Part shown: in pieces, positions 1-64,000 of the stretch
How the letters are laid out: every line of letters begins with the position of its first letter
Position numbering within the stretch: position 1 is the stretch's first letter
Assembly (NCBI GenBank): GCA_008933615.1
Contig: WBUR01000008.1
Coordinates: 1 to 64,000 of the forward strand
Reading direction: 5' to 3'
Source of the DNA: a bacterium
GTDB taxonomy: Bacteria > CLD3 > SB21
Length of the DNA stretch: 64,000 nt
Position numbers and translations under genes: made by a program
The notes under the pieces: generated by a model
Database searches by the model: none
Told to the model about the DNA's origin: nothing
What the model saw: the letters and a program-made list of their open reading frames with translations, nothing else

Positions 1-11
1 AAGGTACCTTT

Positions 12-1025
12 ATGGACTTATCTACGTCGTACATGGGAATGAAGTTAAAAAACCCGATCGTTCCTTCGGCTTCTCCATTGTCCAAGGACATTGCGAATAT
101 CCGCCGTATGGAAGACGCCGGCGCATCTGCGATCGTGATGTATTCGCTTTTCGAAGAGCAGATCACGCACGAATCCATGGAGCTTTATTACCACATGACG
201 CACGGCACGGAAAGTTTTTCAGAAGCTCTTTCCTATTTTGTCGATCTGCAAAAATATAATCATGGGCCTGAGGAATATCTTGAGCATATCCGGAAAGCGC
301 GTGAAGCGGTGAATATTCCTATCATCGCCAGCCTCAACGGCTCATCAAATAACGGATGGCTGCAATACGCTAAACAAATTCAGGAAACGGGCGTCGACGG
401 AATCGAACTTAATATGTATTATGTTGCGGCCGATGTCACCGAATCGAGCGAACAATTGGAACAACGATATCTCGAGACCGCCCGATCGATAAAGAACCTG
501 AAAATTCCTGTTGCCGTAAAACTCAGCCCTTATTTCACATCGTTGGCCCACATGGCGAAGCGATTCGACAAATTGGGTATTGATGCGCTGGTTTTGTTCA
601 ACCGGTTTTACCAGCCGGACATCGATCTTGAAAAACTGGAAGTGGTTCCGAACGTCATGCTGAGCACGCCGCAGTCCATGCGTCTTCCTTTGCGATGGGT
701 TGCCATTCTGCACGGCCGCATCAAAGCAAGCCTCGGTGCAACCGGCGGCATTCATACGCATGAAGATGCCCTCAAAATGCTGATGGCCGGCGCTAATGTT
801 ACGATGGTTTGTTCGACCTTGTTACAAAACGGGATCGGCCGTATAACTGAAATTTTACGCGGCATGGAAACCTGGATGAAAGAGCATGAATACGTATCCG
901 TCGAACAAATGCTCGGAAGTATGAGCCAGAAATCGGTTGCCGATCCGGCCGCATTCGAGCGCGCCAACTACATGAAAGCGCTTAGTACGTATACGCTAAC
1001 GGACGATCTGCTGTATCATAATTAG
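12..1025 (+). CDS. Dihydroorotate dehydrogenase-like flavoprotein
   Basis: 337-residue TIM-barrel protein of the DHOD/PyrD family, predicted to bind FMN and act in the cytoplasm. The N-terminus (LKNPIVPSASPLS) and the C-terminal phosphate-binding region (GATGGIHTHEDALKMLMAGA) are typical of the family. The segment that in true DHODs reads ELNxSCPN, next to the catalytic Cys/Ser, reads ELNMYYVAADV here (about residues 133-143), so the usual catalytic base is missing. The protein therefore probably belongs to the 'DHOD-like' subfamily and may not make orotate. No pyrimidine biosynthesis gene is adjacent, and the true PreA homologue lies 22 kb downstream. The start is the first ATG, 11 bases into the window, so an upstream operon partner cannot be excluded. 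Confidence 0.8.
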   Translation: MDLSTSYMGMKLKNPIVPSASPLSKDIANIRRMEDAGASAIVMYSLFEEQITHESMELYYHMTHGTESFSEALSYFVDLQKYNHGPEEYLEHIRKAREAVNIPIIASLNGSSNNGWLQYAKQIQETGVDGIELNMYYVAADVTESSEQLEQRYLETARSIKNLKIPVAVKLSPYFTSLAHMAKRFDKLGIDALVLFNRFYQPDIDLEKLEVVPNVMLSTPQSMRLPLRWVAILHGRIKASLGATGGIHTHEDALKMLMAGANVTMVCSTLLQNGIGRITEILRGMETWMKEHEYVSVEQMLGSMSQKSVADPAAFERANYMKALSTYTLTDDLLYHN

Positions 1026-1052
1026 AAAACATTGCTGACATCGGAGATAGGA

Positions 1053-1646
1053 ATGCCCGCAAAAATATTTTTTTACGTTCTTTTAATTTTATTTCTATGT
1101 GAAACCGACTTCCTAACAGCTCAACGCAGATATATAGATAACGCTCATGGATTTTCTCTTGGCCTGGGAGGGTCTTTTTCACAGGGTTCCGGCGAAACTT
1201 CCGAGAGTGTTGATTTAACCACCGGCTTTGCTAAAAGCGCCGAATTTATCTTTTCAGCGGGAAAAATATCGGCGAATCATGCTTCGACGGGTTATTTTGC
1301 ATGCGGGGCCGAATTGTACGGCGACAACACTATTGCACCGGTCGTTGACGTGGGCTACTTCCGTTTTGGGAACAAAGAAAAATACGGGAAACACGGTTTA
1401 GCTATTGCATGCGGTCTTTCAGTTCTTGCTGTTAATACCAAAGAAATCGTGATTGCGCCCGAAGTGGGTTTTGGAACTTCATTGAGTTTAGATAAAATGA
1501 ATTCCGGCGTTCCCCGTATTTTGTCCATCTCCATATCGGCCGGCATAAAACCCTCTCCAGGCAAATTAATCCTGGTGCATCTGGGTACGGCCGGGGAAAA
1601 AAGCCTGTGGGTTACAACTATGGGGTTGAGCATTCTTTTTTGGTAA
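1053..1646 (+). CDS. Hypothetical exported protein
   Basis: 197-residue protein of unknown function. The ATG at 1053 is preceded by GGAG at a 6-base spacing, which favours it over an upstream in-frame TTG at 1032. Residues 1-24 form a hydrophobic signal peptide (FFYVLLILFLCETDFLTAQ), with likely cleavage after AQ. The mature part is rich in Gly, Ser and alternating hydrophobic residues (FSLGLGGSFSQGSG, FACGAELYG, HLGTAGEKSLWVTTMGLSILFW) and ends in an aromatic residue. That is what a small outer-membrane beta-barrel looks like, but no family was recognised. It begins 27 bases after the DHOD-like gene and may be co-transcribed with it. Confidence 0.6.
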   Translation: MPAKIFFYVLLILFLCETDFLTAQRRYIDNAHGFSLGLGGSFSQGSGETSESVDLTTGFAKSAEFIFSAGKISANHASTGYFACGAELYGDNTIAPVVDVGYFRFGNKEKYGKHGLAIACGLSVLAVNTKEIVIAPEVGFGTSLSLDKMNSGVPRILSISISAGIKPSPGKLILVHLGTAGEKSLWVTTMGLSILFW

Positions 1647-1695
1647 ATTCTAAAATAAACCGATAGATTTTATTACCCATTCCAGGAGGCATCAT

Positions 1696-2289
1696 ATGCA
1701 TTCACTCACCGAAGTCACCCTGACCGAATTCCAATCCGCACTGACACCTCAGAATATTCGTGTTATCCAGATCATTCAGGGCGCCATCGGATTGGGAGTG
1801 GTGATGTTCATGGGCGTTGTATTGTTTGTGTATTCATCGCAAACGATGAATGTTGACGCTCGCATCACGAATGACGATTACGATTTGATTAATATACTAA
1901 CCCTCGCGCACATTATGATTGCGGCCGCTGTTTACACCGTAGCGCGCGTTGTGTTCAATCTTTTACTCAGTTCCTCCGTGCTCCGCAACGGCGTAACTAA
2001 AATAATGAAAGACGGACAGGGACGCGTTATTGAAAACCCGGCAGAAAAAATGTTGGCGATAATCCGTTCCGCTATGATCGTCCGGCTCGCCATGATCGAA
2101 GCGCCGGCAATATTCGGTTTGGTCATTTGTTTAATTGCCACGTTTAACGGTACCATACAGGAGACCCCGTCGATTTGGTTGAATGCGATCACGGCTTTAA
2201 TACTCATCGGATTCGTGATTCTTACTTTTCCAAATAAAGAACGTGTCGAAGAAATATTTAATTCAAAAATTTCCGGAACGCCGTCGTGA
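1696..2289 (+). CDS. Hypothetical multi-pass membrane protein
   Basis: 197 residues with about four hydrophobic helices (roughly residues 30-50, 68-90, 124-147 and 156-175), so an inner-membrane protein. The start has a strong AGGAGG site at 1684-1689. Nothing in the soluble loops matches a motif I know. The pattern of four helices with a charged central loop (KIMKDGQGRVIENPAEKM) resembles uncharacterised small integral membrane proteins of the FCB group. It lies 49 bases after the exported protein and upstream of pruA's own promoter, so it probably ends the first transcription unit. Confidence 0.6.
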   Translation: MHSLTEVTLTEFQSALTPQNIRVIQIIQGAIGLGVVMFMGVVLFVYSSQTMNVDARITNDDYDLINILTLAHIMIAAAVYTVARVVFNLLLSSSVLRNGVTKIMKDGQGRVIENPAEKMLAIIRSAMIVRLAMIEAPAIFGLVICLIATFNGTIQETPSIWLNAITALILIGFVILTFPNKERVEEIFNSKISGTPS

Positions 2290-2420
2290 TTGGCAACAAC
2301 ATTCAGTTGCACAACCCAGCTAAATTAAATTTATAATAAACAACCATTAGTAACCGATTGCCGCAAGAGATTTGAACAGCATTTTTGATAATAATTTTAC
2401 AATTTGATCGCGTTATTTGC

Positions 2421-2449
2421 TTGAAACAAATTTGTTACTTCGCTATATT
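2421..2449 (+). promoter_or_regulatory. Predicted sigma-70-type promoter of pruA
   Basis: TTGAAA at 2421-2426 and TATATT at 2444-2449 are separated by exactly 17 bases, close to the housekeeping consensus. Transcription would begin about 45 bases before the pruA start codon. Prediction from sequence only. Confidence 0.5.
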
Positions 2450-2500
2450 CAGTCGCGATTGAATGGACATGTTGAAACTTAATAAATATAGGAGCTGATT

Positions 2501-4066
2501 ATGGCCGGAAAAAAAATAAGCGCTTTCAAAAATGAGCCTTTGACGGATTTTTCTAAATCTGCCAACAAAAAGGCATTTGAAAAGGCATTAAAAAAAGTTG
2601 AAAGTGAACTCGGTAAAGAATATTTCGTCATCATTGACGGCGACCGCATTCGCACCAATCAGACATTACGCTCGCTGAATCCTTCGAATCGCGAGCAAGT
2701 GATCGGCACGTTCTATCAGGCAAATGAAGAATATGCCAATAAAGCGATTGAACTGGCGCATGAAAAATTTCTGAAATGGCGCACCGTCACGCCGGAAAAA
2801 CGCGCGCAATATCTATTCAAAGCCGCCGCGATTATGCGTAAACGTAAACACGAGTTTTCATCATGGATGGTATTTGAAGTTGGGAAGAGTTGGGTCGAAG
2901 CGGATGCCGATACGGCGGAAGCGATCGACTTTATGGAATTCTACGGACGTGAAATGCTGCGTTATGCCGGCGATCAGCCGTTGGTAAAACTTCCCGCCGA
3001 AAAAAATCGCCTGCTTTATATTCCGCTAGGCGTCGGCGCGGTAATTCCCCCGTGGAATTTCCCGTTGGCTATTCTCGTTGGTATGACAACGGCCGCCATC
3101 GTTGCGGGAAATACCGTTGTACTTAAGCCCTCCAGTGATTCGCCCTCCATCGCGATAAAGTTTTTTGAGTTGATGGAAGAAGTTGGTTTGCCGAAAGGAG
3201 TTCTCAACTTCGTTCCCGGGCCGGGTTCCGGCATGGGTGACGCATTGACCAAGCATCCGTTAACCCGTTTCATCGCGTTCACCGGCTCTAAATCAGTCGG
3301 CTTGCATATTAATAAAGCCGCCGCCGAAACACAGACCGGCCAGCTCTGGATCAAACGCGTGGTGGCAGAAATGGGAGGCAAAGATTCGATCATCGTTGAT
3401 AACGAAGCTGATCTTGATAAAGCGGCCGAAGGCGTGCTTTACTCTGCATTCGGATTCCAGGGACAGAAATGTTCCGCCTGCTCGCGCGCCATCGTAGTTG
3501 AAAGTGTGCATCAAAAATTCATGAGCAAACTTCTTGACAAGGCGAAAACGCTGACGGTTGGAAATCCCGCCGATCCTAAGAACTATATGGGACCTGTGAT
3601 CAATGATAAAGCGCTTGGAAGTATGATGTGGTACATTGACAAAGCAAAACAGGAAGGCGGCGAGATCGTTTTCGGCGGAACCAAAGACGACTCTGTAGGA
3701 AGTTTCCTGACGCCGACCATCGTGGATAACGTGAAACCGAAAGACACGATTTCCCAGGAAGAGATTTTCGGCCCGGTACTCGCTGTGATCAAAGCAAAGA
3801 ATTACGATGAAGCTTTGGAAATTGCAAATAATACCGAATACGGATTGACCGGCGCCGTTTATTCAAAAAATAAAAAGAAGATCGAACGTGCGAAGGAAGA
3901 ATTTCATGTCGGCAACCTGTATTTGAACCGTAAATGCACCGGCGCCATGGTCGGCGCTCATCCTTTCGGCGGTTTCAATATGAGCGGTACGGATTCCAAA
4001 GCCGGCGGCAGGGATTATCTGATGCTTTTCACGCAAGCCAAGGTTTGGAGCGAAAAAGTCAAGTAA
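2501..4066 (+). CDS. pruA: 1-pyrroline-5-carboxylate dehydrogenase (L-glutamate gamma-semialdehyde dehydrogenase)
   Basis: 521-residue aldehyde dehydrogenase of the RocA/PruA type, the second step of proline degradation: oxidation of glutamate-5-semialdehyde to glutamate with NAD+. The long N-terminal arm before the Rossmann fold, IPPWNFPLAI (cofactor loop), FTGSKSVGL, EMGGKDSIIV (catalytic Glu region) and GQKCSACSRAIV (catalytic Cys) are all present, and the length matches the monofunctional family. RBS AGGAG lies 8 bases before the ATG. No proline dehydrogenase (PutA N-domain or PRODH) gene is in the window. Flanked by a good promoter upstream and a hairpin terminator downstream, so it is probably monocistronic. 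Confidence 0.92.
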   Translation: MAGKKISAFKNEPLTDFSKSANKKAFEKALKKVESELGKEYFVIIDGDRIRTNQTLRSLNPSNREQVIGTFYQANEEYANKAIELAHEKFLKWRTVTPEKRAQYLFKAAAIMRKRKHEFSSWMVFEVGKSWVEADADTAEAIDFMEFYGREMLRYAGDQPLVKLPAEKNRLLYIPLGVGAVIPPWNFPLAILVGMTTAAIVAGNTVVLKPSSDSPSIAIKFFELMEEVGLPKGVLNFVPGPGSGMGDALTKHPLTRFIAFTGSKSVGLHINKAAAETQTGQLWIKRVVAEMGGKDSIIVDNEADLDKAAEGVLYSAFGFQGQKCSACSRAIVVESVHQKFMSKLLDKAKTLTVGNPADPKNYMGPVINDKALGSMMWYIDKAKQEGGEIVFGGTKDDSVGSFLTPTIVDNVKPKDTISQEEIFGPVLAVIKAKNYDEALEIANNTEYGLTGAVYSKNKKKIERAKEEFHVGNLYLNRKCTGAMVGAHPFGGFNMSGTDSKAGGRDYLMLFTQAKVWSEKVK

Positions 4067-4088
4067 CCTTTCAACACCTTTTCATAAA

Positions 4089-4130
4089 AAACACCGATGA
4101 GACATCTCTTATCGGTGTTTTTATTTTTTC
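4089..4130 (+). terminator. Rho-independent terminator of pruA
   Basis: A 10-bp perfect stem, AAACACCGAT at 4089-4098 and ATCGGTGTTT at 4111-4120, with a 12-base loop and a T-rich tail (TTATTTTTTC). A closely similar hairpin follows the next gene (4983-5020). Confidence 0.8.
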
Positions 4131-4159
4131 TTGACAAAAGATCGAAATGTCTTTATGTT
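4131..4159 (+). promoter_or_regulatory. Predicted promoter of the 4333 gene
   Basis: TTGACA at 4131-4136, 17-base spacer, TATGTT at 4154-4159. It begins immediately after the pruA terminator and would give a leader of roughly 165 bases before the next start codon. Confidence 0.5.
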
Positions 4160-4332
4160 TACAGACCGGTTCAAAATCTGCCTCAGGTTCATACTAATTC
4201 ATCTGCATTTATTGATCGAAAAATAGTGCAGCGTTTCTTGATTTAATTATTATGTAAATGTTATAGTCTGGATTTCAGTATGAATGTGCTTTCGTTCAGC
4301 TCACCGATTAACCCTCGAAATAATACCGATTC

Positions 4333-4959
4333 ATGAAAAGAATTCTACGCAAAATAAAGAAAGCGCTGCCTTCGCAATCTGAATACTATTATTCGCGAAG
4401 CCGGTATTATGAGAGATTGTCGGCAAGATATAGTAACATCCAGTCCTATTTAAGCTTGCTTTCCGTCAGCAACAAGTTGACTTCGATTGAATCGACCGTT
4501 TCTGCCAAACCGGAATTGGGCTGCAGCAGTGAGGACGTACTCAAAAAATACGGCGAACCCCATTGCAGGCTGACCCATATTACGGTTTTAAAAAATCACA
4601 TTTTATTCTACAAATTTTTGCTGGGCGGCCATAAGACTAAATGTGAGATGCATTTCTTTAAGAACAACATGTTCCTTTTCAATTACACGTTCTCGTATTT
4701 GACTCCTAATGATAAAATAAAACTCGTTGAATCGCTGTCTAAGAAATATCTAAGTAAATCAATTGATTTGAAAAACAGCTGCATCACGGATGAACAAGGT
4801 AATCAAATTTTCATCCACGATTCGTCCGATTTTATTATATATTATTTAGCCGCGAAGTCTGATTTTTTCAAAGAAGCAGAATTGATCAGGACAAGAGAAA
4901 AAGAGCAAACCAAAACAAAGTCGGAACTCAATCAGAAAGAACTTCTCAATAGATTGTAG
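4333..4959 (+). CDS. Hypothetical protein
   Basis: 208-residue protein that I do not recognise. It is rich in Lys, Tyr, Phe and Ser. The N-terminus is basic and tyrosine-rich (KRILRKIKKALPSQSEYYYSRSRYY), and the middle reads SSEDVLKKYGEPHC ... ILFYKFLLGG ... EMHFFKNNMFLFNYTFSYL, which looks like a small alpha/beta domain. The C-terminal 25 residues are highly charged (REKEQTKTKSELNQKE). There is no signal peptide or clear membrane span, so it is probably cytoplasmic. The surrounding DNA is more AT-rich than its neighbours, and the gene has its own promoter and a terminator almost copied from the pruA terminator, so it looks like an independent cassette. The ATG lacks a strong Shine-Dalgarno sequence. 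Confidence 0.6.
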   Translation: MKRILRKIKKALPSQSEYYYSRSRYYERLSARYSNIQSYLSLLSVSNKLTSIESTVSAKPELGCSSEDVLKKYGEPHCRLTHITVLKNHILFYKFLLGGHKTKCEMHFFKNNMFLFNYTFSYLTPNDKIKLVESLSKKYLSKSIDLKNSCITDEQGNQIFIHDSSDFIIYYLAAKSDFFKEAELIRTREKEQTKTKSELNQKELLNRL

Positions 4960-4982
4960 TCCTTTCAAACATTATTCACAAT

Positions 4983-5020
4983 AACACCGATGAATTATTT
5001 GTTGTCGGTGTTTTTTGTTT
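4983..5020 (+). terminator. Rho-independent terminator of the 4333 gene
   Basis: Stem AACACCGA at 4983-4990 and TCGGTGTT at 5005-5012, 14-base loop, followed by a T-run (TTTTTTGTTTTT). Both the stem and the preceding bases (CCTTTCAA, then AACACCGATGA) resemble the pruA terminator region. Confidence 0.75.
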
Positions 5021-5126
5021 TTAAGCCAAACTCTTTGTATAATTTCGTGATGGGTTTGCTTAGCCGCAATTCAAATAATTTAACGTAAAAATTAGAACAA
5101 TTCCGCCGGGAAGACGTTACCATAAT

Positions 5127-8100
5127 ATGTCCACGCACGAATTATACGCCGAACTCAAAACAAAGATCGATGCCTTGAGGCGCAGAGAGAACCTTGTAAC
5201 GCTCTTCTCCGGCATGTTATGGTTTGTGTCATTTTCTTTCATTCTGATTATCAGCGCCGGTTTAATTGAGCTTTTTTTCTCACCTGATGTTCTCGGCCGA
5301 TGGATTATTGCCATTGCAGCCCTTGTTTCTATTGCCGTATCGTGCCTCATTTTTTTGATATATCCGTTACTGCGTTTCACAGGTATTGCGTATTCGTTTG
5401 ATGATATTACTCTGGCAAAGAAAGTTGGCGAACGATTTCCGGAAATAAAGGATCGTCTTGCAAATGCCATACAAATTTACAACCTGCGGGCATCACCGGA
5501 CTATTCCGATTCCCTGGTGCAGGCTGCCCTGCAGACCATTCAATCCGCAACGCAACAATTGGATTTTAGACTGACTGTAAATTACAGCCGTTTCAGGAAA
5601 GCAATACGCCGCAGTTCAATCGTTGCGGTTGTTTCCCTTGCCGTTTTTGCCGTATTGTATAGTCCGTTAACCAACGCCTTTGCCCGACTGCTTAATCCAA
5701 ATATGGAAATGCACGACCCGCCTCCATTCACATGGAAAATAAGCCCGGGTAATACGGAAATTTTACAAGGCCACAATATAACCATAATCATCGAACTTAG
5801 CCCGGATCCGGTTTTGACTCCGGTACTTCCCGATCGAATTTCTATCTGGATTCGGCCTGCGGGTGTCGAATTGTTTAAAGAAGAAATATTGAAAAAAGAC
5901 TCATCCGGAATTTTTAATTATGAAATCCGCAATGTCAGACAGGACCTGTTTTATTACGCGACGGCGGTTGATAAGAATTCGCCGCGGCGGCGCACATTGA
6001 AGTCGGATGATTTCCAAATTACGACCCTCAAACGCCCGGCGGTCAAGCGCCTGCAAATCGAGATCGATTATCCGGATTATTCCGGATTGGAAACCAGATC
6101 GGAGGATGAAAATATCGGTGACGTAACGGCTCTTAAAGGATCGGTTATCAAACTGATGATCGAAACTACTAAACCGCTTAAAACCGCACAGATAGTTTTT
6201 TCAGACAGCTCAACGTTACCTCTTCAATTGGGCAGGTTCTCGCAGCAGAAAGCCGAAGCGTCTTTTCAACTAAGCAAAAACCTGACGTATCACCTGCTGC
6301 TTACGGACAAAGAAAATGTCGAGAGCAGTAACCCCGTAGAATACCGGTTGGCTGTGATTGCCGATGAATTTCCCCTTGTCAGACTGGTTGAACCCGATAA
6401 GGATCTGGACATAAATGAAAATATGACCGTGCGTTTGTTATCGGATGTACAGGATGATTTTGGTCTGACAAAATTGACGTTGTATTATAAAATCGAACAA
6501 ACCAATGGCCTCCTCATTCCGCAAGACAAATTTTCGCCGCTGGACTTGTCATTTCTGCTCAATCATTCTTTAATCAATCAAGGTATTTCATATACATGGA
6601 ATTTTTCCTCGCTTGGCCTGCAGCCCGAAGATAGAATCATGTACTACCTCGAGGTTTTTGATAACGACGCGATCAGCGGCCCTAAAAGCGCCAAGAGTGA
6701 CGTACGCCAGCTGAGGTTTCCATCGCTGGAGGAAATACTCTCCGAAGTTAACAAAGAACAGAATCAGCATATAGCCAAAGCCGAGGATATTGCCAACGAA
6801 AGCGAAAATATCAGGAAAGACCTTGAAGAAATCAATAAGGAACTCCTTAAGGAAAACAAAAAACTTGACTGGAAAGATAAGGAGAAAATAAAACAACTAG
6901 CCGAGAAACAGGAAAAGATGCAGAAGGACATCGAAGCGATGAAGGAGTCGCTCGATAAGATGACGGAAAAAATGAAGGATAATAAATTACTATCTAAAGA
7001 GACGTTGGATAAATATCAGGAACTTCAAAAACTGCTGTCGGAAGTTAACAGCAAAGAGATGCAGGAAATCATGCGGCAGCTTCAGCAGGCGATGAAAAAC
7101 AATTTCGATCAAAAACAAATGAAGGACGCGCTTAAGAACTTTAAATTTGATCAGGAATCATTCAAAAAAAGCATGGACAGAACGGTGGAACTGCTCAAAC
7201 GTATCAAAGCGGAACAAATGTTCGACCTGCTAAAAAAACAAGCCGAAGATCTCCGGCAACGGCAGGAACAACTGAATGAATTGTCAAAAAAAATTAAAAA
7301 TGAAAACGAGAGGTCTGCGCTAGCCAAAGAACAGGAAAAGATTAAACAATCGCTGGAAAACCTTGAACAGAAAAGCAAGGAATTGAGCGATCTTGTAAAG
7401 GATATTGATAAGAAGGCGGAAACGAAAGAACTGGACAAGGCGATAAGCCAAATGGAAAGCGGACAAATGCAGAAACAAATGGATCAATCCCAGTCCGCTA
7501 TTCAAGGAGGGGAACAAAACTCGAAAGAGAACAAACAGAATCAGCAGGAAATTAAAGAAGGCCTTGATTCACTGGCTCAACAACTGCAAAAGGCCCGGCA
7601 GGAGTTCCAGCAACAGCAAAACCAACAGATCATGAATGCTATGCGAAAAATCGTGGTGGATATGTTAGAAATATCAAAAGAACAGGAACGAGTCATGGTC
7701 GACAGCCGATCGCTGACATTCGCCAGCCCTCAATTTCGCGCGACGGCGCAGCAACAGGCTGACGTTCTTTCCAATATGAGCCGCGTGACCGAAAATCTGA
7801 TAGAATTGTCCAACAAGACTTTTTATGTCACAACGGCCCTCGGAAAAATTGTCGCACAATCCTTAAGCGCCATGAACGATGCCGTGAAAGATCTTGAGGA
7901 ACGCAATACTATTCGCGCTACCAGCAACCAAAACTCATCCATGGTCGCCGTGAACGATGCAATCAAGTTACTGCTGCAATCCATGGATAAAATGAACAGC
8001 GGTCAATCCGGAACAGGGCTTGAACAATTAATGGAAGACCTTCAGAAAATGGCAGGCCGGCAGCAAGGGATTAATGACGGCACGATGCCGTTCGGGGAAC

Positions 8101-8573
8101 AAAACCCCGGCAGTATGACGCCGGAGCAACAGGCACAGCTTGGCCGCATGATGGCGGAACAGCAAGCGTTGAGAGAATCTCTTGAAAATATGCAGTCCGG
8201 ATTGGAGGGACACCAGGATATCAAAGGCAAACTGGAGAACATGGCAAAGGAAATGGACGAAGTGATCAAAGACATGCAGAAAAAAAATATCGGCCGTGAG
8301 ACGATTCAGCGACAACAGAAAATATTACAGCGCATGCTTGACGCGACCAAATCGCAACAGGAAAAAGATCAGAGCGAAAAAAGAGTAGGCGAAACGGGTA
8401 AAGAGTATAAAACTAAATCGCCTAATGAGCTTTCGAAAGATCTGACTGATCGTAAAAGCAAATTACGGCAGGAACTTCTCAAGGAGATGAAACAAGGATA
8501 TTCCAAAGACTATGAGGAATTGATCAAGAAATATTTCGAAGCGCTGGGAAATTTAGATCATGCACAAGATTAG
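5127..8573 (+). CDS. DUF4175-family large membrane/coiled-coil protein
   Basis: 1148-residue protein. Two membrane helices lie near residues 25-50 and 55-80 and a third near 155-180. An extracytoplasmic region of about 350 residues with beta-rich, Ig-like texture follows (repeated 'LEIDYPDYSG', 'VRLVEPDKDLDINE' type segments). From about residue 545 to 870 comes a very long Lys/Glu/Gln-rich coiled coil, and then a Met/Gln-rich tail. This order matches the DUF4175 family of FCB bacteria, whose function is not established. The length and coiled coil suggest an envelope-spanning or scaffolding role, but that is inference. The start ATG at 5127 has only a weak RBS. Convergent with hutU, 12 bases away. 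Confidence 0.75.
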   Translation: MSTHELYAELKTKIDALRRRENLVTLFSGMLWFVSFSFILIISAGLIELFFSPDVLGRWIIAIAALVSIAVSCLIFLIYPLLRFTGIAYSFDDITLAKKVGERFPEIKDRLANAIQIYNLRASPDYSDSLVQAALQTIQSATQQLDFRLTVNYSRFRKAIRRSSIVAVVSLAVFAVLYSPLTNAFARLLNPNMEMHDPPPFTWKISPGNTEILQGHNITIIIELSPDPVLTPVLPDRISIWIRPAGVELFKEEILKKDSSGIFNYEIRNVRQDLFYYATAVDKNSPRRRTLKSDDFQITTLKRPAVKRLQIEIDYPDYSGLETRSEDENIGDVTALKGSVIKLMIETTKPLKTAQIVFSDSSTLPLQLGRFSQQKAEASFQLSKNLTYHLLLTDKENVESSNPVEYRLAVIADEFPLVRLVEPDKDLDINENMTVRLLSDVQDDFGLTKLTLYYKIEQTNGLLIPQDKFSPLDLSFLLNHSLINQGISYTWNFSSLGLQPEDRIMYYLEVFDNDAISGPKSAKSDVRQLRFPSLEEILSEVNKEQNQHIAKAEDIANESENIRKDLEEINKELLKENKKLDWKDKEKIKQLAEKQEKMQKDIEAMKESLDKMTEKMKDNKLLSKETLDKYQELQKLLSEVNSKEMQEIMRQLQQAMKNNFDQKQMKDALKNFKFDQESFKKSMDRTVELLKRIKAEQMFDLLKKQAEDLRQRQEQLNELSKKIKNENERSALAKEQEKIKQSLENLEQKSKELSDLVKDIDKKAETKELDKAISQMESGQMQKQMDQSQSAIQGGEQNSKENKQNQQEIKEGLDSLAQQLQKARQEFQQQQNQQIMNAMRKIVVDMLEISKEQERVMVDSRSLTFASPQFRATAQQQADVLSNMSRVTENLIELSNKTFYVTTALGKIVAQSLSAMNDAVKDLEERNTIRATSNQNSSMVAVNDAIKLLLQSMDKMNSGQSGTGLEQLMEDLQKMAGRQQGINDGTMPFGEQNPGSMTPEQQAQLGRMMAEQQALRESLENMQSGLEGHQDIKGKLENMAKEMDEVIKDMQKKNIGRETIQRQQKILQRMLDATKSQQEKDQSEKRVGETGKEYKTKSPNELSKDLTDRKSKLRQELLKEMKQGYSKDYEELIKKYFEALGNLDHAQD

Positions 8574-8585
8574 TGTGAATCATTT

Positions 8586-10232
8586 TTACTTCATCATCGG
8601 TATCTTCACATCCTTTGCCTTGGCAACTTTAACCGCCTCATCGTAACCTGCATCCACATGGCGTACAACGCCCATGCCGGGATCACTTGTCAAAACCCGT
8701 TGTAAGCGTTTCGCCGCTTCGGGTGTTCCGTCCGCTACAATCACCATTCCGGCATGAATCGAATACCCGATTCCAACGCCTCCGCCGTGGTGGAGGGAAA
8801 CCCATGTTGCGCCGTTAACCGCATTAATAGCAAAATTGAGCAGCGGCCAGTCGGCAATGGCATCGCTTCCATCTTTCATCGCTTCCGTCTCACGGTTGGG
8901 CGAAGCCACGGAGCCGCAATCCAGATGATCTCGTCCTATCACGATCGGCGCTTTGACCTTTCCTGTGCGAACCAGTTCGTTGAATATCAGTCCGGCCTTT
9001 TCACGTTCGCCATACCCTAACCAGCAAATCCGGCAAGGCAGTCCCTGAAATTGAATCTTTTCCTTTGCCTGTCCAAGCCAACGTTGCAGCCCTTCCTTTT
9101 CCGGAAACGCATCCATAAGCGCGCGATCGGTCACGTAAATATCTTCCGGGTCGCCGGACAATGCAGCCCAGCGAAAAGGCCCTTGTCCTTCGCAAAATAA
9201 CGGACGAATGAATGCCGGCACGAATCCGGGAAAATCAAACGCGTTGGCGACGCCCTGTTTCTGAGCCTGCGCGCGGATATTGTTTCCGTAATCAAAAACA
9301 ATCGAACCCTTTTTCTGAAAGTCCAGCATTGCGCGAACGTGCGCCGCCATAGACTCCATAGAACGGCGAATGTATTCATCGGGTTTGTTCTTTCGCCATT
9401 CGCTAAGTTCTTCCACTTTCAATCCTGACGGAACATACCCATGCAGCGCATCATGCGCGGAAGTCTGATCCGTAACGATATCCGGGATCATTCCGCGGTT
9501 CAGCATGTCCGGTAGAATGTCCGCCGCATTACCCAAAAGCGCAATTGATTTTCCTTCGCCTTTGATCTTGAATTGCTGCGCCAGTTTCCACGCCTCGCTT
9601 AGATCTTTGACCATCACGTCGCAATATTTGGTTTCCAGCCGGCGCTGAATACGGTACGGGTCTACCTCCACACAAATCGCTACTCCGTCATTCATGGTTA
9701 CAGCTAACGGTTGCGCTCCACCCATTCCGCCTAATCCCGCGGTCAACGTGATCGTTCCTCTCAACGTGCCGTTAAAATGTTTTCGTCCGCACTCGGCAAA
9801 GGTCTCATACGTGCCCTGCAGAATACCCTGCGTTCCAATATAAATCCAGCTCCCGGCAGTCATCTGTCCATACATGGTCAAACCCATTTTTTCATATTCA
9901 CGGAAATTTTCCCAGGTCGCCCAATGCGGAACAATGTTGGAATTGGCGATGATCACGCGAGGCGCGTCGGAATGGGATTTGAATACTGCAACCGGTTTAC
10001 CGGATTGAACCAGCAATGTCTCATCATTCTCTAAATGCTGCAATGATTTTACAATCGCGTCGAAACATTCCCAATTTCGCGCCGCCTTACCGGAGCCGCC
10101 GTAAACAACGAGTTCTTGCGGATTCTCCGCAACCTCAGGATCGAGGTTATTCATCAGCATGCGCATCGGCGCTTCCGTAAGCCAGCTTTTACAAGTGAGT
10201 TGATTGCCGCGCGGGGCACGAATGGTTCGCAT
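8586..10232 (-). CDS. hutU: Urocanate hydratase
   Basis: 548-residue urocanase, the second step of histidine degradation: urocanate to 4-imidazolone-5-propionate using tightly bound NAD+ as an electrophile. [11 protein letters not shown] near the N-terminus, [37 protein letters not shown] (containing the active-site Cys) and the C-terminal [11 protein letters not shown] are all diagnostic, and the length matches the family. An in-frame ATG at 10238 abuts the AAGGAA Shine-Dalgarno sequence, while the ATG at 10232 has a 6-base spacing, so I place the start there. The hutI gene is at 35202. Neither hutH nor a formiminoglutamate hydrolase is visible in the window. Confidence 0.95.
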
Positions 10233-10403
10233 ATTCATTTCCTTATATTTTCAATTTGTATTAATTACGATGACTGTAAAATATACGTTCTATTCTTATT
10301 ATATTCAATACGACGATTCGATAAAACATGATTCCTACCATTGATTTTTGAAATTTATTTGACTAAAATCCGTTGTGATTTTAAAGAAATACAGGAATTT
10401 CGC

Positions 10404-11396
10404 ATGCCATTGATAGACGGATTCAACCGCAAAATAGATTACCTGAGAATTTCTGTTACCGACCGGTGCAATTTTCGTTGCGTGTATTGCATGCCGTCGG
10501 ACGGTGTCGAGTTTGTTCCGCGCGCAGAACTGCTCACTTATAACGAGATCGAACGCATTGCAAAAACATTTGTCCGGCTCGGCGTTGAAAAGATCCGCAT
10601 TTCGGGAGGAGAACCAACAGTACGAAAAGACATTGCTGAGCTGGTTTATCGGATTGGAAAATTACCGCTGAAATCATTCGCTATGACAACCAACGGATAC
10701 CTCCTGAATGAACTCGCGGTTGAATTTAAAAAGGGCGGCCTGCACCGCGTTAACATCAGTCTTGACACGCTGGACAAAAACAAATTCAAGAGTCTCGCGC
10801 GATTTGACGGATTTGATCAAGTATGGAATGCGATTTGGCGCGCGGTGGAATTAGGATTTACTCCGGTCAAATTGAACATGGTCGTGATGAATGGGTTTAA
10901 TGACGGTGAAATCTATGATTTCGTCGAACTTGCGCATAAAACGCCTCTGCATGTACGCTTCATCGAATACATGCCGTCTTCCGGCGGCCTGGGAAATGAA
11001 TTTGAACATTCCCGCATCATAAAAACAGAGCAGCTGAAGAATATTGTTTCAAAAAAATATGAATTGATCCCCGTGATCGAACCCGAAAAAACCGGGCCTG
11101 CCAAACTATTTGAAATTCCTGGTTTCGCCGGAAAGATCGGATTTATCGATCCGTATGCGGAGCATTTTTGTTCTTCCTGTAACCGCATCCGCCTTACCTC
11201 CCTTGGAAAATTGAAATGGTGTTTATTTTCCAATGACGGACTTGATCTGAAGGGATTCATCCGAAGCGGACGATCCGATGACGAATTAGAACAATGGATC
11301 CGTGAACGAATCCTCATTGACAAACCGGAACATCATCCGCTGGTTATTTCCGATATGATCCAGGTTAATACGGTATTCTCACAAGTGGGCGGATAA
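10404..11396 (+). CDS. moaA: GTP 3',8-cyclase (molybdenum cofactor biosynthesis)
   Basis: 330-residue radical SAM enzyme that starts molybdopterin synthesis by converting GTP to 3',8-cyclo-GTP. The SAM-binding 4Fe-4S motif CNFRCVYC (CxxxCxxC), the GGEPTVRKD segment, the C-terminal second cluster CSSCNRIRLTSLGKLKWC and the terminal Gly-Gly are all present, so the enzyme looks complete. The ATG at 10404 (MPLIDGFNRKI) follows AGGA and matches the usual MoaA N-terminus; a longer frame opening at 10341 adds 21 atypical residues and is rejected. No other moa, moe or molybdoenzyme gene is nearby, so it is an isolated cofactor gene, divergent from hutU. Confidence 0.93.
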   Translation: MPLIDGFNRKIDYLRISVTDRCNFRCVYCMPSDGVEFVPRAELLTYNEIERIAKTFVRLGVEKIRISGGEPTVRKDIAELVYRIGKLPLKSFAMTTNGYLLNELAVEFKKGGLHRVNISLDTLDKNKFKSLARFDGFDQVWNAIWRAVELGFTPVKLNMVVMNGFNDGEIYDFVELAHKTPLHVRFIEYMPSSGGLGNEFEHSRIIKTEQLKNIVSKKYELIPVIEPEKTGPAKLFEIPGFAGKIGFIDPYAEHFCSSCNRIRLTSLGKLKWCLFSNDGLDLKGFIRSGRSDDELEQWIRERILIDKPEHHPLVISDMIQVNTVFSQVGG

Positions 11397-11534
11397 TTAT
11401 TTAAAAAAATATCTCTAGCTATTTTGATCTCCATATTTCTTTTGCCTTTATAACCAACCAATTTAATTTCTTCCATTTTCAGACGCCCTTACAAATTTAA
11501 AACATTCGACTAAATAATTTCGTACATTATCGTG

Positions 11535-13142
11535 ATGAAAAAACTCGTAGTAATCGGCGGCGGTATCAATGGCGCTGGCATAGCGCGCGACGCGGCTCTG
11601 CGCGGATGGAAGGTGACCCTGCTTGAAAAAAATGATTTTTGTTCAGGTACCAGCTGGGCATCAAGCAAACTCATTCACGGCGGTCTACGGTATCTTGAAC
11701 ACTGGGAATTTGGCCTCGTTCGTGAATCCCTGCGAGAAAGGGAAATTCTCCTGCGCATTCATCCCTATAATATACAGCCACTGCACATATTGCTGAGTGT
11801 TTACCGTTACTCACCGCATTGGTTGACCACGCTCCGTTTTGGAATGAAGCTATATGAATTTTTGTCAACTAACAGCTCCTTGCCCCTTCACGAGACCTTC
11901 ACGCCTAAACAACTGAATGCGATTGAGCCGGGATTAGACCAACGTAAACTACAAGGAGGTATCGCGTATTGGGATGCGCAGTGTCCTTACCCGGAACGTC
12001 TCGTTTTGGCGAACCTGCATTCTGCTGAAGAAAACGGAGCGAATATCTTTAATTATCATCAGGTCATTCGATTGACTAAAAAGGATGATCGGATACAATC
12101 GGTAATAGCAAAAGATCTGATCCACGGACAGGAAAAAGAATTTCAATGTGACTTTGTGATCAATGCCGCCGGGCCGTGGATCGACGAAATGGTAAATCCA
12201 AATGAAATTCCCAGTCGGCCAATGATCGGAGGAACGCGGGGAAGTCACATCGTGGTGCCGCGCTTCGCTGACGGGCCGCGCCATGCTATTTATTCGAATG
12301 CGCGATTGGACGGGCGACCGTTTTTTATTCTCCCTTGGTTGAATTACTATCTGATAGGAACGACGGACGTTCGACATCAGGATTCCTTGGATGAACTCTC
12401 CCCGTCTTTTTCGGAAATCGATTATTTGATTACGGAAACAAACCATTGTTTCCCTGCGGCGGAGATCAATCGCCACTCGATTTTGTTTTCATTTTCCGGT
12501 GTGCGTCCCTTGCCTTATTCCGGTAAAAAGAATCCCGGCGCGATTACGCGACGGCACATCATCATGGACCATGCAAAGAAGGACGGAATTGCAAATCTGA
12601 TCTCACTCGTTGGCGGTAAGCTGACTACGTTTCGCCACGCTGCCAAACTCTGCGTAGACTCAGCAGAAAATAAAACAGCCGGCCACGTGACTGCATGCAG
12701 CACGGCCGGTAATCCTCTGTGGGGCGGAGAAATGGAACATTTTGAATCTTTCGTTACATATACATTCAGTGAAGCTCATCGGCGATGGAGCATCGATGAA
12801 ATTACTTTCCGTTATCTTGTTACACTATACGGAACGCATTTTAAAGACGTTCTGGAAGTGGCAGACTTACATCCTGGCGGGTTTGAAAAAATTTGCTCCC
12901 ATGGTATCGACTTAAAAGCTCAAGTCATATATGCTGTAAAACATGAATGGGCCAAAACTCTAACAGATGTTATGTTCAGGAGAATGCCGGTCGGCATGAA
13001 TACGAGTCTAGGCATGGATGCATGCGAAATAATTGGCGACATCATGGGCGGTGAATGGGGGTGGAACGAGAAGAAAAAACGTAATGAAATTGACGGTTAC
13101 AAAAATTATGTAACCCGCCGGTTATTGTCCCACCAAAATTGA
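11535..13142 (+). CDS. glpD: Aerobic glycerol-3-phosphate dehydrogenase
   Basis: 535-residue FAD-dependent dehydrogenase that oxidises sn-glycerol-3-phosphate to dihydroxyacetone phosphate and feeds electrons to quinone at the inner membrane. The FAD dinucleotide fold VVIGGGINGAGIARDAA, the DFCSGTSWASSKLIHGGLRYL signature, the GTRGSHIVVPR substrate-domain motif, LIGTTDV and the C-terminal DAO_C domain (about residues 395-520) are all present. The ATG at 11535 is preferred to the adjoining GTG at 11532. No glpK or glpF is adjacent. Confidence 0.93.
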   Translation: MKKLVVIGGGINGAGIARDAALRGWKVTLLEKNDFCSGTSWASSKLIHGGLRYLEHWEFGLVRESLREREILLRIHPYNIQPLHILLSVYRYSPHWLTTLRFGMKLYEFLSTNSSLPLHETFTPKQLNAIEPGLDQRKLQGGIAYWDAQCPYPERLVLANLHSAEENGANIFNYHQVIRLTKKDDRIQSVIAKDLIHGQEKEFQCDFVINAAGPWIDEMVNPNEIPSRPMIGGTRGSHIVVPRFADGPRHAIYSNARLDGRPFFILPWLNYYLIGTTDVRHQDSLDELSPSFSEIDYLITETNHCFPAAEINRHSILFSFSGVRPLPYSGKKNPGAITRRHIIMDHAKKDGIANLISLVGGKLTTFRHAAKLCVDSAENKTAGHVTACSTAGNPLWGGEMEHFESFVTYTFSEAHRRWSIDEITFRYLVTLYGTHFKDVLEVADLHPGGFEKICSHGIDLKAQVIYAVKHEWAKTLTDVMFRRMPVGMNTSLGMDACEIIGDIMGGEWGWNEKKKRNEIDGYKNYVTRRLLSHQN

Positions 13143-13337
13143 ACTCTCCCAATCACCCAGCCGATTAAATTAATATTGTAATGTTGAACTAAAAACATTA
13201 GTTTTTAAGAGTCAAGTCTGACCTATGTGTTAACAAATCTTTTTTATTCCTGTCCCTTTCGTATTGTGTGCAATGTGCATATTCAATAAAGCAGATCACG
13301 GGTTCTATTTTTTTTATTAGATTGTGAGGTGTTGGCA

Positions 13338-14792
13338 ATGAAGTATCCTGAAGTAAAAAATTATATAGCGGGAAATTTTTCTTCCAACGGGCATAAAACT
13401 TTGGACGTATTGTGCCCAAGCGACGGCGCTGTAATCTCTAAGGTGCCTTTGTCCGGCAAAGACGATCTTGACCAGGCTGTAAAAGCGGCTCAGACGGCAT
13501 TCCCCAAATGGTCTAATACGCCGATCAAAGAACGCGTTCAGATATTTTACCGCTACAAAACCTTGATGGAAAAGCATTTGAACGAACTTGCCGTCATCGT
13601 TCATGAAGAAAATGGCAAAACCATGGACGAATCTATTGCTGAAGTTGCAAAAAGTATCGAGCTGACGGAATTTGCCTGTTCTATGCCGCAGTTGGTTGCC
13701 GGTGAAGTCATGGAAGTCAGCGCCGGCGTGGAATGCCGCGTTGAGCATAAACCGCTGGGCGTTGTGGCCTCAATCGTACCGTTTAATTTTCCGCACATGG
13801 TTCCGCACTGGACTTTACCCAATGCAATTGTTCTCGGAAACTGTTTTATTCTTAAACCTTCCGAACAAGTTCCCATCAGTTCCAATCGCATAGCCGAAAT
13901 GCTGAAAGAAGCGGGTTTACCGGACGGCGTTTTTAATGTCGTTAACGGCGACCGGGAAATCGTCGAGGCGATATGCGATCATCCCGGAATAGAAGCGGTA
14001 TCGTTTGTCGGATCAACCGCGGTTGCAAAAATCGTCTATAAACGTTCGTGTTCAAGCCTCAAGCGCTGCGTTGCATTGGGCGGCGCAAAAAACCACCTGA
14101 TCGTTTTGCCGGATGCGCATGTGGACATGACGGCTTCAAATGTTGCGGCTTCCATGTCGGGATGCGCCGGACAACGGTGCATGGCGGCGTCGGCCATGGT
14201 CGGCGTCGGACCGATCGATCCTATCGTCGCAAAAATTTGCGAAGAAGCGAAAAAAATTATACCCGGGAAAAACCTGGGTTCAGTTATAACTAAACAAGCC
14301 AAAGAAAAAATTGAACGTTATATAACGGAGGCTGAAAAGGCGGGCGCAAAAATATTGGTTGACGGCCGAAATGCTAAAGTGGCAGGCAGTGAGAATGGCT
14401 TTTATGTCGGACCAACCGTTATTGATTTTGTGACACCCGATATGGCCATCGCCAAAGAAGAAGTGTTCGGTCCCGTATTGGCGATCATTCGTTCAAAGAA
14501 CTTAGATGAAGCGATTGAAATTGAGAACCGTTCCAACTACGGTAATGCGGCGGCCGTGTTTACGCAAAGCGGCGCATTGGCACGAGTTGTCATGGAAAAA
14601 GCCAGCGCAGGGATGATCGGAGTGAATATCGGCGTTCCGGTTCCGCGTGAACCGTTTTCCTTCGGCGGATGGAATGAGTCAAAATTCGGCACCTGCGATA
14701 TTACCGGAAAAAGCTCAATTGAATTTTGGACCAAATTGAAAAAGACCTCGACCAAGTGGAATCCGGAAGCAAGAACCAATTGGATGAGTTAA
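13338..14792 (+). CDS. mmsA: CoA-acylating methylmalonate/malonate-semialdehyde dehydrogenase
   Basis: 484-residue aldehyde dehydrogenase of the MmsA/IolA family, which converts malonate semialdehyde to acetyl-CoA (or methylmalonate semialdehyde to propionyl-CoA) with NAD+ and CoA, releasing CO2. Family markers are KPLGVVASIVPFNFPHMVP, FVGSTAVAKIVY, LGGAKNHLIVLPDA, the catalytic SGCAGQRCMAASA and the C-terminal GGWNESKFGT. The ATG at 13338 follows GAGGTG; a GTG at 13329 is less likely. It stands first in the reductive pyrimidine run, where beta-alanine and beta-aminoisobutyrate are transaminated to exactly these two semialdehydes, so it most likely provides the last step of that route. Valine or inositol catabolism is the alternative, but no such genes are near. 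Confidence 0.9.
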   Translation: MKYPEVKNYIAGNFSSNGHKTLDVLCPSDGAVISKVPLSGKDDLDQAVKAAQTAFPKWSNTPIKERVQIFYRYKTLMEKHLNELAVIVHEENGKTMDESIAEVAKSIELTEFACSMPQLVAGEVMEVSAGVECRVEHKPLGVVASIVPFNFPHMVPHWTLPNAIVLGNCFILKPSEQVPISSNRIAEMLKEAGLPDGVFNVVNGDREIVEAICDHPGIEAVSFVGSTAVAKIVYKRSCSSLKRCVALGGAKNHLIVLPDAHVDMTASNVAASMSGCAGQRCMAASAMVGVGPIDPIVAKICEEAKKIIPGKNLGSVITKQAKEKIERYITEAEKAGAKILVDGRNAKVAGSENGFYVGPTVIDFVTPDMAIAKEEVFGPVLAIIRSKNLDEAIEIENRSNYGNAAAVFTQSGALARVVMEKASAGMIGVNIGVPVPREPFSFGGWNESKFGTCDITGKSSIEFWTKLKKTSTKWNPEARTNWMS

Positions 14793-14887
14793 AACATTGC
14801 AAGATTGCAGATTGACGATTTTTTGGTTTAACTCGTCTGTCATTATCTTTTCATTAGTCATCCATTTTTCATTAAACAATTTATACT

Positions 14888-16225
14888 ATGATAGATCCAC
14901 AGCAAATACTGCAGAATAATTTGAAGCACACGCTTTTTTCATGGTCGAAACAGAGCGGTTTGAATCCTATTAATATTGAAAAAGCAAAAGGCGTTTATCT
15001 CTACGCGCGCGGAGGGAAACGTTATCTTGATTTTTCTTCACAGTTGATGAATGTCAACATCGGCCACGGACATCCGAAAGTAACTGAAGCGGTGATGAAG
15101 CAGATGAATGAAGTGAGTTATGTTTATCCGGGCATGATCACAAAAGTTCGGGGCGACCTGGGAAAAAAATTAGCCGACATTAGTCCGGGTAATCTCAACA
15201 AAACTTTTTTTACGTTGGGCGGGGCCGAGGCGGTAGAAAATGCGGTTAAATTGGCTCGAATTTACACCGGCCGTCATAAAATCATCACACAATACCAATC
15301 GTTTCACGGAGCAAGTTACGGCGCGTTTTCTGCCGGAGGCGATCCGCGGCGATTGGCGGTGGACAGCCAGGCTGCGCCGAATTTTGTTCATGTTGAAAAC
15401 CCTTATTTTTACCGCTGTCCCTGGGGCAGCAAAACGCTTGATGAATGTGCCGATCGCGCCGCCGCTCATGTCGAACGCGTGATCAAATACGAGGGCCCGC
15501 AAAATGTCGCCGCACTGTTATTCGAAGGCGAGTCTGGGTCCTCCGGTTGTATCAAATATCCTCCGGGCTATATTAAAAAATTAAAATCAATGTGCGATCG
15601 ATACGGTATATTGTGGATTGACGATGAAGTGATGAGCGGCTTCGGCAGAACGGGAAAGATGTTTGCGATAGAGCATCACGGAATCGAACCCGACATCATG
15701 TGCATGGCAAAAGGACTTACCTGCGGTTATATTCCGCTGGGCGGCATTATGGTTAAGGAAGAAATTGCCAAACATTTTGATGATAAACCATTGCCGCTCG
15801 GCCTGACTTATTCCGCACATGCGGTGGCCTGCTCAGCCGCATTAGCGTGTCTTGAAATTTATGAAGAAGAACAATTGATAGGAAATGCGGCGAATATGGG
15901 GCGCTATATCGAAAGCCGCGTTGACGAATTAAAGAAAAAACACCCTTCCATCGGCGATTATCGAAACACCGGCCTGCTCGGCTGTATCGAACTCGTAAAA
16001 AATGGCGAAACCAGAGAACCCATGGCACCATGGAACGCAAAACCGGATGAAATGGAAATTATGAATAAAGTTGCGGCCAAGATAAGTGAACTCGGCATGT
16101 TCACTTTCGTTCGCTGGAATTGGATATTCACTGCACCGCCGCTCTGCGTAACAAAAGAACAAATTGACGAAGGCCTGGATATTATTTCCAAAGCGATTTC
16201 TATAGCGGATGAATATTGCCACTAA
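14888..16225 (+). CDS. Class III PLP aminotransferase, probably beta-alanine/beta-aminoisobutyrate transaminase
   Basis: 445-residue fold-type I aminotransferase. Visible features are the PLP phosphate-binding segment FTLGGAEAVENAVKLAR, LLFEGESGSSG, WIDDEVMSGFGRTGK (cofactor Asp) and MAKGLTCGYIPLGG with the Schiff-base Lys. The closest families I know are omega-amino acid:pyruvate and 4-aminobutyrate transaminases. Placement between a malonate-semialdehyde dehydrogenase and the uracil degradation enzymes argues that its substrate is beta-alanine (and beta-aminoisobutyrate from thymine). The amino acceptor cannot be read from the sequence. RBS is weak. Confidence 0.88.
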   Translation: MIDPQQILQNNLKHTLFSWSKQSGLNPINIEKAKGVYLYARGGKRYLDFSSQLMNVNIGHGHPKVTEAVMKQMNEVSYVYPGMITKVRGDLGKKLADISPGNLNKTFFTLGGAEAVENAVKLARIYTGRHKIITQYQSFHGASYGAFSAGGDPRRLAVDSQAAPNFVHVENPYFYRCPWGSKTLDECADRAAAHVERVIKYEGPQNVAALLFEGESGSSGCIKYPPGYIKKLKSMCDRYGILWIDDEVMSGFGRTGKMFAIEHHGIEPDIMCMAKGLTCGYIPLGGIMVKEEIAKHFDDKPLPLGLTYSAHAVACSAALACLEIYEEEQLIGNAANMGRYIESRVDELKKKHPSIGDYRNTGLLGCIELVKNGETREPMAPWNAKPDEMEIMNKVAAKISELGMFTFVRWNWIFTAPPLCVTKEQIDEGLDIISKAISIADEYCH

Positions 16226-16263
16226 AGGTGATGATCAAATTCATCTCCCGCAAATATCACAAA

Positions 16264-16310
16264 TTCACGCAGAATGCTTTATCCGCGTAAATTCGCGTGA
16301 TCTGCGTGAA
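16264..16310. repeat. Palindromic intergenic repeat (CGCAGA family)
   Basis: Perfect 10-bp inverted repeat, TTCACGCAGA at 16264-16273 and TCTGCGTGAA at 16301-16310, with internal CGCG-rich spacing. A related element is at 53470-53532. It lies between the aminotransferase and transporter genes. Confidence 0.65.
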
Positions 16311-16349
16311 TAAATTTTAGTAGCTGACTTGTAAAAAAAACAGGATCGC

Positions 16350-18071
16350 ATGAACTCCGAGATCATCGAACTCACAGAAGACGTATCCGGATCGCCGTTG
16401 TACAGCGCCGATCTGGCCCCGGTTCCCAAAAATAAGCGAACGTGGAATATGTGGAGCCTGGCCGCATTGTGGGTTGGGATGGCCGTGTGTATACCGACTT
16501 ATATTTTAGCGTCGTACATGATCAAGTCAGGGTTGAGTTGGCAGGCATCGCTCATTATCATCGGCCTGGCAAATATTCTGGTCACCATTCCAATGGCGTT
16601 AAACGGCCACGTGGGAGTAAAATATGGAATCCCTTTTCCCGTGTTCGGACGAGCCTCTTTCGGCATCAACGGAATTCACCTCGTGTCCATTTTAAGAGCC
16701 GTCGTTGCATGCGGATGGTTCGGCGTGCAGACGTGGATCGGCGGTTTGGCGTTTTATGCGATCTGGAATGCGTTGACCGGCAGTACAGGTACTCCGGAAT
16801 TAAGCGTAGGAAAATTTGTGTGTTTTGGTTTATTCTGGCTCGTGAATATGTATTTCATCTGGAAAGGCACCGAAAGTATCAAGTGGCTGGAAAATTTATC
16901 TGCGCCCATTTTAATTCTTATCGGCATTGTTCTTATCGCATGGAGTGCAAATAAAGCGGGAGGCTTCGGCATTGTGCTCGATCAGGGCGAACAACTTGGG
17001 AGACCGTCCGTCGTAATGAATCAAATCAACGGAGCAATTACATTACAATTAAATCCGCTGCTGAATCCCGACGGCAGTAAAAAAGCTGCCGAATTTCAAG
17101 TTTCTGTTCCACTCAGTGACGGCTCTGTAAAATCGCTGGACTGGATGCCCATTTCAGATGAATTTCAGCTTCCCGAAGATTCTGAAATCAACAAAGGATC
17201 GGTGTCGTCGGGCAAAAAAACTGTACAGGTACAATTTCGTACCGGTGATACTATTAAATCCAGTGTCGTGAATGTCAGCATAACGAATCTACCTGACGGC
17301 AGTCCCAATTTTTTAAGTTACATTCTCTGGTTAACGGCCATGGTAGGTTTCTGGGCAACCATGTCCTTGAGCATCTCAGACATCACGCGTTATGCATCCA
17401 GGCAAAAAGATCAGGTAGCCGGTCAATTTTTAGGATTGCCCGGGGCGATGGTTTTGTATTCATTTGTAGGCATATTCGTTACGTGCGCCACGGTCATAAA
17501 TTTCAAAGACATTTTAATCGCGGACGATGCGCCTTGGGACCCGGTTTCCCTGTTAGCCAAACTGGATAGCCCAGCCCTCGTTATCGTTTCCCAAATATTC
17601 ATGATCATGGCAACGTTGACAACCAATATTGCGGCCAATGTTATTGCTCCCGCAAATGCCTTTTCAAATCTATCTCCGAAAAAAATAAGTTTTTTCGGCG
17701 GCGGCGTCATCACGGGTTTTATCGGAATTATTATTTGTCCGTGGTGGTTGCTCAATGAAATTAGCAGCATTTTAATATTTGTCAGCGGGGCATTGGGGCC
17801 TGTTCTTGGAATTTTGGTTTGCGACTATTACTTAATAAGGAAAACCTCGTTAAATCTTGAAGCCTTGTTTAGAACCGATGGCGAGTATGCTTACGGCGGC
17901 AGGAATTTCAATTCGTCAGCAATGATCGCTTTAGCCGCAGGCGTCTTTTCTGCTCTCATCGGATTTTGGGTTCCTGCACTGGAGATATTTTACCATTTAT
18001 CATGGTTCACCGGAGTTTTGGTCTCCGGCGGAATCTATTATTTGTTGATGAAATCAAAAATCAGACCTTAA
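16350..18071 (+). CDS. NCS1-family nucleobase:cation symporter with a large loop insertion
   Basis: 573-residue inner-membrane transporter of the nucleobase:cation symporter-1 family (uracil, allantoin, hydantoin, cytosine permeases). Family signatures are RTWNMWSLAALWVGM, GIPFPVFGRASFGINGIH, CGWFGVQTWIGG, TAMVGFWATMSLSISDITRYA and NIAANVIAPANAFSNL. The family is normally about 480-500 residues. The excess is a hydrophilic stretch at about residues 212-320 (16983-17309) between two membrane helices, containing beta-type repeats such as LQLNPLLNPDGSKKAAEFQVSV and KKTVQVQFRTGD. The context makes uracil/thymine or their dihydro forms the likely cargo. RBS AGGA precedes the ATG. Confidence 0.88.
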   Translation: MNSEIIELTEDVSGSPLYSADLAPVPKNKRTWNMWSLAALWVGMAVCIPTYILASYMIKSGLSWQASLIIIGLANILVTIPMALNGHVGVKYGIPFPVFGRASFGINGIHLVSILRAVVACGWFGVQTWIGGLAFYAIWNALTGSTGTPELSVGKFVCFGLFWLVNMYFIWKGTESIKWLENLSAPILILIGIVLIAWSANKAGGFGIVLDQGEQLGRPSVVMNQINGAITLQLNPLLNPDGSKKAAEFQVSVPLSDGSVKSLDWMPISDEFQLPEDSEINKGSVSSGKKTVQVQFRTGDTIKSSVVNVSITNLPDGSPNFLSYILWLTAMVGFWATMSLSISDITRYASRQKDQVAGQFLGLPGAMVLYSFVGIFVTCATVINFKDILIADDAPWDPVSLLAKLDSPALVIVSQIFMIMATLTTNIAANVIAPANAFSNLSPKKISFFGGGVITGFIGIIICPWWLLNEISSILIFVSGALGPVLGILVCDYYLIRKTSLNLEALFRTDGEYAYGGRNFNSSAMIALAAGVFSALIGFWVPALEIFYHLSWFTGVLVSGGIYYLLMKSKIRP

Positions 18072-18075
18072 CCTA

Positions 18076-18160
18076 TTGCCACAAAGGCGCTAAGACACTA
18101 AGCGAAAGCAATTTATATTTTGCTTGCGAAGCTATGTGTCATTGGTTTTTGGCGCTAAAT
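18076..18160. repeat. Imperfect palindromic intergenic repeat
   Basis: GCCACAAAGGCGCTAAGACAC begins a stretch that folds back on TTGCTTGCGAAGC..GTGTCATTGG, with GGCGCTAA repeated at both ends and AAGCAA/TTGCTT at the centre. It fills the gap between the transporter and dihydropyrimidinase genes and resembles the 'CACAAAGGCACTAAGACAC' dispersed repeats known from many genomes (from memory, not searched). Confidence 0.55.
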
Positions 18161-18185
18161 GAATTTTTCAAGATTGGAGGACACT

Positions 18186-19568
18186 ATGTCATTACTTATC
18201 AAGAACGGACGAGTGATCACCGTCGCAGATAATCACGTTGCCGATATTTTTGTTGAAGGGGATACGATTTCGGCGATTGGAAAAAACTTAAATATGAAGG
18301 CCGATCAGGTTATAGACGCCGCAGGGAAACTAGTTTTTCCGGGCGGCATTGACCCGCATGTGCATCTCGACATGCCGTTTATGGGAACCTATTCCAGTGA
18401 TAATTATGAAACCGGAACCCGCGCTGCATTATTCGGAGGGACAACGACGGTAATCGATTTTATTTTGCAGACGCAGGGCAAGTCGCTTCGTTCCGCACTA
18501 GAAGCCTGGCAAGGACGATCGAACGGTAACGCACTTGGAGATTATTCATTTCATATGGCGGTGACGGATTTTAACGACAACACAAAAAATGAAATTAAAG
18601 AAATGATCGAAAAGGAAGGTATTACGTCATTCAAAACATTCATGGCTTACAAAGGCGCATTAATGATCGACGACCGCCAGATGGTCGGTTTGATGAACGA
18701 AGTCCGAAAACAAGGCGGCATGGTAACGGTTCACGCAACCAACGGCGACATGATCGATTTCCTTGTTGCAAAACATCGTTCAGAAAATAAACTTTCGCCG
18801 CTGTATCACTATTTATCACAACCGGAAATTACCGAATCGGAAGCCGCCGGACGATTTGTTGACATGGCTTATCACACGGGTGTCACGTCGTATATCGTTC
18901 ATCTCACCTGCGAGGGCGCACTTAATCAGGTTCGCGATGCGGCCAGACGAAATCAGAAAGTTTTTGTTGAAACGTGTGTTCAATACCTTATACTCGATGC
19001 TTCGCTTTATGATAAGGGATTTGAATCGGCCAAATGGGTGATGAGTCCGCCGCTGCGCGAGAAAAAAGATCAGGAATCGTTGTGGGCAGGCCTCAATCAG
19101 GGCATGGTGAATATTGTCGGAACCGACCACTGCCCATTTAACTGGGAGCAAAAGAAAATGGGTGAAAATGATTTTTCAAAAATTCCGAACGGCCATCCCG
19201 GGTTAGAACACCGCATGGAATTGCTGTACTCCGAAGGCGTTAATAAAGGAAAAATCAGTTTAAACAAATATGTTGAAGTAACTTCCACTAATGCGGCGAA
19301 AGTATTCGGCATGTTTCCTAAAAAAGGATCTATCGGTATCGGTTCGGATGCAGATATAGTAATATTTGATCCAAATGAAAAACACACGCTTTCTGCAAAA
19401 ACACATCACCACCATTGTGATTACTCTGCGTATGAGGGCTGGCAGGTTACAGGAAAATGCAAGACCGTCATTATGCGAGGTAAAGTGGCCATTGACAACG
19501 GAAAAGCATTGATCGAAAAAGGGTATGGCAAATTTATCAAACGCGGAAAGTCATCATTAGTTGTATAA
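18186..19568 (+). CDS. hydA: Dihydropyrimidinase
   Basis: 460-residue cyclic amidohydrolase (hydantoinase family) that opens 5,6-dihydrouracil/dihydrothymine to N-carbamoyl-beta-amino acids. Zinc ligands and the active site are visible: DPHVHLDMPF (HxH), TSFKTFMAYKG with the Lys that is carbamylated, VTVHATN and YIVHLTCEG (His ligands), and GTDHCPF (Asp). The start is the ATG at 18186, preceded by TGGAGG; a frame opening at 18159 adds nine residues without an RBS. It is followed by beta-ureidopropionase, the next enzyme of the route, across a 147-bp repeat element. Confidence 0.94.
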   Translation: MSLLIKNGRVITVADNHVADIFVEGDTISAIGKNLNMKADQVIDAAGKLVFPGGIDPHVHLDMPFMGTYSSDNYETGTRAALFGGTTTVIDFILQTQGKSLRSALEAWQGRSNGNALGDYSFHMAVTDFNDNTKNEIKEMIEKEGITSFKTFMAYKGALMIDDRQMVGLMNEVRKQGGMVTVHATNGDMIDFLVAKHRSENKLSPLYHYLSQPEITESEAAGRFVDMAYHTGVTSYIVHLTCEGALNQVRDAARRNQKVFVETCVQYLILDASLYDKGFESAKWVMSPPLREKKDQESLWAGLNQGMVNIVGTDHCPFNWEQKKMGENDFSKIPNGHPGLEHRMELLYSEGVNKGKISLNKYVEVTSTNAAKVFGMFPKKGSIGIGSDADIVIFDPNEKHTLSAKTHHHHCDYSAYEGWQVTGKCKTVIMRGKVAIDNGKALIEKGYGKFIKRGKSSLVV

Positions 19569-19574
19569 CGATTG

Positions 19575-19721
19575 GTAAACGGATTGAACGGATTGAACTG
19601 ATCGATAAAGTTTTCATAAAAAGAATTATAAACCCACACTATGATAAAATTGGTAAATAGATTTAACAGATCAATCGGATAAAGAAAATATCATCCGTTA
19701 AATCGGCCAAATCCGTTTACT
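19575..19721. repeat. 147-bp inverted-repeat element between hydA and the ureidopropionase gene
   Basis: Perfect 11-bp terminal inverted repeats, GTAAACGGATT at 19575-19585 and AATCCGTTTAC at 19711-19721. Subterminal similarity (GAACGGATTGA versus CATCCGTTAAATCG) suggests a longer imperfect palindrome. There is no coding capacity. It resembles a MITE-like or structured dispersed repeat. Confidence 0.65.
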
Positions 19722-19739
19722 AAACTCAAGGAGTTCAAT

Positions 19740-20606
19740 ATGCCTCGCATGATCAAATCTGGACTTATTCAAATGAGCCTGCCGAAAACGGAAGGAGAAG
19801 GTACCATTCGTGAAATTGTTGATGCGATGGTACAAAAACATATCCCATACATTGAAGACGCGGGAAAAAAAGGCGTGCAGATACTTTGCTTGCAGGAAAT
19901 TTTTAACACACCTTATTTTTGTCCCGGCCAGGACAAATCGTGGTATGAATCCGCAGAATCCGTTCCCGGCCCGACGGTGGAACTAATGCAATCCTATGCA
20001 AAAAAATATAATATGGCGATGGTCGTTCCTATTTATGAAAAAGAACAGCCGGGCGTTTTGTATAATACTGCCGCGGTGATCGATGCAGATGGAAAATATT
20101 TAGGTAAATATCGAAAGAATCATATTCCGCACACCTCTGGCTTTTGGGAGAAATTCTTTTTTAAACCCGGAAATCTCGGTTATCCGGTTTTTCAAACGAA
20201 GTATGCCAAGATTGCCGTTTATATCTGCTACGACCGTCATTTTCCCGACGGCGCCCGAATCCTTGGTTTGAACGGTGCAGAAATTGTCTACAATCCGTCG
20301 GCAACGGTTGCGGGCCTGTCACAATATCTGTGGAAGCTGGAACAGCCCGCGCATGCCGTAGCTAACGGCTATTTCATGGGCTGTATCAATCGCGTAGGAA
20401 CTGAAAAGCCATGGAATCTTGGCAAATTTTACGGAACCTCTTATTTCGTAGATCCTCGCGGACAGATATTGGCGGAAGCATCCGGGGATAAGGACGAACT
20501 GCTCATTGCCGACTTTAACCTCGACATGATCGATGAAGTGCGGGCTACATGGCAATTTTTCAGAGATCGCCGTCCGGAAACCTACGGAAAGTTGGTAGAA
20601 TTATAA
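19740..20606 (+). CDS. Beta-ureidopropionase (N-carbamoyl-beta-alanine amidohydrolase)
   Basis: 288-residue nitrilase-superfamily enzyme that hydrolyses N-carbamoyl-beta-alanine to beta-alanine, CO2 and ammonia, the third step of reductive pyrimidine breakdown. The Glu-Lys-Cys triad is seen in CLQEIFNTPYF, KYRKNHIPH and VYICYDRHFPDGAR, and the family's NRVG and RGQIL segments follow. Length and the TSGFWEKFFFKPGN segment match bacterial beta-ureidopropionase rather than nitrilases acting on nitriles. N-carbamoylputrescine amidase (AguB) is the main alternative by sequence, but the genomic position decides for beta-ureidopropionase. RBS AAGGAG. Confidence 0.9.
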   Translation: MPRMIKSGLIQMSLPKTEGEGTIREIVDAMVQKHIPYIEDAGKKGVQILCLQEIFNTPYFCPGQDKSWYESAESVPGPTVELMQSYAKKYNMAMVVPIYEKEQPGVLYNTAAVIDADGKYLGKYRKNHIPHTSGFWEKFFFKPGNLGYPVFQTKYAKIAVYICYDRHFPDGARILGLNGAEIVYNPSATVAGLSQYLWKLEQPAHAVANGYFMGCINRVGTEKPWNLGKFYGTSYFVDPRGQILAEASGDKDELLIADFNLDMIDEVRATWQFFRDRRPETYGKLVEL

Positions 20607-20689
20607 AATGATACAGACATCTGCCGACCGTCAAATCAAAGATGTAAAAAGCTTTTTAAACATTTCTGATTAAAATTAGGATTTTCACC

Positions 20690-22015
20690 ATGCCGGAATT
20701 TCAAAAACCATCTTCTAAGAAAGAGTTTGATCGCAATTTTTCTCAAATCAAACCCTTCCTGAATGAAACGCAGGCTTACTACGAAAGCTCACGCTGCCTG
20801 TTTTGCTACGATGCGCCCTGCATCCAAGCATGCCCGACCGGCATAGATATCCCCCTGTTCATTCGCCAGATTCATTCCGGAAATACCATCGGAGCGGCAA
20901 AAACTATTTATGACGCAAACTATCTCGGCCATGCCTGCGGGCAGGTTTGCCCGACGGAAGTGCTGTGCGAAGGCGCATGCGTTTACAACCATCAAAATAT
21001 TAAACCGATTGAAATCGGACGGCTGCAAAGTTTTGCAACGACTCAGGCTATTACAAACAACAAGAAATTATTCATTACAGGTAAACCCAACGGAAAGAAA
21101 ATTGCTGTGATCGGCGCCGGACCGGCCGGAATTTCCTGCGCGTGTGAATTACGAATGCTGGGCTATGAGGTCGATGTATTCGAAGCCAAAGAAAAGCCGT
21201 CCGGCTTAACGTTGTACGGGGTCGCGCCATATAAAATAACCAATAAAGAAGCGCTGGATGAAATAGGATATCTTCAAGAGCAGTTTGAATTTAATGTTAA
21301 ATACCGTTCGCCCATAGCATCCAAAAAAGATATCGAAAGACTTGAAACAAAATACGACGCAATATTTATTGGAATTGGACTAGGCGAGACTTCGGAAATA
21401 AATATTCCGGGAGAAAAACTGCGGCATTGCATCGGCGCTACTGAATTCATCGAACAGTTACGCATGAAACAGCACAAGGTTCGCGTCGGACAAACGGTCG
21501 TGGTACTTGGCGGCGGCAACACTGCCATGGATGCGGCTTCGGAGTCGGCGCGTATGGGCGCAGAAAAAGTGGCCCTGTTCTATCGCCGCTCCAAAGAAGA
21601 AATGAAAGCGTATGACTTTGAATTCGAGCTTGCAAAGAAGGTTGGAGTAAAAAGTTTGTTTAATGCTGCCCCCGTCAAGATCATCGGAAAAACCAAAGTG
21701 GAAGGTGTTTTATTTATACGAACAAAAACGAAAGCCGGCAAACTGCAAACTATAAAAGGAAGTGAATTTGTAGAAGACTGCGACATGGTGATCAAGGCAA
21801 CTGGCCAGGCAAAACACGTTGATTTTTTCAGCCACATACCGGCATTAATTTTGAACGATGACGGCAGAATCAAAGTCAATAAATTTTTTCAAACGACAAA
21901 TAAGAAATATTTTGCCGCAGGTGACGCGGCCAACGGCGGCAAAGAGGTTGTCAATGCGGCCGCAGAAGGCAAAGCTGCCGCACGCGGCATTCACAGGTTT
22001 ATTTCTGGCAAATAG
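20690..22015 (+). CDS. preT: NAD-dependent dihydropyrimidine dehydrogenase, subunit PreT
   Basis: 441-residue FAD/NAD- and Fe-S-binding subunit that passes electrons between NAD(H) and PreA in reduction of uracil/thymine. The N-terminal cluster domain has SRCLFCYDAPCIQACPTGIDI and HACGQVCPTEVLCEGAC. The FAD fold GAGPAGISCACELRMLGY starts near residue 140 and the NAD fold VVLGGGNTAMDAASESARMGA near 265, with a terminal AAGDAANGG FAD motif. It belongs to the glutamate-synthase small-subunit superfamily, but the preA gene 55 bases downstream makes PreT the specific assignment. Confidence 0.93.
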   Translation: MPEFQKPSSKKEFDRNFSQIKPFLNETQAYYESSRCLFCYDAPCIQACPTGIDIPLFIRQIHSGNTIGAAKTIYDANYLGHACGQVCPTEVLCEGACVYNHQNIKPIEIGRLQSFATTQAITNNKKLFITGKPNGKKIAVIGAGPAGISCACELRMLGYEVDVFEAKEKPSGLTLYGVAPYKITNKEALDEIGYLQEQFEFNVKYRSPIASKKDIERLETKYDAIFIGIGLGETSEINIPGEKLRHCIGATEFIEQLRMKQHKVRVGQTVVVLGGGNTAMDAASESARMGAEKVALFYRRSKEEMKAYDFEFELAKKVGVKSLFNAAPVKIIGKTKVEGVLFIRTKTKAGKLQTIKGSEFVEDCDMVIKATGQAKHVDFFSHIPALILNDDGRIKVNKFFQTTNKKYFAAGDAANGGKEVVNAAAEGKAAARGIHRFISGK

Positions 22016-22070
22016 AATATGGCTCAGTGAGACTTTGCGGTTAGAATTCTAAAAATTAAAGGAGAACTTC

Positions 22071-23414
22071 ATGCCGGATTTATCAGTCAATTTTGCAGGC
22101 ATAAAATCACCCAATCCCTTTTGGCTGGCCTCTGCGCCGCCGACGAATTCAGGCTACCAAGTCATGAAGGCGTTTGACGCAGGATGGGGCGGCGCCGTTT
22201 GGAAAACCTTAGGTATTCCGATCGTCAATGTTTCCAGCCGTTATGGGGCATTGAATTACCGCGACACGCGCATGATGGGATTCAATAATATCGAACTTAT
22301 CAGTGATCGTCCGCTCATAGATAATTTGCGGGAAATAGAAGAAGTAAAAAAACATTTTCCCGATCATGCGGTCATTGCATCACTCATGGTTCAGAGCCGT
22401 GAAGAATGGCATCAAATTGTGAAAGATGTGGAAAACGCGGGCGCCGACGGAGTTGAATTGAATTTCGGCTGTCCGCACGGCATGTGCGAGCGCGGCATGG
22501 GTTCCGCCGTGGGACAAGAACCCAACGTGCTGAAGACCATTGTTTCCTGGGTCAAAGAGGTCGCCAAAAAACCTGTAATTGTTAAGCTGACGCCGAATAT
22601 TACCGATATAACTGAGCCGGCTATTGCAGCCAGGCAGGGGGGTGCAGATGCCATTTCGCTCATCAATACCATTCAGAGTTTAGTTGGAGTGGATCTGGAT
22701 AATTTTGTTACATACCCTTCGGTAGACGGCAAAAGCACCAACGGAGGTTATTGCGGCCCGGCGGTAAAACCCATTGCGCTGAACATGGTAAAAAACTGCG
22801 CTCAGGAACCGGGAGTTAGTTTGCCGATTTCCGGTATCGGAGGAATTGAAAATTGGCGTGATGCGGTCGAATTCATTTTACTCGGAGCAACAAACGTACA
22901 AGTCTGTACAGCCGTAATGCATTATGGCTTTGGAATTATCCGCGAAATGATTCCGGGGTTGGAACGTTATATGACCGACAAGGGATTCAACACCATTACT
23001 GAGATGGTCGGCAAGGCTCTGCCAAATGTTATGACATGGGAAAATTTAAATCTAAATTACAAAATAATTGCAGAGATTAATAAGAACAAATGTATCCAAT
23101 GCCAGTTGTGCTATATCGCCTGTGAGGACGGGGCACACCAAGCGATCGGACTCCCAAAAGGCAATGGCCAACGTGTCCCGCATATCATTGAAGAAAATTG
23201 CGTCGGGTGTAATCTTTGTTCTCTCGTTTGTCCGGTGGAAGGTTGTATTACGATGATTCGGAAGGATCAGGGCTTACGAGCTGAAACCTGGCATGATCGG
23301 ACGGCAATGGGTAACATTCCTACGACTTTTAATGATGAACTCGCTGGCGGCCGTCATCACTGGATCCCGGAGCCGCTGGATGCATTGAAGCATAAGAAGT
23401 CAAAACGTGAGTGA
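22071..23414 (+). CDS. preA: NAD-dependent dihydropyrimidine dehydrogenase, subunit PreA
   Basis: 447-residue FMN- and Fe-S-binding catalytic subunit that interconverts uracil/thymine and the 5,6-dihydro forms. Residues 1-about 320 are a DHOD-type TIM barrel with ELNFGCPHGMCERGMGSAVGQ, KLTPNITDI and the FMN phosphate site SGIGGIENWRDAVEF. Residues 335-410 hold two 4Fe-4S motifs, CIQCQLCYIAC and CVGCNLCSLVC. The tail WIPEPLDAL is a PreA-type ending. RBS AAAGGAG. With PreT it forms the first enzyme of the pathway and closes the plus-strand run. Confidence 0.94.
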   Translation: MPDLSVNFAGIKSPNPFWLASAPPTNSGYQVMKAFDAGWGGAVWKTLGIPIVNVSSRYGALNYRDTRMMGFNNIELISDRPLIDNLREIEEVKKHFPDHAVIASLMVQSREEWHQIVKDVENAGADGVELNFGCPHGMCERGMGSAVGQEPNVLKTIVSWVKEVAKKPVIVKLTPNITDITEPAIAARQGGADAISLINTIQSLVGVDLDNFVTYPSVDGKSTNGGYCGPAVKPIALNMVKNCAQEPGVSLPISGIGGIENWRDAVEFILLGATNVQVCTAVMHYGFGIIREMIPGLERYMTDKGFNTITEMVGKALPNVMTWENLNLNYKIIAEINKNKCIQCQLCYIACEDGAHQAIGLPKGNGQRVPHIIEENCVGCNLCSLVCPVEGCITMIRKDQGLRAETWHDRTAMGNIPTTFNDELAGGRHHWIPEPLDALKHKKSKRE

Positions 23415-23544
23415 TTTGAAATTCCAATTGAGACAAACTCATTGAATTTGCTTTTCTGTTAAAGGTAACGTTGATTGGTAAGCATAGAATACATGAAATT
23501 GGAATAAAGAGGAATTAAAGGTAAGAAAATCCAGAACCTGCCGA

Positions 23545-24537
23545 TTACTGTCCCACCATAGCCGAAATAGACCAATAACATACGGCTCCAACCAAGGCCG
23601 ATGCCGGGATGGTTAGTATCCATGCTACCACGATATTTCCTGCCACACCCCAGCGAACTGCGGACAATCGTTTAGTGGCGCCGACGCCCATAATTGCCCC
23701 GGTGATAGTGTGCGTGGTACTGACCGAAATTCCACCAAACGCAGTAACCAGTAATGTGATCGCGCCTGCGGTTTCCGCACAAAAACCATCGGATGGTTTG
23801 AGTTTTGTTATTTTCTGGCCCATCGTTTTTACGATACGCCAACCGCCGAACATAGTCCCCAACGCTATGGCAAAGTGAGAGATTAATACAACCCAAAATG
23901 GAACTTCAAAAGTAGTCAAGAAACCCGCCGTCACAAGCAGCCCCGTGATAACGCCCATAGTCTTCTGTGCATCGTTAGTTCCGTGGCCCAGTGAATAGGC
24001 TGCAGCTGAAACAAGTTGCAGCTTTCTAAAGGTGGAGTTAACACGGGTCGATGAACGGTCATGAAAAATCCAAGCTAACGCAAGCATGAGTGAAAATCCC
24101 ATGATCATACCCATCAGCGGAGCCATGACGATAAAAATTATTGTCGGAACCCAACCGCTGACGAGAATCGAACCAACCCCTGCTTTGGCGATAGCAGCAC
24201 CTGCATATCCGCCCATAAGTGCATGTGAAGAACTCGAGGGAAGGCCGTAATACCATGTGATCAAATTCCATACAATCGCGCCTAACAGTCCGGACATAAT
24301 GACGTATTCATTAACTGCCTGAAGATCTACCAATCCTTTGCCGATTGTTTTAGCAATGTGAACATCAAACATGAATGCTGCAACCAGATTAAAAAAAGCG
24401 GCGAACATAACCGCTTTCCGCGGCGTGAGAACGCGGGTAGAGACAACGGTGGCAATAGAATTGGCGGAATCATGAAATCCGTTAAGAAAATCAAAGATCA
24501 GTGCAATGATAATAATCGTTATAACGAGCGTCAGCAT
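23545..24537 (-). CDS. pit: Low-affinity inorganic phosphate transporter, Pit family
   Basis: 330-residue inner-membrane protein with about ten helices. The two PiT signature repeats are DFLNGFHDSANSIATVVSTR near the N-terminus and AYSLGHGTNDAQKTMGVI in the second half, the paired GxNDA-type motifs of proton- or metal-phosphate symporters. The C-terminal STTHTITGAIMGVG is also typical. It is 12 bases downstream of a DUF47 protein, the usual Pit accessory partner, so the two form a unit. It is convergent with preA. Confidence 0.92.
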   Translation of the reverse strand: MLTLVITIIIIALIFDFLNGFHDSANSIATVVSTRVLTPRKAVMFAAFFNLVAAFMFDVHIAKTIGKGLVDLQAVNEYVIMSGLLGAIVWNLITWYYGLPSSSSHALMGGYAGAAIAKAGVGSILVSGWVPTIIFIVMAPLMGMIMGFSLMLALAWIFHDRSSTRVNSTFRKLQLVSAAAYSLGHGTNDAQKTMGVITGLLVTAGFLTTFEVPFWVVLISHFAIALGTMFGGWRIVKTMGQKITKLKPSDGFCAETAGAITLLVTAFGGISVSTTHTITGAIMGVGATKRLSAVRWGVAGNIVVAWILTIPASALVGAVCYWSISAMVGQ

Positions 24538-24549
24538 GTCGTATCCGGT

Positions 24550-25194
24550 TTAGGCGTGTTTAATAAGAATAGTTTCCAGCACATTGGCGACTGCTTCGCA
24601 CTTATCCGTCGCGCGTTCAAGGCTTCCGTAAATATCTTTTAATTTAATAACGAGAATTGCATCTTTCTCCTCATCAAACATTTTAGCCAGCGTTTGTTCG
24701 TACACCGTGTCCGCTTCATTTTCATATTCATGCACTTTTAATAACGCTTGACGCAGTTCCTTAAACTTATGGGTATGCCTCAGAAGTGAAATGCCGCGGC
24801 TAATTTCACCGACGGACTTGTGCAAAATATCTATCAACTGCGTCATGGGCGCCGGAATTTCTTTGATCTTGTACAATAAACATCGTTTAGAGCTTTCATC
24901 CATAAAGTCCATAATGTCGTCCAGTTCCGAAGCCAGCATATGAATATCTTCACGGTCAAAAGGCGTAACAAATGTTTTGTTGAGTTCGTCATACACTTTA
25001 TGCGTCACGTTATCGCATTCGTGTTCCAACTCTTCAATTCGACGATAAACTCCCTCACGGCCCGCGGGAGATGCTGCGCTGAGTTTGTTTAGTTCATCAG
25101 ATCCCTTTATAATCAGTTGCGCCGATTCCTCAAAAAAACTGTAAAATTTTTTATCTGTTGGCATCAACGCCTGCAAAAATCGATCAAATCCCAT
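24550..25194 (-). CDS. DUF47-family PhoU-like Pit accessory protein
   Basis: 214-residue all-helical protein of the DUF47/TIGR00153 family, a distant PhoU relative normally encoded beside pit and thought to regulate phosphate transport. Helical heptads with acidic metal-binding motifs are visible: ELEHECDNVTHKVYDEL and HEYENEADTVYEQTL, the repeated E(x)nD pattern of PhoU-like proteins. It is followed directly by pit. The 146-base AT-rich gap before phoR may hold its own promoter. Confidence 0.88.
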   Translation of the reverse strand: MGFDRFLQALMPTDKKFYSFFEESAQLIIKGSDELNKLSAASPAGREGVYRRIEELEHECDNVTHKVYDELNKTFVTPFDREDIHMLASELDDIMDFMDESSKRCLLYKIKEIPAPMTQLIDILHKSVGEISRGISLLRHTHKFKELRQALLKVHEYENEADTVYEQTLAKMFDEEKDAILVIKLKDIYGSLERATDKCEAVANVLETILIKHA

Positions 25195-25340
25195 AAGTAT
25201 TATCGGTTAAGCTTTTAAAAATTCGTGTTATAATATTTAATATTCAGGAAATATTCAAGTTATAAAAATAAAATATAAATTTAACAATAAGTTACTAATT
25301 TTGCGAATTGAGTATTCTGGGTTCGTGAAAATAAAATAGA

Positions 25341-26747
25341 TTAAGTGATGGGAAAGGTGAGTATGAATTTAGAGCCCTTGTTCAATTGCGAATCGACGCG
25401 GACATGGCCGTTATGAATTTCCATTACATGCTTGACGATAGACAAGCCCAAACCGCTGCCACCTTGTTGTCTTGAACGACCTTTATCTACTCGGTAAAAG
25501 CGTTCAAATATGCGTGCAAGGTCTTCCTGTTTGATGCCTTGGCCGGTGTCTTCCACCGTAACGACCACTTCTTTATCTACTTTCTGTACCGAGACTTTTA
25601 CGTACCCGTTTTCGGTGTACTTGACGGCATTTTCTATCAGATTGGTCATTGCTTTTTCAAATTGATAAGGATCCGCAAACAATTTATACTCTGCGGGCAA
25701 TGAGGATTCAAATCTCAATTCTAATCCCTTTTTGTTCGCAGGTTCTTCAAAATCCGACAAAATCGGCCGAACATGTTCGCCCACATCAAAATAACGCAGG
25801 CTCAATCCTTTGTCCCGTACTTCCAGCTTGGAGAGATCCAGCATATCATTTACGATATTTTCAAGCCGGATTACATTGGAAAGCGTACGTTCAAGAAATT
25901 TTCTGCTGACCTCTTCATCATGGTAGGCTCCGTCCAGCAGCGTTTCAACAAATCCGCGGATAGAACTGATCGGCGTGCGCAGTTCATGGGAGGCGTTAGC
26001 AACAAAATCTTTCCGGATTTCCTGGAGTTTGTTGAGTTGGATAATATCGCCCTTAAGTTTCGCCGACATCGAGTTTAATATCTTACCGAGTTCCCCGACT
26101 TCATTGTCTTCCGAAACAATTATTTCTCTGTCGTAATTGCCGCCTTTAATTTCTTCCGCCGCAGTAATGATATCCGTCAGCGGCTTAGTCAACGATCTGG
26201 AGACGCGCGGAACCATGATCAGAACAATGACTATTGCTCCGAATGCAGAAGTAAATAAAAGCCATCGAACTTTCCAAACCACGGCGTCGACAAATAGTTG
26301 TTGCTTGGCCAATCGTATAAACCTCTGGCGATCCGCCTTATAAGCCGTGTAAACAAGGTCTTCTTTTACGGTCTGGCTGTAACGGATGGAGGAGCCAAAG
26401 CCATCGATATTCCTCAATGCCTCCTGCACTTCGTCCCGATTCAAATGATTATCCAAATCTGTGAGCTTATGATGCTCATCCGATTCGCCTAAGACTTCGC
26501 CGGATTGGTCAATAATCGTAATACGGGCGTCCACCATTTTGGAAAGCCGGGAGACAGCCAATTGTATTGAATCAGTATGTTGCGGCAACAGGTTATCGAT
26601 CAGCACACATTGTATTTTAAGATCTTCAACAATCTGATCTTGCAGATTTTTCTTGAGTAACTGATCTGTAGCTACCAATAATATGATGAAACCGACAAAG
26701 AAGAGGCCGATCAGTGCGCCTGAGATCTGGGAACTTATTTTTTTCAT
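25341..26747 (-). CDS. phoR: Phosphate regulon sensor histidine kinase
   Basis: 468-residue membrane histidine kinase. One helix at residues about 9-30 and another near 162-180 enclose a periplasmic domain of about 130 residues (IDQSGEVLGESDEHHK). HAMP follows, then the HisKA dimerisation domain with FVANASHELRTPISSIRG (phospho-acceptor His), and HATPase motifs NLIENAVKYT, EDTGQGI and GGSGLGLSIVKH. Its start codon is one base after the phoB stop, so translation is probably coupled. There is no obvious PAS domain, unlike E. coli PhoR. Function is assigned from the pst-pho context. Confidence 0.9.
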   Translation of the reverse strand: MKKISSQISGALIGLFFVGFIILLVATDQLLKKNLQDQIVEDLKIQCVLIDNLLPQHTDSIQLAVSRLSKMVDARITIIDQSGEVLGESDEHHKLTDLDNHLNRDEVQEALRNIDGFGSSIRYSQTVKEDLVYTAYKADRQRFIRLAKQQLFVDAVVWKVRWLLFTSAFGAIVIVLIMVPRVSRSLTKPLTDIITAAEEIKGGNYDREIIVSEDNEVGELGKILNSMSAKLKGDIIQLNKLQEIRKDFVANASHELRTPISSIRGFVETLLDGAYHDEEVSRKFLERTLSNVIRLENIVNDMLDLSKLEVRDKGLSLRYFDVGEHVRPILSDFEEPANKKGLELRFESSLPAEYKLFADPYQFEKAMTNLIENAVKYTENGYVKVSVQKVDKEVVVTVEDTGQGIKQEDLARIFERFYRVDKGRSRQQGGSGLGLSIVKHVMEIHNGHVRVDSQLNKGSKFILTFPIT

Positions 26748-26748
26748 A

Positions 26749-27462
26749 TTAGAAATTGCCGTTCGATGTGAATTTATAACCGACGCCGCGCACCGTTTCG
26801 ATCATGTTGCCGTATCGTCCCATTTTTTTTCGAATCTTCGTTACATGTACATCCACCGTTCGGTCAACAAAAAAAGCGTCTTCGCCCCAAACATGATGGA
26901 GAAGATTGTTTCGTGAAAATACCATATTCGGCCGATGCATCAGAAAATACAATAATTCAAACTCTTTGTGCAGGAATTTAACTTCCATTCCATCGACTCT
27001 AACGGTGTAATTAATGCGGTTGATTTCAATTCCGGAAATCTTGATAACGCTTTTTTTATCGTCCGTCAACTCCTTTCGCAGTTCGACACGGCGGAACAAC
27101 GCTTTAACGCGGGTTACGATTTTGCGGGGACTGAACGGCTTTGTCACATAATCATCCGCGCCAAATTCCAACCCGACGATTTCGTCGACTTCATCCGCTT
27201 TAGCTGTTAAAAATATAATATGCGTGTCCTTTATGAACATACTGTTACGGATGGCTTTGCATACTTCCAAACCATCTTTGCCGGGCATCATTACATCGAG
27301 GATAACCAGGTCCGGCTTTATCTTTTCGGCCAGTTGAATCCCTTTGTCCCCGCTGTCAGCCGTATAAACTGTATACCCTTCTTTCTTGAGATTGTAAGAA
27401 AGTATATCCAGAATATCATGTTCATCATCCACGCACAATAGGGTTTTTGTTTTTTTAGCCAT
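26749..27462 (-). CDS. phoB: Phosphate regulon response regulator (OmpR/PhoB family)
   Basis: 237 residues. The receiver domain (residues 5-125) has the acidic pair VDDEHD, phospho-acceptor Asp56 in LVILDVMMPG and the conserved KPF lysine. A winged-helix DNA-binding domain follows (about 140-235; FLHKEFELLYFLMHRPNMVFSR, VDVHVTKIRKKMG, VRGVGYKF). The ATG at 27462 gives the normal PhoB N-terminus; a longer frame to 27576 overlaps phoU and is rejected. It lies between phoU and phoR. Confidence 0.92.
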   Translation of the reverse strand: MAKKTKTLLCVDDEHDILDILSYNLKKEGYTVYTADSGDKGIQLAEKIKPDLVILDVMMPGKDGLEVCKAIRNSMFIKDTHIIFLTAKADEVDEIVGLEFGADDYVTKPFSPRKIVTRVKALFRRVELRKELTDDKKSVIKISGIEINRINYTVRVDGMEVKFLHKEFELLYFLMHRPNMVFSRNNLLHHVWGEDAFFVDRTVDVHVTKIRKKMGRYGNMIETVRGVGYKFTSNGNF

Positions 27463-27472
27463 CGAGCCGGTC

Positions 27473-28144
27473 CTATAAAAGTTTTTGGTGTTCCTTGGAG
27501 TGTTTAATGGATTTCGCGTCGCGAATGAATACGACGTCTTCACAAATATTCGTGCACAGATCTGCAATCCGCTCAAAATTTTTGCTGATGCGTATGATCT
27601 CCATCGACGTAGGGATGACCTTGGGATCTTTGATCATGCTTGCCAGGATATCAGCAAACAAATATTTATTCAGATCATCAATATCGTCGTCGCGTTTGCA
27701 CACGGACATGGCCAGTTCGACGTCTTTATGAATAAAACTATCAATGGCGTCCTTGAGCATGCTGCGCGCAATATCCGACATTTTCGGAATATAATCTACG
27801 GTGATACGCTGATTATTTTCAACAATGACTTTGACGGATTCGGCTATATTCTGCGCATGATCGCCGATACGTTCGAGATCCCCATTGATCTTGGAAATTC
27901 CTATAACGTCACGAAGATCTACCGCCACCGGTTGATGCAAAGCCAGTATGCTCAACACTTCCTCATCGATAGTCATTTCCAATTCATCTACTTTGTGGTC
28001 GTTCTGCATCACCGCCATGGCCAGCGGGATATTCCGGTCGATCAAAGCTTGTATCGTACTGGATACCTGAGTCTCAACCATGCTTCCCATTTCAATAATA
28101 AGTTTTTCTAAATGAGCCAACTGTTCGGTGAATTGTGCTTTCAT
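27473..28144 (-). CDS. phoU: Phosphate transport regulator PhoU
   Basis: 223-residue protein of two three-helix bundles that links the Pst transporter to PhoR. Metal-binding motifs DELEMTIDEEVLSILALHQPVA and ERIADLCTNICEDVVFI, plus the internal repeat ERIGDHAQNIAESV, are the classic PhoU signatures. It lies between pstB and phoB on the same strand, 10 bases before phoB, consistent with one long pst-pho operon. Confidence 0.94.
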   Translation of the reverse strand: MKAQFTEQLAHLEKLIIEMGSMVETQVSSTIQALIDRNIPLAMAVMQNDHKVDELEMTIDEEVLSILALHQPVAVDLRDVIGISKINGDLERIGDHAQNIAESVKVIVENNQRITVDYIPKMSDIARSMLKDAIDSFIHKDVELAMSVCKRDDDIDDLNKYLFADILASMIKDPKVIPTSMEIIRISKNFERIADLCTNICEDVVFIRDAKSIKHSKEHQKLL

Positions 28145-28217
28145 ACTCTTTCGTTCTTTAATAGTAATGAGTTAGGTGTCTTTACTTACTTTTATTAAAA
28201 CGCAAGCCTCAATAAAT

Positions 28218-29090
28218 TTATCCAAACCTTCCGGTGATATAATCTTCCGTCATTTTTTGATCCGGAGAGGTAAATATTTTTTTGGTTTCGTTGAATTCGA
28301 TCATTTTTCCGAGCCACATAAATGCCGTTTTATCCGACACGCGAGCCGCCTGCTGCATATTATGCGTTACGATGACAATGGTGTAATCGTGTTTTAGCTC
28401 TTTGATCAGGTCTTCGATTTTCTGCGTCGCGATAGGATCCAGCGCGGAACAGGGTTCGTCCATAAGCAACACATCCGGATCTACGGCTAATGCGCGGGCA
28501 ATACATAATCGCTGCTGCTGGCCGCCGGAAAGGCTGTACGCAGAAATCTTCAGGCGATCCTTGACCTCATCCCACAGCGCAGCTTTCTTCAGACAGCGTT
28601 CTACGATCTCGTCCAGTTTCTGCGTCGAGTTTTCTCCATTCACGCGCGGTCCGTAAGCCACATTCTCATAAATCGATTTTGGAAAAGGGTTTGATTTTTG
28701 GAAGATCATACCGACTTTTTTCCTCAGGTCAACCACGTCCGTGTCTTTGTGGTAAATGTCCTTCCCGTCAATCCATATCTGCCCTTTGATCGTCACGCCG
28801 TCCACGAGATCGTTCATGCGATTGAACAGCCGCAAATAGGTTGACTTGCCGCAACCGGAGGGGCCAATTAAAGCAGTTACTTCATTCTGCAGAATTTCGA
28901 GTGAAATATTTATTAAAGCTTGCTGCTCGCCGTAGAACATGTTTACGTCCTTGGTCACGATCTTAGTTCGTGACTTTGTTGCAACGAAATTGGCACCGCC
29001 TGAATAATTGATTTGCGCTTCCGCTTCGAGCTTCGACAAATGCGTATCGGCATTTGCTTCGCCCTTTATTTCAGTTTTCTTGTCGATCAT
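28218..29090 (-). CDS. pstB: Phosphate ABC transporter ATP-binding protein
   Basis: 290-residue ATPase of the Pst phosphate importer. Walker [10 protein letters not shown], the signature [15 protein letters not shown], Walker [14 protein letters not shown] and the switch His in [15 protein letters not shown] are intact. The ATG at 29090 is preceded by AGGA at a 6-base spacing; an in-frame ATG at 29117 is less well placed. An N-terminal extension of about 40 residues ([18 protein letters not shown]) precedes the normal PstB start and has no recognised motif. Confidence 0.94.
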
Positions 29091-29124
29091 AGTTTTTCCT
29101 GAATATATCATTTTCAAATCTAAT

Positions 29125-30750
29125 TTAAAATGCCGAACCTTTATATTTTTTCCTTAAGCGGGCGCGAATAATGATTGCGGTCAGGTTGAGCATCAATACA
29201 ATAAGAATCAATAAAAGCGCCGTCATAAAAACCATCGGTTTTGCCGCTTCGACGTTGGGCGACTGAAAGCCGACGTCATAAATATGAAATCCTAAATGCA
29301 TAAATTTTCGGTCCAGATGAAAGAAAGGAAACGACATATCGAGCGGTAGATTCGGCGCAAGCTTGACAACGCCGGTAATCATCAGCGGAGCAACTTCACC
29401 TGCGCCGCGCGCCATCGCAAGTATCACACCCGTTAATATTCCAGGCGTCGATGCCGGCAATACGACCCGCCACGTTGTCTGCCACTTGGTAGCGCCTAAT
29501 GCGAGCGATGCGTCGCGCGCTCCCCTTGGAACCGCAGCCAGCGCTTCTTCCGTTGCAACTATGACAACCGGTACGGTAAGGAGGGATAATGTGAGAGATG
29601 CCCACAAAATACCGCCCGTGCCCCAGGTTGGATTTGGAAGACGATCAGGATAAAACAGCGCGTCGATCGTTCCTCCGCAAGCGTAAACAAAAAAACCCAG
29701 CCCAAAAATACCGAATACGATCGAGGGCACTCCGGCCAGATTATTCACGGCAATGCGGGTCAGCCTGACCATAAGTCCTTGCTTAGCATATTCACGAAGA
29801 TACAGAGCAGCCATGACACCGAAGGGAACTACAAATACCGTCATGAGAAGCACCATCATCACCGTTCCAAAAATCGCGGGAAAAACTCCGCCTTCCGTAT
29901 TTGATTCACGGGGATCATCAAATAAAAATTCATGTACTTTTAATAAATAATATTTCATTTTTTGAAATACGTTCATCCCGTTCGGCTGATAAAACCGGAT
30001 TGCTTTGGATAATTCAATTTCCTTTTGCGATCCGCCCGCCAGAGTTACCACAACGGATAACGAAGATGTCTTTACATTGAGTTCGTCCACTTCTCCCTGG
30101 AGAACCTTGTATTTGTTCTCCAAATCCGCAATGGTCTTTTCAATTGAAAGTACGGTTGCGGGATCGTCCTGACCGTAAAATTTCAATTTCTTAATTCTTA
30201 ATCGTTGTTGCTCGATATCGTAGTTTATCTTCCCTATCTCGTTTTTTTCAAGTTGGTACTTTCTATCAAACACTTCGTTCGATTTATCCAGCAAATTTTC
30301 AAAAGTTGTGATAGCCGAGCTGCCCTGAGCAATGAATGCTCCATTATCCTTGATGCCTGCGAGCCTGCCGTATAGATTTCCAAACTCCCTGCGTTCGATA
30401 CAGATGGCGTCGTCAGGGTAGTAAAGTTCATTAAGTTCATACGTGGATACCCACCGGAAATCGCTGCCGTACACGTCACGATTGCCGATCTTCATTTGAA
30501 AACGCTTTTGCGTTTCATCCCGGTATTTTTCCGGTAACGCCGATTGAGGAATCTCTTCTTCTTCTTTAATTTCGCCAAGCAGCACACGTCCGTCGGAATA
30601 CTTAACCTCCACCAGATTAGAAGGCCAAAAAACACCGACGCCATTCAACGAAACGATGAATAACAATCCGGCAACCATCAGGATGATCAGGCCCAGCACG
30701 GCGCCTGTGAACCACAAATAGATTTCTCCAGTTTTGAAAAGTTTACGCAT
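29125..30750 (-). CDS. pstA: Phosphate ABC transporter permease PstA, long form
   Basis: 541-residue permease; classical PstA is about 300. One helix (about residues 14-36) leads into an extra domain of about 230 residues with a coiled coil ([21 protein letters not shown] ... [17 protein letters not shown]). The transmembrane permease domain from about residue 290 contains the EAA loop ([21 protein letters not shown]) that docks PstB. Long PstA forms of this kind are known from Vibrio and Shewanella relatives (from memory). It sits between pstC and pstB. Confidence 0.9.
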
Positions 30751-30770
30751 TCCAGCCTCTTAATACATGA

Positions 30771-33020
30771 TTAAAGGGACGCATATTTTTTTCTTAGTCT
30801 TTGCCTGACTAACTCCGCGATGGTATTTACAAAAAAGGTCATAATAAACAAGAGTAGTCCAGACAAGAACAGCGTTCGGTAAAGAGTTCCGGCGTGCGGC
30901 GCTTCGGGAATTTCAACCGCAATATTGGCAGACAACGTTCTCATACCGTTAAAAATACTCCAGTCCATGATCGGCGTATTTCCGGTTGCCATCAATACAA
31001 TCATTGTTTCACCCACGGCGCGGCCAAAACCAATCATCACTGCGGAAAAAATTCCAGGACTTGCCGCGGGTAAAATAACTTTGATTGCGGTCTGCCATCG
31101 ACTCGCACCCAATGCAAGCGATGCCGACGTAAGATGAACGGGCACGCCGGCCAGAGAGTCTTCCGTAATAGTAAAAATGATCGGCATGACTGCAAATGCC
31201 ATCGCCACTCCGATCACGATAGAATTACGCTGGTCGTATTTTATATTTAAGACGGTATAAAGCCAATGCTGAACATCTCCTCCGAATATCGATTCAGTTA
31301 CCACACTTCCTATATAGTAGCAAATGACAACGGAAACAATTACGATCGGAATCATTAGAAAAACTTCGTATCCGTGCTTAAACGGATTGGTAATTTTTCG
31401 GGGCAGTTTATCAAAAAAATAGACAAACAAAACAATCAAAACCGGCAACAGCAAAAGCATAATGATGAACTCGACCAATACGTCTTTCATTAAAGGCGCT
31501 AGCCACAAACCGGCGATAAATCCGATCACCACGCTCGGCAATGCCGCCATGATTTCAACCGTGGGTTTTATTATGTTCCGTATTTTCGGATGAGCAAACT
31601 GCGAAGTATAGATCGCGCCAAGAATTGCCAGCGGAATCGCAAAAACCATCGCATACAATGTAGCTTTCAGTGTGCCGAATATCAGCGGGATCAGGCTCAG
31701 CTTCGGCTCAAAATCGTCGGTTCCGCCCGTGGACTGCCAGGTGTATGCCGGCTTCGGATAACTTTCATACCAAACTTTGCCAAACAACGTTTTCAGCGTG
31801 GTCTCCGGATGCGGATTGTCTATGCTATAGTCGTAGACTGAACCGTCTTCTGTAACAAACAAGACTCCGTCCCCTTTTGGTGAGTACGTTGCATAGGTCA
31901 ACGGAGCCGAACTAACAGGAATATCCACGAGAAGCTGCTCACTCGTTGAATGATATAAGCGTGCCATACCGGAAGCGTCTGTTACTGCAAAGGATTTATT
32001 TCTCCATGAGGCCGTAATAGAAGTAATATTTCTTTCATGAGTACGATAAGTTCTTATTTTCTTCAACGACGCGGTTCCATCTGCATTTTTAACTTCCATC
32101 CAGCCGTTGACATGTCCTTTTTCGTCTCCTACGATCAATGAAATATCGCCGATCAGATATTCCATCGCGCTTACGGCAACTTTTTCGCCGTCCGTTGCAC
32201 GGATACTCTCAATGAGATACGGATTATCCTCCAGGTTCCAGCGTTGAATCTGACCATCCTGAAAACCCATCAACAAATGATCTTGTATCGGATTATAGGC
32301 TAACGAAGAAATGATTTCTGCGAAATTTTTCAAATAATATAGCTGAAGCGCCGGATCGGAATACCCGGTTTTAGTTTTTTTGGTATACGCGGCATTTTCT
32401 GTTTCCCGAACATTTGCGATGATCAATTCCTGCCGCTCTATCGAGACCATACCGATAAACGTTGGAAGGTTTTCCGTTCTTTGGTATATCAGTTTTACAA
32501 TAGGGCGTTGTAACGAATCCAATTGATGAGATTCCATTTCGATGAGTTCCGGAACGATCGAGCGTCCGTCGGAATCGAACACGCTGTTGAACTTAATTTC
32601 AATCTGTTCAACACGGCCCCGGTCTGTTCCCAAGGCGATGCGATGCGAAGCAAATGAGGACGCCGCTGAAGTGATTCTTTGGCCGATTATATTCTGTAGT
32701 AAAACAGTTTTTAAGGGCTTCTGATCTTTGAGTGAAAAAAAGTGAATAAAACCATCATCGGTGATGAGATACAATATCTCCTTTTGTTCTTCTTCACCGA
32801 TATAGATAATCTTCGATTTCGTTGCCGTCAATGCGTTTGAGTCCACTTTATGTAAAAGCCGCACTTCCGCCGTATACCACAGAGGCAATGTCTGATACAG
32901 GATGAAACCCATGATGCCCAAAATAATAACAATGAGCGTTATCCCTCCGGAGGTAATGGCCCGCGTTGCAAGCGCATCATAGAAATTTCTAAGTTTGATT
33001 TTTTTCATCCGTAACCGCAT
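30771..33020 (-). CDS. pstC: Phosphate ABC transporter permease PstC, long form with propeller-like domain
   Basis: 749-residue permease; classical PstC is about 320. After one N-terminal helix (residues 25-47), residues about 60-420 form a soluble domain with WD40-like segments (SSLAYNPIQDHLLMGFQDGQIQRWNLE, HERNITSITASWRNKSFAVTDASG, YATYSPKGDGVLFVTEDGSVYDY). The permease domain begins near residue 440 and has the EAA loop SASLALGASRWQTAIKVILPAASPG. The extra domain is probably extracytoplasmic. Start is ATG 33020; ATG 33008 is possible. Confidence 0.88.
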   Translation of the reverse strand: MRLRMKKIKLRNFYDALATRAITSGGITLIVIILGIMGFILYQTLPLWYTAEVRLLHKVDSNALTATKSKIIYIGEEEQKEILYLITDDGFIHFFSLKDQKPLKTVLLQNIIGQRITSAASSFASHRIALGTDRGRVEQIEIKFNSVFDSDGRSIVPELIEMESHQLDSLQRPIVKLIYQRTENLPTFIGMVSIERQELIIANVRETENAAYTKKTKTGYSDPALQLYYLKNFAEIISSLAYNPIQDHLLMGFQDGQIQRWNLEDNPYLIESIRATDGEKVAVSAMEYLIGDISLIVGDEKGHVNGWMEVKNADGTASLKKIRTYRTHERNITSITASWRNKSFAVTDASGMARLYHSTSEQLLVDIPVSSAPLTYATYSPKGDGVLFVTEDGSVYDYSIDNPHPETTLKTLFGKVWYESYPKPAYTWQSTGGTDDFEPKLSLIPLIFGTLKATLYAMVFAIPLAILGAIYTSQFAHPKIRNIIKPTVEIMAALPSVVIGFIAGLWLAPLMKDVLVEFIIMLLLLPVLIVLFVYFFDKLPRKITNPFKHGYEVFLMIPIVIVSVVICYYIGSVVTESIFGGDVQHWLYTVLNIKYDQRNSIVIGVAMAFAVMPIIFTITEDSLAGVPVHLTSASLALGASRWQTAIKVILPAASPGIFSAVMIGFGRAVGETMIVLMATGNTPIMDWSIFNGMRTLSANIAVEIPEAPHAGTLYRTLFLSGLLLFIMTFFVNTIAELVRQRLRKKYASL

Positions 33021-33030
33021 TTAAGCTCAA

Positions 33031-33055
33031 AGCCTCTTTCATTGTAAAAGAGGCT
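33031..33055 (-). promoter_or_regulatory. Stem-loop between pstS and pstC
   Basis: Perfect 9-bp stem, AGCCTCTTT and AAAGAGGCT, around a 7-base loop, in the 51-base gap after pstS. There is no T-run, so it looks like an mRNA-stabilising or partial attenuating hairpin that would let pstS be expressed above the membrane subunits. Confidence 0.55.
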
Positions 33056-33071
33056 CCGGCGAAATCTAAAT

Positions 33072-34124
33072 TTATTTTGCTTCTACAAGTTTTGATTGTT
33101 CAGTTACAATATCCGGCGTCAGAGGCATATAGCCGTCCTTGGCAACGACCAACTGTCCTTCGTAACTTAAAACAAATCTCAGAAATTCCTTAACCAACGG
33201 ATCCAGGTCTTTTGTCGGGTTTTTCGCGACGTACACATACAGGAATCGGCTCAAGGGATATTTTCCCGACTTTACATTTTCATAACTTTCGCCGACAAAC
33301 TCTGCGCCTTCTTTAGCCGCAATGGGAATCGCGCGAACATCCGTCGTTGTGTAACCGATCCCGCTGTATCCGATTCCATATTTATCCGTACCTACGCCTT
33401 GAACCACGGAAGCTGACCCCGGCTGTTCTTTTACGTTATCTTTAAAATCGCCCTTGAAAAGTGCGTGCTCTTTAAAATATCCATACGTACCCGACGCCGA
33501 ATTACGTCCATATAAACTGATAGGTTTGTCTTTCCATTCGCCTTCTAACCCCAACTGACCCCAAGTCACTATTTCATCTTTTATTCCGCCCTTGCGCGTC
33601 TTAGAAAAGATAGCGTCGACCTGCTGGAGCGTCAGGCCCGTAATTGGATTATCTTTATGAACATACACGGCCAGTCCGTCAAACGCGGTAGCGATTGCCG
33701 TGGGCTTGTAACCGAATTTTTTTTCAAATTTGTCGACTTCCTCTTTCTTCATCGGACGCGACATCGGCCCCAATTGCGCCGTTCCTTCGATCAAAGCCGG
33801 CGGCGCGGTACTTGAACCTTTGCCTTCTACTTGAACGTTCACGCTGGGGTAAAATTTTTTGAACTCTTCCGACCAAAACGTCATCAGATTATTCATCGTA
33901 TCGGAACCGATAGAATTCAAATTACCGGAAACACCGCTTGTCTTCGCATACTTTGCTATGCTGTCGTCAACTTTTACTGCGGTCGAAACGGCTGATGTTG
34001 TTTCTGTTTTCTGAACATCACTGTCGTCGCTCTTCTTAAATTCCTTTTTCTTATCTCCGCACGACGACACAATTGCAAGTGTCGCCATAAGCACCAGAAA
34101 AAGGGCTGAGTTCAAATTTCTCAT
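33072..34124 (-). CDS. pstS: Phosphate-binding lipoprotein PstS
   Basis: 350-residue periplasmic phosphate-binding protein of the Pst importer. The lipobox AIVSSC puts the lipidated Cys at residue 22, so it is membrane-anchored. The ligand-binding signatures GSDTM (about residue 73), [43 protein letters not shown] and [17 protein letters not shown] are intact. Residues 23-60 form a Lys/Asp/Ser-rich linker. Start has AGGAGAAGAC directly upstream. First gene of the pst-pho operon. Confidence 0.95.
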
Positions 34125-34222
34125 GTCTTCTCCTTTAATTTTTGAATTGGGTTATACACATTTTTACGAAATTAAAATTAACAACGGAATATTATCTAAG
34201 TATTATTCAATTGTTACCGGTT

Positions 34223-34266
34223 TATTAAATAAATATACGTTAAGACATTAATAATAAAAGATTAAC
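34223..34266 (-). promoter_or_regulatory. Candidate Pho box (four 11-bp direct repeats) upstream of pstS
   Basis: Read on the minus strand, four consecutive 11-base units carry TTAAT, TTATT, TTAAC and TTATT at the same position (GTTAATCTTTT, ATTATTAATGT, CTTAACGTATA, TTTATTTAATA). An 11-base period of TTAAC-like half-sites is what PhoB/PhoP-type regulators bind. It lies about 100 bases before the pstS start, and PhoB is encoded in the same operon. The rest of the 34125-34485 gap is AT-rich with no gene. Confidence 0.45.
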
Positions 34267-34485
34267 ATGGCGTCAGATCGATCTAATGCTGTTCGGGATG
34301 AATTCCAATTAACTAACTATAGTTTATCAAAAACAAATTCATAATTTTTTGGGGACTATTTTTTATACTATTACGTTAGAAACCTCATCAATCAATTCTG
34401 TAATTCGAAAGTGATGTACGTAAATGCAATTTCCGCTTTAGTATGTCATGCTTCGTTTGGTCTTAAAACTATTGGAGAATTTATT

Positions 34486-35043
34486 ATGACTACAACTACA
34501 AAGCCTGATACAGCGACTTTCGGGGCGGGCTGTTTCTGGTGTGTTGAAGCTGTATTTCAGCGCTTAAAAGGGGTCACTTCGGTCACGTCGGGTTATAGCG
34601 GCGGTAAGACTGAAAACCCGACGTACAAAGACATCTGCTCCGGAACGACGGGCCATGCTGAAGTTTGTCAAATCGAATTTGACTCTGAGCAAATCACCTA
34701 TGCCGAACTGCTTCAGGCTTTTTTTTCAAGCCATGACCCAACAACGCTTAACCAGCAAGGCGCAGATAGAGGAACGCAATATAGGTCGGCCATTTTTTAC
34801 CATGACGATGATCAAAAAACTCTTGCAGAAAAAATAAAACATGAACTGGATACCGCCGGCGTATTTAATGATCCCATTGTTACCGAAATCGTTCCTTTTT
34901 CAAAATTTTATAAAGCCGAAGATTATCATCAGAATTATTTCAATGATAACGGAAATCAGCCTTACTGCGCTGTTGTAATTCGGCCAAAACTGGATAAATT
35001 CAGAAAAGTCTTTAAAGAGAAATTAAAAACTGAAGAGAGATAA
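34486..35043 (+). CDS. msrA: Peptide-methionine (S)-S-oxide reductase
   Basis: 185-residue cytoplasmic repair enzyme that reduces methionine-S-sulfoxide in proteins. The catalytic GAGCFWCVEAVFQRLKG is at residues 13-29, followed by TSGYSGG, NPTYKDICSGTTGHAEVCQIEFD, SHDPTTLNQQGADRGTQYRS and DYHQNYF. A C-terminal Cys (QPYCAVVI) can act as the resolving residue. The ATG at 34486 follows GGAGAA; the frame is open to 34411 but the extra 25 residues are not MsrA-like. It is a single gene without msrB. Confidence 0.95.
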   Translation: MTTTTKPDTATFGAGCFWCVEAVFQRLKGVTSVTSGYSGGKTENPTYKDICSGTTGHAEVCQIEFDSEQITYAELLQAFFSSHDPTTLNQQGADRGTQYRSAIFYHDDDQKTLAEKIKHELDTAGVFNDPIVTEIVPFSKFYKAEDYHQNYFNDNGNQPYCAVVIRPKLDKFRKVFKEKLKTEER

Positions 35044-35049
35044 AGACGC

Positions 35050-35075
35050 GCCCATAAAAAACAATGGGCTTTCCC
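35050..35075 (+). terminator. Weak hairpin after msrA
   Basis: GCCCAT at 35050-35055 and ATGGGC at 35064-35069 form a 6-bp stem with an A-rich loop, followed by only a short T-stretch (TTTCCCC). Possible weak terminator. Confidence 0.3.
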
Positions 35076-35201
35076 CGGTGAACCTATAGAATCCCGAAAT
35101 ATTTCGCTGCATTAAACCGTTGTAATCCTGCCCTATTTTTGCTAAAATTAGCCTGCCCGATTCCGAAATAAAATGAATGATTTTTCATCTTTATTGCTTC
35201 T

Positions 35202-36416
35202 ATGAAAATCGATTTATTGATTACAAACGCAAAACAAATCGTCTTCTTTGAAAACGATCAATTACGAACGATCGAGAATGGCAGCCTAGCTTGTTCGAGC
35301 GGCGTTATTACTTGGTTCGGTCCCGCCGAAGCAAAACCCGAAGAATTCGAACCGGTTGAAACGCTCAAAGCTTCGGATTGCATCGTATTGCCCGGATTGA
35401 TCGATTCCCATACTCACACGGTATTTGCGGGTTCGCGCGAAGATGAATTCGAATTAAAACTCAAGGGCGCTACCTATCAGGAAATTGCAACGCGTGGAGG
35501 CGGAATCAAGAACACCATGCGTGCAACACGAAAAGCTACGCGAGACGAACTTACCGCGATTGGGCTGGAACGACTTCGCAACGCGATCGCATTTGGCATT
35601 ACTACTATCGAGATCAAAAGCGGATACGGACTTTCATTTGACGATGAAATCAAAATACTTGAAGTCATTCGATCGCTTCGTTCGCTAGTTCCGATCGATA
35701 TAGCCTCAACTTTCCTCGGTGCGCACACGCTCCCGCCGGAATTTTTCGAAAACAGACAGGATTATATCGGCCTTATTTGTGAAAAAATGATCCCGTATAT
35801 CGCTGAAAACAAATTAGCTGAATTCTGCGACGCATTCTGCGAAGCCAATGTGTTTAGCATCGACGAAACACGTAGGGTCTTCGAGACGGCAAAACATCAC
35901 GGCCTGAAATTGAAACTTCACGCGGACCAACTGACGAATAGCGGCGGCGCGGAATTGTGCGCGGAAATGGGCGCCGTATCGGCGGACCATCTCGAAACTA
36001 TATCTGAACGCGGTATCGACGCATTGGCAAAATCCAATGTCGTCGCAGGGTTATTGCCTGGATGTTCGTTCTTTCTTCGCATGCAGTATCCTCCCGCACT
36101 TAAGATGATCGAGGCGGGCATTCCGATCGCGTTGGCAACCGACTTTAATCCCGGATCCTGTATGACGCAAAACCTTCAGATGATCATGTCGATCGCCTGT
36201 ACGCAGATGCGTATGTCGCCCGCCGAAGTCGTGCGCGCAGTGACACTGCATGCTGCCCGCGCACTCGAACGAAACGATATTGGAAATATTAAAACGGGCA
36301 TGAAAGCCGACTTCGCATTATTCCGCGCGCCAAATTATCAATTCATTCCTTACAATTTCGCGCAGAACCATATCCGTCACGTTGTAAAAAACGGGAAGAT
36401 CATATTCAACGCGTAA
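35202..36416 (+). CDS. hutI: Imidazolonepropionase
   Basis: 404-residue metal-dependent amidohydrolase, the third step of histidine degradation, converting imidazolone propionate to N-formimino-L-glutamate. Diagnostic motifs are GLIDSHTHTVFAGSREDEFELKLKGATYQEIATRGGGI (metal HxH and substrate Arg), EIKSGYGL, FLGAHTLPPE, KLHADQLTNSGGAELCAE and ALATDFNPGSCMTQNLQ. It complements hutU at 8586, yet the two are 25 kb apart and on opposite strands, so the pathway is not an operon here. Next to msrA, 158 bases downstream. Confidence 0.95.
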   Translation: MKIDLLITNAKQIVFFENDQLRTIENGSLACSSGVITWFGPAEAKPEEFEPVETLKASDCIVLPGLIDSHTHTVFAGSREDEFELKLKGATYQEIATRGGGIKNTMRATRKATRDELTAIGLERLRNAIAFGITTIEIKSGYGLSFDDEIKILEVIRSLRSLVPIDIASTFLGAHTLPPEFFENRQDYIGLICEKMIPYIAENKLAEFCDAFCEANVFSIDETRRVFETAKHHGLKLKLHADQLTNSGGAELCAEMGAVSADHLETISERGIDALAKSNVVAGLLPGCSFFLRMQYPPALKMIEAGIPIALATDFNPGSCMTQNLQMIMSIACTQMRMSPAEVVRAVTLHAARALERNDIGNIKTGMKADFALFRAPNYQFIPYNFAQNHIRHVVKNGKIIFNA

Positions 36417-36495
36417 AAACATAATCATATTTATGTTCCAAACCCGATCTTCGATGTCGTGTTTTCCAATTTATGCCAATTCATAAGAGCCGCCC

Positions 36496-37977
36496 GTGTC
36501 AAACAACCGTTCGCCAACAAATGTCGATATTCTGATTGCCATGCTTTGCATCGGTTTTTACACAGCCATGGCTGTCATGTCCGAGGGTTTTGTCGAACCG
36601 GATGAGATGAGTCATTTCATGAAATCAATGGATGCGCTGCAGAATTGGCACTATGTCCTGGATATTTGGGGAAGACCGTTTTGCATCGCTTATTATGCAA
36701 TTGGCGTTCAGTGGGGAATTACCGTTTCGCGTTTCTTGAGTATTGCCGCCTCCATACTTACGGCGCTTGGAACGATCCGGCTGGCGTATCATTTTTTGGA
36801 TATCACGCCAGGTTACTTCCGTTCTTACCGTTCATGGTTGTGGTTGCTGCTTTTTGCCCAGCCCTATTTCATGTTGCAGAGCTTTTCTGTCATGACGGAA
36901 ATATTGCTGGCCTGTTTTTGGATCTGGGCCGCAGTTGCGGTTGCTCATAATCGTTGGTTAATTGCAGGCTTGCTTGTCGGATTGAGCGGTTTAACAAGGC
37001 CGGAAGGTTCGCTCGCGGTAGCCGCTTGGCCGTTGTTCTTAATTCTCTCTCAATCCCATCTTGATCTAAAACTTCCAAAGGTGATTGCGTCGAGCGCCGT
37101 TGCCATTTTTCCTTCCTTTACATGGTGGGTTGCCGGTATGTATGTGTTTGGAGGATGGAATTGGTTTATCACTCATTGGCCATGGGCCGTTGAAAGCGTG
37201 TACGGGAAGACACCCGTAGAAGCGGTTTTAGCCGTTTTGAATGCGGCCAATTTCTGGATGATTATACCGGTTGTCTCCGGCCTGTTCTTTATTATAAAAA
37301 AGAATTCTACGGCATATGATTTGCGAAAGCGATCCATTATATTATTGATCATTCCGGTAGGAAGTATTTTCATATTGCATTTTTTGCTTGGCGTCTTAGG
37401 ATTGTTTGGTTCTCTTAGTTTACCGCGCTACTATATAACGGTTTCTCCTTTCCTTGCCATTATTGCATGGATCGGGATCGAAGGCATGCGGCATCAAATA
37501 CAAAATACAAAAATGGTCAAATGGATTCTGATTATCATTATTCTGTTAATTCCATCACGGGCTATATATATGATGGATTACGGAACATTGCCGTTTCCAA
37601 AACATTGTGACCAGGTGAAACTGGAATTGATGATCAACTGGTTTATGGAAAATCGCAACGATCCCAATATCGGAATGGACCGAAAGCCTGAGAACATCGT
37701 TGCGGCGCATCCTTATGTTAATTATGTTTTGAGCGGTTCGTCCAATACTCCCGGTTCTTTGCGATTATTTAATTCAGGCGGAATCAAAACAGCGCCGGCC
37801 GGAACGGTGTTATTTGTTGAGGACGGGGTTTGGAAAAAAAACGGATTTCCATCAATAGATTCAATTTTCAGCTGGAATTATACGCGGGTACAATATACCC
37901 GATTAGATAAACAGCTGGCGGATGCCTGCGACAACGACCCTTTATATGAAGACATGAATATTTTTGTTAAGAAGTAA
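36496..37977 (+). CDS. GT-C-type membrane glycosyltransferase
   Basis: 493-residue protein with about nine to ten hydrophobic helices. The first extracytoplasmic loop begins with EPDEMSHFMKSMDALQNW, the acidic DE pair placed as in GT-C mannosyltransferases that use lipid-phosphate sugars. GLTRPEG and a later PRYYITVSPF support relation to the PMT/GPI-mannosyltransferase superfamily. The exact donor and acceptor are unknown. Start is a GTG at 36496; ATG 36541 is a shorter alternative that would remove the N-terminal hydrophilic residues. The debranching enzyme gene starts 14 bases after it, suggesting a shared transcript. Confidence 0.7.
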   Translation: MSNNRSPTNVDILIAMLCIGFYTAMAVMSEGFVEPDEMSHFMKSMDALQNWHYVLDIWGRPFCIAYYAIGVQWGITVSRFLSIAASILTALGTIRLAYHFLDITPGYFRSYRSWLWLLLFAQPYFMLQSFSVMTEILLACFWIWAAVAVAHNRWLIAGLLVGLSGLTRPEGSLAVAAWPLFLILSQSHLDLKLPKVIASSAVAIFPSFTWWVAGMYVFGGWNWFITHWPWAVESVYGKTPVEAVLAVLNAANFWMIIPVVSGLFFIIKKNSTAYDLRKRSIILLIIPVGSIFILHFLLGVLGLFGSLSLPRYYITVSPFLAIIAWIGIEGMRHQIQNTKMVKWILIIIILLIPSRAIYMMDYGTLPFPKHCDQVKLELMINWFMENRNDPNIGMDRKPENIVAAHPYVNYVLSGSSNTPGSLRLFNSGGIKTAPAGTVLFVEDGVWKKNGFPSIDSIFSWNYTRVQYTRLDKQLADACDNDPLYEDMNIFVKK

Positions 37978-37991
37978 CTGAAAGCGATAAT

Positions 37992-39995
37992 ATGGGAAGC
38001 CAAAATATTTTAGACGGCATTCTGATCACATTTCCTCGCGAAACGTGTTCGGACTATTACTTCGCCACTCAGAAAGAGTGGCTCGAGACCAACGGAATCG
38101 GCGGGTTTGCCTCCTCCACGATCATTGGCGCGAACGTTCGCAGGTATCATGGGCTTTTGGTGGCCTCGCTTAAACCGCCAACGCACCGGTTTGTACTTCT
38201 TTCCAAATTGGAAGAAAATATTTCGATCAACGGGAAAACCTATGAATTTTCAACGAATCAATACCCCTTTATTATTTATCCCGAAGGACACAAAAATATT
38301 GAGCGGTTCGAATACGATGTATATCCCCGCTTTATTTATCGTTTTAACGATACGATCATTGAAAAAAGCGTGATCATGCTCCATGGTGAAAATTCTACGA
38401 TCATTCGGTACCGCGTAGTCAAATCAGAACAACCGGTAACTTTGACCGTTCGCCCCCTGTGCGCTTTTCGCGATTATCATAGTTTGTCGCATGAGAACTC
38501 TGCTTTGAATCACAACATTCAAAAAGGCAAAAACAGGTTCTCAATTCACCCCTATCTTGATCTGCCGGCAATACATATGGTTCACAATACGGGACAAATT
38601 GATCCGAAATTTTTTTGGTATAAGAATTCCGAATACCGAAAAGAACAAGAACGCGGATTGGATTTTGCAGAAGACGTTTTTAGTCCGGTTTTGTTGAATG
38701 CTCAACTTTGTGCCGACGAATCGCTGGATATGGTAGTCACAACGGATGAAAAACGGCTGGAGACGCCGCCTTCAGCGATTGGCAATCTGTTTGACCAGGA
38801 AATCCTTCGTCGTGTTGAACTGATCAAGACCATGCCGTTGAAAGACAAGTTAGCAAAATCGTTGGCATTGGCAGCCGATTCATTTATAGTACAAAAACAA
38901 GATAAGGCACATACGGTCATCGCAGGATACCATTGGTTCAGCGACTGGGGCCGTGATACCATGATCTCATTAACAGGACTGACTCTGAGTTGCGGGAAAT
39001 ACGATATTGCAAAAAGTATTTTACGAACCTTTTCAAATTATATTTCTGAGGGCATGCTGCCAAATCGATTTCCTGACCTGGACGAGTCGCCTGAATACAA
39101 TAACGTGGACGGCACATTATGGTACTTCATTGCCATATATAATTATGTGAGCTATACCAAGGATTTGGAATTTGTCCGAAACGAACTTTACGTCAAATTG
39201 AAAGACATTATCGATTGGCATCTTCGTGGAACGCGATACCATATTAAGATGGACAGTGACGGACTCCTGTTTGCGGGAGAGGAAGGAATTCAACTTACGT
39301 GGATGGATGCAAAAGTGGGTGATTGGGTGGTCACGCCCCGAACAGGCAAACCCGTTGAGATAAATGCATTGTGGTACAATGTACTGTGTGTTATGCGAGA
39401 ATTGGCTAAACAGTTGAATCAGCCGCGGGATTCTGAGTCGTTCGCTGCACTTGCGGAAAAAACAAAAAAGAGTTTTAACGAACAATTTTGGAATGCCGAC
39501 AAATCCTGTCTATATGATTTTATAAATGGCGAATTCAAAAACGAGGACGTTCGCCCCAATCAGATATTCGCCGTCAGTCTGCCTTTTGAGATTCTAGATA
39601 AAGTAAAACAAAAAGACCTGGTGTCGGTGGTAGAAAGAGAGCTGCTCACCTGTTGCGGACTGCGCAGTCTATCGGACTTGAACGATCGATTTATCGGCAC
39701 CTATTCTGGAGATCCTTATCACCGGGACGGAGCCTATCATCAAGGAACCGTCTGGCCATGGCTCATTGGCGCCTATCTTGAAGCCTATCTCAAAGTGCAT
39801 GGGTACTCTTCCGATTCAAAATTGTATTGTGAAAAAATCGTAAGACCGTTTGAGCAACAGCTGACCGACGGAGGTATAGGTACCATTTCAGAGATTGTCG
39901 ATGGCGCTGAACCGCATTTACCAAAAGGATGTATTTCTCAGGCGTGGAGCGTGGCGGAAATCCTGCGCATTCTGGAAATTTTGGAGAAGAACTAA
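37992..39995 (+). CDS. Glycogen debranching enzyme (amylo-alpha-1,6-glucosidase family)
   Basis: 667-residue intracellular enzyme of the bacterial/archaeal GDE family. The N-terminal sandwich domain begins EWLETNGIGGFASSTIIGANVRRYHGLLVAS, and the C-terminal (alpha/alpha)6 barrel has HWFSDWGRDTMISLTGLTL, LTWMDAKVGDWVVTPRTGKPVEINALWYN, and HQGTVWPWLIGAYLEAYLK. These are the catalytic and substrate-binding signatures for removing alpha-1,6 branch glucose. It likely acts on stored glycogen. No glgB/glgP is near. It ends one base before the next start codon. Confidence 0.92.
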   Translation: MGSQNILDGILITFPRETCSDYYFATQKEWLETNGIGGFASSTIIGANVRRYHGLLVASLKPPTHRFVLLSKLEENISINGKTYEFSTNQYPFIIYPEGHKNIERFEYDVYPRFIYRFNDTIIEKSVIMLHGENSTIIRYRVVKSEQPVTLTVRPLCAFRDYHSLSHENSALNHNIQKGKNRFSIHPYLDLPAIHMVHNTGQIDPKFFWYKNSEYRKEQERGLDFAEDVFSPVLLNAQLCADESLDMVVTTDEKRLETPPSAIGNLFDQEILRRVELIKTMPLKDKLAKSLALAADSFIVQKQDKAHTVIAGYHWFSDWGRDTMISLTGLTLSCGKYDIAKSILRTFSNYISEGMLPNRFPDLDESPEYNNVDGTLWYFIAIYNYVSYTKDLEFVRNELYVKLKDIIDWHLRGTRYHIKMDSDGLLFAGEEGIQLTWMDAKVGDWVVTPRTGKPVEINALWYNVLCVMRELAKQLNQPRDSESFAALAEKTKKSFNEQFWNADKSCLYDFINGEFKNEDVRPNQIFAVSLPFEILDKVKQKDLVSVVERELLTCCGLRSLSDLNDRFIGTYSGDPYHRDGAYHQGTVWPWLIGAYLEAYLKVHGYSSDSKLYCEKIVRPFEQQLTDGGIGTISEIVDGAEPHLPKGCISQAWSVAEILRILEILEKN

Positions 39996-39996
39996 C

Positions 39997-40584
39997 ATGC
40001 ATGATCTCAACAACCTCGAGGTATGCAGGAACTTAATTCGTTCGATCTATGAAAAACATGACAAACGGAGGATTGAATTAGGTTCGCAGATTCCGGCTTC
40101 CGTACTCATTCCCTTTTTTGAAAAGGACGGACAGACGTTTATTCTTTTTGCCAAACGTACGCAGACCGTTCGCCATCATAAAGGACAAATTTCTTTTCCA
40201 GGCGGCGCTTTGGACCGGGTCGACAAAGATCTGCTGTATGCAGCTCTTCGGGAAACTGAAGAGGAAATTGGAATCAAAAAAGAGAACGTAGACGTCATAG
40301 CTGAATTGGATGATATGGTGACACCAACTAATTTTCATGTTACGCCGTTCGTCGGTATCATTCCTTACCCGTACGAATTCAATTTAAATCCACTGGAAAC
40401 TGCGGCATTAATTGAAATCCCCCTCTCACATCTTTTGAATGAGCAATATCACCGTCTTGGCTACCGACGCTTTTTGAACAGAACTTTTGAAGTACATTAC
40501 TATGATTATCAGGAACACAGCGTATGGGGCGTCACCGGATTTATTCTTTTTGAACTACTTCAAAAATTGAAAACTGCATTGTAA
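39997..40584 (+). CDS. Nudix hydrolase, CoA pyrophosphatase type
   Basis: 195-residue Nudix protein. The box GGALDRVDKDLLYAALRETEEEIG is preceded by HHKGQISFPGG, the UPF0035/NudL signature of coenzyme A diphosphatases, and followed by a C-terminal helix with LGYRRFLNRTFEVHYYDYQEHSVWGVTGFILFELLQ, also typical. Predicted to cleave CoA or acyl-CoA to phosphopantetheine and 3',5'-ADP. The ATG at 39997 follows GGAGAAGAAC inside the end of the debranching gene, so the two are translationally close. A longer frame from 39895 overlaps and is rejected. Confidence 0.85.
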   Translation: MHDLNNLEVCRNLIRSIYEKHDKRRIELGSQIPASVLIPFFEKDGQTFILFAKRTQTVRHHKGQISFPGGALDRVDKDLLYAALRETEEEIGIKKENVDVIAELDDMVTPTNFHVTPFVGIIPYPYEFNLNPLETAALIEIPLSHLLNEQYHRLGYRRFLNRTFEVHYYDYQEHSVWGVTGFILFELLQKLKTAL

Positions 40585-40702
40585 GAATTACTTCGCCGGC
40601 AACGAAATATTCTAACTATCCCGTGCAACTTTTTTTACTCACTTTACGTAAAAATTCAAGCGTTTCATTCAACAAAAGTCTCTCCAAAAAAGGTCATCGA
40701 TC

Positions 40703-43153
40703 ATGGAATATAAATGCAGCAAACGAATTCCATCTGCGCACAGGTTGAGATTTACAAATAGTCCTCTACTTATCTCAATAATGGCCTTAGCATTTTTTTT
40801 GACGCCAATGCACATGGACGCTTTTGCCAAGGTGCAAAATACTGCGATTGCAGAAAGCTCCAAGAATAGCTTATCCGGCTCCGGCGATTTTAAGCCGAAT
40901 CCAATCTTGACGCTTGATCTAAAGCCAACATCGGTGAGCTTTGTGATTGACGGCGAGATCGAGGAAGGATGGATGACTGCGGAACGCTTTGAGAATTTTG
41001 TTGAAAATTGGCCGAATGAAGGTATGAAACCCAAGGTTGTAACCGATGGATACGTAACTCACGACGACAAAAATTTTTATGTAGCCTTTATTTGTTATGA
41101 TCCGGAAATGAAAAAATTGCGCGCATCGCTTAGCGATCGGGACCGAGTGTACCGGGATGATTTCGTCGGGATTAATGTGGATCCATTCGGCGCACAGGTT
41201 AACGGGTTTGAATTCTTTGTTAACCCTTTGGGCATTCAGGCCGATTTGACGGTAGACGTCAGCGGCAATGAAGATGACAGTTTCGACGCCGTTTGGGAAT
41301 CGGCGGCAAAAATATATGACGATAGGTGGACAGTCGAAATCAAGATTCCTTTCCAAAGTCTTCGTTTTCCAAATAAACCCGAACAGGATTGGTTGATCCA
41401 CTTCTGGCGAGTTTATCCGCGTGAACAGCGATATCTTTATTCATGGATGCCTACTTCTCGGGATGTGAGCAATCAGTACTCACAGGCCGGGCACCTGAAA
41501 ATGGCCTTGTCGGAAACGCCGGGTAAGACCTTCGAATTGCTCCCATATATCGTCGGCTCCACTGCACGTTCTCTTGAAGATAAAGATCCTGCCGGAATCA
41601 ACGGGAAATGGGGTAAATCTAAGTTTGACAACAATCTGGGTTTTAATTTGAAATACGGGCTGTCATCGAACATAACTCTGGACATGGCCTACAATCCTGA
41701 TTTCAGCCAAATCGAAGCGGACGAAGGACAAATAAGTGTCAACAACACGTTCGCATTATTTTTCAATGAAAAACGACCTTTCTTTTTAGAAGGCCGGGAT
41801 ATTTTTGACGTCGACCGGGATATTAATTTGTTTTACACGCGCACGATTAATAATCCGTTGATTGCGGGCAAGCTTTCGGGCAAAGCGGGAAAGTTGAGTT
41901 TTGGATATATTGCAAGTTATGATGAAGATACACCGTATATCATGCCATTTGAAGAAAAGAGCATAACACTATCCACCAATCAGAACTCTACAACAAATAT
42001 TCTCCGCACGAAATACGAGTTGGCAAAGGGAACTTATGTTGGGTTTATCGGCACGAACCGACGCATTTCAGGGGGCTCGAATACCGTAGGAGCTTTAGAT
42101 ACAAAGATCCGGTTGAATTCAAAATATACTTTATCCGCACTGGCAGGTTTGAGCCGCACTGACGAACCGACCGATTCCGTATTGTCAGAAGACGACATAA
42201 GCGACGTCACTTTTGAAACTCAGGGTAAATCATACAACAGCGATTTTGACGGAGAAAATTTTAATGGTTGGTTCACGCGTGTGACTTTAGACCGTACTGC
42301 GCGTTATTGGGGTTTTTTTGCATGGTATAACGACCTCTCACCCGGATTTCGCTCAGAGAACGGGTTTGTTCGAAGTAACAACATTCGGGAATTTGGCGCG
42401 GTGAACCGTTATACATTTTATGTCAATGAATCGCATCCCTTGTTGGTCAGAATAGAACCCCGCGTTCAGTTTAATCGTAAATACAATTACGACGGCCAAT
42501 TGAAAGACTGGTGGATAAACCCCCAATTATTCATCCAATTTAAAAAACAAACTTACGTTTGGATGAGCGTTGCTGCATTAAATAATGAAAATTACCGTGG
42601 GCGGCAATTCAACAATATTCACCGCGTAAATTTTGAAAGCGGAAGCCAGGCTTTAAAAATAATCAACGGCGGTTTCTGGACTGAAACGGGAAATTATATT
42701 AACCGGGGAGGCGAGGAAAACGACCCTCGAAATCCGCTCGCTAAAGCAAAAGGTTTTGGTTTTCAAACGTGGTTGACATTTAAGCCAACGAGCCGGCTGT
42801 CCGATGAGTTTAACTATCGTCAGTTTAACCTATGGACACATTATGGAGGCGACTTAATTTTGTCGCAGAAAATATACCGTAACGCCATTTCGTATCAATT
42901 CACTAAACAGCTTTTCCTACGCCTGATCGGCGAATTGGTAAGAATCGCCGAATTCGATTCGGACGAACAAAAGATCGTACGCTCCAAATATTTCAGCATC
43001 AATCCGCTTTTAAGCTATAAGATCAATCCGTTTACCGTATTTTTCTTAGGCGCCAATATGGGCGGCGAGAATAAGCCCTATGAAAACTACGACGGCTTGA
43101 CTACCACAAATCAAAGCGTCTTTGTAAAATTTCAATATTTTATGAGGATCTAG
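40703..43153 (+). CDS. DUF5916 / CBM9-like outer-membrane protein
   Basis: 816-residue exported protein. The signal peptide ends near residue 40 (SPLLISIMALAFFLTPMHMDAFA). Residues 75-220 form a carbohydrate-binding family 9-like beta sandwich (SFVIDGEIEEGWMTAERFENFVENWPNEG ... DDKNFYVAFICYD ... DDRWTVEIKIPFQSLRFP). The rest is the DUF5916 region, with FNEKRPFFLEGRDIF and a long alternating-hydrophobic C-terminal half consistent with a barrel ending FVKFQYFMRI. Such proteins are common in FCB genomes and of unproven function. Convergent with the 43166 gene. Confidence 0.8.
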   Translation: MEYKCSKRIPSAHRLRFTNSPLLISIMALAFFLTPMHMDAFAKVQNTAIAESSKNSLSGSGDFKPNPILTLDLKPTSVSFVIDGEIEEGWMTAERFENFVENWPNEGMKPKVVTDGYVTHDDKNFYVAFICYDPEMKKLRASLSDRDRVYRDDFVGINVDPFGAQVNGFEFFVNPLGIQADLTVDVSGNEDDSFDAVWESAAKIYDDRWTVEIKIPFQSLRFPNKPEQDWLIHFWRVYPREQRYLYSWMPTSRDVSNQYSQAGHLKMALSETPGKTFELLPYIVGSTARSLEDKDPAGINGKWGKSKFDNNLGFNLKYGLSSNITLDMAYNPDFSQIEADEGQISVNNTFALFFNEKRPFFLEGRDIFDVDRDINLFYTRTINNPLIAGKLSGKAGKLSFGYIASYDEDTPYIMPFEEKSITLSTNQNSTTNILRTKYELAKGTYVGFIGTNRRISGGSNTVGALDTKIRLNSKYTLSALAGLSRTDEPTDSVLSEDDISDVTFETQGKSYNSDFDGENFNGWFTRVTLDRTARYWGFFAWYNDLSPGFRSENGFVRSNNIREFGAVNRYTFYVNESHPLLVRIEPRVQFNRKYNYDGQLKDWWINPQLFIQFKKQTYVWMSVAALNNENYRGRQFNNIHRVNFESGSQALKIINGGFWTETGNYINRGGEENDPRNPLAKAKGFGFQTWLTFKPTSRLSDEFNYRQFNLWTHYGGDLILSQKIYRNAISYQFTKQLFLRLIGELVRIAEFDSDEQKIVRSKYFSINPLLSYKINPFTVFFLGANMGGENKPYENYDGLTTTNQSVFVKFQYFMRI

Positions 43154-43165
43154 CGGGAGCCTGGA

Positions 43166-44011
43166 TTATTTTTGACTGGGCGATTCGCCGCGGCGATAAT
43201 CAATATTCATTTCTTGGCGGGTCTTATCAATCAATTCCTTAGTTTTCTGTTTTCGTTTAATCACTTTCAGTCGGGATTCAATCTCTAATGATACTTCACT
43301 AAAAGGTTTATAGGTTCCTTTTGGTCGAATTTCGACCACATACCAGAACGAATAATAGCCGTGTCTTGTTAAGATAGGCCCGATGATCTCATCGGTTGCA
43401 TTCTTTAGGAAAACCTGTTTAGCTACCCTATCTTCAAATTTATTACGAGTCTGAAAATCCGTAGCGCCGACGATATCGCTGTCAGCCGCCGCCTGTGAAA
43501 CGAGCTCCATAAAATCTTTTTTCCTAAGGCGAGACATCGCAAGAAATTCAGATGCCATTTTCCTTGACCTTAATTTATCCAAAGTTAGAAAATACTGAAC
43601 TTTGACGTGGTCTTCCGAATAGATAAATGAGTTTCTATTTTGAGCGTAATAATCCTCTGATTCTTTCGGCGTGATCGTCACGCTTTTTTCAATTTCGCTT
43701 TCGATAAACGATTGGATAAGCAATTCACGCCGCACGTTTTCAACCTGGCGTTGATACGAAGGATCCTTATCGTAACCTTCACGAATTGCTTTCTGATAAA
43801 GAGACTCAGAGTTGATCCAGTTTTGAACATAATCTTGCCGGGCTTCATCCTGCAAACGCATGTCCGCCCTGAGCGCACTGTCGACCACTGTTTCAGTCAA
43901 TTCGGCGGTACCGATTTTTACAATAAATTTATTTTCAGGCACGTTGCACGCAATGATAACAAACGCGCTGCCGAAAATGAGTAACAAATATGACGTAATT
44001 TGAAATTTCAT
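43166..44011 (-). CDS. Lipoprotein parvulin/SurA-like chaperone
   Basis: 281-residue lipoprotein (lipobox VIIAC, Cys22). The N-terminal helical SurA_N-like region (TETVVDSALRADMRLQDEARQDYVQNWINSESLY) is followed by a parvulin-type rotamase domain (EDHVKVQYFLTLDKLRSRKMASEFL ... KNATDEIIGPILTRHGYYSFWYVVEIRPKG). Predicted periplasmic folding factor for outer-membrane proteins. It is the third gene of a TerC-parvulin-parvulin run, 16 bases after the longer paralogue. Confidence 0.78.
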   Translation of the reverse strand: MKFQITSYLLLIFGSAFVIIACNVPENKFIVKIGTAELTETVVDSALRADMRLQDEARQDYVQNWINSESLYQKAIREGYDKDPSYQRQVENVRRELLIQSFIESEIEKSVTITPKESEDYYAQNRNSFIYSEDHVKVQYFLTLDKLRSRKMASEFLAMSRLRKKDFMELVSQAAADSDIVGATDFQTRNKFEDRVAKQVFLKNATDEIIGPILTRHGYYSFWYVVEIRPKGTYKPFSEVSLEIESRLKVIKRKQKTKELIDKTRQEMNIDYRRGESPSQK

Positions 44012-44027
44012 GACTTAATCAAAATCC

Positions 44028-45722
44028 TTACAGATTATTTTCATATATAACGACTTTCCAACGCTTTTTTAGATTTCTTAGTAATTCTTTTTCGCTCTTT
44101 TTTATTTCATTATTCCTATAGTCGTTTTTCATGATATTCTTTACCGTTTCGTAATTTAGCAACTCGGGCTCGATTTTGCTTTCAATTTTGATAATGGAAA
44201 AGCCACCGGATTTTCTGGAAACTATTTTACTCACGTCATTTTTTCCCATCCGTAATGCAACATGGACGAGTTCGTTTTTTTCTGTATACTTTGATGAATT
44301 ATTCGGAATAAATTTTACACTGTTATCATTGTTTTTTGCGTTAATTATCTCCGGAATTTTCGCAAGATCGACCCCGGATTGAATGACTCGTTCTGCTGCA
44401 TTTATCAGTTCTAATGTTGGAGAATAAATTTCTGACCATCCAATCACACCCTCCGTCTGATATTTTAACCGGTTCCTTGAATAGTAAGCATAGATCTCCG
44501 AATCCGATGGACTACTAATAATAAATGCCAATTCATCGGAAACACGCTTGATCACCCGCTTTTTCTTAGATTCCGTTAATTCAGCCCGAAAAGCTTCTGA
44601 CTCCATAAATCCGTCCTGTACGCTTAAATCCGCAAGCAAAAAAGATTTGCAGTAATCTTTGACTAATCGTTGTATTATTTGATAATTCGGTGATGGAATT
44701 TGATCAGGAGAATAGTTGCGTATGAAATCTCGAAACGACACACTTTGTGTCCCTAAGATAGCAATCGGCCTTTCGAGATATTCTTCAGTCAACCCAAATG
44801 CTCCTGACTGCGCTTTGGCGGTATCCAGTAGTACGTCCAAAAGTATCTGAATATTCTCGTCAACTATCTTTACGCCTGCAGATTTATATAGTGAATCCAG
44901 GAACGCGTTTTGGAAGCGAATAAGCGTAGCATAATCATCTCCCTGCAATCGTGATTTTATCAATTCTTTCGCTTGGGCGATATCAATCGGTTTTTTTAAT
45001 GAATCATCAAAAGCGATCACGCGACAAATGACATATGCCCCTTGAATTTCAATTGGCTTTGAAACTGAATTGGGCCGCATTTTGATTACTTCTCTTTCAT
45101 ACAATACCGGAATCTGGCCGATTTGCATTTTCTCGTGTGCAATATTGACCTTTTTGGAGTATGGATTCAAATAGTAATCAGAATTTTTTTCGGCAAGCTC
45201 TTCAAAATTATTCTTATTGATCAAAATATAAATAGAATCTGCTTTTCGTTTTGCTTGTTCGATGGTTAGTTTGGCAAGCGATCCTTTACGATCTTTAAAT
45301 CGGATCACTATATTTTGAACGCGAATGGTTACGCCAAAATAATCCATGTAAGCTTTGACATAGTCTTCAGTAACAAAGTTTCCAAATATATATTTTTCGT
45401 AGGCATTTCGATACAGTATGTTCTTTATATCTTTTTCTTCGTTCCATGATGTATCTTTATCAAATCCTTTCTCTATCCCATACGCCAATTTGAGCCTGTC
45501 ATTAATAATCAAATCCAAATATTCTCTCTTTTCAGAAAAAGCCAGCTTTGAAGCGTTTTGTCCGAATTTCTTTTCAAGAAAAATATTGAAGTCGTTTACT
45601 GTAATTGCTTCTTTCCCATCGATCGTAGCTAAAACATGATCGTTGCTTTTTTGACAACCGATAATAAAAAAAATACCGGCAATGACAAGCGACCGTACAC
45701 TTGCACTAATGCGCTTTAACAT
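44028..45722 (-). CDS. Large lipoprotein peptidyl-prolyl isomerase-like protein
   Basis: 564-residue lipoprotein (lipobox FIIGC, Cys23). Residues about 30-125 are SurA_N-like, about 128-245 form a parvulin-type domain (VRVQNIVIRFKDRKG ... EKMQIGQIPVLYEREVIKMRPNSVSKPIEIQGAYVICRVIAF), and a second, more divergent parvulin-like segment lies near the C-terminus (EGVIGWSEIYSPT ... KNDVSKIVSRKSGGFSIIKIESK). Probably a periplasmic chaperone for outer-membrane protein folding. Composition is AT-rich and Lys/Ile-rich relative to its neighbours. Starts 2 bases after the TerC gene. Confidence 0.78.
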   Translation of the reverse strand: MLKRISASVRSLVIAGIFFIIGCQKSNDHVLATIDGKEAITVNDFNIFLEKKFGQNASKLAFSEKREYLDLIINDRLKLAYGIEKGFDKDTSWNEEKDIKNILYRNAYEKYIFGNFVTEDYVKAYMDYFGVTIRVQNIVIRFKDRKGSLAKLTIEQAKRKADSIYILINKNNFEELAEKNSDYYLNPYSKKVNIAHEKMQIGQIPVLYEREVIKMRPNSVSKPIEIQGAYVICRVIAFDDSLKKPIDIAQAKELIKSRLQGDDYATLIRFQNAFLDSLYKSAGVKIVDENIQILLDVLLDTAKAQSGAFGLTEEYLERPIAILGTQSVSFRDFIRNYSPDQIPSPNYQIIQRLVKDYCKSFLLADLSVQDGFMESEAFRAELTESKKKRVIKRVSDELAFIISSPSDSEIYAYYSRNRLKYQTEGVIGWSEIYSPTLELINAAERVIQSGVDLAKIPEIINAKNNDNSVKFIPNNSSKYTEKNELVHVALRMGKNDVSKIVSRKSGGFSIIKIESKIEPELLNYETVKNIMKNDYRNNEIKKSEKELLRNLKKRWKVVIYENNL

Positions 45723-45724
45723 AT

Positions 45725-46408
45725 TTAACTCCCTGCTTTCTCGATTTTGCGTTTTTCATACATTGAAGCCAGAATACTTATTAAGAAAAGAATGCCGATC
45801 ACGGAAAACGTGATCCATTTGGATAAATGAAAATTAAAATACTCAGCAAATAATTTACTCCCGATGAAAAATACGATAATATAGGCGCCGTCAACCAATT
45901 TAGGAAATCGTTTGATAACGTTCAAAAAAGCTCCGGCAACCATCCGCATGGTAATAATGCCAATGATGCCTCCCGTAATAACTACCCACTGTTTATTTGA
46001 CAACGCAACTGCTGCCAGTATCGAATCAACTGAAAACACAATGTCCGTCAATTCTACCGCGACAACTGTACTCCAAAAAGCCGACAAACCCAGAAACATT
46101 TTGGGAGCCGGTATTTTCTTTTCGGGTTCCTTTTTCTTTCGAACAAAATGATCAACGGCCAGGTAACATAAATAAATTCCTCCCGCTATCTTGACTGCCG
46201 GCATATTGATCAGATAAACGGCCAAAAGAACGGCGATCGTTCTGAAGACAAATGCTCCGACAATTCCATACTTTAACGCTTTTTTTTGCTGGTCTTCCGG
46301 CAGGGGCATCACTTGTACAGCAAGAACAATGGCATTATCGGCGCTTAACAATCCTTCCAGCAGAACCAGCAAAGCTATCGTGATCAGATCCGATGATTCA
46401 AAACTCAT
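45725..46408 (-). CDS. TerC-family integral membrane protein
   Basis: 227 residues with about seven hydrophobic helices. The TerC hallmarks LEGLLSADNAIVLA near the N-terminus and AVELTDIVFSVDSILAAVAL in the middle carry the conserved acidic residues in membrane helices that coordinate metal ions. Family members export Mn2+ or support tellurite resistance and loading of secreted metalloproteins. No yybP-ykoY-type riboswitch is evident in its 146-base upstream region. It leads an operon with two periplasmic foldases, hinting at a role in protein export quality or metal supply. Confidence 0.88.
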   Translation of the reverse strand: MSFESSDLITIALLVLLEGLLSADNAIVLAVQVMPLPEDQQKKALKYGIVGAFVFRTIAVLLAVYLINMPAVKIAGGIYLCYLAVDHFVRKKKEPEKKIPAPKMFLGLSAFWSTVVAVELTDIVFSVDSILAAVALSNKQWVVITGGIIGIITMRMVAGAFLNVIKRFPKLVDGAYIIVFFIGSKLFAEYFNFHLSKWITFSVIGILFLISILASMYEKRKIEKAGS

Positions 46409-46554
46409 AACGTCCTTTTTTTAAAAGCGTGTGAATATAGACCAGAGAACAGCACTTAATCAAGGGAAAATCAGGCGCTTTCGCGTATAAAATTATTCTG
46501 AAATTATTAAAATTAATCGTAAATTGTTATGTTTGGTTAACAGGACGTACGCGT

Positions 46555-47940
46555 ATGACAGATCATAAAGAAAAATTTATTTCAATTCTTGAAAAGAACA
46601 GAGTATCGGATCGAAGCGACGATCTTCTTGAATACGGCCGGGACTGGACACGCAAACATACTCCGGATCCGTGCATTATCCTGTTTCCTAAAACTGCTAA
46701 CGAAGTGCAGAAAATTGTTTCCTATTGCTACGAGCATAATATTAAAATCGTTCCTTCGGGAGGCCGGACGGGTCTCGCGGCGGCGGCGGTGGCAGCCAAT
46801 CAGGAAGTTGTCGTTTCTTTTAAAAAAATGGATCAAATCGTGTCTATCGATATCGAAACGGGAAGCGTTGACGTAGAAGCCGGAGCTATATTGGAAAACG
46901 TTCAGAAAGCGGTTGCTGATAGGGGTATGTTCTTTCCTATGGATTTCGCTGCACGTGGAAGTTGCCAGATCGGAGGCTGTATCTCAACCAATGCCGGCGG
47001 ACTTAAAGTGATTAAATACGGCATGATGCGCGACCTCGTTCTCGGCCTTGAAGTTGTAACGCCCACAGGCAGTATTCTCCGTTTGAATTCAAATGTACAC
47101 AAAAATAATTCCGGCTATGATCTAAAACAATTTTTCATCGGTGCGGAAGGAACGCTGGGTCTGATCACGGAGGCAACGCTTAAGATCGTTCCGAAACCCA
47201 AGAACCTGCAGTTAGCGCTATTGGCAACTGACAATTTCACAACTATTTTGGAAATCCTGAAATCTGCGAAATTGAAGTCGCTTGACATCACCGCTTTTGA
47301 GTTTTTTACAAAACCGTGTTTACAGGCCGTTTTAGATTATGTCCATCATTGCCGCAATCCATTTGCAGAAATCTATCCGCTGTATGTGATGCTTGAGATT
47401 GATTGCGGAGATCGGATGGAAGACCTGCAATATTTTGTAGAATCCGTTGAGCACTTGATCCTTGATGGCACTTTATCCCTAAACCATCAAACGTTTAAGG
47501 AGTTGTGGGCTTATAGGGAAAATATTCCGGAGACTATTTTAAAACTCGGCCAAATTCACAAAAATGATATCGCCGTTCCAATCTCATCCATGCCTTCGTT
47601 TATCATGAAACTGGAGAAGATGATTGCTGAGAAATATTCGGCCTTTCAAGTTCTGCTTTTTGGCCATATCGGCGACGGCAATATCCATGTGAATATTATT
47701 GATACAACCCGAATGCCGATGGAGGAGTTCACAAAGATAACCGATGAATTGGATATGGAAATGTGCCGATTAATAAAATCCTATCATGGAAGTATCAGCG
47801 CGGAACACGGAATCGGATTATTGAAAAAAAAGTTGATGCACCTGCACAGAAATCCGGAGGAAATTCAAATGATGAAAAATATCAAGTCGGTTTTTGATCC
47901 AAAAAATATTTGTAATCCAGAAAAAATAATTGACCTTTAA
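46555..47940 (+). CDS. FAD-linked 2-hydroxyacid oxidase (GlcD/D-lactate dehydrogenase type)
   Basis: 461-residue flavoprotein. The FAD_binding_4 domain (residues about 35-180) has PSGGRTGLAAAAVA and MDFAARGSCQIGGCISTNAGGLKVIKYG, and the FAD-oxidase C domain has FGHIGDGNIHVNI and SAEHGIGLLKKKLM. These signatures fit glycolate oxidase subunit GlcD and bacterial D-lactate/D-2-hydroxyglutarate dehydrogenases. There is no GlcE/GlcF neighbour, so a stand-alone D-lactate or D-2-hydroxyacid dehydrogenase is more likely. Its stop codon overlaps the stop of the convergent DUF5686 gene by 4 bases. Confidence 0.88.
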   Translation: MTDHKEKFISILEKNRVSDRSDDLLEYGRDWTRKHTPDPCIILFPKTANEVQKIVSYCYEHNIKIVPSGGRTGLAAAAVAANQEVVVSFKKMDQIVSIDIETGSVDVEAGAILENVQKAVADRGMFFPMDFAARGSCQIGGCISTNAGGLKVIKYGMMRDLVLGLEVVTPTGSILRLNSNVHKNNSGYDLKQFFIGAEGTLGLITEATLKIVPKPKNLQLALLATDNFTTILEILKSAKLKSLDITAFEFFTKPCLQAVLDYVHHCRNPFAEIYPLYVMLEIDCGDRMEDLQYFVESVEHLILDGTLSLNHQTFKELWAYRENIPETILKLGQIHKNDIAVPISSMPSFIMKLEKMIAEKYSAFQVLLFGHIGDGNIHVNIIDTTRMPMEEFTKITDELDMEMCRLIKSYHGSISAEHGIGLLKKKLMHLHRNPEEIQMMKNIKSVFDPKNICNPEKIIDL

Positions 47941-50315
47941 AACACTCTTGCGAAACTTCCGCCGACATAAAACCCTTTCTTGTCCAGCCTTTGCGCCGTG
48001 TCAATTCTGAAAAAACCAAACAAACCGTTCAGAGACCATCCGATTTCATGATGAAATTGATCCGTGTAACCCGGCCGGTACGTCAGCGTTCTCAGCCTGT
48101 CTTTTGAAATCCATGTTCGGCCCGATGCGCCATGCACGATCACTCCAATACCTTTTTTTGCAATGGATTGAAGCCCGATGAGCTCGAACGGAATGGTTCG
48201 AAAATTATGTTCCCAGAAAATCGCCGTGTATTTTTCTCCTTCGTACAGTTGCCCACGTAAGGTCTTAAATACACCAAACGGCGTGAATGCCTGTAACGAC
48301 CCGTCAATTGCCGAAAGCCGCTGAAGCGGTAAGTGGCCGGTGTATGTTCCGCCAATCCATCTTAGATCCAGAACATTAGGCAAAAATCTTCGTGAAAAAA
48401 AAGTTTTGAAACGCCAGTCGACCGAAGCCCTATAGGTCGTAAAATCAAAATCGCTCGATAACCATTGACTAGAGCTGTGTTCTATTTTAACCTCCGCGCG
48501 TTCCTGGCCAACAAAACCAAATGGAACATAGTCGTCTCCGTAAATCACAGACATGTGAACGGAACGCATCGTGCCCTCATCAATTTTTGGATTCGGCCTT
48601 TGAACATTATTGCGGCCCAAAATATCAAAGTCAGTATTTTTTATGAGAGATGTTTGAATTTCACTGCTCCAGCCAATCCTAAAATTCAGGTCAATTTTAC
48701 GAAATTCATAACCCGCGCCGAACTCCACTTTTTGATTTTTGTAAAAATCAAAATAGTCGCGAAATCCAAACAGCGCCGGCCCGCTTGCAACCAAAAGAGA
48801 ATAATTATCTGACGGGTATCGTTCGGTAGTTCCGATATAATAATCACTTTCAAAAAATCCCTGGTGTTTTTTACCCCAATTATATCTGGACCCGGCGCCG
48901 TAAAACCACCGTCTTAGGCTTGTCGAATAGCCGCTCAAAACGTAAGCTGAAAATGTTTTCGAAAAATCATATGAATATTTTATCCCGACATGTGCGCCGT
49001 CCACGCGATTAAACCAGAACCGAGGCCCCAAGCCGTCTAAGACAGTTTTGAATACATTTTTTTTCTTTTCCGCTATGACAATGCTGTCGTTGTATTCATC
49101 TTCCATTTTGACCATGCGAGACAAGGCGCCGGTCGGCTTAAATGCTTTTGAAAATGAATCTCCTCGTTTAATCATACGAAATGCCGAGTCCTCACGGTCG
49201 GATAACGGAATGATTATCTGCGTAGAATCAAATTGATTTTCCTTTTTAAGCGAGGTGGAATCCACAATAAAAGCTCGCTTGGTCTTATATAGTGAATCCG
49301 GCAATGTCACGTTTATCTGATAATTATTGAATCCGGTGATCTGTGTATATTTTATGGAGGGGAATTGGAGCCCGATCATACCGATCTTGATTTTTCCGTC
49401 CATGCGCATGTCGATAGGCAGCCAAAAGGCCTGTCCGAAATTACTAAATTGCTGCATGTAATACACTTTCCACTCTTGCACGGGCATTGGAAATATGACG
49501 AAATCATTGGGTCTTAATTCCGCTTCGATCATTACAGAGTCCGTATCCAGCACGGAAATCTGGCCGACGAAAGTTGGCTGGAGTTTTGTTTTGGTTTGGA
49601 CCGATATGTCGTACACCAACTGATCATCCCGGTAACGCCGCCCGATAATTTTAAAATCGTAATAATCCAACGCATCCGGATGCGTCGGCCCGACAAATTT
49701 CGATTCCTGTATGAGAACATCGTCATCATACAAATTGACAATTTCGTCGTCGCCGACAACCACGTTTTCTGACGGACTTAGATTTTTTGTATGGCGCTTT
49801 GACTTAATGACGGATCGCAGTCCTCTTATCCGATCCCAATAGGTTTCTGCCAGCACCTCGGAGATCATAACGATTCCTGAATCGTTTTCAATAACCGAAC
49901 GCATGTACGTATCGGCGCTAAAATTTTGTATTTTCTTATGCCAGCTTTTTTTCTTGGCGATCACATTCCGCATAATGCGCATCCCCGGATCTTCCCCCAA
50001 AACAACCAGCGCCTCCATCTCGATGGGCGACTGATTTAATGAGATGTCTTGCTCGCCCGCAGAGGACGACGTTATGGTTATTTTTTTTGATTCGTATCCG
50101 ATATATCGAACGACGAGAGTCGCAGGCACGTGCTCCACATTAATCGAATATTTCCCTTCACGGCTGGCAATGACTCCTTTTAACGTACCTTCGATCTGAA
50201 TATTAGCAGCCGGGAGGTTTTCACCGGTTGCAGCGTCCTTAACAACTCCGGATATAATTTTCTGCGCAAAAGACGGCTGTGTAAACAGGAACAAAAGCAG
50301 TACTATTTTCTTCAT
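47937..50315 (-). CDS. DUF5686 outer-membrane protein with CarboxypepD_reg domain
   Basis: 792-residue exported protein. The ATG at 50315 follows AAGGATAGGATT and starts a signal peptide (KKIVLLLFLFTQPSFAQ); the frame is open to 50402 but this start is clearly better. Residues 20-100 are a carboxypeptidase-regulatory-like beta sandwich (ISGVVKDAATGENLPAANIQIEG), as in TonB-dependent receptors. The remainder is the DUF5686 region, ending in an aromatic-rich barrel-like tail (FFRIDTAQRLDKKGFYVGGSFARVF). There is no plug domain, so it is not a typical SusC/TonB receptor. Characteristic of Bacteroidota relatives; function unknown. Confidence 0.82.
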   Translation of the reverse strand: MKKIVLLLFLFTQPSFAQKIISGVVKDAATGENLPAANIQIEGTLKGVIASREGKYSINVEHVPATLVVRYIGYESKKITITSSSAGEQDISLNQSPIEMEALVVLGEDPGMRIMRNVIAKKKSWHKKIQNFSADTYMRSVIENDSGIVMISEVLAETYWDRIRGLRSVIKSKRHTKNLSPSENVVVGDDEIVNLYDDDVLIQESKFVGPTHPDALDYYDFKIIGRRYRDDQLVYDISVQTKTKLQPTFVGQISVLDTDSVMIEAELRPNDFVIFPMPVQEWKVYYMQQFSNFGQAFWLPIDMRMDGKIKIGMIGLQFPSIKYTQITGFNNYQINVTLPDSLYKTKRAFIVDSTSLKKENQFDSTQIIIPLSDREDSAFRMIKRGDSFSKAFKPTGALSRMVKMEDEYNDSIVIAEKKKNVFKTVLDGLGPRFWFNRVDGAHVGIKYSYDFSKTFSAYVLSGYSTSLRRWFYGAGSRYNWGKKHQGFFESDYYIGTTERYPSDNYSLLVASGPALFGFRDYFDFYKNQKVEFGAGYEFRKIDLNFRIGWSSEIQTSLIKNTDFDILGRNNVQRPNPKIDEGTMRSVHMSVIYGDDYVPFGFVGQERAEVKIEHSSSQWLSSDFDFTTYRASVDWRFKTFFSRRFLPNVLDLRWIGGTYTGHLPLQRLSAIDGSLQAFTPFGVFKTLRGQLYEGEKYTAIFWEHNFRTIPFELIGLQSIAKKGIGVIVHGASGRTWISKDRLRTLTYRPGYTDQFHHEIGWSLNGLFGFFRIDTAQRLDKKGFYVGGSFARVF

Positions 50316-50466
50316 AATCCTATCCTTAAAATGCGAGCCGATGCGTAATGGCCTAAATATTCGTTCTGGATTCATCATATTCAGCACAAGAAAAACGCCC
50401 ATTCTCCATCAGCGGAAGTCATAGGCGCTAATTGATTCAGTGTTAACGGAGGCGTCAAATCCAATT

Positions 50467-51762
50467 CTAATGAGCAGCCTTTTTCGATAATCGCTCCGTT
50501 ACTTTATCCGCGATCTTATCACGAACAGACCGGCTTGAAATTTCTTCATTTGAAAAATTCAATGTTCGTGTCAAAATAGTCGTGCTCACATTTTGTTTGC
50601 TGAGCATCGACATAACTGCATACCCTTGTTGGCTGGATGACGAGATGTTGGAAACGGCATTCAAAAACGCAAAGAGAACTTGGTCATCCGAAGGACATAC
50701 CGCCGCAACTTCTTCCAGAACATCACCCTGAACGGAACTGGATGAGATATGTTCAATGCTTTTTAGGATTTTGATGAATGCAGAGCTGCTCATGTCCTTT
50801 TTTCTTAATAATGCCTTTAAAGCGGCGCCTTGTTCGGATGATGAACTTATCCATTTAACGACATCTACGTAAGCTTCGACAACCTTGTCGTTAGCCGAAC
50901 TTTTTTGCGCAAGGGATTGAAGCACAGAACTTTGTGCGGAACTTGACGAAATATGCTTAATAACCTTAGCCATCGCCTCGGCCGATTCATCGTTGATCAC
51001 ACGTAATTCCGTGAGCTGAATTAAGACTTCGCTTTGTTTTGAACTGGACGAAATTTCTTTCGTAGCGCGGATTAAGGATTCTGTCAAAACGCTGTCTTCT
51101 TGGAATTTTCCGGCTGAGGATATCAAAATATCGCCTAATTTTGAACTGCTGGATATTTCATTGGCAACGGTCTCGACTGCTTTTTCAAGCTCTTGCGAAC
51201 TGAGATCGGGATGATTCAATATCGCTTCAAAGTAGATTTTTTTTGCATAGTTGCTATTCACCCAACGGATCTCACGGATGGCCGCCTGTGCCCCTTGTTC
51301 TGCGAGAATTTTCTTAATTCGCCCTTGCGCGCCGAGCCCCGTTTCACGAGCTACGTCCTGCAAAATCAACGACAGCCATGCCTGAGCGTCCGAATCAAAT
51401 TCGTAATCACGTCCTTGTATGGTGTACTTTTTTTCAATTTTTCCGTCGGCTGCTGCAGTCAATGTGATTGAGCGATACGTAAGCCAATCCCGTTCTTTAA
51501 TCACGATAAATCCGTCGGGCGAAATACTTTTTATGTCCAGATCGTTTGGTGTCATTTCTACCACTCCGCCCGATCTCACCTCCAGGCTTTTTAGCAGCGT
51601 ATTGGAATAATAGTCAATACCGCCGTTTTCGGTCGAACTATTTTGAAAGCCGATGAGTATGCCGCGGCCTTTTCTGTCATCCTGAATCCCGGCATGGCCA
51701 TTCCACGATACCTCCGCAGTAATATTTAACAGCGTGGCGCAGATGATTGTCAAATAAAACAT
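50467..51762 (-). CDS. Exported solenoid protein with 34-residue ISSSS repeats
   Basis: 431 residues, signal peptide 1-17. Residues 18-160 form an N-terminal domain of beta texture (GGVVEMTPNDLDIKSISPDGFIVIKE ... KKYTIQGRDYEFDSDAQAWLSLILQDV). From residue 169 a helical repeat begins: ISSSS occurs at residues 203, 237, 271, 305, 339 and 373 and degenerate ISSRS at 408, a period of 34 (35 for the last). Each unit has the pattern ISSSSxQxxVLxxL. Similar 'I-S-S-D-Y-E' repeats accompany M56 peptidases in other phyla (from memory), but no protease motif is present here. Probably periplasmic. It is 28 bases after the DUF6249 gene and opposite an ECF sigma factor. Confidence 0.75.
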   Translation of the reverse strand: MFYLTIICATLLNITAEVSWNGHAGIQDDRKGRGILIGFQNSSTENGGIDYYSNTLLKSLEVRSGGVVEMTPNDLDIKSISPDGFIVIKERDWLTYRSITLTAAADGKIEKKYTIQGRDYEFDSDAQAWLSLILQDVARETGLGAQGRIKKILAEQGAQAAIREIRWVNSNYAKKIYFEAILNHPDLSSQELEKAVETVANEISSSSKLGDILISSAGKFQEDSVLTESLIRATKEISSSSKQSEVLIQLTELRVINDESAEAMAKVIKHISSSSAQSSVLQSLAQKSSANDKVVEAYVDVVKWISSSSEQGAALKALLRKKDMSSSAFIKILKSIEHISSSSVQGDVLEEVAAVCPSDDQVLFAFLNAVSNISSSSQQGYAVMSMLSKQNVSTTILTRTLNFSNEEISSRSVRDKIADKVTERLSKKAAH

Positions 51763-51790
51763 GATAGTGCTCCTTATTGCTTACAAAACA

Positions 51791-52129
51791 TTATTCCGCG
51801 CTCTTTTGACTTTTGGCAATAAAATAGTATACGATAAATGCCAAGCCGGCCAATATGGCGACAAACCCAAACGAAGCGGGCCCTTCCATAAGTAAAGGAA
51901 ACATAGAATTGATAAATAGCGCGATACCGATTGCGATCAACACAATACCCCATTTAAGCGATGGCATCGGCTGCATTTCCGTATTCTTCACAAAAAGATA
52001 TTTGGCGTTTTCGTCTACGACGCCTTTATCAATCAATTTTTGCCGTAATCGGTTATCGCTGAGCGTTTTGATGGTTAAATAGATAATGTAAAATAAGAAA
52101 ATCGGGATAAGAAATTCCATGTTGTTCAT
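51791..52129 (-). CDS. DUF6249-like small membrane protein
   Basis: 112 residues with three hydrophobic segments (about residues 4-22, 60-76, 84-104) and a cytoplasmic-looking middle (DNRLRQKLIDKGVVDENAKYLF). The layout and the LRQKLIDKG motif match the DUF6249 family, whose function is unknown but which often sits beside ECF sigma factors (from memory). RBS AAGGAGAA lies 7 bases before the first ATG. Divergent from the sigma factor, and probably co-transcribed with the ISSSS repeat gene. Confidence 0.75.
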   Translation of the reverse strand: MNNMEFLIPIFLFYIIYLTIKTLSDNRLRQKLIDKGVVDENAKYLFVKNTEMQPMPSLKWGIVLIAIGIALFINSMFPLLMEGPASFGFVAILAGLAFIVYYFIAKSQKSAE

Positions 52130-52241
52130 GACGGTTCTCCTTACTTAAGTTGCGTGTTATTTGAATAGACAGATTAAATTATCAATAGTTGCAAAGTGAT
52201 CGTTCATTACGACCTTAAATGAATAGACCGGTCAACCGGGA

Positions 52242-52283
52242 AAATGTTGCACTTGCAAGTTAACAATAATTTTTGCAACATTT
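52242..52283. promoter_or_regulatory. Inverted repeat in the sigma-factor/DUF6249 divergent region
   Basis: Perfect 10-bp arms, AAATGTTGCA at 52242-52251 and TGCAACATTT at 52274-52283, separated by 22 bases. It lies 41 bases upstream of the sigma-factor start and between the two divergent genes, a natural place for a shared operator or autoregulated promoters. Confidence 0.45.
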
Positions 52284-52323
52284 GTCAAAAGCCCATGTCT
52301 AACTCAACATAGGAAAAGGAGAC

Positions 52324-52917
52324 ATGGAAGATCGCGCCATCGTTCATAAAATATTATCCGGCGACCTAAATGCTTTTGAAACAATAGTTAATAGCAATCA
52401 AAAGCTGGTGGCGCATGTGGTTTTCAAGATGGTACGCCAGGCGGCCGATCGTGAAGAAGTTTGTCAGGATGTGTTTATTAAAGTGTATGAAAATCTAAAA
52501 TCGTTTCAATTCAACTCAAAGTTGTCCACTTGGATTGCACGTATCGCTTATAATTCCTGTCTCAATTATTTACAAAAGAAAAAACTGCCCTTGTATAATG
52601 ATGTGCCGACAACTTATGACGAAAACGAACCCATCTCCGCCGGTTTTTCAGAAAATATCTGGGGCAGTTCGCCCGGGCCGGAAGACGCGCTGATGCGGAG
52701 GCAAGTTTCGGAATACTTAAAGACAGAGATTGGACAGTTGCCGGTGCAATACCGAACGATCATAACGCTCTATCATCTGGATGAAATGAGTTATCAGGAA
52801 ATCGGGCAGGTTTTAAATTTGCCCGAAGGTACTGTCAAGAGTTACCTGTTCCGTGCGCGAAAAATGCTGAAAGATAAATTACTTGCAAAGTATCAGGAAG
52901 AGGAATTAATATCATGA
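52324..52917 (+). CDS. ECF-type RNA polymerase sigma factor
   Basis: 197-residue sigma-70 family factor. Region 2 (about residues 10-80) includes DREEVCQDVFIKVYENLKSF and SKLSTWIARIAYNSCLNYLQKKK; region 4 (about 125-185) includes LPVQYRTIITLYHLDEMSYQEIGQVLNLPEGTVKSYLFRARKMLK, the helix-turn-helix that reads the -35 element. No region 1 or 3, as expected for ECF factors. The ATG follows AAAAGGAG. It overlaps the anti-sigma gene by ATGA, so the pair is translationally coupled. Confidence 0.94.
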   Translation: MEDRAIVHKILSGDLNAFETIVNSNQKLVAHVVFKMVRQAADREEVCQDVFIKVYENLKSFQFNSKLSTWIARIAYNSCLNYLQKKKLPLYNDVPTTYDENEPISAGFSENIWGSSPGPEDALMRRQVSEYLKTEIGQLPVQYRTIITLYHLDEMSYQEIGQVLNLPEGTVKSYLFRARKMLKDKLLAKYQEEELIS

Positions 52918-53411
52918 ACCACTTAACGGATGTCGAAATACAGTCCCTTGCGGACCAAGCGTCTGATAACCCGGAGATTCAATCTCATCTTGAATCGTGC
53001 CCGATGTGTCGATCACACGTTTTTGCTTACCGTCAACTTTTTTCAGCATTGAAAAAAGACGACGGGGCCGCATTGCCGAATACTTTTGCCCGCATGGTTT
53101 TATCGCGAATTGAAGAAAAACAAGAACAGAAAGCCGTTTGGCGTGATTGGATATTGATAGGCATCGCCGGAATTATGGGCGTCGCGATTTCAATATACTA
53201 TACCGGCTCATCGCTGACCGGGGACGTCGTTACGGATTCTGTAAAAAACCTACTGAACTCCCGCGAGTCGGTCGCGTCATCATTCCGTCAGGTTCAAAAC
53301 TGGTTTGGCGGCGGTTTATCCTACTTGATCTATGGCGCACTCCTGCTTTTGATTTTCAATTGGCTCGACGAGAAATTGATTAAGTCCAAGAAATTTTCCG
53401 GTCAACATTAG
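52914..53411 (+). CDS. Membrane-anchored zinc-finger anti-sigma factor
   Basis: 165 residues. The N-terminal HLESCPMCRSHV is a HxxxCxxC zinc-finger (ZAS-type) motif that would hold the ECF factor inactive in the cytoplasm. Hydrophobic segments at about residues 77-100 (DWILIGIAGIMGVAISIYYTG) and 137-153 (LSYLIYGALLLLIFNWL) anchor it in the membrane with a short loop outside. Start overlaps the sigma-factor stop. The small external loop suggests release by proteolysis or by partner binding, not a large sensor domain; this is inference. Confidence 0.8.
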   Translation: MNHLTDVEIQSLADQASDNPEIQSHLESCPMCRSHVFAYRQLFSALKKDDGAALPNTFARMVLSRIEEKQEQKAVWRDWILIGIAGIMGVAISIYYTGSSLTGDVVTDSVKNLLNSRESVASSFRQVQNWFGGGLSYLIYGALLLLIFNWLDEKLIKSKKFSGQH

Positions 53412-53469
53412 TATTTTTAGTGATGAATAAACCCTTGCTCAGACAAATAAGTAATACTGCGAATAGATC

Positions 53470-53532
53470 TCCCGCAGATTTCGCGGATTTACGCAGAGCT
53501 CTTATCAGCGAAAATTTGCGCTATCTGCGGGA
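53470..53532. repeat. Palindromic intergenic repeat (CGCAGA family)
   Basis: Perfect 10-bp inverted repeat, TCCCGCAGAT at 53470-53479 and ATCTGCGGGA at 53523-53532, with internal CGCGGATTTACGCAGA. Related in sequence to the element at 16264-16310. It separates the anti-sigma gene from the convergent S9 peptidase gene. Confidence 0.65.
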
Positions 53533-53535
53533 AAC

Positions 53536-55587
53536 TTAGCGGTTTCCAACCCTATCCAGAATAAAAGCATATTCGAAAGCAATTTCCCTCAAATAATCAT
53601 AACGTCCCGATGCGCCGCCGTGTCCCGCGCCCATATTGGTCTTCAGAAGAATTACATTTTGATCGGTTTTCACACAGCGCAATTTAGCCACCCACTTTGC
53701 GGGCTCCCAATAAGAAACACGCGGATCATGAAGTCCGGCCGTAGCGAGTATGTTCGGGTAGTCTTTTGCTTCCACCTGTTCGTACGGCGCATATGACTGA
53801 ATATAGTCGTAATAAGCTTTTTCATTCGGGTTGCCCCATTCCTCGTACTCCGTCACCGTCAAAGGAAGCGTAGCATCCAGCATGGTATTCGCAACATCGA
53901 CGAAAGGAACTTTTGCAACAACGGCTTTAAAAAGGTCGGGACGCATATTGGTCACCGCTCCCATGAGCAACCCTCCGGCGCTCGCACCCATAATGGCCAT
54001 TTTATCTTGTGATGTATATTTTTCTTTGGCCAGGTATTCGGCGCATGCGATAAAATCGGTAAATGTGTTTTTCTTTTTTAAAAGCTTCCCGTTTTCATAC
54101 CATAGCCGGCCAAGTTCCTGCCCGCCCCGGATATGAGCAATGACAAAGATAAATCCGCGATCAAGTAAACTTACGCGCGATGAAGAAAAACCCGGTTCGA
54201 CCGTAATTCCATATGAACCGTATCCATACAATAACAACGGGCTGTTTCCGTCTTTAACCATTCCCCTTTTATATACCATCGACATCGGAATTTGAGCGCC
54301 ATCGGTTGCCTCCGCATACAATCTTTCACACCTATACTGCGCCGCGTCATAACCGATAACTTCTTCCTGCTTTTTTAACTCCTGTACGCGGGTATTCATA
54401 TCATAGTCAATGGTGCTTGGCGGCGTAATCAATGAACTATAGGTAAAGCGCAGGATTGACGTGCCGTATTCCGGATTGCCGTTGGGAGACAAAGTATAAA
54501 CCGGTTCAGGAAATTCAACATAGTGCTCTGCGTTCATTTGAATATCTCGAACGCGTAAACGCTTAAGCCCCTTCTCACGCTCATAAATCACCAAATAATT
54601 TTTGAAGGCGTCGACATCCTCAATTAATACATCTTCCCGGTGAGCAAGAAATTCCAGCCAATGCATTTTATCCGTTGCATCAACCGGCGTTTTCATCAAC
54701 TTAAAATTCACAGCATGCTCGTTTGTCAAAACGTAGAAATCGGCATCCTGATGTTCTACAAAATATTCTACATGCTCCTCCCGGGGATGAAATAACTTGA
54801 AGCCGCCTGACGGCCGATCGGCATCCAAATAACGCACTTCCGTTGAAACTTTGCTGCCGATGTTCATAAAGATATATTTCTCGCTGCGTGACTTGGCAAT
54901 TTCCAAAAAATACCGCTCGTCATTTTCTTCGTAAATTAATTCATCCTTGGTATGATCACTGCCCAGTTCATGCCGAAACACTCTGTAAGGGCGTGATGCG
55001 GCGTCAATAGTATTGTAGAAAAGAGTACGATTGTCATTAGCCCATTCCATGCCGTAATACGTATTTGGAATTTCTTCATGCAAATTTTTTCCAGCGCGCA
55101 AATCTTTAATGTGCAGAGTATATTTTTCGGAACCGTTGGTGTCGATGGAATAAGCCAGGAACTGATGGTCGGGGCTAACCTGAAAAACACCCAGTGAAAA
55201 ATAGTCTTTTCCTTCTCCGAGTTCATTCGCATCCAGTAGAATTTCTTCCGGCGCATTCAACGATCCTTTTTTTCTGCAATAGATTTCATATTGTTTGCCT
55301 TTTTCCGTTCGGCGGTAATAAAAATAATCCCCCCATTTTTGCGGAACGGAATCATCCGTTTCTTTGATCCTGGCAACCATTTCCTGATATAATTTCTCCT
55401 GTAATATTTCCGTATGCGCCATCGTCTTCGCCGTATACTTATTCTCTTCCTCCAAATACGCTATGACGTCGGGATTATCTTTGTCACGCAGCCAGAAATA
55501 ATCGTCGGTTCGCGTATCGTTGTGAATTTTAGCGGTTATTCTGTTCTTTTTGGCAATAGGAAAATCTAAGAGCATGGGTTTATTCAT
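53536..55587 (-). CDS. S9 family serine peptidase (oligopeptidase B/prolyl oligopeptidase)
   Basis: 683-residue cytoplasmic peptidase. The N-terminal part is a seven-bladed propeller (DYFWLRDKDNPDVIAYLEEENKYT is the typical family start), and the C-terminal alpha/beta hydrolase carries the nucleophile in MGASAGGLLMGAV and the His in GAGHGGASGRYDYLRE. The whole order matches oligopeptidase B, which cleaves short peptides after basic residues, rather than proline-specific enzymes. The ATG at 55587 is preferred to a TTG at 55605. Convergent with the anti-sigma gene. Confidence 0.92.
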   Translation of the reverse strand: MNKPMLLDFPIAKKNRITAKIHNDTRTDDYFWLRDKDNPDVIAYLEEENKYTAKTMAHTEILQEKLYQEMVARIKETDDSVPQKWGDYFYYRRTEKGKQYEIYCRKKGSLNAPEEILLDANELGEGKDYFSLGVFQVSPDHQFLAYSIDTNGSEKYTLHIKDLRAGKNLHEEIPNTYYGMEWANDNRTLFYNTIDAASRPYRVFRHELGSDHTKDELIYEENDERYFLEIAKSRSEKYIFMNIGSKVSTEVRYLDADRPSGGFKLFHPREEHVEYFVEHQDADFYVLTNEHAVNFKLMKTPVDATDKMHWLEFLAHREDVLIEDVDAFKNYLVIYEREKGLKRLRVRDIQMNAEHYVEFPEPVYTLSPNGNPEYGTSILRFTYSSLITPPSTIDYDMNTRVQELKKQEEVIGYDAAQYRCERLYAEATDGAQIPMSMVYKRGMVKDGNSPLLLYGYGSYGITVEPGFSSSRVSLLDRGFIFVIAHIRGGQELGRLWYENGKLLKKKNTFTDFIACAEYLAKEKYTSQDKMAIMGASAGGLLMGAVTNMRPDLFKAVVAKVPFVDVANTMLDATLPLTVTEYEEWGNPNEKAYYDYIQSYAPYEQVEAKDYPNILATAGLHDPRVSYWEPAKWVAKLRCVKTDQNVILLKTNMGAGHGGASGRYDYLREIAFEYAFILDRVGNR

Positions 55588-55693
55588 TCTATTCTCAGTG
55601 TTCAAGACACTATATTCACAATAAATTGTTTTCTTTTACACTACATTTCTTTATCTTTTTTCAGTCTTGCAAAATATGTAAAAAACGCTTCTC

Positions 55694-56569
55694 ATGCGAC
55701 TGAAATTTATTTGCGCCTCTTTTTTAATGGTCTCTGCCATTTTTTCTTTGGATGAGGTTTTTCCGGCCAATGCAGCGGTCGCTGATTCGAACAATAATAA
55801 GGTAAATCAGAAAATCATAAACCCGAAGGCAACTTTCCATTTCGGGTTTACGTATGGAAGAGCCAGTTTTAGTACTCGAACCGGGGTTCTTTCAGCTTTT
55901 TCAGCTTCCGGTTATCTGTATCATGTTATATCACAAGCCGATCCGGGCGCAAAATCCGGCCAGCCGATAGTATACTCCGTTTATGTCGAAGGCAACCTTA
56001 CAAAAAAAATTCTTCTGGGCGTGCATGTATCAAAAACTAGAAATCAGAAAATCACCGGAAGCAATTGGATAGGCGCGTTGGAGGAAAAAAAGCCTGTCCC
56101 CGTGGAACGATTTGACGTGGAGGAAACGTATTCCACCGAATTTATTAACGGAACAATCAATTATATCATACTTCCGGTAGACTTCAATCATTCCCGATGG
56201 GAAGTAAGTGTCGGCACTGGCATTAGTTATAATAAACTAAAATTGTCCGGCATGCAGCATTTTGAAAGACGTGAAAGACGGCCTGCCAACTCCGTTCCTC
56301 TCGATGACACCTCTGCCTCATATGGAACAAAAGCGAGCGGCTTTGGATATTTATTTGCCGGAAGTATTGATTTTTATTGGTCACGTTTTGTTTCAAACCA
56401 ATTCAAATTGGAATTTCGACATACGCCTTCTCTGCATGTGCCGGCCCAAACATATACGTACGTGACGACCCGGTCCCGGGTGCGCGTTACCGACTCGCAA
56501 ACTTTAAAAAAGCATTCCATACGCTATTCCGGGGTGATACTCTCCATTTCTCTGCGCTTTCACATCTGA
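55694..56569 (+). CDS. Hypothetical exported protein, possible outer-membrane barrel
   Basis: 291 residues. A signal peptide (LKFICASFLMVSAIFSLDEVFPANA) is cleaved near residue 28. The mature part has alternating hydrophobic strands and aromatic girdles (TFHFGFTYGRASFSTRTGVLSAF, VYVEGNLTKKILLGVHVS, SVGTGISYNKLKLSG, GFGYLFAGSIDFYWSRFVSNQFKLEFRHTPS) and ends in a strand with terminal Phe-His-Ile, consistent with an outer-membrane beta barrel. No family recognised. The ATG at 55694 has no strong RBS. Divergent from the S9 peptidase. Confidence 0.6.
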   Translation: MRLKFICASFLMVSAIFSLDEVFPANAAVADSNNNKVNQKIINPKATFHFGFTYGRASFSTRTGVLSAFSASGYLYHVISQADPGAKSGQPIVYSVYVEGNLTKKILLGVHVSKTRNQKITGSNWIGALEEKKPVPVERFDVEETYSTEFINGTINYIILPVDFNHSRWEVSVGTGISYNKLKLSGMQHFERRERRPANSVPLDDTSASYGTKASGFGYLFAGSIDFYWSRFVSNQFKLEFRHTPSLHVPAQTYTYVTTRSRVRVTDSQTLKKHSIRYSGVILSISLRFHI

Positions 56570-56798
56570 TTTTCAAATTTATTCGACACACTTGCATTGC
56601 GAGCCGGTACCTCCCCGATGACGAATGCTATAAAATAAATAAATTCAGCTATGGTTTTATTAACATTTTTCTTATGTTTATTCTAGTTTTTCAGCAAGGC
56701 ATCATGATATCCGGCAAGGTTTCGCATTCATTATGGTTTTGATTAACATTTTCTCGATTGTTTTTGCCGTGATACGGCTGAATTCGGGAGAAGATCCA

Positions 56799-57251
56799 AT
56801 GAATATTGAAAGCTCCGTTTTCAAAGACCGCGGATGGATTCCAAAAAAATACACTTGCGACGGCGAAAATGTTTCTCCACCGCTTTTGTTTAACAGTATC
56901 CCGCTAAATGCAGCCAGCCTTGCCTTGATCTGCGATGATCCCGATGCGCCGGCCGGAACATGGGTTCACTGGGTTGTATTTAACTTGCCGCAGAATACGA
57001 AAGGCCTGCCTGAAAATATTTTATCCGACACAGCGTTGCCCGGCGGCGCCAAGCAGGGCGTCAACGATTTTCGCAATATCGGTTACGGCGGGCCGTGTCC
57101 TCCAAGCGGTAAGCATAGGTATTATTTTAAACTTTACGCCCTGGACTATTTACTAGACCTTGAAGCGGGAGCCACAAAGTGGCAGGTTGTCCAAGCCATG
57201 AAAGGTCATATTATTGCTGAAGCAAAACTAATGGGTATGTATCAACGGTAA
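56799..57251 (+). CDS. YbhB/YbcL-family PEBP (Raf kinase inhibitor-like) protein
   Basis: 150-residue phosphatidylethanolamine-binding-protein fold. Core family motifs are YTCDGENVSPPLLF, CDDPDAPAGTWVHWVVFNLP and GYGGPCPPSGKHRYYFKLYALD, which form the anion-binding pocket. The ATG at 56799 follows GGGAGAAG; the frame is open to 56733, and that longer form would add a hydrophobic N-terminus, so an exported version cannot be excluded. The bacterial family's role is not established. Confidence 0.88.
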   Translation: MNIESSVFKDRGWIPKKYTCDGENVSPPLLFNSIPLNAASLALICDDPDAPAGTWVHWVVFNLPQNTKGLPENILSDTALPGGAKQGVNDFRNIGYGGPCPPSGKHRYYFKLYALDYLLDLEAGATKWQVVQAMKGHIIAEAKLMGMYQR

Positions 57252-57288
57252 CATTTACTTCTGGCTCCTATCCGTATTGCTCACATAC

Positions 57289-57315
57289 GTCATGCTGAGC
57301 CGATCGAAGCATGAC
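57289..57315. repeat. Short palindromic repeat (GTCATGC family)
   Basis: GTCATGC at 57289-57295 and GCATGAC at 57309-57315 flank TGAGCCGATCGAA. Similar 'GTCATGCTGAGC..GAAGCATGAC' repeats are common in FCB genomes (from memory). A second small hairpin, CAGC/GCTG, with a T-run lies at about 57331-57362 and may terminate the PEBP gene. Confidence 0.5.
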
Positions 57316-57453
57316 TAAGTATCAATAAATCAGCCTTCGACGAGCGCTGACTGTTTTTTATCTTTAATGTGCGTACAGCGGATAAGCACGTTACTTTTTT
57401 GCCGGTACTGTTATTTCATATTTTTGTTGTATCTACTTACAGGAGTACACTTC

Positions 57454-58749
57454 ATGGAATCCGGTTCATCACCCGAACTCAATACCTTACAGGAAGAAAA
57501 TATCAGGCTGCGGCGCGCAGTTGAAGAACTTTCTATTTTGAATGACCTGGCGCGCGTGATCGGCGGCACCATGAATTCTCAGGAAATCATGCAGACGATC
57601 ATTCACCGCTCACTTCGAGCTGTGCACGCAGAACAGGGTGTTATCACCCTCGTTGACTCCAGCGCCGACCGATCCATGAAGACATTGGTACGAAGCATGG
57701 TCAGTTCCAGCGATCACTCAAAATTCCACTTGACCGAAAGTATGCTCGGCTGGATGCATCTCAACAAGAAACCGCTGATGGTTAACGATCCTGCAACGGA
57801 CGAACGGTTTAGAGGTATTACCTGGGACGCTTCGTTCCGCAATGCCCTAAGCGTTCCGATGACCGTCAAATCAACGCTGATAGGCGTTCTAACTGTGTAT
57901 AACAAAAAAGAAGGAAAAGCCTTCACCGACGATGAACAGCGCTTGCTCGCTATTATTGCAACCCAATCGGCGCAGGTCGTCGAGAATGCGCGTCTATATG
58001 AAAAAGAAAAAGAACTGGTATATATCCAGGAGGAGTTGCGTCTCGCTGCGCAAATTCAATCCGAACTCCTGCCGACCACTTTTCCAAAGATCAAGGGATA
58101 CCAACTTTCCGGAAAAAGCATCGCCGCGCAATCGGTTGGAGGCGACTACTTTGATTTTATTCAGATGAACGAAAACAAATTGGCGGTTTGTCTCGGCGAC
58201 GTCTCAGGAAAAGGTTTGCCGGCGGCTATGCTCATGGCCAATCTGCAGGCGACACTGCGCGGACAAACGCTGCTCGCCAATTCCCCCAAGCAATGCATCG
58301 AGCGTTCCAACAAACTATTGCACCAAAGCACCGGCGATGAGAAATACGCAACGCTGTTTTACGGAATTCTGGATACGGCCACGCATCAGTTCAGCTACAC
58401 CAATGCCGGCCACAATCCGCCGCTGATCATTTCCAAGGACGGCTCCATACGACTATTGCGCAAGGGCGGGATCGTAGTCGCCATGATGGAAACTTTTCCA
58501 TATGATGAGGAAACGGTCAGCTTTCTCCCCGGCGACACGTTGATCATTTATTCGGATGGTATTTCGGAAGCGATGAATGATAAGGAAGAAGAGTTCGGCG
58601 AAGAAAGACTGGAAGCGCTTCTGAAGAAAACGCTGCATCGTCCTCCGGATGAAATGATCACTTCGGTTATCGAAGCAGTCAATGCGCATGCAGGAAACAT
58701 GCCTCAGATGGACGACATGACGCTGGTCGTATTGAAGATGATGGAATAA
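57454..58749 (+). CDS. GAF-domain SpoIIE/RsbU-type protein phosphatase
   Basis: 431 residues. A short N-terminal coiled coil (NTLQEENIRLRRAVEELSIL) is followed by a GAF sensor domain (about 25-175) and, after a linker helix (LRLAAQIQSELLP), a PP2C-type phosphatase (about 205-430) with GGDYFDFI, GDVSGKGLPAAMLMA, NAGHNPPLII, SDGISEAMN and DDMTLVVLK metal-binding motifs. RsbU-type proteins dephosphorylate anti-sigma antagonists in partner-switching pathways; no RsbV/RsbW gene is adjacent. The ATG at 57454 follows AGGAG; the open frame upstream from 57367 is not supported. Confidence 0.9.
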   Translation: MESGSSPELNTLQEENIRLRRAVEELSILNDLARVIGGTMNSQEIMQTIIHRSLRAVHAEQGVITLVDSSADRSMKTLVRSMVSSSDHSKFHLTESMLGWMHLNKKPLMVNDPATDERFRGITWDASFRNALSVPMTVKSTLIGVLTVYNKKEGKAFTDDEQRLLAIIATQSAQVVENARLYEKEKELVYIQEELRLAAQIQSELLPTTFPKIKGYQLSGKSIAAQSVGGDYFDFIQMNENKLAVCLGDVSGKGLPAAMLMANLQATLRGQTLLANSPKQCIERSNKLLHQSTGDEKYATLFYGILDTATHQFSYTNAGHNPPLIISKDGSIRLLRKGGIVVAMMETFPYDEETVSFLPGDTLIIYSDGISEAMNDKEEEFGEERLEALLKKTLHRPPDEMITSVIEAVNAHAGNMPQMDDMTLVVLKMME

Positions 58750-58754
58750 TTTTT

Positions 58755-58848
58755 TAAACCCGTGAGGTTTAGAAGATACCCATACTCATAACAGCGTAAC
58801 TGCAAATACCACGTGTCTACCGGCGATGAACTAAACCTCACAGGTTTA
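58755..58848. repeat. 94-bp inverted-repeat element
   Basis: 17-base arms TAAACCCGTGAGGTTTA (58755-58771) and TAAACCTCACAGGTTTA (58832-58848) are reverse complements except for one base. It is non-coding and lies just after the phosphatase gene. Resembles the 'AAACCT..AGGTTT' dispersed palindromes found widely in bacteria. Confidence 0.65.
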
Positions 58849-58976
58849 TATTTTCTTCGCTTGCCAATAAGCAATGCAATCCGTAATTTGCAATCCAGAT
58901 AGCCGTGACTTCCAATAATTTCATTGTTCTAGCCATGTTCGATTCCTACCTCAAATTATTATTTGAAATTACCTAA

Positions 58977-59237
58977 CGCGGGGATGCGCGCGAAGAATCG
59001 TATTATTCCGCGCTGGAAGACCTGATCCATTCATTGGCGAAGCATTTCGATAAAGCCAAAGTTCAAGTCGCTACGCTGCCGAAGAAAACCCTCATTATCA
59101 CCGTTCTGGGAAAGACCATCGACATCCAATCCGAACTCGATCCGCTTTTTGACGCCGTAGAAAAAAATATTTTGCAGATCGAACAATCAGTATTGGTAGG
59201 CGCAAGCTTTAGCTTGCGAGACGCGCGCGCAGCCTAA
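58977..59237 (+). pseudogene. Gene remnant ending in a REP element
   Basis: An open frame without a plausible start encodes DAREESYYSALEDLIHSLAKH, KAKVQVATLPKKTLIITVLGK and LFDAVEKNILQIEQSVLVG. The composition looks like real alpha/beta protein. After LVG the frame runs into the REP palindrome (59195-59251) and stops. An in-frame TTG at 59034 could start a 67-residue product, but the sense continues upstream of it to a stop at 58974-58976. The most economical reading is a C-terminal fragment of a lost gene. I do not recognise the family. Confidence 0.4.
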
Positions 59238-59251
59238 AGGCTGCGGCTACC
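59195..59251. repeat. REP-type double palindrome (BIME-like)
   Basis: Two 18-base palindromes, CGCAAGCTTTAGCTTGCG at 59201-59218 and CGCAGCCTAAAGGCTGCG at 59228-59245, are bracketed by inverted GGTAG/CTACC. This is the layout of paired REPs recognised by RAYT transposases, and a RAYT gene starts 69 bases downstream. Confidence 0.75.
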
Positions 59252-59320
59252 ATTATTTTTTTGACGCGGCCTTATCCTGACAGACTTTTTATTCGTACGG
59301 AAATTTGGCAAATCTATGAA

Positions 59321-59902
59321 ATGAACACGATCCGAAACAGAAAATCCATTCGATTACCTGGTTACGATTATTCAAAACCCGGCGCCTATTTCGTGACGGT
59401 ATGCGTGAAAGAACATGCGCATTTATTCGGTTCCATCGAAAAAACCGTCATGCGGGAAAACGAATTTGGGGAAATCGTACGGGAATGTTGGAATGATTTG
59501 CCCCGTCATTACCCGTCGGTGAAATTGGACACATTCGTCATCATGCCGAATCATATTCATGGAATTATTATCATCGTGAATGATGATCACGGCGGTGGTG
59601 ACGTAGGGGCAGGTTTCAAACCTGCCCCTACGAAAACCAAAACCAACACACCAAAACGTCACGGTTTGTCCGAAATCATCCGTGCGTTGAAAACGTTTTC
59701 CGCCCGCCGTATCAATGAAATGCGAAATTCGCCCGGTATTTCCGTTTGGCAACGTAATTTTTATGAACATATTATCCGGAACGAACATGCGTTAAATCAA
59801 ATCCGCAAATATATCGAAGCCAATCCTGCGAATTGGCAATTGAACAATGGGAATTCCATTTCCGATGAACTCGCCCACGTCAAAACCTTGTCAACCGTTT
59901 AG
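59321..59902 (+). CDS. REP-associated tyrosine transposase (RAYT, Y1 family)
   Basis: 193 residues. Single-strand DNA transposase-like fold: YDYSKPGAYFVTVCVKEHAHLF (first strand), the HUH motif in FVIMPNHIHGIIII, and the catalytic Tyr in VWQRNFYEHIIRNEHALNQIRKYIEANPANW. These match the RAYT branch of the IS200/IS605 superfamily, which acts on REP palindromes. The ATG at 59321 gives the normal N-terminus and lacks a strong RBS. Residues about 95-105 (GDVGAGFKPAPT) are encoded by a REP-like palindrome within the frame, yet the frame stays intact and both catalytic motifs are present. Confidence 0.9.
   Translation: MNTIRNRKSIRLPGYDYSKPGAYFVTVCVKEHAHLFGSIEKTVMRENEFGEIVRECWNDLPRHYPSVKLDTFVIMPNHIHGIIIIVNDDHGGGDVGAGFKPAPTKTKTNTPKRHGLSEIIRALKTFSARRINEMRNSPGISVWQRNFYEHIIRNEHALNQIRKYIEANPANWQLNNGNSISDELAHVKTLSTV
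59603..59631. repeat. REP palindrome embedded in the RAYT coding sequence
   Basis: GTAGGGGCAGGTTT (59603-59616), one base, then AAACCTGCCCCTAC (59618-59631): a perfect 14-bp inverted repeat. It begins with the GTAG tetranucleotide that also starts the upstream double palindrome, and it encodes the peptide GAGFKPAP in frame. Confidence 0.8.
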
Positions 59903-60256
59903 ATGTGATACATGCGAGCAGCGGCCCGGCGTTTGAATGTGATATTCTGAACTTTCCCACAAATAATCCCTTGCACAATTCCGCTAAATGCAGTATATAT
60001 TCACATATCCAACAGAAAAACAGAGGTCTCCCGTCTATACTTAACCAGAGTTTACTCTTGTTTTAAAAACAACCTGTTTGAAAAGCAGAGTTACGAACTC
60101 AAGTAATTCCGACCTAATCAGGTTGATCGGCAAAGAAGTAGATATTCGATCAACTGCATAAGCATAAAATAACATATTATTTTAATTATTCATCTGCAGA
60201 TCAACTTCTTAACCTAATAAGGAGATGTGTCTGCGTTTATCTACAGGATCGTGATT
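59903..60256. other. 354-base non-coding stretch upstream of the kinase genes
   Basis: No gene or RNA recognised. The motif GTTGATC/GATCAAC occurs three times (inverted at 60122-60128, direct at 60148-60154 and 60199-60205) just ahead of the kinase gene and could be regulatory. AAGGAG at about 60218 is followed by a GTG (60227) in the kinase frame, but the ATG at 60257 matches the paralogue better. Confidence 0.3.
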
Positions 60257-62893
60257 ATGATAGGCCAGAATATTTTACATTACAAAATTCTCGATAAACT
60301 CGGCGAGGGTGGAATGGGCGTCGTGTATAAAGCACAGGATACCAAACTCGACCGGCTAGTTGCGTTGAAGTTTCTCCCCCGCTACGTCGCATCCAACGAT
60401 ACAGAACGCGCGCGTTTTCTTCAGGAAGCGAAAGCCGCGGCAACCCTGAATCATCCTAACATCTGCACCATTCATGATATTAGTGAAAATGCCGGAGAGC
60501 AATTTATTGTCATGGAATGTGTTGAGGGCGTGACCGTAAAACAGAAATTTTCAGATTCCGCTCTTAAGATCGGTGATGCAATAGGCTATGCAATTCAAAT
60601 CGGCGAAGCCTTACAGGAAGCACACACAAAAGGTATTGTTCATCGTGATGTGAAATCCGAGAACATCATGGTCAATTCCAAAAATCAAATCAAAGTAATG
60701 GATTTCGGATTGGCCAAATTACGTGGCTCGGTCAAACTTACCAAATCCTCCAGTACTACCGGAACGCTTGCCTACATGGCGCCAGAACAGATCCAGGGAG
60801 GAGAAATCGACGCACGGGCGGATATTTTTTCGTTTGGTGTTGTCTTGTATGAAATGTTGACTGGGCATACGCCGTTCCGCGGGGAGCATGAAGCCGCGAT
60901 GATGTATTCGATACTGAATGAAGAACCGCAACCGATACAAAAGTTCCGCGAAGATATTTCCTCTGAACTGCTTCACGTTCTGCATCGCGCACTTGAAAAA
61001 GATCCTGAAGAAAGATACCAGACGGTCAAGGATATGACCATCGATCTGCGGCGGCTGAGAAAGGAATCCACTCGCGTTGTTCGCCCATCCGGAAGCGTTC
61101 AAATTCGTGAACAATCCGAACCTTCGGTTCCGGAGACGAAGAGCGTACAGTCCATTAAGCCAAAACAAAACCGAATGGTTTTGATAGGCGGTATTGGTGT
61201 TGCGGCTGCAGTCACTATTGCGGTGGTATTCTCATTTTTTGGAAAACAAGAAAAAGTTCCGTTCCAGAAGTCGAAATTCACCAGGGTTACGTCCAGCGGC
61301 AAGGCAATGGAATCTGCGATTTCTCCTGACGGCCGATATATTTGTTACACAGAAAGAGATTCCGGAAAAGGATCTCTTTGGGTCCGGCAGATCGCAACGT
61401 CCAGCAATATTCAGATCGTTGCCCCGCAAACGAAAAACCCGTTCAATCTCACTTTTTCACCGGACGGCAATTTTATTTATTATACCCAATCCTCCGAACA
61501 GTCCGTAATACCCATTCTGTATCGAATTCCCGTTCTGGGCGGCACCCCCGTCAAGATCCTTGCAGATGTGCAGTCAAAAGTTTCCCTGTCCCCGGACGGA
61601 AAACAATTTACGTTTCATAGGGTCATCAGCAGTACCGGTGATTTTGCCGTGATGATTGCCAATACGGACGGATCCGCAGAAAAACTTCTTGCCGCCCATA
61701 GCGGCGTGTCGTGGTTCAATGGCAGCCCTTCGTGGTCCCCGGATGGAGCCACCATCGCGAGCGGATTGGGAACGTGGAAGGACGGCATGCATTCGGAATT
61801 ACTTGTCGTGGACGTACTGACGGGAAAAGAAAAACGCATAACGGAAAAAACCTGGTCGTCCGTTGCCAGCGTGGAGTGGCTCTCGTCCGGAGCAGGTATG
61901 ATCGTGCGCGGGGCGGAACGCGGTTCGGACCGGTCGCAGATCTACTACGTTTCGCATTCTTCCGGAGAAGTTTTCAGGATCACCAACGATGCAAACCAAT
62001 ACAACTCCTCCAGCGTGACGACCGACGGAAAGAGTCTATGTATCACGCAGAGTGAAATCGATTTTCAGCTTCATTATATTAGAAATGGAAATGCTTCTAA
62101 TTCTTCTAAGATCAGCAGCCAAAAGGATGACGGATTAAGCGGCCTGACGATCGGAAAAAAGGGCGAAATATATTACGGTTCGTCCTATGGCGGGCAATAC
62201 GATATCTGGACGGTGGATAGTTCCGGCAAGAAGCAGAGGCAAATAACCACCGATCCGGCCGTTGATATCGTTTCCTCCGTTACGCCCGATGGAAAATACA
62301 TTTTGTTTTCTTCGTATGAAACGACGGACACGCCCAGTATATGGCGCATCGGTGTTGATGGCAGCGGCCGCAAGCAGCTGACATCAGGGAGCGAGGATTA
62401 CTCTCCGATCATGGACCCGAGCGGTAAACACATTGTGATAGCATCCTGGATTCTGGGCCCGATGAGAATCATGACGATACCGGCCGACGGAGGAGAACGC
62501 GTTGACCTTTCGAAGATCGACGGTTTATCCCCCACTCTGTCTCCGGACGGATCTTTGGTGTATTTTCTACATCGTGCTAACGACAGTCCGACGGGCTCCG
62601 TTTACAGCGTTCCTGTTGAAGGAGGAAGCGCGAATAAAATATTCGATCTCCCACGGAACGCAGCCGATTTTGTCCGATGCAGGCCGGGCCGACAGGAGTT
62701 GAGCTACATCCTTGAAGATGGCGGCGTAGACAATATCTGGACATGCGCCTTAGACGGTTCTTCAGCAAAACCCTATACAAATTTTAAGGAAAATGTGATT
62801 GCTAATTTCGAATGGATGCCGGATGGTAATTCTCTGGTTGCCTCTCGCGGCAAGGTTTCAAGAGACGTGATATTGATCACAGAAGAAAAATAA
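60257..62893 (+). CDS. Membrane Ser/Thr protein kinase with PD40/WD40-like C-terminal propeller
   Basis: 878 residues. Kinase domain at residues 10-265 with the P-loop GEGGMGVVYKA, VALK Lys38, catalytic HRDVKSEN (129-136), DFG (149-151) and APE (175-177), so it should be active. A linker leads to one membrane helix (about 307-328; MVLIGGIGVAAAVTIAVVFSFF), and the rest is an extracytoplasmic TolB/PD40-type beta-propeller with repeated 'SPDGRYICYT', 'SPDGNFIYYT', 'TPDGKYILFS' and 'SPDGSLVYFL' units. The start at 60257 aligns exactly with the paralogue 47 bases downstream. Such Pkn-type kinases are common in FCB and Acidobacteria; the substrate is unknown. Confidence 0.9.
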   Translation: MIGQNILHYKILDKLGEGGMGVVYKAQDTKLDRLVALKFLPRYVASNDTERARFLQEAKAAATLNHPNICTIHDISENAGEQFIVMECVEGVTVKQKFSDSALKIGDAIGYAIQIGEALQEAHTKGIVHRDVKSENIMVNSKNQIKVMDFGLAKLRGSVKLTKSSSTTGTLAYMAPEQIQGGEIDARADIFSFGVVLYEMLTGHTPFRGEHEAAMMYSILNEEPQPIQKFREDISSELLHVLHRALEKDPEERYQTVKDMTIDLRRLRKESTRVVRPSGSVQIREQSEPSVPETKSVQSIKPKQNRMVLIGGIGVAAAVTIAVVFSFFGKQEKVPFQKSKFTRVTSSGKAMESAISPDGRYICYTERDSGKGSLWVRQIATSSNIQIVAPQTKNPFNLTFSPDGNFIYYTQSSEQSVIPILYRIPVLGGTPVKILADVQSKVSLSPDGKQFTFHRVISSTGDFAVMIANTDGSAEKLLAAHSGVSWFNGSPSWSPDGATIASGLGTWKDGMHSELLVVDVLTGKEKRITEKTWSSVASVEWLSSGAGMIVRGAERGSDRSQIYYVSHSSGEVFRITNDANQYNSSSVTTDGKSLCITQSEIDFQLHYIRNGNASNSSKISSQKDDGLSGLTIGKKGEIYYGSSYGGQYDIWTVDSSGKKQRQITTDPAVDIVSSVTPDGKYILFSSYETTDTPSIWRIGVDGSGRKQLTSGSEDYSPIMDPSGKHIVIASWILGPMRIMTIPADGGERVDLSKIDGLSPTLSPDGSLVYFLHRANDSPTGSVYSVPVEGGSANKIFDLPRNAADFVRCRPGRQELSYILEDGGVDNIWTCALDGSSAKPYTNFKENVIANFEWMPDGNSLVASRGKVSRDVILITEEK

Positions 62894-62940
62894 TTGATCC
62901 GATTTATTCATTGAATACGTGTTAAGGTTTCGGAGGACTG

Positions 62941-64000
62941 ATGATAGGACAGACAATTTCTAATTATAAGATTCTCGACAAGCTCGGCGAAGGCGGTATG
63001 GGTATCGTGTATAAAGCGCACGATACCAAGCTTGACCGCGAGGTTGCATTGAAATTTCTCCCCCACTACGTTGCCTCCAGCGATACGGAGCGCGCGCGTT
63101 TCCTTCAGGAGGCCAAAGCCGCGGCTACGCTAAATCATCCGAATGTGTGCGTGATCTATGACATTCAGGAAGCCGATGATCAACAATTTATCGTGATGGA
63201 ATATGTGGACGGCATGACGGTGAAACAAAAATTTTCCGAATCGCCATTGAAAATCAGCGATGCGATAAGTTATGCTGTTCAAATCGGCGAAGCTTTACAG
63301 GAAGCGCATGCAAAAGGCATCGTTCACCGCGACGTGAAATCCGAGAACATCATGATCAATTCTAAGAACCAGATCAAAGTGATGGATTTTGGGTTGGCCA
63401 AACTACGCGGCTCTGTGAAACTCACTAAATCATCAAGCACGACAGGAACTCTCGCTTACATGGCGCCGGAACAGATTCAGGGACAGGAGATCGACGCACG
63501 GGCGGATATTTTTTCGTTTGGAGTTGTGTTGTATGAAATGCTGACAGGCAATACGCCGTTCCGTGGTGAACATGAAGCCGCGATGATGTATTCCATTCTG
63601 AATGAAGAACCACAGCCGATACAGAAATTCCGTGAAGACATTTCCTCTGAACTGCTGCACGTTCTGCATCGCGCGCTTGAAAAAGATCCTGAAGAAAGAT
63701 ACCAGACCGTCAAGGATATGACGATCGATCTGCGACGAATGAAAAAGGAGTCGACGAGAGTGATGCGTACTCAGGACTTCGGTTCATCTGAAAAAAGCGG
63801 GTCAAAAATAAATTCAAAGCCGATGGAATCGGCATTACCGATGTGGTTTTCAAAAAAATATATTACCGGCGCCGGTATTCTTCTTCTTATCGCATTAACT
63901 TTCGTTTTCAGAGAGTATTTTTTTTCAGGTTCGACGGCCAAGAACGAAAAGAAGACCATGGTCGTGCTTCCGTTTGAAAACCTGGGGCCGAGTGACAAAG
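62941..64000 (+). CDS. Membrane Ser/Thr protein kinase, partial (runs off the window)
   Basis: 353 residues are visible and the frame is still open at the window edge. Residues 1-270 are nearly the same as in the preceding kinase, with GEGGMGIVYKA, VALK, HRDVKSEN, DFG and APE intact. After about residue 275 the two diverge completely. A membrane helix at about 310-332 (ITGAGILLLIALTFVFREYFF) is followed by KKTMVVLPFENLGPSDK, which is the start of a TolB-N/FlgO-like domain that in similar kinases leads into TPR repeats. The missing part probably has that architecture. RBS CGGAGGA directly precedes the ATG. Confidence 0.85.
   Translation, partial: MIGQTISNYKILDKLGEGGMGIVYKAHDTKLDREVALKFLPHYVASSDTERARFLQEAKAAATLNHPNVCVIYDIQEADDQQFIVMEYVDGMTVKQKFSESPLKISDAISYAVQIGEALQEAHAKGIVHRDVKSENIMINSKNQIKVMDFGLAKLRGSVKLTKSSSTTGTLAYMAPEQIQGQEIDARADIFSFGVVLYEMLTGNTPFRGEHEAAMMYSILNEEPQPIQKFREDISSELLHVLHRALEKDPEERYQTVKDMTIDLRRMKKESTRVMRTQDFGSSEKSGSKINSKPMESALPMWFSKKYITGAGILLLIALTFVFREYFFSGSTAKNEKKTMVVLPFENLGPSDK

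Follow-up and report, generated by a model that had tools for sequence, protein, structure and literature searches.

A free-standing M56-type ectodomain encoded beside a putative ECF sigma-factor switch

The closest described systems to the protein considered here are the BlaR1/MecR1-type M56 peptidases and their BlaI partners (PF05569/PF03965). BlaR1 senses beta-lactams through acylation of its sensor domain (PMC9834060), and BlaR1 signalling serves here as an analogy for a sensor ectodomain (PMC9834060). An uncharacterised subset of these peptidases (L011, L012, L013 and L014 among them) has an ectodomain that is homologous to our protein and has the same 34-residue unit. To our knowledge, most non-classical BlaR1-like proteins, like many ECF systems, respond to signals that have yet to be identified. 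A second point of comparison is the ECF/anti-sigma/DUF6249 locus found elsewhere in bacteria, where an ECF homologue lies near DUF6249 in 18 of the 24 loci outside the family of the organism studied. These loci share that arrangement with ours but contain no solenoid gene. A third comparison is with DUF4476 (PF14771) and the generic HEAT/TPR-type solenoids, which are likewise made of two-helix repeats.

The protein is encoded on the minus strand at 50467..51762 of the window, by which we mean the whole 64,000-nucleotide stretch of bacterial DNA that was analysed. The gene has 431 codons and an ATG start, with AAGGAG 7 bases upstream of the ATG; it encodes a free-standing ectodomain of 431 aa, a beta domain followed by an alpha-alpha solenoid. 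A probable signal peptide covers residues 1 to about 24 (51691..51762, minus strand). The N-terminus is hydrophobic in all orthologues, most clearly in L007; that of the window copy lacks the usual positive charge, and no 19-residue segment exceeded the hydropathy threshold. The protein is presumably exported to the periplasm. The N-terminal beta domain, residues about 36-124 (51391..51657, minus strand), is conserved with M56 ectodomains and is poorly modelled by AlphaFold2 (AF2; pLDDT below 50), though strands are present. The solenoid, with a unit length of 34, occupies residues 145-429 (50476..51330, minus strand). Unlike BlaR1-type proteins, the window protein has no M56 domain, no adjoining BlaI gene and, apparently, an ECF sigma factor as its output; no acylated beta-lactam sensor domain of the known BlaR1 kind was found, and no transpeptidase (penicillin-binding) domain was matched by Pfam in it or in 37 ectodomains.

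Homology to the ectodomains of M56 peptidases

Orthologues were found in two public MAGs (94% and 84% identical) and in two further genera of the same family (47% and 42% identical). A profile built from them gave distant matches in genomes of other phyla. Four of the matched proteins carry a BlaR1-type M56 peptidase domain, and in these it is the ectodomain that the profile matches. The matches to L011 (E 1e-51, profile positions 32-381) and L012 (E 2e-30, positions 57-383) cover both the beta domain and the repeats, as the alignments confirm. By these profile matches and alignments, the window protein is homologous over its full mature length to the ectodomain of BlaR1-type M56 peptidases of other phyla. 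The original prediction, made from the sequence of the window, had pointed to related ISSDYE repeats in M56 sensor peptidases of other phyla and had proposed a profile search. The profile search bears the link out, with the same 34-residue period, and extends the relationship across the beta domain as well as the repeats. The prediction had also described the protein as having no peptidase, only an N-terminal beta domain. A Pfam search of the window protein found no PF05569 match, and the beta domain is itself shared with M56 ectodomains. Elsewhere in the window's genome (G000), no M56 match rises above the cut-off; two weak, partial matches fall below it. The window protein, without a peptidase and with no BlaI beside its gene, is not a member of the M56 family.

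How common is this ectodomain? No Pfam family matches the window protein or defines the combination of beta domain and solenoid, sequence searches of Pfam, NCBIfam and PDB with the window protein returned nothing significant, and a literature search found no description of such an ectodomain. It is rare in a broad sample of 386 genomes, which yielded ten matches, five of them in the window's family. Among the 298 genomes sampled around G209, a second profile detected it in 44, for the most part fused to M56. As is usual at the M56 loci inspected, a BlaI gene (PF03965) lies directly upstream of the M56-ectodomain gene in G068, G209, G320 and G382, and a BlaI-type match to a locally built profile precedes it in G321 and G518. 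In three of these genomes (G320, G321 and G518), a second, free-standing ectodomain gene lies directly downstream of the blaI-M56 pair. The proteins encoded in these operons have the domain order of the window protein, a similar length and no M56 domain, and several have the same kind of hydrophobic N-terminus. Unlike the window protein, they mostly carry SD-type or other motifs rather than SSSS, and they fall in a separate group of a tree whose root is undefined. This separation is consistent with two separate origins of free-standing ectodomains. The beta domain is also found behind M56 without repeats in some proteins, so, judged by domain arrangement, it is a module of its own. Other arrangements were seen as well. 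One M56 protein (L145:2302-4951) has the reverse order, with repeats before the beta domain, and a free-standing beta domain of 169 aa comes after it. In two genomes the gene immediately downstream of an ectodomain gene encodes a DUF5916 protein: at L093:3015-5618 it follows an M56-ectodomain gene, and at L091:2621-5230 a free-standing one.

A conserved operon and candidate ECF-type promoters

The solenoid gene follows a gene for a DUF6249 membrane protein (51791..52129, minus strand; PF19762, E 9e-16; three hydrophobic segments by hydropathy), the first gene of the operon, after a gap of 28 bp. Divergent from this operon are genes for an ECF sigma factor (52324..52917, plus strand; Sigma70_r2 and r4_2; TIGR02937, E 2e-33) and an anti-sigma factor (52914..53411, plus strand) that has an HxxxCxxC motif, two hydrophobic segments and a match to NF052375 with an E value of 1e-6, below the cut-off of that model. 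The gene downstream of the solenoid gene encodes a DUF5686 protein, by Pfam. With DUF6249, the ECF factor and the anti-sigma factor, it makes up the set of neighbours, and none of these adjacent genes encodes BlaI. DUF6249 lies upstream of the solenoid gene in all five genomes with an orthologue; the DUF6249 gene of G005 sits at a contig end. The tabulation of ECF, DUF6249 and M56 partners that the original prediction had asked for gives DUF6249 at all five orthologue loci and M56/BlaI at loci of distant homologues. Conservation bears out the proposed pairing with DUF6249 and an ECF/anti-sigma switch, and the gene is linked to the ECF factor by promoter-like sites that both share. Because DUF6249-ECF loci outside the family do without the solenoid, it appears to be a later addition to an older ECF-DUF6249 module, and it is not essential to that module. 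A literature search on DUF6249 gave nothing relevant. Variants of the neighbourhood include two tandem DUF6249 genes divergent from an ECF/anti-sigma pair in another phylum (L045:339-1007). In a sister species, the solenoid gene is separated from a 795-aa gene, which holds the position of the window's DUF5686 gene, by genes for an ABC ATPase and for a fusion of an ABC-2 permease with an M1 peptidase (L002:11302-15841). Further away, at 43166-45722 of the window, a TerC-family gene has beside it a pair of adjacent genes for PPIC-type peptidyl-prolyl isomerases.

The region between the divergent transcription units contains three candidate sites. First, a candidate ECF-type promoter for the sigma/anti-sigma pair, TGCAACATTT-N13-GTCTAA, lies at 52274..52302 on the plus strand; it is an exact match and is conserved in six genomes. 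Second, a divergent candidate for the DUF6249-solenoid operon, TGCAAC-N17-GTCTA, lies at 52223..52251 on the minus strand, and its core is conserved in the same number of genomes. Third, a weaker site with the direction of the DUF6249-solenoid promoter, found only in the window's genus, lies at 52165..52193 on the minus strand. Across the six genomes, the two TGCAAC-N17-GTC sites that face away from each other are conserved and most other intergenic sequence has diverged. The exact pattern TGCAAC-N16-18-GTCTA occurs three times in G000, always in the divergent intergenic region, against six occurrences genome-wide of a reversed control pattern; the weight therefore lies on the clustering and conservation of the sites and not on their number. 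With one mismatch to a longer pattern there are seven sites in G000 and two in the reversed control. A broad regulon scan with two mismatches was rejected as noise, with 26 sites against 33 in the control. In four genomes an ECF-type site also precedes a TolC-MacA-MacB operon, whose genes were checked by Pfam in G000, and in three genomes one precedes an Omp85/DUF5686 gene; a wider regulon beyond these genes is uncertain. Conservation of the divergent sites implies that the ECF factor would drive its own genes and the DUF6249-solenoid operon, a link between sigma factor and promoter that is read as a footprint in the DNA sequence. Sites of this type were also seen close upstream of, or at the frame start of, Beta-lactamase-family (PF00144) serine hydrolase genes in G002, G001 and G003 (L117, L120 and L122, respectively), and an M1 peptidase gene in G004 (L112) has such a site of its own. 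In the window's own genome, none of these sites was seen in front of a PF00144 gene.

There are two main ways to read a gene with this ancestry and this putative control. We lean towards a periplasmic protein, a detached M56-type ectodomain, that the ECF factor would induce during envelope stress and that would serve the response as a receptor or in feedback, with a putative ligand and direction of signalling. The other reading, possible rather than probable, is that the protein is an induced effector only: it would bind other molecules in the periplasm as a scaffold or in a chaperone-like way, and so repair or shield the envelope, with no signalling feedback. The gene lies downstream of an ECF-type promoter and not beside the anti-sigma gene, as such an effector might; its downstream neighbour encodes a DUF5686 protein, and another DUF5686/Omp85 gene carries an ECF-type site. 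Solenoids commonly bind proteins, which also fits a scaffold. Against this reading, the same ectodomain makes up the outer portion of M56 proteins, in which sensing is the natural expectation.

The solenoid and its serine motif

AF2 was run on the window protein and two orthologues. It models residues 145-429 with high confidence as a regular solenoid of two-helix repeats; the solenoid modelled alone (residues 143-431) has a mean pLDDT of 92.3 and a pTM of 0.85. The helical solenoid that had been predicted from the repeats, to be checked by AlphaFold and a fold search, is thus regular in the model at a pLDDT of about 92, and the PDB folds that it matches are generic superhelices. These matches are weak, with TMq at most 0.46. 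DUF4476 proteins were among the top hits in a viral-library fold search (TMt about 0.45-0.54 within the top six), which prompted a test of DUF4476 membership; this candidate was dropped, with no PF14771 match in the window protein, in 37 members of the family or anywhere in G000. There was likewise no Pfam match to a HEAT, TPR or Sel1 repeat in the window protein or the 37 members. The family thus shares two-helix repeats with DUF4476 and HEAT/TPR solenoids but neither Pfam matches nor more than weak PDB fold matches place it among them.

The ISSSS motif occurs on the translated minus-strand frame where it had been reported, at residues 203-207 (51142..51156), 237-241 (51040..51054), 271-275 (50938..50952), 305-309 (50836..50850), 339-343 (50734..50748) and 373-377 (50632..50646), with a degenerate ISSRS copy at residues 408-412 (50527..50541); the spacing is 34 five times and then 35. 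At least two copies of ISSSS arose in 3 of 20,000 shuffles of the window protein, against six in the real one. Identity among the six units is 100% over the ISSSS positions and averages 18% over the remaining 29. The motif serines are encoded by both TCN and AGY codons, which switch between repeats and between orthologues, and this switching argues for selection at the amino-acid level on old repeats. By these measures, the repetition is old and selected; recent tandem duplication is ruled out by the low identity between units and the mixed serine codons.

What is the motif for? The original prediction took the serines to form a load-bearing or ligand-binding ridge and looked for their conservation in homologues. 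ISSSS is indeed kept in all orthologues, including those only 40-47% identical, but more distant relatives share the serine at position 3 and mostly not SSSS. A consensus built from 276 repeat units, whose spacing is 34 in 169 of the cases and 35 in another 34, has I/L/M/V at position 1 and Leu at position 11. All window-family units (100%) have Ser at position 3, as do 90% of the units from elsewhere. At position 4 the window family has Ser where 90% of the other units have Asp, and at position 5 it has Ser in place of Tyr, Gly or Phe. The family-wide motif is therefore I-x-S-D-[YFG]-[ED], of which ISSSS is a variant with Ser at the Asp and aromatic/Gly positions. In the AF2 model, helix A starts at residues 206, 240, 274, 308, 342, 376 and 411; in every repeat the residue directly before this start is the invariant position-3 Ser. 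The residue just before a helix is the standard N-cap place, and the S-D-Y-E of the relatives resembles a capping box under helix-capping rules. Because helix A always begins one residue later, the position-3 Ser of each repeat is most simply read, in the model, as mainly its N-cap, and the conservation can be explained without invoking a special binding surface. The ridge as originally stated is not upheld: only the capping serine is family-wide. A narrower version, in which the aligned helix N-termini and exposed hydroxyls of the serine edge bind an anion or a glycan, seems unlikely. The motif does precede all the helix A N-termini, every window-family repeat has four serines and the M56 protein L011 carries the same SSSS form, but most homologues have Asp and then Tyr, Phe or Gly at the fourth and fifth motif positions, and capping is the simpler explanation.

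A putative detached sensor module

That the protein is a decayed M56 sensor, a non-functional remnant left alone in a genome with no M56 match above the cut-off, is very improbable given intact frames in all five genomes, a motif conserved through switches of codon class, and a conserved operon with conserved promoter-like sites. The preferred reading, an ECF-induced receptor or feedback protein, starts from computed results: the solenoid fold, the homology to M56 ectodomains, the conserved gene order and the conserved divergent promoter-like sites. Its remaining elements would be export, recognition of the promoters by the sigma factor, a ligand, a partner, and feedback that may be positive or negative and may run through DUF6249. 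In the proposed sequence of events, envelope stress would cause the anti-sigma factor to release the ECF sigma factor. The freed sigma factor would then raise expression of its own operon and of the DUF6249-solenoid operon, along with genes for envelope export and the outer membrane such as those of TolC-MacA-MacB. The solenoid protein would act as a periplasmic ligand-binding or feedback component, probably together with DUF6249 at the membrane. Its receptor-like solenoid would have been borrowed from, or be shared with, the M56 sensor family. A further, tentative suggestion is that one receptor module serves two unrelated outputs: fused to M56 in some phyla, it would act through M56/BlaI proteolysis, and released, in the window's lineage, it would act in trans via DUF6249 on the ECF switch, with the released ectodomain as the actual stress sensor.

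What are the implications of these observations? First, if the last suggestion is true, one extracytoplasmic module, the beta domain with its SDYE/SSSS solenoid, has come to feed into two signalling systems that are unrelated to each other. Second, DUF6249 gains a context: the gene for this membrane protein usually has an ECF sigma-factor gene as a neighbour. Third, a small and probably soluble stand-alone ectodomain is a convenient starting point for finding ligands and for determining a structure. Fourth, a sensor-type module without a Pfam family, frequent in two well-sampled bacterial families, is seen here detached from its protease, under putative ECF control.
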